Below are positions 1-42,557 of a DNA stretch of 42,557 bases, piece by piece (positions within the stretch are counted from its first letter, which is position 1; the number at the start of each line of letters is the position of its first letter). The notes below the pieces were generated by a model, which did no database searches, was not told the DNA's origin, and was given only the letters and a program-made list of their open reading frames with translations. The position numbers and the translations under genes were made by a program. The stretch spans positions 1 to 42,557 of the forward strand of contig CAIQRN010000081.1 in assembly GCA_903874255.1 (NCBI GenBank), written 5' to 3'. The DNA is from an uncultured Actinomycetes bacterium (GTDB lineage Bacteria > Actinomycetota > Actinomycetes > Nanopelagicales > Nanopelagicaceae).

Positions 1-455
1 GCCTTGCGAAGTTTTTCTACAACTACAGGAACTTCGATTTCTAAAGCTCTTGCTTCAAGAACTAAATCTTTATCAACATTCTTAGGAATTCTATGAATAG
101 ATTTGATGCCGCGCGTTTCAATCTCGGCCTTTACTTCTTCATGACGCGTGACCAAATTTCTAGCATCAACAATCGTCTGAACATCTTTCGCTGTGAGGTC
201 AGTCTTTAAAGGAATTTTTACTGGCGCTACCTTTTTTACAGGTGCTACTTTCTTTGCGAGCGCCTTTTTAACTGGCGCAGCCTTTTTGGCAACAGCTTTC
301 TTAACTGGCGCGCTCTTTTTCGCTACAACCTTTTTTACCGGTGCAGCCTTCTTTGCCGGTGTCGCTTTTTTCACTGCAGCTTTTTTCGCTGGTGCAGCTT
401 TTCTTGCAACGGCTTTCTTTGCAACCTTGTTTTTTTGCGCACTAAATACAGCCAC
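1..455 (-). CDS. Lys/Ala-rich (histone H1-like N-terminal tail) protein, truncated by window edge
   Basis: Minus-strand open frame from GTG at 455 (AAAGGA upstream) reading VAVFSAQKNKVAKKAVARKAAPAKKAAVKKATPAKKAAPVKKVVAKKSAPVKK...IPLKTDLTAKDVQTIVDARNLVTRHEEVKAEIETRGIKSIHRIPKNVDKDLVLEARALEIEVPVVVEKLRKA; runs off the left edge. Confidence 0.7.
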   Translation of the reverse strand, partial: MAVFSAQKNKVAKKAVARKAAPAKKAAVKKATPAKKAAPVKKVVAKKSAPVKKAVAKKAAPVKKALAKKVAPVKKVAPVKIPLKTDLTAKDVQTIVDARNLVTRHEEVKAEIETRGIKSIHRIPKNVDKDLVLEARALEIEVPVVVEKLRK

Positions 456-555
456 AATTATCCTTTGGTTTTTATCAGCGAGCGCGCTGATGCGATGGCT
501 ATATTATAATTTGTCCACAGGGGTAAATGCACATCCAAAACAGCAGATTTGCCCG

Positions 556-1644
556 TTATTCCGAGAGTTTAAGTGCCTGTCTAATCACATTACCTACTGA
601 TTCCACCTCAACTAAGAAGCCATCATGGCCAAAAGGCGATGAAATCGTCACAAGCGGCTCTGCAGTAGGCGTGAACTCGGCGATTTCAGCCTGTAGGCGC
701 ACTGGAAAGAGGCGATCGGTGTCAATGGAGACGACTACGACAGGGATCTGAATACTTTCTAAGGCAGCAGCGACTCCTCCCCGCTCACGACCTATGTCAT
801 GGGAAATCATCGCCTCAGTCAGGGCTATATAGGTATTGGCATCAAATCTATGGGCCAACTTCTCTGCTTGATGATCAAGATATGACTCAACGGCATATCG
901 CCCAGTGTCATCGCCCTGAAGTTCACGGCCAAAGCGAATATCCATCTCGGCCTCGGTTCGATAGGTCAGATGAGCAATTCGGCGAGCGATTCCCATTCCA
1001 CCGATAGGGCCTACTTCTTGTTCGTAATAATCACCATTGTTGAAGTTGGGATCGGTCTTAATGGCACGTAGCTCAATCGACCAGGTTCCAATTTGATCGC
1101 CAGTTGCAACTGCTGAAGAACCAATTGTGCAGATAGCGCCAACACGGTGCGGCAACTGTACGGCCCACTCCAAAGAGCGCATTCCGCCAAGAGATGGACC
1201 AACTGCCAAAACATATTTGTCGATCCCTAAGGCATCACTAAATTTAATCTCTGCATTAACCATGTCGCGAATTGTTACTGAAGGAAAACGAGAGCCGTAT
1301 CGCTTGCCATCTGGAGCTAATGATGATGGCCCGGTGCTGCCCTGACAACCACCAATAACATTTGGGCAGACAATGAAATATCTATCAGTATCAAATGGTA
1401 ATCCAGCTCCAACCATTGATGGCCACCAACCTGGAACATCTGACCAACCAGTCATTGCGTGGTTTACTAAAATCGCATTGTCTTTATTTTCGCTCAGTAC
1501 TCCCCAACTTTGATAGGCAATAGTTACATCGTGAAGCGTCTCTCCGCTTTCAAGAGGCACATCGCCAATTTTTAGAAATCGGCGATCACCGGGTGCATGG
1601 TGTTCAAGCCATGCCCCGGTGACCGGCGCGATTGGATGAGTCAT
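556..1644 (-). CDS. metX: Homoserine O-acetyltransferase
   Basis: Alpha/beta hydrolase with GPSLGGMRSLEWA nucleophile elbow; adjacent to metY with stop/start overlap. Confidence 0.93.
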   Translation of the reverse strand: MTHPIAPVTGAWLEHHAPGDRRFLKIGDVPLESGETLHDVTIAYQSWGVLSENKDNAILVNHAMTGWSDVPGWWPSMVGAGLPFDTDRYFIVCPNVIGGCQGSTGPSSLAPDGKRYGSRFPSVTIRDMVNAEIKFSDALGIDKYVLAVGPSLGGMRSLEWAVQLPHRVGAICTIGSSAVATGDQIGTWSIELRAIKTDPNFNNGDYYEQEVGPIGGMGIARRIAHLTYRTEAEMDIRFGRELQGDDTGRYAVESYLDHQAEKLAHRFDANTYIALTEAMISHDIGRERGGVAAALESIQIPVVVVSIDTDRLFPVRLQAEIAEFTPTAEPLVTISSPFGHDGFLVEVESVGNVIRQALKLSE

Positions 1645-2966
1645 TACTTGGCGGCAGCAAACCCTGCAGCTAAGTCAGCTTTGATATCTTCAATATCTTC
1701 AAGGCCAACTGATAGTCGGATTAATCCTGGAGTTACACCAGCGGTTAACTGCTCTGCTGCACTTAATTGCGAGTGAGTAGTAGATGCAGGATGAATAACC
1801 AAGGAACGCACATCTCCAATGTTGGCAACATGTGAGTGCAAGGTCAATGCCTCCACAAACTTCTTGCCGGCTTCAATTCCACCCTTGATTTCAAAAGATA
1901 GAACTGCACCTGAACCCTTCGGTGCGTACTTACTAGCCAATGCGTTGTACTTATTGCTTGGCAGGGATGCGTAATTGACCGATTCGACTTGTGGATGTTG
2001 ATCTAGCCATGTGGCAACTTCCTTTGCATTTGCTAGGTGCTGCTTGAGGCGAAGCGACAAAGTCTCTAGACCCTGAGCTAATAACCATGCGTTAAATGGA
2101 CTGACCGCTGCTCCTATGTCGCGCAAAAGAGTAAGACGGATTTTGAAAATGTAAGAAAGATTTGCCCCAAAGGCTGATCCGACTCCTAAAGCTTGGGCAT
2201 ACACAAGGCCGTGGTAAGACGGGTCTGGCGTATTAAAGCTTTTAAATTTTTCTGGATATCGGGCGTAATCAAAATTACCTGAATCAACGATCGCACCGAC
2301 CACTGCATTTCCGTGACCAGATAAGAACTTAGTTGCAGAGTGAATTACCACATCGGCGCCGAATTCAATTGGGCGCAGTACGTATGGTGTTGCTACCGTG
2401 TTATCCACGATGAGAGGAACATGATTTTCATGTGCAATCTTTGCAATAGTTTCAATATCCAAAATATCATTTTTTGGATTTGAAATAGTCTCACCAAAAA
2501 ACGCCTTTGTATTTGGACGAACCGCTTTGCGCCAAGACTCTGGATCATCTGGATTTTCAACGAAAGTTACTTCAACGCCAAAAGATGGCAATGTGTAGTG
2601 AAATAGATTGTACGTTCCACCATACAGAGAAGGTGATGAAACAATGTGATCTCCCGCGGTTGCAACGTTAAGGATTGCAAAGGTCGTTGCCGCAGAACCG
2701 GAAGCAACGAGCAATGCTGCAACGCCACCTTCAAGTGATGCAATTCTTTTTTCAACGACATCCTGTGTTGGGTTCATGATACGGGTATAAATATTGCCTA
2801 GCTCTGCCAAACCAAATAAATCTGCTGCATGCTTTGTATCGCGGAATTGATATGCAGTGGTTTGATACAGAGGAAGTGCACGTGCGCCCGTAGTCGGATC
2901 TGCAACTTGCCCGGCATGTATTTGCCGAGTCTCGAAAGCTGCTTCTTCAAGTGAAAACGATGACAT
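1644..2966 (-). CDS. metY: O-acetylhomoserine aminocarboxypropyltransferase (PLP-dependent)
   Basis: Cys/Met metabolism PLP enzyme; FETRQIHAGQ N-terminus, HSATKFLSGHG PLP-lysine motif. Confidence 0.93.
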   Translation of the reverse strand: MSSFSLEEAAFETRQIHAGQVADPTTGARALPLYQTTAYQFRDTKHAADLFGLAELGNIYTRIMNPTQDVVEKRIASLEGGVAALLVASGSAATTFAILNVATAGDHIVSSPSLYGGTYNLFHYTLPSFGVEVTFVENPDDPESWRKAVRPNTKAFFGETISNPKNDILDIETIAKIAHENHVPLIVDNTVATPYVLRPIEFGADVVIHSATKFLSGHGNAVVGAIVDSGNFDYARYPEKFKSFNTPDPSYHGLVYAQALGVGSAFGANLSYIFKIRLTLLRDIGAAVSPFNAWLLAQGLETLSLRLKQHLANAKEVATWLDQHPQVESVNYASLPSNKYNALASKYAPKGSGAVLSFEIKGGIEAGKKFVEALTLHSHVANIGDVRSLVIHPASTTHSQLSAAEQLTAGVTPGLIRLSVGLEDIEDIKADLAAGFAAAK

Positions 2967-3067
2967 GTAAGTGATTCCTCCCAGTTATGGGAACGCCCAA
3001 CCATGGCATATGCCGACGCTGGCATAACCAGTGGAATTGAGAGTTCCACGCTTATCGGCTGCGTTGT

Positions 3068-3160
3068 TGCTGGCCGATCTGGTCTTCACCCGGAGCACCC
3101 CACCGTGGTGGAGGGTTGCCGTCTAGTAAGCCGGGGCTAAACACTAGAACTCGTGACCTG
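3068..3160 (-). promoter_or_regulatory. SAM-IV-type riboswitch upstream of metY
   Basis: Minus strand: AGGTCACGAGTTCTAGTGTTTAGCCCCGGCTTACTAGACGGCAACCCTCCACCACGGTGGGGTGCTCCGGGTGAAGACCAG, matching the recalled SAM-IV consensus (GCCCCGGCUUGCUGGCCGGCAACCCUCC...GGUGGGGUGC.CCGGGUGA.GACC). Confidence 0.88.
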
Positions 3161-3185
3161 GGCAGACTCTAACAGATTCTTTGTT

Positions 3186-3731
3186 TTAGTCGAAAATCCC
3201 CGCAGCGACTTTGGGGTGAAGCTCAACGCGCATCGCGGCAAATGCAGCAGCTGGCCAACCCGAACCGAAGACCCTGCGCAACAAAATAGTTAATGAGTAC
3301 GTCGGTGCATCAACAGTTGCTCGATCTAGACAACGGTAGGCAAGGGGAATATCTCCATGCTCATAGGCAAGGGTTGCAAATAAAGTAGCAACCGGGGCTA
3401 CATAACCTTCTGGGGCAATCTGAAGTAAGTAGTGCCACATAGCCCAATATGTTTGAAAACTTTCAGCGTTATGCGTACCTAGTGCAAAGTCGCGCACTTG
3501 GATATCACTTAATCTACCGACGACTCTTGCAATTAAATCTGGCGTGCTCTCCACTCCTGATTTTTCAAACTCATTGGCTAAATCGATGACCGATGTAGCG
3601 CCATCGCGTTGGAGCACATTAACTTCTGGGCTTTCGCAATCAACAAAGTAACTTTGAACTAGTGCGATAAATGCCGCATCGTTAGCTAACGGTAGGGATG
3701 TAATTGAGAGATTTTCGAATTCAGTTGTCAT
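3186..3731 (-). CDS. DUF4192 domain-containing protein
   Basis: YVAPVATLFATLAYEHGDIPLAYRCLDRA resembles the DUF4192 C-terminus common in actinobacteria; start chosen at MTTEFENLSI (internal Met of the 224-aa ORF). Confidence 0.7.
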   Translation of the reverse strand: MTTEFENLSITSLPLANDAAFIALVQSYFVDCESPEVNVLQRDGATSVIDLANEFEKSGVESTPDLIARVVGRLSDIQVRDFALGTHNAESFQTYWAMWHYLLQIAPEGYVAPVATLFATLAYEHGDIPLAYRCLDRATVDAPTYSLTILLRRVFGSGWPAAAFAAMRVELHPKVAAGIFD

Positions 3732-3738
3732 TAGTGTC

Positions 3739-4434
3739 TCATTTCGTAAATCGCGTAGAAGCAGATACCACGTTGATAACTGCAAAGGAAGGGATTTTGA
3801 TGGTGCCGGATATTGCACGAGTGGCACCGTTATGTTTGAAATTGCCATTCCACGTTGCAATCAAAGTGATGTTATAAACCCCTGGTTGTTTATAAGTATG
3901 AGTAATTGATTGATTGGGATATGGAGCTCCGGGTTCGGTGGTTGAAAGAATTTGCCCATCACCCCACTGCCACACAAAACCGGGCCGGAGAGCCACATCA
4001 ATAACTTCGCCAATGATGTCTACACGTGATTGAAATAAAGTTGGCAAATCACACCAGAAAATGATTGGAACGTGAACTAATGGTTCAAAACCTGGTTGAT
4101 ATGCAATTGTTGCGGTGGGAACCATTTTGATTAAGCGATCACTCAAATTAATCGTTGTCGCTGGCTTTTTCTTAACAACCACTCGTGGCTTATAGGTTCG
4201 CTTCACAGTCGGAACAGTTTTGGGTTTGGGTGGAAACCATAAAGTGGAGGTGGGCTTTGGCTTGGCGACGACCGGCTTCTTTGTAGCTGTACCGCCCGAA
4301 CCTTTGTGAGCTTCGATAATTATCTGGTTATTTTGCGTGTAAACATCAACGCAGGCAGTTGTTGAGCAGTCGGCAAATGCTGCTGCAGGCAGTAATAATG
4401 GGAGAGAAAATACGAGAATCAATAAGCGCTTCAT
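3739..4434 (-). CDS. Secreted PKD-domain-like protein
   Basis: Signal peptide MKRLLILVFSLPLLLPAAAFA; PKD-like FVWQWGDGQ...ITHTYKQPGVYNITLIATW. Confidence 0.7.
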   Translation of the reverse strand: MKRLLILVFSLPLLLPAAAFADCSTTACVDVYTQNNQIIIEAHKGSGGTATKKPVVAKPKPTSTLWFPPKPKTVPTVKRTYKPRVVVKKKPATTINLSDRLIKMVPTATIAYQPGFEPLVHVPIIFWCDLPTLFQSRVDIIGEVIDVALRPGFVWQWGDGQILSTTEPGAPYPNQSITHTYKQPGVYNITLIATWNGNFKHNGATRAISGTIKIPSFAVINVVSASTRFTK

Positions 4435-4514
4435 GTGCTGGGACGATAAATGCGAAGTATGACTATTGCCGTAGCCACTTCGCTAACTGTGGATACTTGT
4501 GACACCCTTAGAAC

Positions 4515-4970
4515 ATGAGCGCGCGCGATGGAGATGGCTGGATTCAGTGCGATTGCGGTAATAAACATTGGGGCCTAAACGGTGCCGCGGGAATTTTATT
4601 AATTCGCGGAACTCAGATTTTGTTGCAACACCGTGCGCCTTGGGTTCACAACGGAGACACATGGGGAATTCCTGGCGGTGCAAGAGATAGCCATGAAAGC
4701 GTTTTAGAGGCAGCCGTCCGTGAAGCAAAAGAAGAGACCGGCATTGATTCGGCGCACTTGACACCGATCCAAACTTTTAGCGACGACCACGGAAATTGGC
4801 GTTATGACACCGTACTTGCATATGCAAGTGATGACTTAGTTGCTCATGAATTAAACGATGAATCACATGAAGTGCGATGGGTTGAAATCGAAAAAGTCGA
4901 TCACTTAACTTTGCATCCTAGTTTTGAAAAATCATGGCAATCGTTAAAGGGAATCCTTCAAGCGCTTTAA
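4515..4970 (+). CDS. NUDIX hydrolase
   Basis: NUDIX box GGARDSHESVLEAAVREAKEETGID. Confidence 0.92.
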   Translation: MSARDGDGWIQCDCGNKHWGLNGAAGILLIRGTQILLQHRAPWVHNGDTWGIPGGARDSHESVLEAAVREAKEETGIDSAHLTPIQTFSDDHGNWRYDTVLAYASDDLVAHELNDESHEVRWVEIEKVDHLTLHPSFEKSWQSLKGILQAL

Positions 4971-6935
4971 TGAGTCACGAACAACTTCCTTCTCCGAAGT
5001 TCGCCACAGCGGTGGCATTGAATTAAGTAATACGCTTCCATATCGTTTGGTAACAATTCGTGAATCCAAAATCGCTACGACCCCCCGATCATCGACTGAG
5101 CGAATAAGTCGCCCTGTTCCTTGTGCTAACAAAAGTGCAGCGCGTGGAAGTGAGACTTGCATAAATCCACTTCCGCCAGCGGCATCGGCCTGAGATGCAC
5201 GAGCCGACATAACCGGTTCGTCGGGACGTGGAAATGGAATGCGATCGATGGCAACCAAAATGCAGCTATTTCCTGGAACATCGACGCCTTGCCATAGTGA
5301 CATCGTGCCAAGAAGGATTGAAGTTTCATCTTTAGCAAAGCGTTCGACCAAAGGCCCAACAGCATCCCCACGTTTTTGTGTAATAATTTTTATAGGTAAT
5401 TCAGCTAATACTTTTCGCAAATGTGCATCGGCAGCCTCAACTCCGCGCCACGAAGAAAATAGGGCCAAAGTGCGCCCACCTGCGGCATCAATGAGTTCGC
5501 CTAATTCGGTAAGCACTTCGATACTTGGGCCGTCGCGTCCAGGTTCAGGTAAATGTTTGGGCATATACAAAACACCTTGATTAGCAAAATCAAAAGGTGA
5601 GCCAACATCGAGCATTTTTACATTACCCGGATCGAGTTCACCTTCGCTGAGTTCGGCCGATAAATCTTCACCGACCATAAAGCCAATGCTTTTGGCTAAT
5701 GAATTAAAAGAGTTGCCGACAGTTAAAGTCGCTGAAGTTGCAATAACGGGGGTTTGTTTAAGCATGTTTTCGCGCAACACATCAGATACAGAAAGTGGGG
5801 CCAAATACAGGGTAGAAAAAGTAGGTTCGTACCAAAGCACAAGACCATCGCCTAATTTTAGAATCGTCGTCGCAGTTGTTGAGATCTCGCTTACCGCACC
5901 TTTTACTCGAGCGCGTTCGGCCATTGCATCGGTATCGATAATCTCGTCATCGGCAGTTAATAACTGCACAATTGCTTGCGCGCTTTCGCGAACTTTTCTA
6001 ATCGGTGATTCAAGTGATTGTGGAATATCTTCAAGCCGCCCCTGTGCGGTGAAATCTCCCCTAATCGAATCACCATAATCAACCATGGCTTCATGAAAAT
6101 CATTGCCCGCTTTATGAAAAGCATCGGCTAATTTTCCTGGCATAAATTTACGGGCCATCGCCGCGGCACGAAGAACGCGCCCTGAAGTTAATTCATCTGT
6201 AACTGCTTGCGTTGCCCGATCCATAAATTCATGGGCTTCATCCAAAATAATGCAATCTCGTTCAGGCAGGATCGGATGCGAATCAACAATTTCAATCGCT
6301 AATAACGTGTGATTTGTTACGACGATATCGGCAGTCTGTGCACGACCCTTTGCATTGGCCGCGAAACATTGCGAACCAAAAGCACAGACATCGGCGCCAA
6401 CACATTCACGGCCCGAGACACTATTTGCCGCCCACACTCGCCGATCAACTTCAGGTGCATCATCGCGATCACCCGAAACGCCTGGTGTTTTTGCCCAAGC
6501 AATTAAACGCTTGGCATCTTTTTCTAGCGATGAAACATCCAAAACTAATTCACCATCTGGATCCACTTCATCACTATTCATTTTTTGCAGACAGATGTAA
6601 TTGCCAACGCCTTTATAAATTGCATAAGTAACTTCACGGCCCAAGAATTTTTCTAACGCCGGAACAACTGCCGGTAAATCGCGATCTACTAGCTGTCGTT
6701 GCAAAGCAAGCGTGGCTGTTGCAACTAAAACTTTGCGGCCATGCACGATTCCCGGAATCAAATACGCCAGAGATTTTCCAGTACCTGTGCCCGCTTGCAC
6801 CATTAAGTGATGGCGATCAGTGAGTGCATTTGCGACCGCTTCAGCCATTTCGATTTGGCCTTCACGTGCGGCACCGCCAATTGCTTCAACGGCAACGTCG
6901 AGTGCAGTGCGCACCTGGTTCGACATTTCGCTCAT
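4944..6935 (-). CDS. ATP-dependent DNA helicase, DinG/XPD-like
   Basis: Walker A VQAGTGTGKSLAYLIP, DEAH motif ILDEAHEF, Q..GR.IR motif (AQGTGRLIRS). Confidence 0.9.
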   Translation of the reverse strand: MSEMSNQVRTALDVAVEAIGGAAREGQIEMAEAVANALTDRHHLMVQAGTGTGKSLAYLIPGIVHGRKVLVATATLALQRQLVDRDLPAVVPALEKFLGREVTYAIYKGVGNYICLQKMNSDEVDPDGELVLDVSSLEKDAKRLIAWAKTPGVSGDRDDAPEVDRRVWAANSVSGRECVGADVCAFGSQCFAANAKGRAQTADIVVTNHTLLAIEIVDSHPILPERDCIILDEAHEFMDRATQAVTDELTSGRVLRAAAMARKFMPGKLADAFHKAGNDFHEAMVDYGDSIRGDFTAQGRLEDIPQSLESPIRKVRESAQAIVQLLTADDEIIDTDAMAERARVKGAVSEISTTATTILKLGDGLVLWYEPTFSTLYLAPLSVSDVLRENMLKQTPVIATSATLTVGNSFNSLAKSIGFMVGEDLSAELSEGELDPGNVKMLDVGSPFDFANQGVLYMPKHLPEPGRDGPSIEVLTELGELIDAAGGRTLALFSSWRGVEAADAHLRKVLAELPIKIITQKRGDAVGPLVERFAKDETSILLGTMSLWQGVDVPGNSCILVAIDRIPFPRPDEPVMSARASQADAAGGSGFMQVSLPRAALLLAQGTGRLIRSVDDRGVVAILDSRIVTKRYGSVLLNSMPPLWRTSEKEVVRDSLKRLKDSL

Positions 6936-6998
6936 TAGGCAACCTTAGCGGTTCACAATATAGTTGAACTTTCAACTACTTTGCATTACTATGTAGCC

Positions 6999-7772
6999 AT
7001 GTCAAAAATGCCCGCGCTTTATATTGGCCATGGCGCACCCATGTTGCTTGATGATCCTTTGTGGACATCGCAGTTACGCGATATCGCTGGAAAAATCGAA
7101 AAGCCTAAAGCGATTGTTATGGTCAGTGCCCACTGGGAATCTGAGCCGGTGACATTGAGCAATCCCGCAGCTAATTCTCCACTTGTTTATGATTTCAGCG
7201 GCTTTGACCAGAAGTTTTATCAGATGACATACAACTCTCCCGATGCAACACACATCAGCGAACTAGTTGCTTCGATGATGCCTGATACCGAACCTGTCCA
7301 TCAATCAAATCGTGGTCTAGATCATGGTGCTTGGGTTCCGCTTCGCGTCATGTATCCAGATGCAGATATTCCTGTTGTTCAGATGTCCATGCCAACAAGT
7401 GATCCCGCAAAACTGCTTGAACTCGGAAAGCGTTTGCAGCCACTTCGCGACCAAGGAGTTCTAATTATTGGTTCAGGTTTTATGACTCATGGATTGAGAT
7501 ATTTACGCGACTGGCGGATCGATGCAGATGCACCAACATGGTCAAGTGAATTCGATACGTGGGCCGCGGATGCGTTAGCACGTGGCGATGTTGATTCATT
7601 AGCAAACTACAAAGAACTTGCACCTGGAATGCCCTATGCACATCCGACCGTTGAACATTTCACGCCACTCTTTATTACTCTTGGCGCTTCCAGCAACATC
7701 AACAACGCCCCGGAAACCCTTATAGATGGCTATTTTATGGGCCTTAGTAAACGTTCGATTATGGTTGCATAA
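6999..7772 (+). CDS. DODA-type class III extradiol ring-cleavage dioxygenase
   Basis: MPALYIGHGAPMLLDD, VMVSAHWES, LDHGAWVPLRVMYPDADIPVVQMS are typical of the YgiD/DODA family. Confidence 0.88.
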   Translation: MSKMPALYIGHGAPMLLDDPLWTSQLRDIAGKIEKPKAIVMVSAHWESEPVTLSNPAANSPLVYDFSGFDQKFYQMTYNSPDATHISELVASMMPDTEPVHQSNRGLDHGAWVPLRVMYPDADIPVVQMSMPTSDPAKLLELGKRLQPLRDQGVLIIGSGFMTHGLRYLRDWRIDADAPTWSSEFDTWAADALARGDVDSLANYKELAPGMPYAHPTVEHFTPLFITLGASSNINNAPETLIDGYFMGLSKRSIMVA

Positions 7773-7808
7773 AAAACTCCCCCACCCAAATCTGATGAGG
7801 GAGCTTGG
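7772..7808. terminator. Putative terminator between convergent genes
   Basis: AAACTCCC...GGGAGCTT inverted repeat between the dioxygenase stop and the convergent DUF2202 stop. Confidence 0.5.
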
Positions 7809-7814
7809 AAATTA

Positions 7815-8327
7815 TTAACGACTAAATGCTGCTAAGTGACTGATTGAGCCGTTTAGCAGACGATTTAACATCAATTTCATATCAGTTGGCATTACTAATT
7901 TCAAATCATTTTGGACATCAGAAATATCGAGATTTTCTATATCAATTCCAACTTGATAGGCAGCCCAGATATCGGTTGATCCCTTTGCAGTCAGATTTGT
8001 ATAAAGAGATTGCAAAGTCTTGTTCACGAACACTCCACGTGCTCGGCCTGAAGTGGGATTTGTGAATTTATATGTTTTTAAGATGGCTCCAACTTCATCC
8101 ATATGAACCTGCTCGGCGCGAGCAATATTTGCAAACTTTGAAGAAGTTACGTTTGCGGCCAAGTACAAATAAACGTCACGAGCCAGTTTTTCTTCCTCAA
8201 CCAAATATTGAAGTTGAGCTCTTTGCGCTGCCGTTGGTTTAGTGGCTGCATTTGCTGCTGGAACCAATCCAACTGCCATTATTAGCGCAATAACTACTAC
8301 TCCTGTGAGCGATCTCTTACTTGTCAT
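7815..8327 (-). CDS. DUF2202 domain-containing (ferritin-like) secreted protein
   Basis: Signal peptide; QYLVEEEKLARDVYLYLA...NIARAEQVHMDEV pattern of DUF2202. Confidence 0.85.
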   Translation of the reverse strand: MTSKRSLTGVVVIALIMAVGLVPAANAATKPTAAQRAQLQYLVEEEKLARDVYLYLAANVTSSKFANIARAEQVHMDEVGAILKTYKFTNPTSGRARGVFVNKTLQSLYTNLTAKGSTDIWAAYQVGIDIENLDISDVQNDLKLVMPTDMKLMLNRLLNGSISHLAAFSR

Positions 8328-8505
8328 GAAAATTACCTAGTTCTGGAAGCGTAAGAATCAACGAGTTGTTGAAATCTTGCTTACAAAGACATGGTGTACC
8401 TACAAATTTGAAATAGATAGAAAGATAAGGGAGAAAACCTTGTGAAGTTGCAATTCGGGGGCTGGCGAACTTGAAAACGTGAGCAAACGAACTCATTGAA
8501 ATAGA

Positions 8506-8540
8506 AAAACCCCGCTAATCAATGCGATTAGCGGGGTTTT
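8506..8540. terminator. Bidirectional intrinsic terminator downstream of nrdJ
   Basis: Perfect 15-bp inverted repeat AAAACCCCGCTAATC-aatgc-GATTAGCGGGGTTTT. Confidence 0.9.
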
Positions 8541-8552
8541 CTTACTTAAGAA

Positions 8553-11381
8553 TTAGCTGCAACCAGAAGTGTTTCCACAACCTTCGCATACATAACATGC
8601 ACCTGACATACGCATCTTTACTCCACATGTCATACATAGAGGCGCATCAGCTTTTACGCCAGAGAGTGCTTCCATCAACTCAGTTGATGATCCGTACTCA
8701 ACAGCTGGTGCAGCTTCAATCTTTACCGCTACTGGCTTTGAAACCGTTGCAGGGGCTGCAGATTGTGCGATTGTCTCTGTTGCTGCAGTGATATCTGGTG
8801 TGTACTCACCTGTTTCCAAAGCGCGTGCGCGCTCTGATGATGTGTACAAGCCCATTGCGCTACGTGATTCAAATGGCAAGTAATCAAGTGCTAAGCGACG
8901 GAAGATGTAATCCATCATGGACTGTGCCATGCGAATATCTGCATCATCTGTCATGCCTGCTGGCTCAAAGCGCAAGTTAGTGAACTTCTCTACGAAAGTT
9001 TCTAGTGGAACTCCGTATTGCAATCCGATTGAGACTGCGATTGAGAATGCATCCATCACACCGGCCAACGTTGAACCTTGCTTACCAAGTTTCAAGAAGA
9101 CTTCACCAAGTGCGCCATCTGCATATGCACCGGCAGTCATGTAACCCTCTGCACCGCCTACTGCAAATGAAGTTGTAATTGATGGACGTGCCTTTGGCAG
9201 ACGCTTGCGAACTGCAGCAGCTGGAGCTGCGGCTTCAACTGAACCAGAAGATTTTGCAGCTTTTCCATCAGAGAGTGGCTGACCAACTTTGCAGTTGTCG
9301 CGATAAACAGCAAGTGCTTTAAGACCAAGCTTCCATCCCTGGAAGTAAACATCTTCAACTTCTTCAACAGTTGCATCAGATGGCAAGTTAACTGTCTTTG
9401 AAATCGCACCTGAAAGGAATGGCTGGCATGCAGCCATCATGCGAACGTGGCCCATTGGCGCGATTGATCGTGCACCTAGTGCGCAGTCAAATACGTCGTA
9501 GTGCTCAAGCTTTAATCCTGGAGCATCGATCACGTGTCCGTTAGCTGCAATGAATTCAACAATCGCTTCGATTGTTTCTTCTGTGTAGCCAAGTTTGCGA
9601 AGCGCTGCAGGAACTGTCTGGTTAACGATCTGCATAGATCCGCCACCAACAAGTTTCTTGAACTTAACTAGTGAGAAGTCAGGTTCGATACCTGTTGTAT
9701 CGCAATCCATCATCAAACCAATTGTTCCTGTTGGTGCAAGAACTGAAATCTGCGCGTTACGCCATCCATTCTTATCACCTGTTGCAAGGCATGCATCCCA
9801 TGCTTTGTTAGCTTCTGTCCAAACATCGCGATCAAGAGTTGTCTCTGATTTTGCCGCAGATGATGCAGAGGCATGCTTGCGCATAACGCGTGCATGTGGC
9901 TTAGCATTTTGTGCAAAGCCGGCATATGGTCCAACGATTCCAGCAAGTTCTGCTGATCGCTTGTATGTAATTCCTGACATCAATGATGTGATTGCACCAG
10001 CTAGTGCACGGCCGCCTTCAGAATCATATGCAAGACCTGATGCCATAAGCAGGGCGCCTAGGTTTGCATAACCGATGCCGAGTTGGCGATATGCCTTAGT
10101 TGTGTCGCCGATTGCCTCTGTTGGGAAATCTGCGAAACAGATTGAGATATCCATAGCAGTGATAATCATTTCGGCAGCTTTACCAAATGTCTTTGCATCA
10201 AATGAACCATCTGACTTGAGGAACTTCATCAAGTTAAGTGAAGCCAAGTTACATGATGAGTTATCAAGTGACATGTATTCAGAACATGGATTAGATGCAT
10301 TGATACGACCAGTTTCTGGATTTGTGTGCCAGTCATTGATTGTGTCGTCATATTGAATTCCAGGATCAGCACATGCCCAAGCCGCCTGTGCCATCTTTGT
10401 AAACAATGTGCGTGCATCGATTGTTTCGATAACTTCGCCAGTTGCACGTGCAGTTAGGCCAAACTGTTCGCCTTTTTCAACTGCGCGCATGAATTCATCT
10501 GATACGCGAACTGAGTTGTTAGCGTTCTGATATTGCACAGAGATAATGTCTTTTCCACCAAGATCCATGTCGAATCCAGCATCGCGTAATGCGCGAATCT
10601 TGTCTTCTTCCTTAACCTTAGTTTCAATGAACTCTTCGATATCTGGGTGAGAAACATCGAGAACAACCATCTTTGCAGCGCGACGGGTTGCGCCTCCAGA
10701 TTTAATTGTTCCTGCTGATGCATCTGCACCGCGCATAAATGAAACTGGGCCAGATGCTGTTCCACCGGATTTTAATAATTCTTTTGATGAACGAATGCGT
10801 GAAAGATTAAGACCAGCTCCTGAGCCGCCCTTGAAAATCATTCCTTCTTCGCGGTACCAGTTAAGGATGCTGTCCATAGTGTCATCAACAGAGAGGATGA
10901 AGCATGCGCTTACTTGCTGTGGTTCGTTAGTTCCAACGTTGAACCACACTGGTGAGTTGAATGAGAAAATCTGATGCAACAACATATGGGTTAATTCATG
11001 TTCAAAGATTTCTGCATCGGCATCAGTTGCAAAGTAGCCATGCTCTTTGCCGGCCTTTGTATAAGTAAGTACAACGCGATCGATTACTTGCTTCAAAGAC
11101 CATTCGCGATTTTCTGCACCAACTGCGCCGCGGAAATACTTTGTTGTAACGATCGTTGATGCGTTAACTGACCAAGTATCTGGGTATTCAACACCGCGTT
11201 GTTCGAATACGGTTTCTCCCGTTTTCCAGTTTTGCTGTACTACATCTCTGCGCTCCCATTTAACTTCGTCGTATGGGTGTACGCCTTCGTTGGTGTAGAT
11301 ACGTTCGATAGTCAGACCTTTACCTTTTACGGTGTTGTGGGCCTTGATTTTCGCTGGTCGGTTGATGACCGTCTCTGACAT
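8553..11381 (-). CDS. nrdJ: Vitamin B12-dependent (class II) ribonucleotide reductase
   Basis: 942 aa with FKGGSGAGLNLSRIR, NPCSEYMSLDNSSCNLASLNL, APTGTIGLMMDCDTTGIEPDF and Cys-rich C-terminal tail CMTCGVKMRMSGACYVCEGCG. Confidence 0.95.
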   Translation of the reverse strand: MSETVINRPAKIKAHNTVKGKGLTIERIYTNEGVHPYDEVKWERRDVVQQNWKTGETVFEQRGVEYPDTWSVNASTIVTTKYFRGAVGAENREWSLKQVIDRVVLTYTKAGKEHGYFATDADAEIFEHELTHMLLHQIFSFNSPVWFNVGTNEPQQVSACFILSVDDTMDSILNWYREEGMIFKGGSGAGLNLSRIRSSKELLKSGGTASGPVSFMRGADASAGTIKSGGATRRAAKMVVLDVSHPDIEEFIETKVKEEDKIRALRDAGFDMDLGGKDIISVQYQNANNSVRVSDEFMRAVEKGEQFGLTARATGEVIETIDARTLFTKMAQAAWACADPGIQYDDTINDWHTNPETGRINASNPCSEYMSLDNSSCNLASLNLMKFLKSDGSFDAKTFGKAAEMIITAMDISICFADFPTEAIGDTTKAYRQLGIGYANLGALLMASGLAYDSEGGRALAGAITSLMSGITYKRSAELAGIVGPYAGFAQNAKPHARVMRKHASASSAAKSETTLDRDVWTEANKAWDACLATGDKNGWRNAQISVLAPTGTIGLMMDCDTTGIEPDFSLVKFKKLVGGGSMQIVNQTVPAALRKLGYTEETIEAIVEFIAANGHVIDAPGLKLEHYDVFDCALGARSIAPMGHVRMMAACQPFLSGAISKTVNLPSDATVEEVEDVYFQGWKLGLKALAVYRDNCKVGQPLSDGKAAKSSGSVEAAAPAAAVRKRLPKARPSITTSFAVGGAEGYMTAGAYADGALGEVFLKLGKQGSTLAGVMDAFSIAVSIGLQYGVPLETFVEKFTNLRFEPAGMTDDADIRMAQSMMDYIFRRLALDYLPFESRSAMGLYTSSERARALETGEYTPDITAATETIAQSAAPATVSKPVAVKIEAAPAVEYGSSTELMEALSGVKADAPLCMTCGVKMRMSGACYVCEGCGNTSGCS

Positions 11382-11401
11382 TGTGTGGTTCCCCGTCTTC
11401 T

Positions 11402-11905
11402 TTAGTTATTCTGATTTATTAATGTGTTAGTGCCTTGTTGTGCATTTGGGGAAATGCTTGAAGGAAGAGCGCGAAGTAACGCGATCTCACCTTCGAAATC
11501 TTCAAGGGAGGCAAAGTTACGGTACACAGAGGCATAACGTAAGTAAGCCACCTCGTCGAGCTCTCGAAGTGGCGCCAAGATGGCCATGCCCACTTCTTGA
11601 GCTTCGATTTCAGCCGCACCTGAAGAACGTAGAGTCTCTTCAACGCGTTGGGCTAGCAAAACTAGATCATCTTCATTTACCGGACGTCCCTGGCAGGCTT
11701 TGCGAACACCTACCAGCACTTTCTCACGGCTAAATGGCTCAGTAGCGCCAGAGCGCTTGATGATATTGAGCAGAGCTACTTCTTGAGTAGAAAAACGTTG
11801 GCTGCACTGTGGGCATTCACGGCGACGACGGATTTGAGTTCCATCTTCAACTGGTCTGGAGTCAACAACACGAGAATCTTCGTATCGGCAGAACGGGCAA
11901 ATCAT
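11402..11905 (-). CDS. nrdR: Transcriptional regulator NrdR
   Basis: [42 protein letters not shown] zinc-ribbon plus ATP-cone. Confidence 0.96.
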
Positions 11906-11983
11906 CTCGGCGTGTCTCCTTTCGAAATACTAGAAATTCCAACTTTTAGATGTATTGGGCGGACCGGCAAAACTACCCTAAAA

Positions 11984-11999
11984 ACACTACTTATGGAAG
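11984..11999 (-). promoter_or_regulatory. NrdR box (weaker copy)
   Basis: ACACTACTTATGGAAG, partial match to acaCwAtATaTwGtgt, 31 bp (box start to box start) from the stronger copy. Confidence 0.55.
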
Positions 12000-12014
12000 T
12001 TTTACTGCCTTTGA

Positions 12015-12030
12015 CCCCTACATATAGTGG
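12015..12030 (-). promoter_or_regulatory. NrdR box (strong copy)
   Basis: CCCCTACATATAGTGG matches CwAtATaTwGtg core of the NrdR box consensus; upstream of nrdR-nrdJ. Confidence 0.75.
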
Positions 12031-12109
12031 GAACTATAAAGCATTTCTTGAGGCTTTGCTTGTCGAGTAGGTAAACACCTAGTTAACGGCGTGTCGCAGA
12101 GCTGCTGAG

Positions 12110-12478
12110 CTACTTAGTTGGGACCCGCAACTTCTGGCCGGCTGCAAGGCCATAGCCCGTCAAGTTATTGGCCTCACGGATCTGCTCGACCATAGCCTGA
12201 ACATCGCCTGTGCTGTACGCCGAAGCCACTGACCAAAGAGTTGCTCCCCCAGGAACTACCACCGTGACGTAGGTGGGTGCGGATGCGCTTTGATCGCCAC
12301 CGGAGGATTTGGCGGCAAAGCCTGCTGCCAAAACCACGGTTAGCGAGGCAACGACAAGAGTGCGGGCTAGTCGACCACGGCGAGTAATGCGAGCGCCGGA
12401 CGGATTGGTCGAAGGTGCGTAAGAGGCTGAAAAGCCTTGAAATACACTGGTATTACTAGCTAATGTCGCTGTGCTCAT
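12110..12478 (-). CDS. LysM-domain membrane protein, predicted SOS cell-division suppressor (YneA/DivS-like)
   Basis: Single TM ([15 protein letters not shown]) plus LysM ([17 protein letters not shown]...[21 protein letters not shown]); divergent from lexA with a LexA box upstream. Confidence 0.8.
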
Positions 12479-12502
12479 GATCGTTCTCCTTGGGGAAGGT
12501 AT

Positions 12503-12518
12503 TCGAACAACTGTTCGA
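12503..12518. promoter_or_regulatory. LexA/SOS box
   Basis: TCGAACaactGTTCGA, perfect match to TCGAAC-N4-GTTCGA. Confidence 0.93.
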
Positions 12519-12564
12519 ACAAGAGCAATTAAACACCCCACCACTGACAAATTGCAAGTTATTT

Positions 12565-12580
12565 TCGAACATATGTTTGA
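12565..12580. promoter_or_regulatory. LexA/SOS box
   Basis: TCGAACatatGTTTGA, one mismatch; 32 bp upstream of lexA start. Confidence 0.88.
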
Positions 12581-12611
12581 ATTTTTTGCCCGAGTATGTC
12601 ACCCTATATTC

Positions 12612-13247
12612 ATGAGCACACAGACCCCATCTACGGCCGGCCTTTCCAAGCGCCAAGCCGAAATCCTCAACGTCATCGAAACCGCCATGGCCGACCAGGG
12701 ATATGCCCCCACCATGCGCGAGATCGGCGCAGCCGTTGGCCTGACCTCGACCGCATCGGTCAAATACCAGCTCGAGATCTTGGAAGAAAAGGGATTTATC
12801 CGCCGCGATGAAAGCAAGGGGCGCGCGCTGGAATTAACTCCAGAAAATAACAATGGCGCACCTGTTGATAAAACTAAATTTATTCCACTTGTTGGTCGCA
12901 TCGCAGCCGGTGGACCAATTACCGCCGAACAAGAAGTTGAAGAAACTTTTCCGCTCCCAGAATCACTTGTTGGTAAAGGTGATTTATTCATGCTCAAAGT
13001 TGTTGGCGAATCAATGATCGATGCCGCAATTTGCGATGGCGATTACGTAGTTATACGCGCCCAAAAAGATTGCAACAAAGGCGAAATCGTTGCCGCGATG
13101 ATTGATGGCGAAGCAACGGTAAAAACCTTTTCGAAAAAGGATGGCCACATCTGGTTGCTTCCAGCCAACGATGCTTTCCAACCTATCAATGGCGATGACT
13201 GCGAAATTCTAGGAATCGTTACCGCAGTTCTTCGCTCTATTCGCTAA
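12612..13247 (+). CDS. lexA: LexA repressor
   Basis: w[48 protein letters not shown]24 peptidase [21 protein letters not shown]. Confidence 0.97.
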
Positions 13248-13256
13248 TTTACGACG

Positions 13257-13916
13257 TTAGTTAATTGCGCGAGTAACTATGACTCGGGCTTGATCCCCGT
13301 AATGCACGCTACCTGGTTCGTATACATCGATTCGCAAAATCTGCGGCTCGGTGATTGCACCCTTTTCAACTAGTGATGCCAATTCGCCCGCAAAGTTTTT
13401 ACCTTCAAAGTGTTCGTTATTGACACCTACAACTAACCATCCGTTGTTCGCTAAAAGTGGCAAAAGATTTCGCAAACACTCTGGACCTAAGTGACCATGT
13501 GTAAAAGTTCCAGAACTTATCAAAGCTTCATACGGCGGGTTTTCATTAGGCACTTCTTGAGTTAAATCGCGCTCGTATAGTTTTCGATAAACGGGGGAAG
13601 CGTCATTGCGCGTTTTCAACTTAGCTTGATCAAGCATCTGCGGTGAAATATCCATGCCATCTAGCTCAACTTCTGGACGAAGTCTTGATAAATACATACC
13701 CGTAAGTCCGGTACCTGTGCCGATATCTGCAACTCGATGAATTGAATCATTTACAACCTGATCGAAAACCTCACTGATGGCTTTGGGGTATCGGTACTGT
13801 TTTGCATCAACAAAAGATGAGTCATAGGTAGCTGCCCACTTTGCATACAGGCGCTTATTATCTTCAGGAGTTTTTACTGAATACGCATCATCCAGGCCAA
13901 TGCCCTCATCGCTCAT
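13257..13916 (-). CDS. Class I SAM-dependent methyltransferase
   Basis: VADIGTGTGLTGMYLS SAM-binding motif; LDGMDISPQMLDQA. Confidence 0.88.
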   Translation of the reverse strand: MSDEGIGLDDAYSVKTPEDNKRLYAKWAATYDSSFVDAKQYRYPKAISEVFDQVVNDSIHRVADIGTGTGLTGMYLSRLRPEVELDGMDISPQMLDQAKLKTRNDASPVYRKLYERDLTQEVPNENPPYEALISSGTFTHGHLGPECLRNLLPLLANNGWLVVGVNNEHFEGKNFAGELASLVEKGAITEPQILRIDVYEPGSVHYGDQARVIVTRAIN

Positions 13917-13951
13917 ACCTAAAACTTAAACAACCTAGCCCTTGGGCACAA

Positions 13952-14668
13952 CTACCAAGCGATAACTTCTTTTTCTTCCCACAGTACGCCAGTCACTTTT
14001 TCTTGATCCGAAGTTCCGGCAACGTTAAATTCTCGCGTCGCTAACCAGATTGCAGTTTCTGCCCCTTGCTCAGCAGATAGCGGTGCATCTGGTCCGCCCA
14101 TGTCCGTCCGTGAATGATTCGGGCAGACGGCATCAACTAATAAGCCACGTGCACCCAAACCAGTTTCATGTGCCAAGTTTCTAACTAATGCATTAACACC
14201 AGCTTTACTGATTCGATAAGGCGCAAGGCCGCCGGCATTTCCAGGTCCTGACATTCGACCCAAACAAGCAGAGAAGACAATGACTCGGCCATCTCTAGCC
14301 TCGGCCATTGGTGCAGCCAAAATATTGATTGCACAAAAAACTGAATCCAAATTTATTGCCATCACTCTGCGCCACTCTTCATTATTAGTTCGCAAAGTCT
14401 TTGACATTTTTTCGCTCATGACACCGTGGGCAAGAACAAGAATCTGCGGAGTTCCAAAGTCATTTAATATCTGATCAAAGCAATTCTTGGCCGCAACTAA
14501 ATCAGCTAAATCAACGGCGCGATAATCACAACCTAGTTGGCTGGCCACATCGGCAAGGCGGCCCGAATCTTTAGCAACGAGAACTACTTGATGGCCTTGG
14601 CCAACTAAAGCCTTGGCAACTTCAAATCCCAAACCGCGTGAACCACCGGTGATAACTGCTAATGACAT
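13952..14668 (-). CDS. SDR family oxidoreductase
   Basis: MSLAVITGGSRGLGFEVAKAL Rossmann motif; YRISKAGVNALV catalytic YxxxK. Confidence 0.92.
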   Translation of the reverse strand: MSLAVITGGSRGLGFEVAKALVGQGHQVVLVAKDSGRLADVASQLGCDYRAVDLADLVAAKNCFDQILNDFGTPQILVLAHGVMSEKMSKTLRTNNEEWRRVMAINLDSVFCAINILAAPMAEARDGRVIVFSACLGRMSGPGNAGGLAPYRISKAGVNALVRNLAHETGLGARGLLVDAVCPNHSRTDMGGPDAPLSAEQGAETAIWLATREFNVAGTSDQEKVTGVLWEEKEVIAW

Positions 14669-14742
14669 TTGATAAATCTACTGCCACTGTTTTAAAGGCG
14701 CATCTTTACTTTCAAGCACTTCCAATAAAGGCGAGATTTAAA

Positions 14743-14913
14743 TTATTTGCGCTTTAGCGCCCGTAAGGATTTCTTCAAAGCTTTGCGTTGGGCTTTAGCA
14801 ATAGGATCTTTCTTAGTCGGAAATGCCCACTTTAGAAACACAATCAGGATTGCTAAACCAAAAAATCCCGCAAAACCTTGCAGAAACAACGCGTTATTAA
14901 TTCCCCCGAGCAT
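14743..14913 (-). CDS. 56-aa single-TM basic-tailed small protein
   Basis: ATG at 14913: MLGGINNALFLQGFAGFFGLAILIVFLKWAFPTKKDPIAKAQRKALKKSLRALKRK*; below the ORF-track length cutoff. Confidence 0.7.
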   Translation of the reverse strand: MLGGINNALFLQGFAGFFGLAILIVFLKWAFPTKKDPIAKAQRKALKKSLRALKRK

Positions 14914-15055
14914 CTGCGAAATCTAATCCTTAGCCAGCAATATTTCTTTCTGAAATAGTGCATTTTCCGACGGATATATCCACAGAGATAACCTATAAAA
15001 CATCGGGCTCAACAAATAGTCATATCTCATGCTTCGTGCGTGGGACATGCGAAAA

Positions 15056-15080
15056 GCCCGCCGGAATAAATCCGACGGAC
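15056..15080 (-). terminator. Intrinsic terminator (minus strand)
   Basis: Minus strand GTCCGTCGGA-TTTAT-TCCGGCGGGC followed by TTTT (10-bp stem with G-U pairs). Confidence 0.75.
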
Positions 15081-15185
15081 CCGATCAGTTAGCAGACTGA
15101 GTTCGCATAAGGCAGTTGGGCCGGGATTGGCACCCCGGCTCGACTTCGTTAATTAAAGCAGAAAACTCCATTACGCAGAGTAGTT

Positions 15186-15752
15186 TTAAACGAAAGCTTC
15201 GGCAGTGGTTACTACATTGGCGCCGCGGCCGGGAAGTTCGTATTCAGTAAATGATGCATTGAGATCATCAATTAAAACTTCTGCACTTACTGGCTGGCCT
15301 TCAAATGTGTAATCAGTGGTGGTGTGCGCATCTTCAATTAACGTCACGTCATATCCACGATCTAGAGCCCCATGGCCGGTATGGCGCACGCAGTTATTTG
15401 TCTGCGCACCGCACGCATATACATGGCCAACATTTAGGCCCGCCAACACTTCCTCTAAATTCGTTGCCTCAAATGAGTTGCGATAAAGCTTGCCAACTTT
15501 TGCCTCTAATTCCAGCGGACTGAGCTCTGGCACAATCTGCCAATCCACTGAGCCAATTGGCATCCAATCATCGGAATGCTGCACCCATACAACAGGGACT
15601 CCAGCAGCTCGCGCCTTCTTAACGGCCTCGTTGATATTTGCGATAACCGCATCCTTATTAAATGCACCGGCGACAACTTGGTTCTGAACATCGATAACTA
15701 AAAGCGCTGAATTCGGGCGAGAAAGCGTTGTCATAGGTCGTATTTTAACCAT
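15186..15752 (-). CDS. Cysteine hydrolase / isochorismatase-family protein
   Basis: ALLVIDVQNQVVAGAF...GAQTNNCVRHTGHGALDRGYDVTLIEDAHTT. Confidence 0.92.
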   Translation of the reverse strand: MVKIRPMTTLSRPNSALLVIDVQNQVVAGAFNKDAVIANINEAVKKARAAGVPVVWVQHSDDWMPIGSVDWQIVPELSPLELEAKVGKLYRNSFEATNLEEVLAGLNVGHVYACGAQTNNCVRHTGHGALDRGYDVTLIEDAHTTTDYTFEGQPVSAEVLIDDLNASFTEYELPGRGANVVTTAEAFV

Positions 15753-15828
15753 GAATCTTTACCTAACACCCACTTGCAATTAACCTGCAACAACCCAGCA
15801 AGTTAACTACTTGGTCAACAATCTACTC

Positions 15829-16014
15829 ATGGATTTTTCATCGTCACTTCTTACTTTGTACACGCGTCTTAACCGTGATCAACATGAGGCCCACCAAAAT
15901 CAAATGGAGCTTAACCAGCGGGCTATCTTTTCTCGCTCTCGCCGTGCGATTGAAAAATTCGATGAAACACTCCTCCACGAACGCGCTATAAAGGTGGAAG
16001 ATAAAACCGCTTAA
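15829..16014 (+). CDS. Small hypothetical protein
   Basis: ORF MDFSSSLLTLYTRLNRDQHEAHQNQMELNQRAIFSRSRRAIEKFDETLLHERAIKVEDKTA; charged helical composition; no family recognised. Confidence 0.45.
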   Translation: MDFSSSLLTLYTRLNRDQHEAHQNQMELNQRAIFSRSRRAIEKFDETLLHERAIKVEDKTA

Positions 16015-16229
16015 GAAACTAATCCTATAAAGGGAAGCCGGGCTGGAATGACGGTTTATATATTCCAGCCCTGCCCCTATTGATGTCCCTCGTACACATG
16101 GCACCCTCGAAGATGCTGAGCAGATTATTAACTTTGCAGGTTACGGCCAGTTGCTATTTAGTGAAACAAGCATGGAATTACAGGTGAAAACCTGCAACTA
16201 ATCTCCCAAGCCGAGCCTGCTAATTGCCT

Positions 16230-17420
16230 CTAAGCAATTTCTTTAGAACCTGCTCGGGCGACTGGTGCTAAAAGGCCGGCCACTATCAACAAACACATTG
16301 GCAGCAACATTGCAGTAGTCAATGAAGTGACATCTGAGATAGCACCAATCAACGCGGGCACAAATGCAAATCCTAGAATTGCAATGAGCAAAGCACGTGA
16401 GAGTGCAACGGCGATTTCAACGCCTTCAATATTTCCAATTGCAGTAATAAGTGCTGGAAAGAGTGGACCAACCCCGGAACCTGCAAGGAAATAACCTAAC
16501 AAAATCACAAAGTATGCAATGAGATGATGTGAAACTTTCAGATTTACGCCAATCATCATCGAAAGAAACCACAGTGAACCGGCCAAAAATCCGCACAAGC
16601 GAATAACTTTTTCAGGTCCAAATCTGTGAATGTATTTATCGCCCATCAAGCGACTCATGATCATCCCAAGTTCAAAGGCAATATAAGCACCCACATAGAA
16701 CTGCCCAGATATATTCATGACATCGCGCAAGAAAAGCGCCGACCAATCAGTGGCACCAAATTCAGCGCTGTTAGAACAGAGCATTCCAACCCCTATGCCC
16801 CAAATAATTAAGGCCTTACCTCCAAACCACGGCAGATTTATCTTTGCCGATTTCTCTGCGCCTTTAACTTGCCCGGTAAAAGTTCGCGCCGAAAGAATCA
16901 AAACCACAAATGAAATTACGGCCAAACCAGTCAAGTGGTACGAATATTTCACGTGGCCAATTAGGAAGGAGCCAAAGAATGCGGCCGACAAAGTGCCAAT
17001 AGACCAGTAAGCATGAAATCCCGACAAATACTTTCGATCACTTTCGCGCTCAAGCTCCTGCGTCATGATTGTCATTGGATTATCTAAAAACATATATCCC
17101 TGGGCGAAAAAGAAAATACCTAAGAAAATAAAGAAGGCGTTTGGCGCATAAGCAACTGTTAAGTAACCCAAGGGAAACACTGCAGTTCCTACATAAAACA
17201 CTCGCTTTGGTCCTAGTTCTCGGACCAACCAGCCAATCATTCGAGAAGATAAAAACGCGCCCGTTGCCGCTCCCATCAATGTGCGACCTAAGACGGCATC
17301 GCTCATATGCAAAGCAGATTTAATTTCCGGAATTCGCGTTGACCAACCACCCATCAATATGCCCAACATGAAAAAATTCAACCGAAGCGCCACTGCCTTG
17401 CGCGCAAGAGATACCGCCAT
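16230..17420 (-). CDS. MFS transporter
   Basis: About 12 TM segments; FFMLGILMGGWSTRIPEIKSAL is typical of a YbjJ/FucP-like MFS family. Confidence 0.88.
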   Translation of the reverse strand: MAVSLARKAVALRLNFFMLGILMGGWSTRIPEIKSALHMSDAVLGRTLMGAATGAFLSSRMIGWLVRELGPKRVFYVGTAVFPLGYLTVAYAPNAFFIFLGIFFFAQGYMFLDNPMTIMTQELERESDRKYLSGFHAYWSIGTLSAAFFGSFLIGHVKYSYHLTGLAVISFVVLILSARTFTGQVKGAEKSAKINLPWFGGKALIIWGIGVGMLCSNSAEFGATDWSALFLRDVMNISGQFYVGAYIAFELGMIMSRLMGDKYIHRFGPEKVIRLCGFLAGSLWFLSMMIGVNLKVSHHLIAYFVILLGYFLAGSGVGPLFPALITAIGNIEGVEIAVALSRALLIAILGFAFVPALIGAISDVTSLTTAMLLPMCLLIVAGLLAPVARAGSKEIA

Positions 17421-17497
17421 CGCATTACCTTCTCTCCAAGGTGTTGCCTGCTACCGAGTGTAAATCCTTTACTTAAATTCTGACATCAGAGTTCCAT

Positions 17498-17532
17498 ATA
17501 AATAAGGCCCCACACTGTGAGGCCTTATTTAT
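17498..17532. terminator. Bidirectional intrinsic terminator
   Basis: Inverted repeat ATAAATAAGGCC...GGCCTTATTTAT. Confidence 0.85.
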
Positions 17533-17541
17533 TAGAAAGTC

Positions 17542-17865
17542 TTACAGAGTTTCCATCTTGTGCAAGATTGAATAACTCTTGATATTGAGCACTGGGGACT
17601 TCTGCCACTTCTCAACAAGCAGATCATATTTACCTGGAGCCTTGTAGTACTTATCCATGGAGGCACCTAGGGCGGTTGCACTCTTGTGGTGAACTGAAAC
17701 CAACCAGCAACCAGCGTTATCGCCTGAGCCAATCTCCCAAATATCTACTTGATCTGCGCCATTTGTAAGTGCAGCTTTTTTCCATTCCTTAAGACGTGCG
17801 ATTTGCTGAGCACGAGTCTTTTTTTCCATACCTTCTACAACCATAGTTTCAATTGTGTGTGCCAT
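17542..17865 (-). CDS. Hypothetical protein (107 aa)
   Basis: Start at MAHTIETMVVEGMEKKTRAQQ after an RBS-like AGGAGAG; no family recognised. Confidence 0.6.
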   Translation of the reverse strand: MAHTIETMVVEGMEKKTRAQQIARLKEWKKAALTNGADQVDIWEIGSGDNAGCWLVSVHHKSATALGASMDKYYKAPGKYDLLVEKWQKSPVLNIKSYSILHKMETL

Positions 17866-17961
17866 TTGTTCTCTCCTATATTTAAATGGGCTGCGATTTT
17901 CGTGAAATCTAGTCGCAATTTTCCTGCTTGTATATAGACACCCTTGGAATATTATTAATCC

Positions 17962-18219
17962 ATGAGCGAACAGATTGACCAGTTCTTCCGCCCCGACGGC
18001 ACGCTGATAAGCATCCCCGTTAAGCCCGCAAAGAAGATTGCCGTTCTCAATCACATCGCCAAAGAGTTAGCGCCTGAAACTAAATATCCAGAAAAAGAAC
18101 TCAATACCGTGATTGCCAAGTACCACGATGACACTGCAGCTATTAGACGCCACATGATTGAGTTTGGAATCTTGCAACGCAATTCAGAGAGTGTGTACTG
18201 GTTAGCGCCGACTGACTAA
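17962..18219 (+). CDS. DUF2087 domain-containing protein
   Basis: KIAVLNHIAKELAPETKYPEKELNTVIAKYHDDTAAIRRHMIEFGILQR is typical of DUF2087. Confidence 0.85.
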   Translation: MSEQIDQFFRPDGTLISIPVKPAKKIAVLNHIAKELAPETKYPEKELNTVIAKYHDDTAAIRRHMIEFGILQRNSESVYWLAPTD

Positions 18220-18833
18220 ATCTTTAAGACCTGTACTTTCCAATTAGGCCGAGACCTTTTCGCCACCAATTTTTCAAACTCTTCAACCGGGTCACCCTGA
18301 TTTTTTGCCCACTCCGATGTGGGATCTTGCCATTGCCAATCAACTGGCATCGCCCTAACAATCTTTCGAACATTGAGAAAACTGAGCACCAAAACATGGC
18401 CCTCGTAATCACCATCGAGTTCGAGTTGGGAAACTTTGCACCGCTCGCACCACCACGTGAAGCACTTTAGATTTCCGGCTTTCATTTTGTCAGCAAGGAC
18501 ATCAAAAGTTCTCTCAACAATTGATTTTTCAAAGGCCACACCAATTAGCGAGCTTCCAATCAATCGAATTGCATATTCCCCAGAATCGGCTGCAAAAACC
18601 TTTTCAAAGTTCTGGGGCTCAAATGCTTTCGGAAACTTCTCACGTGCAAAAGCTTCGCTAACCTCATCAAGATCTGGCTCGCCAATCATCAAGTAGCCAA
18701 CAATCAGGGCATGTTTATCCCAGACCCATGTAGAGCCATCCCAATACTCCTCAAGTATTTTCTCTGGCTGCACTTCAAATCTATAAATCCTTGAGACGTT
18801 GTCCTGCATATCGATTTTCGCGAAATATCGCAT
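18216..18833 (-). CDS. Hypothetical protein
   Basis: 205-aa ORF with good start context; no recognised domain. Confidence 0.55.
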   Translation of the reverse strand: MRYFAKIDMQDNVSRIYRFEVQPEKILEEYWDGSTWVWDKHALIVGYLMIGEPDLDEVSEAFAREKFPKAFEPQNFEKVFAADSGEYAIRLIGSSLIGVAFEKSIVERTFDVLADKMKAGNLKCFTWWCERCKVSQLELDGDYEGHVLVLSFLNVRKIVRAMPVDWQWQDPTSEWAKNQGDPVEEFEKLVAKRSRPNWKVQVLKI

Positions 18834-18850
18834 TGCATTCTCCTTCTCTC

Positions 18851-19825
18851 TTATTTCGAAAGTTCACAAGCAAACTGCGCCCACACCTCGGGTGTTCTGG
18901 TATCAGGCAAATACCCACCGGCTCCCCCAAGCAATATCGGCGCATCTGGATACAGCTTGCGCATCAAAGTGGCAATGCCGACATATCCTTCAACGCTGTA
19001 TTGCAAGTGACTGAGTGGATCTTCTGCGTGTCCGTCTGCGCCACAAGTGATAAAGAATATGTCTGGCTTGAAAGCATCGAGTTTGTGTACAAACTCAGCG
19101 ACTCCACTTTCAAGACCATCATCACCTTTACCGACTGCTGCCCCACCATCGATTGCTGAAACCAACGGATAGTTGTAGATGTTTTTCTCTGGGTTACTTT
19201 CATTTCCGGTTCCAGGGAATATTCCTTTCTCGTGAATTGAAAAGGTAAGCACCTTTGGATTATCGGCCGTTAAATTCTCGGTGCCATCTCCGTGATGTGC
19301 ATCGATATCTAGAATCGCAACGTTTAATCCGTAATCCTTAGTTGCAATATCGGCAGCGATTGCAAAATCTGCGAAGATGCAAAAGCCTGACGAGTGATCG
19401 AACTGTGCATGATGCTTTGCTCCAGGAAAGTGAATTGCTGTGCGGGCTCCCTTATTTAACAGCGCATCTAGCGCCGTTAGCGTGCCACCAACAAAGATCG
19501 ATGCCAGCTCTGCCATATCACTTCGCACGCCGCGCCACTCATCACTGATGTATTGATTTAAAACTTCATCAACATAACCCGGTGAGTGCACTCGCAATAA
19601 CTCTTCCAACTTTGCCGGCCTTGGTTCTACTTCGGTAAATGAAGCTCCCGAATCTTTCATTAGATCCACAAAGAGCCGCTGCGCATTGATAAAGCGCCGC
19701 CCTTGTGTTGGATGAGTTGGATCAAAGATCCAGTTGGCGTATTGGTCACTGTGGACCAGGACCGTATCTGTGGCTTTGTTTTGTGTCTTTGCGTCGCTCT
19801 CCTTAGTAATTAGCCCATGGATCAT
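18851..19825 (-). CDS. Histone deacetylase-like (acetoin utilisation AcuC-family) amidohydrolase
   Basis: HFPGAKHHAQFDHSSGFCIFADFAIAA, AILDIDAHHGDGTENL, FITCGADGHAEDPLSHL; start uncertain (overlaps upstream VWA stop). Confidence 0.88.
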   Translation of the reverse strand: MIHGLITKESDAKTQNKATDTVLVHSDQYANWIFDPTHPTQGRRFINAQRLFVDLMKDSGASFTEVEPRPAKLEELLRVHSPGYVDEVLNQYISDEWRGVRSDMAELASIFVGGTLTALDALLNKGARTAIHFPGAKHHAQFDHSSGFCIFADFAIAADIATKDYGLNVAILDIDAHHGDGTENLTADNPKVLTFSIHEKGIFPGTGNESNPEKNIYNYPLVSAIDGGAAVGKGDDGLESGVAEFVHKLDAFKPDIFFITCGADGHAEDPLSHLQYSVEGYVGIATLMRKLYPDAPILLGGAGGYLPDTRTPEVWAQFACELSK

Positions 19826-21152
19826 TTGGATCCTTGGGTGCGTTTGGATCAATAATGTTTCGATCATTTTTCCCACGACTAGATCGTGAGAATGATTCAG
19901 TCATTCGCTTTGTTGAATAAAGGATTTCATTTTCTTCCGCAGTCTTTGCCAATTGATCCATTACAACAGCTTCAGCATTAATCTTTTCTCTAGATTCAAC
20001 GCCGCGCTCATCATCGCCGGTAATAGATTCAGCCACAAAGCGCAGATTTCTAGCAGCTTCTTTCAAACGCTTTGCCGCATCTGCAACCTTGCCATCGAGC
20101 AGTTCCTCAGTTGCCATTGCCTTGGCGCTTTGGGCAGTAATAATCAAACGCTCTGCCCGCACCACAGAATCTGCAACCCGACCTGCAGCAACATCCCCCG
20201 GCACAACATTGACGTTGACTGGAATAGAAACTGTGATCTCTTGTCGATCCGCCAAGTTCAAATACTCGATTGTTAAATCAGCAATCGTGCACAGCCCAAG
20301 TGCCGCAATTTCTGGCACCGAAATATCGATTACAAAGCGCCGGTTTTCTCCGCTAAATAGATCACCTAACTGCAACACATATGTCGCGCCATCCATCCAA
20401 TATGGCAAGCGCTGCAAGATTTCAATCGATGGCGCACCAGCAACAGCTTCCGTTGGCGTAAAGCGAAGCACAGCATTAACAATTGCCTTATCCAGCAAGT
20501 CATCAACTTCGGCAGCAATTGCCCCTATCGCTTCATCGATTGAGCCAGCAAAGCGATGTGCTCCCCCGCCGCCCTGTGCCAGAGCTTCCAAAATACTTTC
20601 GTCATAGCCAGTACCCAAACCAATGCTGGATGTTGTCACTTTGCCCATTGCAGATTTACTTGCAACATCTGAGAAGAACTTAGGATCTCTCTCGCCCGCA
20701 TTTGCATGACCATCAGAGATCAACAACAGCGTCGACCCACCACTTGCCCCAACTCGATTTAATTCGCGCAGCCCCAATAAATAACCCGCACTGATATCTG
20801 TTGACCCACCCGTTTCCAACCCAGTAATCACCATACGCAGCAATTGCATATCGTGATCTGCCATTGTGCGAGTAGGCGCGGCCACATATGCGTTGTCATC
20901 AAATATGACCAGACCAAATAGATCTTGCGGAGCCAAACGTTCAATTAACTTAAGCAAAGAGCCCTTAGCCGCTTCAAGTGGAGCCCCTTCCATCGAGCCC
21001 GAGCGATCCAACACAATCTGCACCGCTTGCCCAGGCCGATTAGCTGCCAATGGATTAGCCGGAGCCGTGAGATCCAACATCAACGTGAGTTTGTCACTTG
21101 ATTCCAACGCCACCATATCTACATCTAAAACCGCTTTAACATCCATGCGCAT
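19803..21152 (-). CDS. VWA domain-containing protein
   Basis: MIDAS motif VLDRSGSMEG; TGGSTDISAGYLLGL. Confidence 0.9.
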   Translation of the reverse strand: MRMDVKAVLDVDMVALESSDKLTLMLDLTAPANPLAANRPGQAVQIVLDRSGSMEGAPLEAAKGSLLKLIERLAPQDLFGLVIFDDNAYVAAPTRTMADHDMQLLRMVITGLETGGSTDISAGYLLGLRELNRVGASGGSTLLLISDGHANAGERDPKFFSDVASKSAMGKVTTSSIGLGTGYDESILEALAQGGGGAHRFAGSIDEAIGAIAAEVDDLLDKAIVNAVLRFTPTEAVAGAPSIEILQRLPYWMDGATYVLQLGDLFSGENRRFVIDISVPEIAALGLCTIADLTIEYLNLADRQEITVSIPVNVNVVPGDVAAGRVADSVVRAERLIITAQSAKAMATEELLDGKVADAAKRLKEAARNLRFVAESITGDDERGVESREKINAEAVVMDQLAKTAEENEILYSTKRMTESFSRSSRGKNDRNIIDPNAPKDPNDPWANY

Positions 21153-21291
21153 CTCCTCTATCTCTGCCTACTTAAGCAGGATATAGAAGGGGACTGACAA
21201 ATTATGAAAATAACCTACCCATCCCAGACAAGTAACCTTTAGTAAAGAGGCCCAAAGTTGAGTGAAAAAGACGCTCAAAGCGGGAAAAAAA

Positions 21292-22857
21292 CTAAAGTTC
21301 CTTTACGATTTGAACTAACTCACTATTTTCATGAGTAAGTATGAGGATTTCACTAAACTTCGGGATAACTGCCGCATTCAATTTTCTAATTAACTCTCCA
21401 TCATGTTTAACATTTTCGTGACGCGCTCCAGCATTTAACTTAAAGACTTTGTTTGAAATTTCAGATTTTTCCAGATCTCGAATGATTTCTTGGTCAATAT
21501 CGAACTCCGGTACTGGCAAGCTTTTCAATGTTTCGAGAGACAGAGTCATACCACCGTCTCTGACTCGCCACCACCAATACATAAGTGAACTATTCAATAA
21601 CAGGTAGGCACGATTCAGATCTTCTGCCGAATTGAAATGCAACATTTTGATCGAAGCACGTGAAACAGGTTTTTTTAGGGCGGAAATAAAATAGCGTGGC
21701 GATGCGGGTATGTAAAGAACATATTTAGAAGGACGATGTGACAGCAATGAGTCCAAACTCGGCCTATTCTGTAATTCATCATATAAATCTATGAAAACAG
21801 AACTCACCTTTGGAAAATATTCAGGCGTAAACGTGGGACTACTTAAAAATTTGTCAATATTTGCAAACATATGCGCCCTTTCACTGGTACGCCACCTTAG
21901 CAAGGATGTAATTCGATGCCCGCTCGAACCATAACCTGCAACGATAATTGCAGCCCTTATGCTGTTAGCGGAATTAGAATTGGTGCTACCGAATTTAATG
22001 CCATAAAAAATATTTCCAGGTATATTATCAAACGTATAAATCTTCAATGTCTCATAATTAGAGATAAGGAGTTTTCTCAATTCCCGAAATTTGCTTGCAT
22101 TAGTAAAGGACTGTGGGGTAATACTTATAAATCCCTTGCTGGTTTTAATTATATTTTCCAGAAAATAGGCATATAAATCGCGGGATTTTGAGGTTTCAAA
22201 CCGAGTATCTTCGCCTTTCATGCTCAAATATGGCGGGTTAACAATTACATAATCATGCAGAGGAATATTCTCAAGACTTGAATCATTAAAAATAGTTCCC
22301 ATCCCAGAGTCACTAGCAGACAAGAAGTCAAAAAGAATAAAACACTTCTCAATTTCATAAAACAAAAATTGATGTTTATCCTGAAAAGAGATTGTGAAAT
22401 ATACTCTTGCAATTGTTAATGCCAATGAATCTTTGTCGGAGAGAATCATTGAGTTGATCAGAAACTCTTCTTTATTTAATTGAGCATTCACAAGATGCCA
22501 GGATAGGTTTCCTATCCCCGAGCATGGATCGAGCCACTTTCCAATAGGGAACTTCTTGGACTGTTCAACCATAAGCAAGGCAACATCGTCCGGTGTAAAA
22601 AACTGACCATTATCTTTACGAGATGTCACATCAACAAGGGCAACACAATATTCGTATAAAACACCTATTTCGCCTATAGAAAGGCCGTTAAGCAAATCTT
22701 CGATTAATATTTCCGAATCATGGAATAATTTATCCTCTAATATATAGTGAAATTTTGATTCATTGGCATTTATGTGCGTGGCTAGCAGATTCATCCAAGC
22801 CGTTTTAATGCCAAATTTATTAATAAGTTCTTCAAATTTGGACGTATCAAAATTCAT
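21292..22857 (-). CDS. N-6 adenine DNA methyltransferase (restriction-modification)
   Basis: Motif I LDPCSGIGNLSWHLV and motif IV VIVNPPYLSMKG; may start at TTG 22869. Confidence 0.9.
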   Translation of the reverse strand: MNFDTSKFEELINKFGIKTAWMNLLATHINANESKFHYILEDKLFHDSEILIEDLLNGLSIGEIGVLYEYCVALVDVTSRKDNGQFFTPDDVALLMVEQSKKFPIGKWLDPCSGIGNLSWHLVNAQLNKEEFLINSMILSDKDSLALTIARVYFTISFQDKHQFLFYEIEKCFILFDFLSASDSGMGTIFNDSSLENIPLHDYVIVNPPYLSMKGEDTRFETSKSRDLYAYFLENIIKTSKGFISITPQSFTNASKFRELRKLLISNYETLKIYTFDNIPGNIFYGIKFGSTNSNSANSIRAAIIVAGYGSSGHRITSLLRWRTSERAHMFANIDKFLSSPTFTPEYFPKVSSVFIDLYDELQNRPSLDSLLSHRPSKYVLYIPASPRYFISALKKPVSRASIKMLHFNSAEDLNRAYLLLNSSLMYWWWRVRDGGMTLSLETLKSLPVPEFDIDQEIIRDLEKSEISNKVFKLNAGARHENVKHDGELIRKLNAAVIPKFSEILILTHENSELVQIVKEL

Positions 22858-22869
22858 TTGTACAGACAA

Positions 22870-24009
22870 CTAAAATTCCGATCTATAATATGCATGCACC
22901 TCTTGAACTTTTAGATCTCTAAAAAACATATGTGCAGATATCGTAGGCCTCAATTGTTTCACCTTCTTTAATTCAAAAACCGCTCTTGAACCTATAAATC
23001 TCACATCTGAAGTACGCACAAAGAAGAGTGGATTAATTTTATACCGACTTATCTCGTTGTTCCCACCACGTTTTTTTGAACTAGTTAACTTTTGGCTTGG
23101 CAGCTCAACTTCACCGTCAACAATTTTTCCCCCCATGGAAGTGAGGAATTCAATCAATTTTCCCGGAGTCCAAACCGCGTAGGCATTTCTTCCAGCAGGT
23201 CTAATTTCCCCTTTCAAGTTGGCCCAATTCCCCGCTTCATTTGCAGGAATCATGGTGAGAAACCCATGGATATCCTCAACACAAATCACATCAGCATATT
23301 TCTTAGTAGCATAATTTTCAGACACGGCAATTTGTACACCTTGCTCACTAAAATCATTTACATTACTCCCCATCACGTCCCAAAAATTAAGATTCTTTTC
23401 TAGTTGCTCATTTAACATCGTTTCAAAATGAGAGTAAGTATTGAGAAAAGAGTCTGTCTTTACTAAGAAACCATTTTCTTGATAGGCAGGTAAATCTGGC
23501 TCAGAGGTTTTGGATCCGGGTTCTTTATATTCGACGGTAAAAATTTCGTCCCCATTGATGGTTAATAAGGCACTGTCTATTCCCGCAAAACCACCAGCCT
23601 GCACTAGAAATCGATTGCCATCTAAAGATTTATATACATATCTTGGATTCAAGTGATGAGTTGAAAGCAGATCGATAATTGATTCACTCAGGCAATCTGG
23701 AGTATCACTGAAAATATAGAATTGTCTTAATTGCAACATATTTGCAAAAGTTTGTGCATAAACACACTCGCTAAATACAGCTGATTGAACAAGGTTGTTA
23801 TTGATTATTGCCTTGTTAAGCTCGGCAAGCAAGGCCGGACACCGAGTGTCAAGATCCTTATTCGGAATAGTTCTTTGATTCTTAAAATCATTCCAGATAT
23901 TGTCTCGCTCATTTTTATTGAATATGACTTTGGTGTAAGCCATTGAATAGAACTCACGAAGTAAAGAAATTTGTGATTCCACGAGAATAGATAGTTTACT
24001 ATTTTTCAT
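22870..24009 (-). CDS. Putative restriction endonuclease partner of the methylase (PD-(D/E)XK-like)
   Basis: GIDSALLTINGDEIFTVEYKEPG fits a D-x(n)-ExK core; abuts the methylase gene directly. Confidence 0.6.
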   Translation of the reverse strand: MKNSKLSILVESQISLLREFYSMAYTKVIFNKNERDNIWNDFKNQRTIPNKDLDTRCPALLAELNKAIINNNLVQSAVFSECVYAQTFANMLQLRQFYIFSDTPDCLSESIIDLLSTHHLNPRYVYKSLDGNRFLVQAGGFAGIDSALLTINGDEIFTVEYKEPGSKTSEPDLPAYQENGFLVKTDSFLNTYSHFETMLNEQLEKNLNFWDVMGSNVNDFSEQGVQIAVSENYATKKYADVICVEDIHGFLTMIPANEAGNWANLKGEIRPAGRNAYAVWTPGKLIEFLTSMGGKIVDGEVELPSQKLTSSKKRGGNNEISRYKINPLFFVRTSDVRFIGSRAVFELKKVKQLRPTISAHMFFRDLKVQEVHAYYRSEF

Positions 24010-24077
24010 CAAAACTGTGACTATTCAATAAATAAAAAATTTCATTTTCTTCAGATGATTCAAAACTGTGAGGAAAT

Positions 24078-24096
24078 CTAGTAATCAGATTACTAG
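24078..24096. promoter_or_regulatory. Palindromic operator-like site upstream of the R-M operon
   Basis: CTAGTAATC-A-GATTACTAG, perfect 9-bp arms, about 70 bp upstream of the R-gene start. Confidence 0.5.
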
Positions 24097-24426
24097 TGAC
24101 TCGCCTTATCTCCCCATGAATCATGAATACATCATATCCGACCATGGCGACAATTCCTGAAAGTCTTTTATAATTCTACTCAATTGCTATAAATGGATAA
24201 ACTTTGGAAATATCTAGTCAAACCAAACTCAATTCTCGCCACGAAATCGAATTCACGTTCCAGGATTGAAGCTCTTTCATAATCGTGTAAGGGTTTGGAA
24301 CTTCTCGTTTTTAGGCCATTTGAAGGTTTCAATATCACTTGATCTGGAACAATCCTCTCAAATCCAGGAATCCGCTGATCTTTCAAAGGTGATCATTGTA
24401 GACAGAAGAGAGTTGCATTAAAATAT

Positions 24427-25332
24427 TTAGTTTTCAGAAAAGTAATTCTCATCAATCTCCATTAATTTATAAGTTCTCCGCACAATTACCCCAATTTCAT
24501 ACTTGAGCATCAATCGCCCCAATTCCGGACCATCAATGAGAATAATTTTTGGAGAAAGGTGCTTACCTGCAAATTCTAATGCTCCCGAAGTAAACGTCGA
24601 GGTAGTAATAAAAACTCCGCCCGTTGCGCCTTGCAGAGCGCCGATGAAGGACTGAATGGTTTCACGACTTATATTGCTTCCAGTTTTGTAACGCTTTGCC
24701 TGAACATAAATTCTTTGAATACCTAAAGCATCTTGATTAATAATCCCATCAATCCCCTCATCACCTGGGCCACCAGTGTGATGTAGCGAATCGCTATCAA
24801 CTCCATAGCCCATTGCTCCAAGAAGTTCTAGTACAGATTTTTCTAAAAACTCTGGAGGCATATCTTGAACTTGCTTGACTATCTCAACTGCGAGAGCATC
24901 TTCAATTTCAGAAAGGGAAGATTCAATTGATTCTTGTGGAGCCTCGCCAGAAGATGTTGAATCCGTAGATGACTTCAGCTTACTTGAGGCGCCACTTCTT
25001 TCTATCCAGCGCTTATAACCCTCTGTTTCTTTGAGTTCAGTTTCAGAAAACCCATTTGGGTATTTTCTGAGCAAGTCTTTTCCAAGTAGAGTAATTTCAT
25101 AGATGCCTCTTGTGGGTCTTCCCAAAGCTTCTGCTTGGAACAAAAACTGCACGGCCCAATAAATTCTGGAATCGGCAATATTCGTACCCCTATCTGTGAC
25201 CAGCAACCGCTCTTCAGGTGTTACACCAGTCAGATCTTGAATCTTCGCTCGTAAGTCTGCACCAGAGGTTGCTCCATGATCGCTTACATAATTAAGGACG
25301 TGGTGAAAATACTCGTGGAACTTAAGAATCAT
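24427..25332 (-). CDS. Mrr-family (type IV-like) restriction endonuclease
   Basis: N-terminal wHTH; C-terminal LLGAMGYGV...GGPGDEGIDGIINQDALGIQRIYVQAKRY...GGVFITTSTFTSGALEFA. Confidence 0.9.
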   Translation of the reverse strand: MILKFHEYFHHVLNYVSDHGATSGADLRAKIQDLTGVTPEERLLVTDRGTNIADSRIYWAVQFLFQAEALGRPTRGIYEITLLGKDLLRKYPNGFSETELKETEGYKRWIERSGASSKLKSSTDSTSSGEAPQESIESSLSEIEDALAVEIVKQVQDMPPEFLEKSVLELLGAMGYGVDSDSLHHTGGPGDEGIDGIINQDALGIQRIYVQAKRYKTGSNISRETIQSFIGALQGATGGVFITTSTFTSGALEFAGKHLSPKIILIDGPELGRLMLKYEIGVIVRRTYKLMEIDENYFSEN

Positions 25333-25570
25333 GGAGCAAATCTAGCCCATACTCAATCAATTCGTACACGATGCAGTTCGAAATTTTGATAGCCAAAATT
25401 CCTTCCTAATACTTGCGCTTCTTCACATTTTCGATTCGCTAGCACAGGCTCTTGAAGCAAAATTATCCAAACTCTAGGAAGCTGAATGTACTAATCTATG
25501 TTGAACATAGAAGAGAATCTTCTTACCTAAAATTGAATCATGAGATGAAGGCATTACTCAGCTTTCAACA

Positions 25571-27409
25571 CTAAAAACTAGTGAGATCATGCTTCAACAA
25601 AGTAAAGTAAAATTCTGCTCGAGCCTCAACAGATGATTCATCCCATGAATCAAGGCTCCAATCAAAGTTTTTAATCCCTGCATCATCAAAGAGTTTTATC
25701 AATTTATTTTTATCCGTATCGGCAAGACCATCCAGTCCAGCCGCTGATTTAGTTAAATATATTGGATGTTGAAGGTAAGGAACCTTTTTCTTCCCTGGTT
25801 CCGCGTCTTGCAGCGCTCTATTATCCTGCGGATATAAGAGAACTAAATTTCCAATAGTTTGATACTCCGGCTTCTTACCGGCCTTCTTGGTAGGTAGAAC
25901 ATGATCTATGTCCCAACCGAATTTCTCATTCTTCCCTTTTCGAGTCTTAAAATACTCTCCAACTGAATCCTGGCATTTTGTTAGATGATCATCAAGCATC
26001 CAACTTAAATGACTCAAGACTGCTCGAATTTTTACCCTGTCGGAGGGTACGTCATAACTCCAACCAAGCATCTCTGCCTTGAGCTTTTCAAAATCAGCTC
26101 CAGTCAAAAGCGCTTTAGACGAATACGCCTTATCAACTTGTTCAATTGTCGCTTCCGAGCCAAGCGCATAAAGTTCAGAAGCCCAGGCAGGCACTATTGA
26201 TTCGAACTTTTGAGTTCTCTCCTGCGCTAATACGTAGTAGGTGGTTCTATTGTGAATTTGCTTTATAACCCTCTTGAAAACTTTTTCATTAGAATAATTT
26301 CTAACTGCCAGTAAGAGCGGGTAGTGCTGAACCGATTTCAAATGTTTAGCCATGAAAAGCTGTGGCAAGTAACCATGTATATCGTGGTGCAAATTTGAAT
26401 ACTGCCTTAAGTGTTCAGCGTCGCTCTCGATGTCTAAAGCAAAATCTGTTGCCTTATTCGCGGTATCTCCTAAATACTTTGTCCAAAAATCTGTTAGTCC
26501 ATCGTAAGTAATTTTCTTGCCGCCTGATTGCGTCCAAGCCAAAGCTCTCAGTAAGTATTTTGGATCATGCAAGCGGCGAATATCGCATCTATTCAATATC
26601 ACCGACATCCCTTGCCAAGATTGTGAAATCAAGGCAAAATCTTCATCGTCCACCTTCTGAAAGATTCTATTCTTAATCAAATCGGCACTTGTCAAACTCA
26701 ATCCACGGTCATTGATATGATCAAATACAGAGATTGCTTCAGTTTGTGTGTCCAAAGTTAATTCGACAAATTTTACGCTATTTATGATTTTCTCAATTGC
26801 ATCAACGAATTTATCTTTGTCAATCCAGCCTTCATTTTCAAATTGAGCATTGTAAATATACTTAGTGACTGAAACAAGATTCTTCTGTGTTTCAGTTTGC
26901 GTGTCGGCTTTATGGAAAAAATCCTCCGCTACTCCTTCGTTGGCGTTGGACCAATGCCAAATTTCTTCGAGAATTCTATTTGCATTCGCTTGATTCATTG
27001 AGACGCGCGGCTCATAGTCCTCAATTGATCGAGACAGGCATGTTCTGACCTCTGTCGCAAGGCGATTGTGCTTATCACTGTTGGCTTTGATAATTCCATG
27101 CGTTTTCATAAATTTTCGGGCACACATCAAGAATAATAGGAACGTCATTGTTCTTTGTTGTCCATCAATTATGTACCTTTGCTTTTCATTCCCAGGTACC
27201 TTGCAGAGAATAATCGACCCAATCAAATACTCATCGCTACCCGAAAGCACAAATTCTCGTAAGTCTGTTAATAACTCGCCTACCTGACCGCTGTCATTTG
27301 CTTCCCAGGCATATTCACGTTGCCACTGTGGAACCGAAAGCTCAAATTCACCGGATAGATAATCTCTTAAGTTCTTTACTGGAACCTTTGAGTCAGTTGT
27401 TTGAAGCAT
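25571..27409 (-). CDS. DUF262/DUF1524 (GmrSD-like, ParB-like + HNH) protein
   Basis: N-term FELSVPQWQREYAWE...RYIIDGQQRTMTFLLFL (DUF262); C-term FGWDIDHVLPTKKAGKK...TIGNLVLLYPQDNRALQD (DUF1524 HNH). Confidence 0.93.
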   Translation of the reverse strand: MLQTTDSKVPVKNLRDYLSGEFELSVPQWQREYAWEANDSGQVGELLTDLREFVLSGSDEYLIGSIILCKVPGNEKQRYIIDGQQRTMTFLLFLMCARKFMKTHGIIKANSDKHNRLATEVRTCLSRSIEDYEPRVSMNQANANRILEEIWHWSNANEGVAEDFFHKADTQTETQKNLVSVTKYIYNAQFENEGWIDKDKFVDAIEKIINSVKFVELTLDTQTEAISVFDHINDRGLSLTSADLIKNRIFQKVDDEDFALISQSWQGMSVILNRCDIRRLHDPKYLLRALAWTQSGGKKITYDGLTDFWTKYLGDTANKATDFALDIESDAEHLRQYSNLHHDIHGYLPQLFMAKHLKSVQHYPLLLAVRNYSNEKVFKRVIKQIHNRTTYYVLAQERTQKFESIVPAWASELYALGSEATIEQVDKAYSSKALLTGADFEKLKAEMLGWSYDVPSDRVKIRAVLSHLSWMLDDHLTKCQDSVGEYFKTRKGKNEKFGWDIDHVLPTKKAGKKPEYQTIGNLVLLYPQDNRALQDAEPGKKKVPYLQHPIYLTKSAAGLDGLADTDKNKLIKLFDDAGIKNFDWSLDSWDESSVEARAEFYFTLLKHDLTSF

Positions 27410-27448
27410 GTTCTTACCTTTCGACTAGCGATAGTTGTAAATGATCTC

Positions 27449-28315
27449 TTACTTCAAGTGATTTGGGAACCACTCCATCGGGTTAATTTGCGTCAGAAAA
27501 CCCCAATGATCTTCAAAGAATGAGCAAAGCTGACCTTCTTGAGTCATTCGAAGGCGTGAACCTACTTTCAGACCAACAACTAAAATCTGCAAATTTTTCT
27601 GATAATTAGAATTGAAATCCGAAAGCTTGACTCCGGTATTTCGATCAGAAATGTCGCCATTGGCTTCGACAACGTACGAATGGGATAAGAATCTCGATGA
27701 AACGGGGGCCCCAATTTTCAACTCAGATTCATTTTCAGTATTCATATTTTCACCTTGCTCTTCAACTGCGGGATGGCCTACTTCCGAACTCGATAAATCT
27801 GCAGCAGCTTCATCTTGAGATTCATCAACGCTTTCAAATTGGGAAAGTTCATTTAACCAACTTGTATAGTCAATTTCTATAGAACAAGCGGCAAGCAACT
27901 TTGAAGATGTCGCTGCTAAATCCTTCAATTCGGAGAGGTTTTCTGCCAATTGTCGATGTACCCAGGCATTTCTCTCACCCAAAAGATCATCTAAACCGTT
28001 ATAAAAGAATAAATGTTTTTCGCGCGATATTCGTGAATTCAATGGGAAACGAAACTGAGAGGACCCGTTTCTAGCAAGTTCCTTCAATATCGCTTGAGGG
28101 TCTCTAAAATTGAATTCCTTGGGTAGGGTATTTTCATCCTGAAGTTTCTTTTTCCAACCTTCTCCATAAAGACTTGCAAGACTGCTATCAATCTCTGCAA
28201 ATAGGGAATCGCAAAAATGCAGAATTATCACCAAGGCTGCAGAAAAAATTCCGTATGGTTTGTTCAGTGCGATTCGCGGCAAGTTCAATTCTGTCAATTT
28301 ATGCACTCCGGACAT
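27449..28315 (-). CDS. HEPN-domain protein (Swt1-like HEPN candidate) with extra C-terminal domain
   Basis: YNGLDDLLGERNAWVHRQLAENL contains an RX4H motif in a helical context; overlaps the helicase 3' end by 22 bp. Confidence 0.6.
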   Translation of the reverse strand: MSGVHKLTELNLPRIALNKPYGIFSAALVIILHFCDSLFAEIDSSLASLYGEGWKKKLQDENTLPKEFNFRDPQAILKELARNGSSQFRFPLNSRISREKHLFFYNGLDDLLGERNAWVHRQLAENLSELKDLAATSSKLLAACSIEIDYTSWLNELSQFESVDESQDEAAADLSSSEVGHPAVEEQGENMNTENESELKIGAPVSSRFLSHSYVVEANGDISDRNTGVKLSDFNSNYQKNLQILVVGLKVGSRLRMTQEGQLCSFFEDHWGFLTQINPMEWFPNHLK

Positions 28316-30774
28316 AGTTCGGAAATTGAGGTTTCATAAAGTAATTCGTTATCTATATTTGTTAAAATTTCCAAAGAATATTCTGACGATCGACGTGCGA
28401 CTAAGCATCCAAGACAAACAAATGCTCCTTGATGGGAGACCTTATTTTTTGAATCTATGTGGCGTCGAAATACCTGTTGTTGTTTAAAACTACAGGTAAC
28501 GCATCGAGTGCTCTGCGTGAGCCCCTGATAAAACCAGCCACTTTCAAGCAATTCTAAATCTGATGTGCTTATGGCTAAATTGAAATTCTTACACAAATGA
28601 GGGACAGAAGATTCAGGGAACTGGGAAGAACCAGGTTGTTGTGGGTGCAAAATTTCGACCTCTGGAAGGTCTAACACCAGATCGTCAATAGTCAGAATAG
28701 ATGCTTCCTCTTCTCCATCCATTTTTTCGTAATAATCTATTGGCTTGTTCACTTCATTTAAACTACGGCCAATCACGTGAAGATGTTGTGTCGATCTAGT
28801 TGTCAAGACATACATCAACCGAGCAGCCTTGCCGGAGTCATAACTCTGTTCCTTCAGTAGGTCGCCAGGATTTAGGATAATGACCACATCAAATTCAAGA
28901 CCTTTCACATCTTGCGCCATATAAGCCTTGAAATGAGCCTTCCCGATCGATTCAAAACTTTTGTTCCTAAACAATTTCACTATCTCTGAATTTCCCACAA
29001 GTAGTACGCTGCGTTCATTCATTAGATATCCAGAAATTAGTTCCTCTGCTTCTCCAATTCCTTTTGCTTCATCCAATGGTTGATGCAATTTAAGCGAATC
29101 TGGTTTTTCAAGAAAAGGCTCAGCCGGTTCAACTTGCACTTCGGAAAGCTCCAAGAATTGATTGGCGTATAAAAGTATTTCTTTTGGAACTCGGTAACTT
29201 CGAGTGAGTTTTTCCTCGATCGGATCGTCATCAGATAAATAATCAGTAATAGAGGGCCATGTTTCGTATACAACAACACCCGTTGCTTGCGCTAAATCAC
29301 CTGTTAGCGAAATAGAACTTGCCGAATCGGTGCGCCGGCGAAGCATAATTAGTTGCATTGGCGTCAGGTCTTGGGCTTCATCGATCGCTATATGGCCCCA
29401 AACCTCATCAGTGCCCTGAATTCGATATCGGATGTAATCCAGAAGTGGAATATCATGGACCCTTATATCAAATGGATGGGGCGTAACATTAGTTAGCCAT
29501 TCCCTGATTTCAGATTCTTCAAACACTGACGCTGCTGATGAGATAAATGCTTTTGCCGATTTTTTTAAGTCTTTAAGTACATTTTCTGGAGTTAGTTCAG
29601 GGTACATATTTCGAAGAATTGTGCGATAAGTCGAAGTTGCTTGAATAATTTTTACTGGTTCGCCTTCAAACTGTCTGCGTTGTTTTCCACTTGCTTCCCA
29701 AACTTGGTAAAACCTTTCCGATAATAAATTTGAAACCATCACACCAGCTCGTAACCTTAGTTGTGAATAAATAATATTTTCACGTCGGAGTGTATTTATG
29801 ATGTCGAGTGAATCTAGAACCGTAAAATCTACTTCTAGATCACCAATTTTGACTTTATAAGTGTCATCAAGAACTGAAGGTGCATCCTTAAAATAATTAT
29901 CAATAACATTTGTAATGCTTTCAAAACCCTTCAAGAATTGAACTTCTTCGGTATCTACTTCTGTAGAAGCTTTCCAAGATGTTAAATCCTCTGGCGTCGA
30001 CATAATGATGTCTGAATTTCCCAATATATCCAGAGCATCTTTAACATATTCTAGAAATTGTTGGTTTGGTCCTATCAAGAGCATGCCCTTTTTCTTAGTT
30101 GCTGGGTCGGCAAAAGCGATGCGGGACAGACGCTCTAGGAGTACTACGGTCTTTCCGGATCCCGGTGGGCCTTGAATCGCAAGAATTGTATTTGCATTCG
30201 CTCTTATTAGTTTAAATTGATCCGGCTGCAATGTTGCGCCAACAGGTTGCAAGGAATCTGATCGAGTACTAGTGATCACGTCTGCAAGTTGCTCCTCAGC
30301 CATAACTTTAGGAACGACCGCTCTAACTCCAGAATTATTTTCTTCCGCAAGTGTGATAATTTTTCCGTTTTTGATTTGAAAACGAATTCGCCTTACAACA
30401 TCTGGAAAATCGTTAATTGGGAGTACGGATCGCCCAATTCCATCATTATTTCTATGGTACGTAAGGAAATAGTCAATTCCTTTATGTGAAGAAGGTATCT
30501 GAGGACTACCAGATGCCTTTGGTAGCGACCCAAAACCATAATAAAGAATTTGTCCGTCGATTAAATCTACTCTTACAAAGAACGGATCCTTCTCGGATGG
30601 TAAATCATCTCGTTTTCGCATGAGTGCCTCAGCAATATTTCGGCCTGCTTTTGGCCCGGCTCCACCGATAGCTGAATCTTTGAGAAGTGCCACGAGCTCT
30701 TCTCTTTCAAGCTCAATGTTTACCTTTACAAAATCGAGATAAACCTCTTCATCAGCTTTTGCTTTGGTATCCAC
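28294..30774 (-). CDS. HelD-like SF1 (UvrD/Rep family) helicase with C-terminal zinc finger
   Basis: Walker A AIQGPPGSGKTVVLLERLS, Walker B HIAIDEAQDLTPMQL, SYRVPKEI; N-term HelD-like; C-term CVTC...HQGAFVCLGC...CPEC. GTG start with AGGAG RBS. Confidence 0.85.
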   Translation of the reverse strand: MDTKAKADEEVYLDFVKVNIELEREELVALLKDSAIGGAGPKAGRNIAEALMRKRDDLPSEKDPFFVRVDLIDGQILYYGFGSLPKASGSPQIPSSHKGIDYFLTYHRNNDGIGRSVLPINDFPDVVRRIRFQIKNGKIITLAEENNSGVRAVVPKVMAEEQLADVITSTRSDSLQPVGATLQPDQFKLIRANANTILAIQGPPGSGKTVVLLERLSRIAFADPATKKKGMLLIGPNQQFLEYVKDALDILGNSDIIMSTPEDLTSWKASTEVDTEEVQFLKGFESITNVIDNYFKDAPSVLDDTYKVKIGDLEVDFTVLDSLDIINTLRRENIIYSQLRLRAGVMVSNLLSERFYQVWEASGKQRRQFEGEPVKIIQATSTYRTILRNMYPELTPENVLKDLKKSAKAFISSAASVFEESEIREWLTNVTPHPFDIRVHDIPLLDYIRYRIQGTDEVWGHIAIDEAQDLTPMQLIMLRRRTDSASSISLTGDLAQATGVVVYETWPSITDYLSDDDPIEEKLTRSYRVPKEILLYANQFLELSEVQVEPAEPFLEKPDSLKLHQPLDEAKGIGEAEELISGYLMNERSVLLVGNSEIVKLFRNKSFESIGKAHFKAYMAQDVKGLEFDVVIILNPGDLLKEQSYDSGKAARLMYVLTTRSTQHLHVIGRSLNEVNKPIDYYEKMDGEEEASILTIDDLVLDLPEVEILHPQQPGSSQFPESSVPHLCKNFNLAISTSDLELLESGWFYQGLTQSTRCVTCSFKQQQVFRRHIDSKNKVSHQGAFVCLGCLVARRSSEYSLEILTNIDNELLYETSISELCPECIN

Positions 30775-30857
30775 GCTTCTCCTGACGTTTGGATTGTGAG
30801 AACTTTAAAGTAATAGTTAGCGAATTAGAAGATCTGTGGTAAAAAGAATCAGAATGA

Positions 30858-31781
30858 CTAGTCATCCCCCGCTCCAATAATCTCCTTCAGATTAGCCAGC
30901 CGGCGATTAATCTCCGCAGCCTCTTCTTCCCTACCCAGTGCCGCATACAGATTCGCGATCTCAGTTTCGGCTTCAAAGGCTAGGTCCCAGTCTTGGTGAC
31001 AGCCATTGGCATTCATCGAAAGGGATGTGCGAAGTTCTTCTTCAGCAGATTCGAATTCACCGATTAATACTTTGGCACAGCCCATGCGAAAACGGGACCA
31101 GGTTTCGAAGTATTGATTTTGTGCAGTGACTGCAAAATCTAAAGCTTTCTGGGCAAAGTGCATGGCTTCAATTGCATCACCAGTTTTTGTGTATGCAACT
31201 GCAAGGCAGGCATCGCTCATGTATACGCGCTCTGGATCTTTTGCTTTCTTAAAGTGAGTGCGAGAAGTTAATAGATACGGGATTGACTCTTCGTATTTTT
31301 CTAGACCTTGCAAAGATGAACCGCAGTTGAAGTAATCAACACCGATAGTTATGTCGGATAGATCTGGGTCAACATCTTTGAGGGCTTTCAGGTGGCAATC
31401 TAAAGATTTCTGAAACTCCTGTGCGTCATAGAAGAAGCGGCCGGCATCGCGAAACATTTCAGTGGCAGCTGCTGGGTCATCTTCGTTAACAAGTTTGACG
31501 GCTTCTAGTGCAACTTGTGCAGCTTCGGCATCGCGCTCTAGGCGGCGCAATGACCAAGTGATGCCTTCATAGACATGGAGTAATTGTTTGGTAGCAACAT
31601 ATGTTGTGAGACCTTCATAAATCTCGCGAGCGCTTTGGCACAGTGCAAGGGATGCGGCGTGATCGCCGCGGTCATAGGCCAAGTGGCTAAGTTGCACATA
31701 TGTATCGGCGCGATCTTCGCCTTGAGTTAATGGAATCTTTTTCCATAACTCCTTTTCATTGGGTTTGTTTTCTGTACTCAC
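30858..31781 (-). CDS. TPR-repeat protein (TPR1)
   Basis: Repeats such as YEGITWSLRRLERDAEAAQVALEAVK and DAGRFFYDAQEFQKSLDCHLKALK; GTG start (VSTENKPNEKELWKKI) with AAAGGA RBS. Confidence 0.85.
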   Translation of the reverse strand: MSTENKPNEKELWKKIPLTQGEDRADTYVQLSHLAYDRGDHAASLALCQSAREIYEGLTTYVATKQLLHVYEGITWSLRRLERDAEAAQVALEAVKLVNEDDPAAATEMFRDAGRFFYDAQEFQKSLDCHLKALKDVDPDLSDITIGVDYFNCGSSLQGLEKYEESIPYLLTSRTHFKKAKDPERVYMSDACLAVAYTKTGDAIEAMHFAQKALDFAVTAQNQYFETWSRFRMGCAKVLIGEFESAEEELRTSLSMNANGCHQDWDLAFEAETEIANLYAALGREEEAAEINRRLANLKEIIGAGDD

Positions 31782-31930
31782 CGTTTCCTTTCTTACAGGC
31801 AATGGAGCTTCGGACGGAGTGGAGAAGTTACTCTGCGTGACTGACGAATGTGGGAGGCGGGCTGGGGCTTGCCCGTGTTACAGGGAGGCTTGGAGCGTGT
31901 TTTTGGGGGAAGCGGAGAGTAGCACGGATT

Positions 31931-31946
31931 TCGAACAAGTGTTCGG
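31931..31946. promoter_or_regulatory. LexA/SOS-like box upstream of TPR1
   Basis: TCGAACaagtGTTCGG, one mismatch to TCGAAC-N4-GTTCGA; intergenic, 150 bp upstream of TPR1 start. Confidence 0.75.
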
Positions 31947-31985
31947 TATGTGACTGGTCGTAGTTTTATCGGGGTTTTGGGGACG

Positions 31986-32001
31986 TGACGGCTAGCCGTC
32001 A
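31986..32001. repeat. 16-bp perfect palindrome (possible terminator stem or site)
   Basis: TGACGGCTAGCCGTCA immediately downstream of the GIY-YIG gene stop. Confidence 0.7.
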
Positions 32002-32006
32002 GCTCG

Positions 32007-33101
32007 TCATGACCCCCTTCGTGGGACGTAGCTACGCTTTCGATTCATAATGATTGCTTGCTTGGCTTCACCCTCGACAGAAAATTCTTTTGCCAAATCT
32101 GGAAAGGCGCTTACGAAAGCTTTTTCGTTAAACACTTTGCTTTCCTTCAAGGTGCGCGTCCACTTGCATACACCCACAACTCCCCCGGCGTCCTGACAAA
32201 AAGCTTGAAGGTTTGCGTGGGCTATCTCCTTATTCCAAGATGCTCGAGCATTGTGTCCGATTAGCTGCAAGCTTTTGGTGTGCAATGTTTCGAGTGAAGT
32301 TTCGCCTTCGGCAAAATTGCCCAATAAATACTCTACTTCGGAAACTATCTCAAAAAGTTCTGGGTCGATATCACTTAGCAAAATTAAAGAATCTTTTGGG
32401 CGTGTAATTGTGAAAGAGGGCGCAATACGAACTTTCGAATCTGAAAATTGATCATAGAGATCAGGGTAGGACGATTGAAAGTTTGCTACATCAAAAATCA
32501 ACTTTGCTTTGCGCTCTTGAACTTTAGAGAATTTTCCAATTTCCTCCTTTACTTGTTCAGTGTTGTCTTTTGAAGCGGTCTCCTGCGGTTTCGCGTGATT
32601 AATCCGGAAGATTTCGCGGATCTGAGTATCAAGTGAATCGCATTTTTTGATCTTCAATTCAGATTTAAGCAACAATTCATGCCACAGCAGAATATCAGGA
32701 GTCGGGGTAATTAGAGATTTTTGGGAAACCTTATTCTTAAAAGACTCTGCAATAGCAAACTTTTCAGCATTTGCCAAAGCCTCACTTGCAAGTTGTTGTG
32801 CAAGAGCAATGGCGCCTTTTAATTCAGCGGGGGTGAAATTAAACCATTCGCCAGATATGCGATTCTCTGCAAGTAAGTTATGCATGATTTTTTCGATTTC
32901 AGAGATTGCAGGACTCTTAATCACGGTATCAACATGCAGGGTGCGGGGATTGCCAGTTTGATGCTCCGAGGTACGGTCTTGGCTAGACCTGCCCTCCTCT
33001 TCACGCACTAGTCCAATTTTGACGTAATTCGAAACTTCATTTGTTAGGACATCTGTCTCCCGAACAAAATACAACTCCCCAGGTGTTAATTTCATAATCA
33101 A
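32007..33101 (-). CDS. GIY-YIG (T5orf172-like) nuclease-domain protein
   Basis: LYFVRE...YVKIGLVREEEGRSSQDRTSEHQTGNPRTLHVDTVIKSP...IEKIMHNLLAENRISGEWFNF. Confidence 0.85.
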   Translation of the reverse strand: MIMKLTPGELYFVRETDVLTNEVSNYVKIGLVREEEGRSSQDRTSEHQTGNPRTLHVDTVIKSPAISEIEKIMHNLLAENRISGEWFNFTPAELKGAIALAQQLASEALANAEKFAIAESFKNKVSQKSLITPTPDILLWHELLLKSELKIKKCDSLDTQIREIFRINHAKPQETASKDNTEQVKEEIGKFSKVQERKAKLIFDVANFQSSYPDLYDQFSDSKVRIAPSFTITRPKDSLILLSDIDPELFEIVSEVEYLLGNFAEGETSLETLHTKSLQLIGHNARASWNKEIAHANLQAFCQDAGGVVGVCKWTRTLKESKVFNEKAFVSAFPDLAKEFSVEGEAKQAIIMNRKRSYVPRRGS

Positions 33102-33187
33102 AGCCTAATCAAGAGATTAAAATTTTGGAACTCAAATTGAGCGGAGAATACTGAGAATCTTATCCACATCCGAATGCTTCAAAATAT

Positions 33188-35113
33188 CTATAACTCCGGC
33201 AATAGTGATTTCTCGCGAATAAATGACAGAGATTCTTCCAAGTAGGATTCGATTGAAGCATCAGGATTCCCATTAAATGCCAAAATGGTAGAAGCTTTAG
33301 ATCTACTAAGTGAAACGTAACCAAGATTCTTTATAGGTGGATAAGTCGTATTCCCCGGTTTGTCGCACCATTTTTCGAGTTGATCGAGATCAAAAATGAG
33401 AACATGTGAAGCGCTGAGGCCGCGAATACCTTGGTGGTTTGCAATTCTTATCGCACCAAGTTGCGTTAACTCACGTCTTTGTTCTTGTGGAACTAAATCA
33501 TGGAATTTCAAATTTAGCACTGGTGCCAGTTCTTCGAGAGCAGATTTCACTGAGAAATAACTTGTTTCATCACTTTTCCCGGCGCTGAAATCAGACGATA
33601 AAGGCTTCGCTACCGCAATCAACAAATCCATTCCTCGGTTGGCTTTCTTTGCATCTTCTAAAGTGGAGAGAATGACTGAACGAATTGAAGGATCTCGCCC
33701 AGAGCCTTGCGCTAGACGTTCTATTTTGAAGTCATTATCCATTCGTGGCAACCCAAGATCAAATTCAAATTGATCACTAGGTGTTGGTTTTTGCAAGAGT
33801 TTTTGTTGAATCCATTCTTTTCCTAGTTTAATATCTGAAAAATTCTCCCAAAATGATTGTGCTAATAGAAAGGCACGAGTGGAATTTCTGAATGAGCGCT
33901 TTAATATTACGCGCTCAGCTTTTTTAAACCACTCCTGTAGCCAAGGACTTGGGTGAACTCCACCGTCAGAAAAATTATATAGCTCCTGACCTTTGCCATA
34001 TGCAATGAACCAAGATGCATTTGGCCGAGCCACCATTTCCACAATTTCAAAAAGTTCCTGTACTAAGTCCTGCGATTCGTCTATTAAGATGGTGTCATAA
34101 AGTACCCGCTCATTTTCTGGGATAGATTGCATGAGAGCCACTAAATCTGTTTTCAATGATGCGCGCCCACTAATTCCTTTACTAAATCCAAGCGATTTAT
34201 AAAAAGCCCATTCATCAAACACATCTATGAATCCGTAATCTCCTACGTCTTTCTTTAAAAGTTGATATTCGCGACGTTGATCAGCAGCAAGAACTTTGTT
34301 GAAGCAAATGTGCAATACGGCACCGCCCAAACTTGCATGTTTCAAACCAATTTCCCTAAGAATTGTGGTTTTACCGGTTCCAGGTGCTCCTTCAAACGAA
34401 ACATTGAACGACCCAGGTGGTGCATATTTGCTTCCATAATCTTTCGATTGGGCGACTGGGCGAGCTATTTCATCTTTCATACCTTGCGTTATTTCAATGA
34501 CATTAGACGAAGGTGCAATTGCAGTTCGAAATTCGCTCACGCCATCGTGATCACCGCGGCAATGTGGAGGTGTACGTGTTCCATGAATTGGTGAATCCAC
34601 AATTTGTTTCAGGCATTTAATGATTGATTCATAAGTTTCAAAATCATCTTTAAAAGCCATACCCTTAGATTGGATCTGAATCCGCGGATCAGTAAATCGA
34701 GCATTCCACTCTGCTCGAGTTATTTCGCTCCAGAGCACAGCAGTTTGTATAAAAGGAATCGTGGTAGGCACATTTTTCTTTCCATGGTAAAGCTTTAAAT
34801 AGTCGCGTAATTTTAGTGAGCCAGTCAGTACTTGACGGGCAGGATGTTGCTTTGGAGAATCCTTCTTGAGTACGAATTCATTGAGGTTATAAGTCTGTAT
34901 CGAATCCAACTTCATCGATTTTACCTCGAATAAAAACAGACCTGCGTATTCGTCAAAAATTATAAGATCTAAATCGGGCACCCCAGGCAAATAGTGCACA
35001 TCAAACCAGAGTTCATATTTTGCATTCCTAATTTCAGATAGGTGCTTCCCTAAAACATACTCACCGTGGTGCCCCAATAAATCTCTGGGGAGTTCGGTGT
35101 GGAGGATAGCCAT
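33188..35113 (-). CDS. NERD domain + SF1 helicase/ATPase
   Basis: NERD nuclease pattern LPGVPDLDLIIFDEYAGLFLFEVKSM; Walker A FEGAPGTGKTTILREI; Walker B DTILIDESQDL. Confidence 0.85.
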   Translation of the reverse strand: MAILHTELPRDLLGHHGEYVLGKHLSEIRNAKYELWFDVHYLPGVPDLDLIIFDEYAGLFLFEVKSMKLDSIQTYNLNEFVLKKDSPKQHPARQVLTGSLKLRDYLKLYHGKKNVPTTIPFIQTAVLWSEITRAEWNARFTDPRIQIQSKGMAFKDDFETYESIIKCLKQIVDSPIHGTRTPPHCRGDHDGVSEFRTAIAPSSNVIEITQGMKDEIARPVAQSKDYGSKYAPPGSFNVSFEGAPGTGKTTILREIGLKHASLGGAVLHICFNKVLAADQRREYQLLKKDVGDYGFIDVFDEWAFYKSLGFSKGISGRASLKTDLVALMQSIPENERVLYDTILIDESQDLVQELFEIVEMVARPNASWFIAYGKGQELYNFSDGGVHPSPWLQEWFKKAERVILKRSFRNSTRAFLLAQSFWENFSDIKLGKEWIQQKLLQKPTPSDQFEFDLGLPRMDNDFKIERLAQGSGRDPSIRSVILSTLEDAKKANRGMDLLIAVAKPLSSDFSAGKSDETSYFSVKSALEELAPVLNLKFHDLVPQEQRRELTQLGAIRIANHQGIRGLSASHVLIFDLDQLEKWCDKPGNTTYPPIKNLGYVSLSRSKASTILAFNGNPDASIESYLEESLSFIREKSLLPEL

Positions 35114-35196
35114 CGGGGAAGTCTTGTCCGAATTCTGCTCACATGCAAGATGCACCAAATTTGAAATTAGTGACTACTCCGTGATGCGTTTCCCTT

Positions 35197-35226
35197 TTGA
35201 AATTTGTCACTCCCCTCTGCTATATT
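35197..35226 (+). promoter_or_regulatory. Putative sigma70-type promoter
   Basis: TTGAAA - 18 bp - TATATT on + strand, upstream of the structured leader. Confidence 0.6.
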
Positions 35227-35233
35227 TTTCCTA

Positions 35234-35520
35234 GGTTAAGAAATAAGCGTTAAGCCCTTTAGCTTGCTTATTGCCCTCCGCGCAGTACGACCCGCGTCCG
35301 GTGGCCCTAAAGGAAAACCTGCCGACGATGATGGACACCGTCGGAAGTAGCGGGTCTCTTTTGTTTAAGAGCCCAGTTAGGGCCAGGTTTGTTATGTCTA
35401 CTGAACATTCAAGTAGATCACTCCATGCACATGGCATTGCCGTGTATGGATCAACGGGCGGAGCGAGAGATTTGTCGGTTCCGGCTAATAAATTAGAGGC
35501 GCACGGTAAGGAAGGAAGAG
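35234..35520 (+). ncRNA. Putative structured RNA / long 5' leader with pseudoknot
   Basis: No plausible + strand CDS; multiple perfect helices: AATAAGC/GCTTATT, GACCCGC(35289-95)/GCGGGTC(35350-56), CCGACG/CGTCGG, CTCTT/AAGAG, TGGCCCTAA(35302-10)/TTAGGGCCA(35377-85) as a pseudoknot, TCTACT/AGTAGA, CCATGCAC/GTGTATGG. Confidence 0.55.
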
Positions 35521-36462
35521 GTGAATAGAGAAAACTCGCAAGAGCAGATGGAAAAAGAATTGTGGCAGCAGGTGGCCGAAAGCGAAGGGGCCAAACGCGC
35601 CGAAGCATATTTTTACCTAAGTCGAATCTCATTCGAAAAAGGTAAGTTCAAGGATTCACTGGCAATGTGTGAGACAGCCAGAGAGTTATTTGAAACCGAA
35701 GTAGGAAATAATTATCGACTTGAACTCTATGAAGTGAATATGGCAGCTTCAAGGATTCACGTAGAGCTAGGCCAGAGGTTAGAAGCGGCCGAAGCGCTGG
35801 GCAAAGCCATCGAGGCGGCCAAAGGATTTGATATCGAATTAGTGCCCGATCTTCTGCGAGATCAAGGAAGGCATTTCTACAGCGCAGATGAGTTCGAGAA
35901 GTCGATGCAATGTCATCACCAGGCAATCGCATTGACAGATCATTTAGCCCAAGATAGATCTTTGGGAATTGATTATCTGAACATCGGAATGTGTTTGCAT
36001 CAGTTGCGGCAATTACACGATGCGGTCGAGAAGTTAAAGCAAGCCAGGAGGTATTTCAAAGAGGACAAAGACTTTGATGATCTGGCTTATTGTGATGGCG
36101 AGATTGCTGAAATCTATGTCGAACTTGCATATGGGCCGCATATTTTGAAGTATGGCCAGCGGGCACTTGATTTCTTTACAACGGTGCGTGACTACCGGCG
36201 GATGTGGTGGCTGCAGTACTACATAGGAATAGCTTGGCGAATACAGGATGAACAAGATGTAGCGCTAGAGCATTTGGAGGCGGCAAAAGAGTTAGCGCAC
36301 GAACAAGGGCGCCAACCATGGGAGTTCTTCGTAAAGGTTGAAAAAGAAATCGCCGAGATATTAATTATCAAAGGTCGAGTTCATGAAGGTCAGGAAATCC
36401 TTCGGCGCATCCGCAGCGTTGAAGGGATTACTGAAAGCGAGGCAATACATGAAGCTGCGTAA
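35521..36462 (+). CDS. TPR-repeat protein (TPR2), paralog of TPR1
   Basis: EKELWQQVAESEGAKRAEAYFYLSRISFEKGKFKDSLAMCETARELFE aligns along its length with TPR1; GTG start with GGAAGAG RBS. Confidence 0.88.
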   Translation: MNRENSQEQMEKELWQQVAESEGAKRAEAYFYLSRISFEKGKFKDSLAMCETARELFETEVGNNYRLELYEVNMAASRIHVELGQRLEAAEALGKAIEAAKGFDIELVPDLLRDQGRHFYSADEFEKSMQCHHQAIALTDHLAQDRSLGIDYLNIGMCLHQLRQLHDAVEKLKQARRYFKEDKDFDDLAYCDGEIAEIYVELAYGPHILKYGQRALDFFTTVRDYRRMWWLQYYIGIAWRIQDEQDVALEHLEAAKELAHEQGRQPWEFFVKVEKEIAEILIIKGRVHEGQEILRRIRSVEGITESEAIHEAA

Positions 36463-37036
36463 AGAAGTGAAGTCAGGTTCTGCAGGAACTCCCCTCCTGC
36501 AGGAATCTGCTTACACAATCAGTCACGAATACAACGCAGTTACAGCTGACGATCTTCGGGATCTAAAGCAGAAGTTAGATGCCGCTCCAGATAGGGAAAA
36601 GTACGGGCGCTATCGAGCGCGGTTGTTCTACGGCAATTTACGGCGCTGGCAAAGACAGGGGCTGCACTTTCTATATGTCAGCGGAGTTGGCACGAAAGAA
36701 TGCACATGCGGTTTGGTGCTCCATGAAAATGCCGAGGCTGATCAAGAAAAAGCAGTTTTTGTTTCAAATGTGATTCAAGAAAAGCTGCGTGAAATTGAAC
36801 TCGAAAAACTGCAACTGGTAAAAGGTCATATGAGTTTGCCTTCGTTGAAAGTACCAACAGTGGCACTAATAGTTAATTTCACCTTTAAGGAAAGCATTAA
36901 TGATTATCTCTGGAACGCAATGTGCCAGGAGTGCGGCGAATACTTAGTGCAGGCAAGAGATAGCGAGGCGAAATTATTTGTCAAAGAACACAACAAGGGC
37001 TGTGGGCCAAAAAAGTTGAAGAAAGAAGGTAAATGA
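36449..37036 (+). CDS. Hypothetical Cys-rich protein
   Basis: ORF overlaps TPR2 3' end; CTCG and CQECGEYLVQARDSEAKLFVKEHNKGC putative metal-binding residues; start at MKLRKEV proposed. Confidence 0.65.
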   Translation: MKLRKEVKSGSAGTPLLQESAYTISHEYNAVTADDLRDLKQKLDAAPDREKYGRYRARLFYGNLRRWQRQGLHFLYVSGVGTKECTCGLVLHENAEADQEKAVFVSNVIQEKLREIELEKLQLVKGHMSLPSLKVPTVALIVNFTFKESINDYLWNAMCQECGEYLVQARDSEAKLFVKEHNKGCGPKKLKKEGK

Positions 37037-37039
37037 GTT

Positions 37040-37156
37040 ATGGGAAATGTAGCTAACCGGCAATGTCCGATGTGCCGTAGTACCGATATCGACCAGAAAT
37101 GGAATCTGGCGAACTATTACTTCCAGTGCAATACGTGCGGTGAGAGATGGAAATGA
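37040..37156 (+). CDS. 38-aa zinc-ribbon microprotein
   Basis: ATG 3 nt after the upstream stop: MGNVANRQCPMCRSTDIDQKWNLANYYFQCNTCGERWK*, two CxxC knuckles; missing from ORF track because <60 aa. Confidence 0.75.
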   Translation: MGNVANRQCPMCRSTDIDQKWNLANYYFQCNTCGERWK

Positions 37157-37169
37157 TGTAGGAAGTAAA

Positions 37170-37206
37170 TATAAAGAGGGGCCGGCATGAGCCAGCCCCT
37201 CTTTAT
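37170..37206. terminator. Bidirectional intrinsic terminator
   Basis: TATAAAGAGGGGC...GCCCCTCTTTATA perfect 13-bp inverted repeat. Confidence 0.88.
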
Positions 37207-37218
37207 ACTTTCTAAAAT

Positions 37219-37572
37219 TTAAGCGTTTATTGCCATCACCTGCGTCACCGCAGCGACAATGCAAATTACCAAGCAGAAGATGCGGAAAGCTCCCCATGGA
37301 GTTTGCTTGCCGCCATTTGCATATACAGAGTTTTCATCGCCAACATCTTGAGAAAGTGCTGCAAACATCTTGAGCTCTGTATCAAAAGATAAGAAACTGG
37401 CGATATTGAGAATGATTACAAACGCAGTCAAGGCTAATTGAGTCTGGCTGTTCAAATGAGCAAAACAGGTAATTGCAATCGAGGCTGCATTACCCATAAG
37501 AAATGTCATGCGAGTGGTGTTAAAGCCGAGCTCTGCGTTGTGTGCTCGTTGTGCGATGAGATGTTGATCCAT
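37219..37572 (-). CDS. Small membrane protein
   Basis: 117 aa with about 3 TM segments; no family recognised. Confidence 0.65.
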   Translation of the reverse strand: MDQHLIAQRAHNAELGFNTTRMTFLMGNAASIAITCFAHLNSQTQLALTAFVIILNIASFLSFDTELKMFAALSQDVGDENSVYANGGKQTPWGAFRIFCLVICIVAAVTQVMAINA

Positions 37573-37670
37573 TTTTCTGCCTCTCCGTTGAAGTAGTAAG
37601 GATTTCTGGAGATAACTTTCCTACAAACTGGGGCGAATTTCAGTAAACACACCGATTGTTTACTTAGGCT

Positions 37671-38195
37671 TCACTCAGATAGTGGGATAACAATCTCGTT
37701 GTATTGCAGGAAACCTGGCTTAAAGGGCGGATCAAAGCGGCAGACTCTCGTTTCATCCGACAGCGCAATGTTTTCTTTGGCCGCAGCCGAGCGAAGTTCT
37801 TCGATTTTCTTATTGGCCACTTCGGCAGTTGCTTTGCCTCGAAAGGATAAGGCCACGCATTTTTCTGCTTTTAGTTCGCGTAAAACTACGCGTGCATCAT
37901 TTGGATCTGGCATATCGGCCATAGTGCTTCCGGCGGGCATTACGAAAGAGACAAACCAGTCATCTGATTTGTTGGTCTCTACATTTTGGGCGGCAATAAC
38001 TGGGGCGGTCATGGCAATTTTTTGTGATGCGGTATTGCCTTTTGATATGTAATTAAAGAGAGAGCCAAATGCCGCACTTGATCCATCGGAAAAATTTGCT
38101 TTGGTTTTAACTTCGGCGATAACGCAGGGCATGTACTCGCGAATTTCGAAATCGTTATAGGTTTTAAGTGTTCGAAACTCTTGTCTGGCGGTCAT
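37671..38195 (-). CDS. SOUL family heme-binding protein
   Basis: FEIREYMPCVIAEVKT...AFGSLFNYISKGNTASQKIAMTAPV typical of SOUL/HBP. Confidence 0.92.
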   Translation of the reverse strand: MTARQEFRTLKTYNDFEIREYMPCVIAEVKTKANFSDGSSAAFGSLFNYISKGNTASQKIAMTAPVIAAQNVETNKSDDWFVSFVMPAGSTMADMPDPNDARVVLRELKAEKCVALSFRGKATAEVANKKIEELRSAAAKENIALSDETRVCRFDPPFKPGFLQYNEIVIPLSE

Positions 38196-38215
38196 GGTTT
38201 CAAGGGTATCTTGAA

Positions 38216-38836
38216 TTAGAAAATTAAGCCCATGATGCATTCATTGGCATCTTCGGTGACTTCGATAAAGCCAAACTTCTTATAAAAGGCACGGGCGCGA
38301 TCATTCTTTGAAGACATGTGTAGGTGCACCCCAGTTGAACCTGCAGTTTTTAATTCATCCAGTAAGTAGGCAATCATGGCTTTGCCATAACCCGCGCTTT
38401 GATGTGATTCAAGGATGTCGATGTGCAGGTGTGATGGATACTTCGCAATTAATGCTGGGTCGCTAAAACCTTGCTTAGCTAAATCTTTAAGCAGATCTTG
38501 ATCTGAGGCTGTGATCTCAGAATCTACTTGGACATATTTTGCTTTCGTGGTTGACCAATAACCTTGGGCTAACGTGTTTTCAAATGCTTGAGTATCTAGA
38601 ACGCCAAGCAAGTAGCCAACTACTTTGTTGTCAGCGATTAGGGCATATGCAAAATCGGGTTGGTGTAGAACATATGGGGCGACATAAATATCTCCGACAA
38701 GTTCGGGCAGTTTATGAAGGTGTGTGGCATCTTTACCGGAGTCGCCAGTCTGTAAACAGATGCGCAGTAAATCGGGAAGATCGGCGGCAGTTGCAGAGCG
38801 CAACACCACACCACTACCTAAATGCGCCTCTTTCAC
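38216..38836 (-). CDS. GNAT family N-acetyltransferase
   Basis: LHIDILESHQSAGYGKAMIAYLLDEL...VHLHMSSKNDRARAFYKKFGFIEV. Confidence 0.88.
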   Translation of the reverse strand: MKEAHLGSGVVLRSATAADLPDLLRICLQTGDSGKDATHLHKLPELVGDIYVAPYVLHQPDFAYALIADNKVVGYLLGVLDTQAFENTLAQGYWSTTKAKYVQVDSEITASDQDLLKDLAKQGFSDPALIAKYPSHLHIDILESHQSAGYGKAMIAYLLDELKTAGSTGVHLHMSSKNDRARAFYKKFGFIEVTEDANECIMGLIF

Positions 38837-38876
38837 GCCATAATCGTACCCTCGCGCATGGAAAGAGGTAGATACG

Positions 38877-40532
38877 TTGGCAAGCATTGCAGGTAGCTAT
38901 ATCGCTATCGATGCCGGTGGAACTCGCTTGCGCGGCTTTGAATCTATTGGTGGCACAGAGTTTTCTGGTGCCGGAGTACGACATACACAATCGTTGGCCT
39001 TTGATTTGGCGCAATCAATTGTGGGCACAATCCCCTATGAAGTGAGCGAAGTTGAAACTTTAGTCTTGAGTTTGGCGGCGATTCCGCAAAAAATTGAAGA
39101 TCGTGAACTTTTAGCTGCCGCGATTTGGCAGCGATTAAAGTTTTCACAGTTGATAATTGTTTCAGATACCAAGGCTGCAGCGTTAAGTAGTCAAACACAA
39201 GCAGATTTAACGATTGCTGTTGGTACTGGAATAACTGCCTTGGTTGATTCCGGTGAGAATAAATTTGAACTAACGGGCCATGGCTATTTAATTGGTGATG
39301 AAGCAAGTGGGTATTGGATCGGGCGAAGTGGAGTTAATGCTGCGCTGCGCGCCGATGAAGGGCGCGGGCCAACTACTAGCTTGTTGAAATCGGCGACTGA
39401 TTTTTATCATGTGCCGGCGGCGCAGTTGGCGGATTATTTACATCAATTGCCTAATCCAGTAACACAGATTGCCGCTTTTGCTCCAATGGTTGTTGCTGCA
39501 GCAAGTGAAGGTGATGCCCAGGCTTCGTTGATAATTTCACAAGCGGCCGAAGAAATCGTGGAACTTATCAAGATTGCTATTTCACGCGCTGGCGTTAAAA
39601 CTGTGGCACTTATTGGAGGCGCAATCCCCCGCGATGGCTTGCTCCACAGCCAAGTTGTAGCAGGTGGTAAAGATCTAGGAATTGAATTTGTGAATTCAAC
39701 TGCCGAACCGCTAGCCGGTGCGCGAAAGATTGCCGAAGATAATGCGCTGCACAATCAAGAGATTGTGATTCACAGTTCGCACATCAGTACCGAAACTTGG
39801 AGCAACTTGTATTTGCTCAACGCCCAGGATTTGTTGGGGCAGGTTGCACTGACCCAACATGGCGCAGTTGCTGATTGCGTGCAGCTATTTGCCGATGCGT
39901 TATCAAAGGGCAAAATGATTCACACCTTTGGCACTGGGCATTCGCATTTATTAGCCGAAGAGATTTTCTATCGCGCAGGTGGTTTAGCTGCCGTCTATCC
40001 GATTCTGGATGAGCGTTTAATGCTCCATAAAGATGTCGTTAAAGGCAGTCAGAATGAACGTTTGCCTGGCTTGGCCCAAGAGTTATTGGATAAGCATCCT
40101 GTCGCCGCCGGTGATGTGGTGATTGTTATTTCAAATAGCGGTGGCAACCAAGTCACTATTGATTTAGTCAATCTTTCAAAAGCTGCGGGTGCATCGGTAA
40201 TTGCGGTGACAAGTATTAACCATGCAACTAGCGGTGCGGCAAGATCAAATGCGGCGCAGAAGATTCATCAGCTGGCCGATGTGGTTTTAGATAATTCAGG
40301 TGTCGTGGGTGATGCATCAGTACAAGTTGCTGGCTCATTGATGTCAGTTGGGCCAACATCAACTGTTATTGGCGGGGCGCTGCTGCAATCTGTGGTCGTT
40401 GGAACTGTGGCTGAATTAGTTAAACGCGGGGTTGCCCCTGAAATATTCTTGAGCAGCAACTTAGCTAATGGCGATGAAAATAATGCGAAATTATTTGATA
40501 AATATCGCCCGCTTATTGATCTTTATAACTAA
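38877..40532 (+). CDS. Fusion: BadF/BadG-type N-acetylglucosamine-kinase-like domain + SIS sugar-phosphate domain
   Basis: N-term YIAIDAGGTRLRGFES...AVGTGITAL...LIGDEASGYWIGRSG; C-term HTFGTGHSHLLAEEIFYRAGG...GDVVIVISNSGGNQVTIDL. Confidence 0.88.
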   Translation: MASIAGSYIAIDAGGTRLRGFESIGGTEFSGAGVRHTQSLAFDLAQSIVGTIPYEVSEVETLVLSLAAIPQKIEDRELLAAAIWQRLKFSQLIIVSDTKAAALSSQTQADLTIAVGTGITALVDSGENKFELTGHGYLIGDEASGYWIGRSGVNAALRADEGRGPTTSLLKSATDFYHVPAAQLADYLHQLPNPVTQIAAFAPMVVAAASEGDAQASLIISQAAEEIVELIKIAISRAGVKTVALIGGAIPRDGLLHSQVVAGGKDLGIEFVNSTAEPLAGARKIAEDNALHNQEIVIHSSHISTETWSNLYLLNAQDLLGQVALTQHGAVADCVQLFADALSKGKMIHTFGTGHSHLLAEEIFYRAGGLAAVYPILDERLMLHKDVVKGSQNERLPGLAQELLDKHPVAAGDVVIVISNSGGNQVTIDLVNLSKAAGASVIAVTSINHATSGAARSNAAQKIHQLADVVLDNSGVVGDASVQVAGSLMSVGPTSTVIGGALLQSVVVGTVAELVKRGVAPEIFLSSNLANGDENNAKLFDKYRPLIDLYN

Positions 40533-40533
40533 C

Positions 40534-41346
40534 TTACTTAACTGCGCCTTCAGTTAAACCTTCAATAACTTTACGGTTAAAGATTACGTACACAATAATC
40601 ATTGGTACGGTAACAATAGTCAGGGCGGCAAAGAGTAAGTGATAATTCGTTGAATAGCGGGTTGAGAAGGTAAGCAAGCCAGTTGGAATAGTTTTTAGAT
40701 CATCGTTTTGAATATAGACCAGGGCCAGCAAGAATTCATTCCACGCGCTCAATACTGTAAATACAGCAACCGTGGCGATACCGGGCTTGAGCATTGGAAT
40801 CAAAATAGTTTGATAAACCTTTAAATCACTTGCGCCATCAACGCGCGCGGCTTCAAAAATCTCTTTGGGCAGGTTTTGTATATACGCGCGGAATAACCAG
40901 ATTGCCAGCGGCAGACCCATTGCGGTGTAAGGCAAGATTAAAGCCATGCGTGTGTCTTTGATTCCAAGAAAATCAAAGAGGGCGTTCTGTGCAATGAAAT
41001 AGGACTGCAGAGGCAAAATTAATCCTAAAGTAATCAGGGCCATTAACTGCTTTGAGAATTTAAATTTCAGTCGTGAGAATGCAAAAGCGGCCATTGAACC
41101 AAAGAGTAAAACTGCGCTGGTGCATGTGCCAGTGACAATCGCACTGTTGATTGCATATTTGCCCAAGCCACCTGAAATGAAAGCTTCACCGAAAACGCTG
41201 AAATCCCAGCTGGTTGGTAATGACAAAGGATTCATAGTGATTTCTTCATTGCTCTTGAGCGAAGAAAGCGCCATCCAAAGCAATGGCACAAAGTAAATGA
41301 GCGAATACATCATCATAGCTATATGAAAAATTGGATTACGTTTCAT
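40534..41346 (-). CDS. Carbohydrate ABC transporter permease (MalG-like)
   Basis: EAARVDGASDLKVYQTILIPMLKPGI permease motif; 6 TM. Confidence 0.92.
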   Translation of the reverse strand: MKRNPIFHIAMMMYSLIYFVPLLWMALSSLKSNEEITMNPLSLPTSWDFSVFGEAFISGGLGKYAINSAIVTGTCTSAVLLFGSMAAFAFSRLKFKFSKQLMALITLGLILPLQSYFIAQNALFDFLGIKDTRMALILPYTAMGLPLAIWLFRAYIQNLPKEIFEAARVDGASDLKVYQTILIPMLKPGIATVAVFTVLSAWNEFLLALVYIQNDDLKTIPTGLLTFSTRYSTNYHLLFAALTIVTVPMIIVYVIFNRKVIEGLTEGAVK

Positions 41347-42224
41347 TAGTACTCCACCACCAAATCATCTTTGGTGCGCAATTTGTTATAGAGCAAACCA
41401 ACTGCCACTACAACAAGAGTCAAAATAACAGCTAGCGCGGAGCCGTAACCCATCTGCTGATCGCGGAAAACAACGCGAACTAAATAGGTAGTTGGTACTT
41501 GGGTTGTGTCATATGGTCCACCGTTAGTTAATACATAGACCAAATCAAATACTTGAATACCGCCAGTAAAACAAAGCAAGATAGCAACTTCAGTCAAATT
41601 CTTAATCATTGGAATCTTGATACCACGCAGTAGTTGCCACTCTGTTGCACCATCTAATCGCGCAGATTCAATAATGGTGCTCGGGATTCGCTGGAAACCT
41701 GCATAAAAGATTGCCATATAGAAGCCGGCAAAGATCCAACCCGAAATTACTGAGATAGAAAGCAGCGCAGTTGATTGATCGCCCAGCCAGATATGTTGCC
41801 AGGATTCAAGACCTAGTTGGCCTAATAAGCGATTAAGAATTCCTAAATCAGGGTTAAGTAAGAAAGTCCAAAGGACAGAGATAACAACAAGCGGCAACAT
41901 CACGGGGGTAAAGAAAGCAACGCGGTAAAAAGTTGTATTCGACTTTGAGCTAACCAGCCCGGCTAGTAATAATCCGATGACAACTTCTAAAATTAAAGTG
42001 GCAGCTACATAAACGGCAACATGCCAGTACGAATTCATATAAATCTTGTCATGAAATGCGTGGGTGAAGTTTTCAAAGCCAACGAAACTTGGCGTACTAA
42101 AACCATTCCAATCGGTCAGGCTTAAACCAAATGTGGCCATGATTGGTCCAAGAATTGCAATTGCAAAGATAGTAAAAGCAGGAGCGACCAGGAAGTAGGG
42201 AATCCAACGTGCTGTCGGTTTCAT
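41346..42224 (-). CDS. Carbohydrate ABC transporter permease (MalF-like)
   Basis: ESARLDGATEWQLLRGIKIPMIKN permease motif; ATGA overlap with the downstream permease. Confidence 0.92.
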   Translation of the reverse strand: MKPTARWIPYFLVAPAFTIFAIAILGPIMATFGLSLTDWNGFSTPSFVGFENFTHAFHDKIYMNSYWHVAVYVAATLILEVVIGLLLAGLVSSKSNTTFYRVAFFTPVMLPLVVISVLWTFLLNPDLGILNRLLGQLGLESWQHIWLGDQSTALLSISVISGWIFAGFYMAIFYAGFQRIPSTIIESARLDGATEWQLLRGIKIPMIKNLTEVAILLCFTGGIQVFDLVYVLTNGGPYDTTQVPTTYLVRVVFRDQQMGYGSALAVILTLVVVAVGLLYNKLRTKDDLVVEY

Positions 42225-42275
42225 TCCCCTACCTTCCTGGTCGCTTGCCTACTTATGTACTACTGATCGAAAAGT

Positions 42276-42557
42276 TTACTTAAGTGCAGCAACCTTTTCT
42301 TGCGCCACATCAAGTGCGGCTTGTGGTGTCGACTTGCCACCAATTACTTCGGCTTGCGCCGCATTTAATGCATCGGCAACTGGAAGTGCAAAACCGGTAT
42401 CAGGTGGTGCAACAACAACTTTTGCTCCATCTAGCAGAGCATTGATTTTCGCAGTCAGTGGATCAAGGCTTCCGCTAGCAAGGGATTTCAGAAGAAGAAC
42501 TGTTCCTGAATCTGCAATCTTCTTTGCATTCTCAGTGTTATAAAGCTCTTTGAAGAA
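42276..42557 (-). CDS. ABC transporter sugar-binding protein, C-terminal part (truncated by window edge)
   Basis: Minus frame FFKELYNTENAKKIADSGTVLLLKSLASGSLDPLTAKINALLDGAKVVVAPPDTGFALPVADALNAAQAEVIGGKSTPQAALDVAQEKVAALK*, directly upstream of the permeases. Confidence 0.75.
   Translation of the reverse strand, partial: FFKELYNTENAKKIADSGTVLLLKSLASGSLDPLTAKINALLDGAKVVVAPPDTGFALPVADALNAAQAEVIGGKSTPQAALDVAQEKVAALK

Follow-up and report, generated by a model that had tools for sequence, protein, structure and literature searches.

Gene content and layout of the locus

The window, a 42,557-nt stretch of DNA from an uncultured member of the Actinomycetes, carries four genes that a first-pass annotation had read as one defence cassette. 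All four open reading frames were confirmed on the minus strand and encode, in the order in which that strand is read, a TPR protein, a HelD-like SF1 ATPase, a Swt1-type HEPN-like RNase candidate and a DUF262/DUF1524 protein. The tight packing reported for them was also borne out: the TPR-helicase gap is 83 bp, the HEPN-DUF262 gap is 39 bp, and the helicase and HEPN genes overlap by 22 bp or, with an alternative HEPN start, by 4 bp. Terminator-like sites were absent from the gaps between the four genes. Sharing a strand is unremarkable here, because every main gene from ~18.8 to 35.2 kb of the window lies on the minus strand. GC content is 47.3% for the TPR gene versus 40.5%, 40.4% and 40.3% for the helicase, HEPN and DUF262 genes. 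Mrr, GmrSD, Type II MTase, GIY-YIG and NERD-UvrD genes lie within 14 kb, in keeping with the defence-island setting first proposed, and the locus matched no named system, as had been suggested.

An independent SOS unit of TPR gene and LexA box

The TPR gene was called at 30858-31802 with a TTG start. A better-placed start is the GTG at 31781, which follows AAGAAAGGAAACG and is also the start in orthologues; the resulting product (30858..31781, minus strand) has 307 aa and a TPR_12 domain (8.4e-13, Pfam). The gene has a 5' leader (31782..31931, minus strand) with a TACTCT -10-like element and a conserved block of ~65 nt, in which we found no covariation supporting a structure and no Rfam match. 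Beyond the leader lies the LexA (SOS) box CGAACACTTGTTCG (31932..31945), and the LexA-like site noted before the first gene thus proved to be a perfect box, CGAAC-N4-GTTCG. The number of such sites is by itself no evidence, since the six in the 1.57-Mb genome, one of them carried by the lexA gene within the window, are close to the five in a backward control. The evidence for the box is its conservation: orthologues of the TPR protein (62-68% and 34-36% identical) were found in eight other genomes of the genus (G180, G914, G916, G918, G913, G016, G964 and G079), making nine in all with the gene and its box, and CGAACNNNNGTTCG lies 127-143 bp upstream of the orthologues in those eight genomes and 151 bp upstream in the window. 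The TPR gene had no match in plasmids. Helicase, HEPN and DUF262 genes adjoined none of the orthologues in the neighbourhoods read, and the genes downstream of the TPR gene differ from genome to genome. Gene and box are therefore an SOS unit independent of the other three genes, and the break in GC content after the TPR gene agrees with this. As a site of the TPR gene the box is conserved; as a site of the wider cassette it is not, since the second locus with the helicase-HEPN pair, in family genome G998, has neither an upstream TPR gene nor a LexA box.

The DUF262/DUF1524 gene is a neighbour, and the four-gene set is not conserved

The nuclease architecture proposed for the gene at 25571..27409 (minus strand, 612 aa) held up. 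GmrSD_N (DUF262, 3.2e-30) and GmrSD_C (DUF1524, 1.7e-8), both above the Pfam cut-off, lie in one chain, as in GmrSD/BrxU, identifying a GmrSD-type Type IV restriction enzyme; PADLOC returned HEC-06 and Orf5 matches at this gene. Its homologues in two other family genomes, G151 and G932, stand without helicase or HEPN, and the G998 assembly has no DUF262 homologue. Where it differs from a system component is that it is simply a neighbour of the pair, with no conserved partnership.

These observations bear directly on the earlier reading of the region as a single SOS-induced defence system, TPR - helicase - HEPN - DUF262. Gene order, the common strand, short gaps free of terminator-like sites, the LexA box upstream of the first gene and the ~40.4% GC common to helicase, HEPN and DUF262 all speak for that reading. 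It is nevertheless highly improbable given TPR/LexA orthologues that lack the other three genes as neighbours, DUF262 homologues without the pair, and the composition of the G998 locus. Searches of the 296 family genomes for helicase, HEPN and DUF262 turned up no second copy of the full set, which as a conserved unit within the family is refuted. Of the co-occurrence originally envisaged, only that of helicase and HEPN recurred, the two being adjacent in 2/2 genomes.

We consider it very likely that the region consists of three neighbouring, separately evolving units in a variable defence hotspot. The first would be an SOS gene at the level of the genus, comprising LexA box, leader and TPR protein. 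The second would be a two-gene module, its divergent HelD-like ATPase and Swt1-type HEPN protein probably coupled in translation, and the third a Type IV restriction enzyme of the GmrSD type (DUF262/DUF1524) that stands alone. A defence block that lands behind a conserved SOS gene can acquire the appearance of a LexA box and tight spacing, and a cassette should not be defined from promoter and spacing alone.

A divergent HelD-like ATPase lacking the DWR motif

HelD/HelR proteins are RNA polymerase recycling motors that fall into classes I-III. The helicase of the window (28294..30774, minus strand, 826 aa), the core of the proposed module, had been annotated as HelD-like with a zinc finger, and both parts of that description were upheld. 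Pfam confirmed an SF1 motor, whose motifs comprise Walker A GPPGSGKT (aa 202), DEAQD (465), GDLAQ (492) and KGLE (624). The protein matched HelR in NCBIfam (1.7e-46) and HelD 6yxu in the PDB (5.5e-31), and the best seven Foldseek matches of its predicted structure were all HelD (E 1.9e-35). An N-terminal helical hairpin precedes a beta domain: in the model, helices 3-36 and 41-56 run antiparallel ahead of the beta domain, as expected of a secondary-channel arm, with moderate pLDDT (~61-75). A helical clamp-arm insertion (aa ~265-455, pLDDT mostly >90) splits domain 1A and aligns with the HelD-specific insertion. With its best sequence and fold matches all HelD, the motor is a fold-level relative of HelD.

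It departs from canonical HelD/HelR, to whose members it is 22-27% identical, in several respects. Neither the window protein nor the G998 protein has the DWR motif (Trp-cage), which in HelD is described as 'absolutely conserved' (PMC8655204) and is present in 22/23 HelD homologues (the other has NWQA); loss of the motif could entail loss of RNA polymerase docking. The long PCh-loop insertion before GHIAIDEAQD is also absent, unlike in M. smegmatis HelD. Finally, the window copy has a HEPN partner and an extra C-terminal zinc domain (aa ~746-826; 28297..28540, minus strand), which between the two HelD-like copies is an addition of the window copy. This domain contains three CxxC pairs (C758/C761, C787/C790, C821/C824) and the histidines H772 and H781, features in common with the C-terminal end of a TPR-like protein from G166 (31% over 81 aa, E 3.7e-6). 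A BIR match to it (E 0.037) was below cut-off and was set aside.

The HelD fold, the conserved motor motifs and the actinobacterial host would also suit an ordinary extra HelD isoform with a role in RNA polymerase recycling or rifampicin protection and no link to defence, and many Actinobacteria do have several HelD genes (PMC8655204). We regard this as improbable: canonical HelD was found neither in this genome nor in the family genomes searched, DWR is missing in both copies, and the gene occurs in just 2/296 genomes, here within a defence hotspot and with a HEPN gene. No close relatives of the HelD-like gene were found in the genome contig or viral contig sets.

A Swt1-type HEPN-like RNase candidate

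The HEPN gene was called at 27449-28315. Its likely start is the TTG at 28297, which follows GGAG, agrees with the homologues and overlaps the helicase stop as TTGA, giving a 282-aa protein (27449..28297, minus strand) and the 4-bp overlap; the ATG at 28315 is the alternative and gives the 22-bp overlap. The protein has an N-terminal helical domain carrying RNAWVH and a C-terminal beta-rich domain. The RX4H motif reported for it is indeed present (27956..27973, minus strand) and is kept as RNxW(V/F/A)H in 5/5 full-length homologues (RNAWVH, RNDWVH, RNEWFH, RNEWFH and RNMWAH). Four of six members of the family matched PF18731 HEPN_Swt1 weakly (E 0.0023 at best, short of the curated cut-off); the window protein itself had no significant Pfam match, and no HEPN profile match in the search of its own genome. 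Its model shows a helical N-terminal domain with a low pLDDT of 61 and drew only chance Foldseek matches. The HEPN call thus rests on motif and homologues, which point to a probable RNA-cutting enzyme. A PIN_9 match (E 0.09) was discarded. Alignment searches with the HEPN gene found two loci in genome contigs and none in viral contigs, and there was no match in plasmids or phages.

Pairing of the HelD-like ATPase with the HEPN protein

The HelD-like gene was found in 2/296 family genomes, the window genome and G998, and the two proteins are 39% identical. In both loci the gene directly downstream, on the same strand, encodes a HEPN protein, and the two HEPN genes belong to one family; 16 neighbourhoods of canonical HelD contained no such gene (Fisher p = 0.0065). 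The pairing rests on two loci, one of them at a contig end: the G998 contig stops inside the HEPN gene, leaving its full length and the downstream gene out of view. We think it likely that the HelD-like helicase and the HEPN protein are a functional pair, and together they may constitute a small, undescribed defence module.

The pairing is not obligate, as the HEPN homologue in G018 has no helicase although it is ~76% identical at the DNA level to the G998 copy, which does. That homologue adjoins a Z1/C5-methylase/HNH locus; others without a helicase adjoin a C5-methylase locus (G019), GmrSD (G918) or a DarT-like gene (G184). Such restriction-type and DarT-like surroundings fit a defence setting, and they would also suit a free-standing accessory toxin that landed behind the HelD-like gene by chance, leaving the helicase to act alone. 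We give this account a minor but appreciable chance; it has to accommodate the same-strand HEPN gene directly behind both diverged helicase copies, the probable 4-bp overlap in the window and the canonical HelD loci devoid of HEPN.

Alternatively, the HelD-like ATPase might keep a HEPN toxin inactive in the manner of a toxin-antitoxin pair, with island maintenance as the main role and phage defence secondary. The overlapping two-gene operon and its patchy distribution agree with this, as does the common occurrence of HEPN toxins among TA systems (PMC3710099). Here, however, the antitoxin would have 826 aa and would be missing beside the HEPN genes of G018, G019 and G184, which makes the idea quite unlikely.

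Relation to known systems and possible mechanism

A functional pair of this kind would have precedents in its parts. In CoCoNuT Type II/III, an SF1 helicase gene, CnuH, is followed by one for a HEPN effector, CnuE, and RNA-directed defence is predicted (PMC11090510), the same gene order as in the window; however, CnuH is UPF1-like whereas the window helicase is HelD-like, CnuE carries a wHTH before its HEPN, and McrB/McrC-type genes, the CnuB/CnuC partners, were absent among the neighbours scanned. Swt1-like and Abi2-type HEPNs near R-M loci likewise set an RX4H HEPN beside helicases and restriction enzymes, and known R-M-linked forms include DUF499-HEPN (Hma/BREX-related) and giant SF1 helicase-HEPN proteins (PMC3710099, PMC12839542); the window HEPN differs in standing alone with a C-terminal beta-rich domain, its helicase being separate and HelD-like. 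Linkage to R-M and use as suicide effectors have been described for HEPNs (PMC3710099). Modules joining helicase and HEPN are thus known, and a HelD-type RNA polymerase motor in one appears to be new in the literature searched. We found no described HelD-HEPN system there, a weak negative given that 'HelD' mostly matches the word 'held'.

As the best explanation of the whole we tentatively favour, at somewhat short of even confidence, a three-unit region in which a HelD-like, RNA-polymerase-docking ATPase controls a HEPN RNase. The N-terminal hairpin and clamp arm would engage RNA polymerase, and the ATPase would sense polymerases stalled or taken over in infection or DNA damage while holding or delivering the HEPN protein. 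Once released or activated, the HEPN protein would cut RNA that is nascent or close by, or else tRNA, and growth would stop; the pair would thereby back up the island's DNA-cutting enzymes as a second line. RNase gating by the polymerase is in itself a doubtful proposal, its polymerase binding, RNase activity and defence role all being predicted. Read-through from the TPR promoter could place the pair under SOS control in this genome only, where the block behind the TPR gene might be co-transcribed from the LexA-controlled promoter and so tied to the SOS response. More speculative still is a version in which a HelD-derived motor, having lost DWR/Trp-cage coupling and lacking the nucleic-acid-clearing loop, would no longer recycle RNA polymerase and would instead mark stalled or hijacked polymerases, licensing the HEPN RNase against the transcripts there. 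That would make it, as far as the literature was searched, the first defence system derived from an RNA polymerase recycling factor. Should the pair act in the proposed way, what it senses would be transcription itself.

Arrangement of the four genes

The first-pass annotation had read four genes as one defence cassette behind a LexA box: TPR (30858-31781), HelD-like helicase (28294-30774), HEPN (27449-28297) and DUF262/DUF1524 (25571-27409), all on the minus strand. Reading the ORFs of the window upheld their strand, order and spacing, with gaps of 83 bp (TPR-helicase) and 39 bp (HEPN-DUF262). The proposed 22-bp helicase/HEPN overlap holds if the HEPN ATG at 28315 is used. The TTG at 28297 is preceded by GGAG, overlaps the helicase stop as TTGA and better fits the N-termini of homologues; thus, the two genes probably overlap by 4 bp. 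Since the minus strand carries every main gene between about 18.8 and 35.2 kb, same-strand crowding here says little for a cassette.

A HelD-like helicase and a candidate HEPN protein are paired in two genomes

Among 296 Nanopelagicaceae genomes, this HelD-like protein was found only in the window's genome and in a second genome, G998, the other matches of this search being short and to ordinary UvrD-type motors. In both, a HEPN gene lies immediately 3' of the HelD-like gene on the same strand, a count resting on two loci, of which that of G998 ends at the contig end. With 39% identity between the two HelD-like proteins and about 30% between the N-termini of the HEPN proteins, the association is not a recent copy. 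HEPN proteins of this family were absent from 16 canonical HelD neighbourhoods (Fisher p = 0.0065 versus the HelD-like loci). The HEPN of another genome, G018, is close to that of G998, yet occurs without the helicase.

The helicase is a HelD relative. HelR NCBIfam models match it (up to 1.7e-46), yet far below the trusted cut-off, and it matches Mycobacterium smegmatis HelD at 5.5e-31. Its structure was predicted with a mean pLDDT of 72.9, mostly >90 in the motor and the clamp arm. The model keeps the N-terminal hairpin (residues 3-36 and 41-56), the beta domain and the 1A insertion, and its top seven PDB hits are all HelD, from two genera, with UvrD/PcrA well behind. The DWR motif, reported to be absolutely conserved in HelD, where it forms a Trp-cage stabilising the contact between N-terminal domain and motor (PMC8655204), is missing from the window and G998 proteins; 22 of 23 aligned HelD homologues have it, the remaining one reading NWQA. 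The two DWR-less proteins group together in the tree with full support, on a long branch. Unlike M. smegmatis HelD, whose PCh-loop insertion has an acidic DDED tip (PMC7749160), the helicase lacks this insertion, which precedes the GHvvvDEAQ motif; many shorter HelD proteins lack it too. Because DWR is absent, the protein departs from HelD in one tested feature; that it works like HelD is plausible. The window protein, but not that of G998, ends in a zinc domain (28297-28540, minus strand) with six Cys as three CxxC pairs and two His, for which no Pfam family was found. A TPR-like protein of G166, from another genus, ends in a homologous domain, and the gene of this protein (L052:9334-10566) adjoins a NERD gene.

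R-N-x-W-x-H is kept in five full-length HEPN homologues. Swt1-HEPN Pfam matches in other family members are weak (best 0.0023, below the cut-off), and the HEPN structure model was poor, making its fold search meaningless. HEPN homologues lie beside GHKL ATPase, Z1, C5-methylase and HNH_2 genes in G018 (L050:3909-10771), beside a C5-methylase locus in G019, and with GmrSD (distant) in G918; that of G184, which carries RNEWFH, has an oppositely oriented DarT-like gene as its neighbour (Pfam DarT 2.7e-7; L091:3842-5614). Given such neighbours, the HEPN protein would be a promiscuous defence accessory; HEPN linkage to restriction-modification (R-M) systems has been described (PMC3710099). The G018 locus is R-M-like, with HEPN as its last gene. 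G918 and G019 also share a three-gene set (L100:1863-8772 and L051:1701-5179) encoding an ATPase-like protein of 634-636 aa and proteins of about 280-291 and 243-251 aa, near a Swt1-type HEPN in both and also GmrSD in G918; the 634-aa protein, the only member searched, had no Pfam identification.

HEPN-SF1 helicase fusions are known (PMC3710099), and in CoCoNuTs the UPF1-like SF1 helicase CnuH is followed by the HEPN effector CnuE, with a proposed action on RNA (PMC11090510). The pair has the same order of SF1 helicase and HEPN genes, whereas its motor is of the RNA-polymerase-recycling type. By this analogy, the pair most plausibly works in a CoCoNuT-like way, and would do so with that different motor. 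That the helicase docks on RNA polymerase is inferred from its HelD fold, and that HEPN is an RNase from its RX4H motif. The pair would be an added variant among helicase-HEPN modules, not a new category.

The LexA box belongs to the TPR gene

Perfect LexA palindromes number 6 genome-wide and 5 in a backward control, so that their count alone is not evidence. The box CGAACACTTGTTCG at 31932-31945 was nevertheless judged real because it is conserved in orthologues and because lexA itself lies in the window (LexA_DNA_bind 4.6e-22) with a box of this form at 12504 and a one-mismatch version at 12566; the LexA-like site proposed before the first gene is thereby borne out. TPR homologues are near-universal in the genus (24/26 good genomes). 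The subfamily closest to the window's gene comprises those of G180 (twice), G914, G916 and G918 at 62-68% identity and of G913, G016, G964 and G079 at 34-36%. Its members have a conserved leader and, in all cases with enough sequence, CGAACNNNNGTTCG 127-143 bp before the TPR start; in the window this distance is 151 bp. The genes 3' of the orthologues, where read, are unrelated to the window's; in G914, G916 and G918, a gene for a 185-aa secreted-like protein overlaps the TPR stop. A GIY-YIG gene is directly upstream of TPR in G964 and G079, as in the window, which suggests that this gene, not the helicase, is the conserved neighbour. Base composition breaks behind TPR, whose GC content (47.3%) is close to that of VWA (48.1%) and RNR (46.4%); helicase has 40.5%, HEPN 40.4% and DUF262 40.3%. 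Given the box, the differing downstream genes and the GC break, the LexA promoter is part of a resident SOS gene, TPR. A pattern scan found no terminator-like site in the TPR-helicase gap; the promoter may also drive the genes landed behind TPR.

The TPR leader (about 130-150 nt; window 31782-31945, minus strand; L073-L079, L082, L084) is conserved although the TPR proteins are only 34-68% identical. It comprises the LexA box, TACTCT, CTTCCCCC and a block of about 65 nt (GTCAGTCACGCAGAGTAACTTCTCCACTCCGTCCGAAGC...GAAAGGAAACGGTGAG). Pairing between its C-rich stretch and the region of the start codon is conceivable, but neither covariation nor an Rfam match was found. The GIY-YIG gene (T5orf172/MUG113; 32007-33101, minus strand) adjoins the LexA-TPR gene in three genomes in all (L082, L084).

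The DUF262 gene lies in a variable hotspot

The DUF262 product is a single-chain GmrSD. Two of the 296 genomes have homologues of it: G151 (36%), where the neighbours are a 218-aa protein and a cytosine methylase, and G932 (46% over the part present); helicase and HEPN were absent from both, and no DUF262 homologue was found in G998 (assembly 77% complete). The three genes together did not recur in any of these genomes, and the four-gene cassette including DUF262 was not sustained. The three may have arrived jointly in the window's genome, their similar GC content being consistent with this.

This small actinobacterial genome (1.57 Mb) carries the genes in a block of about 14 kb, bounded by paired VWA and HDAC genes (18.9-21.2 kb) on one side and a second TPR gene (35.5 kb) on the other, that holds a Type II N6 methyltransferase, its 380-aa partner, Mrr, GmrSD, HEPN, HelD-like, TPR, GIY-YIG (T5orf172) and NERD-UvrD helicase genes. 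In G195, only about 4 kb separates the homologues of VWA and of the second TPR gene, so the block is a variable hotspot. The pair in G998 is also near a homologous HDAC gene (67.5% identical). The methyltransferase (21292-24012, minus strand; PADLOC 5.6e-188) is directly abutted by the 380-aa protein, without any family match and probably its restriction partner. The NERD-UvrD helicase (33188-35158, minus strand), upstream of the GIY-YIG gene, is related to PADLOC C3a187 (2.9e-17) and is possibly a second defence gene.
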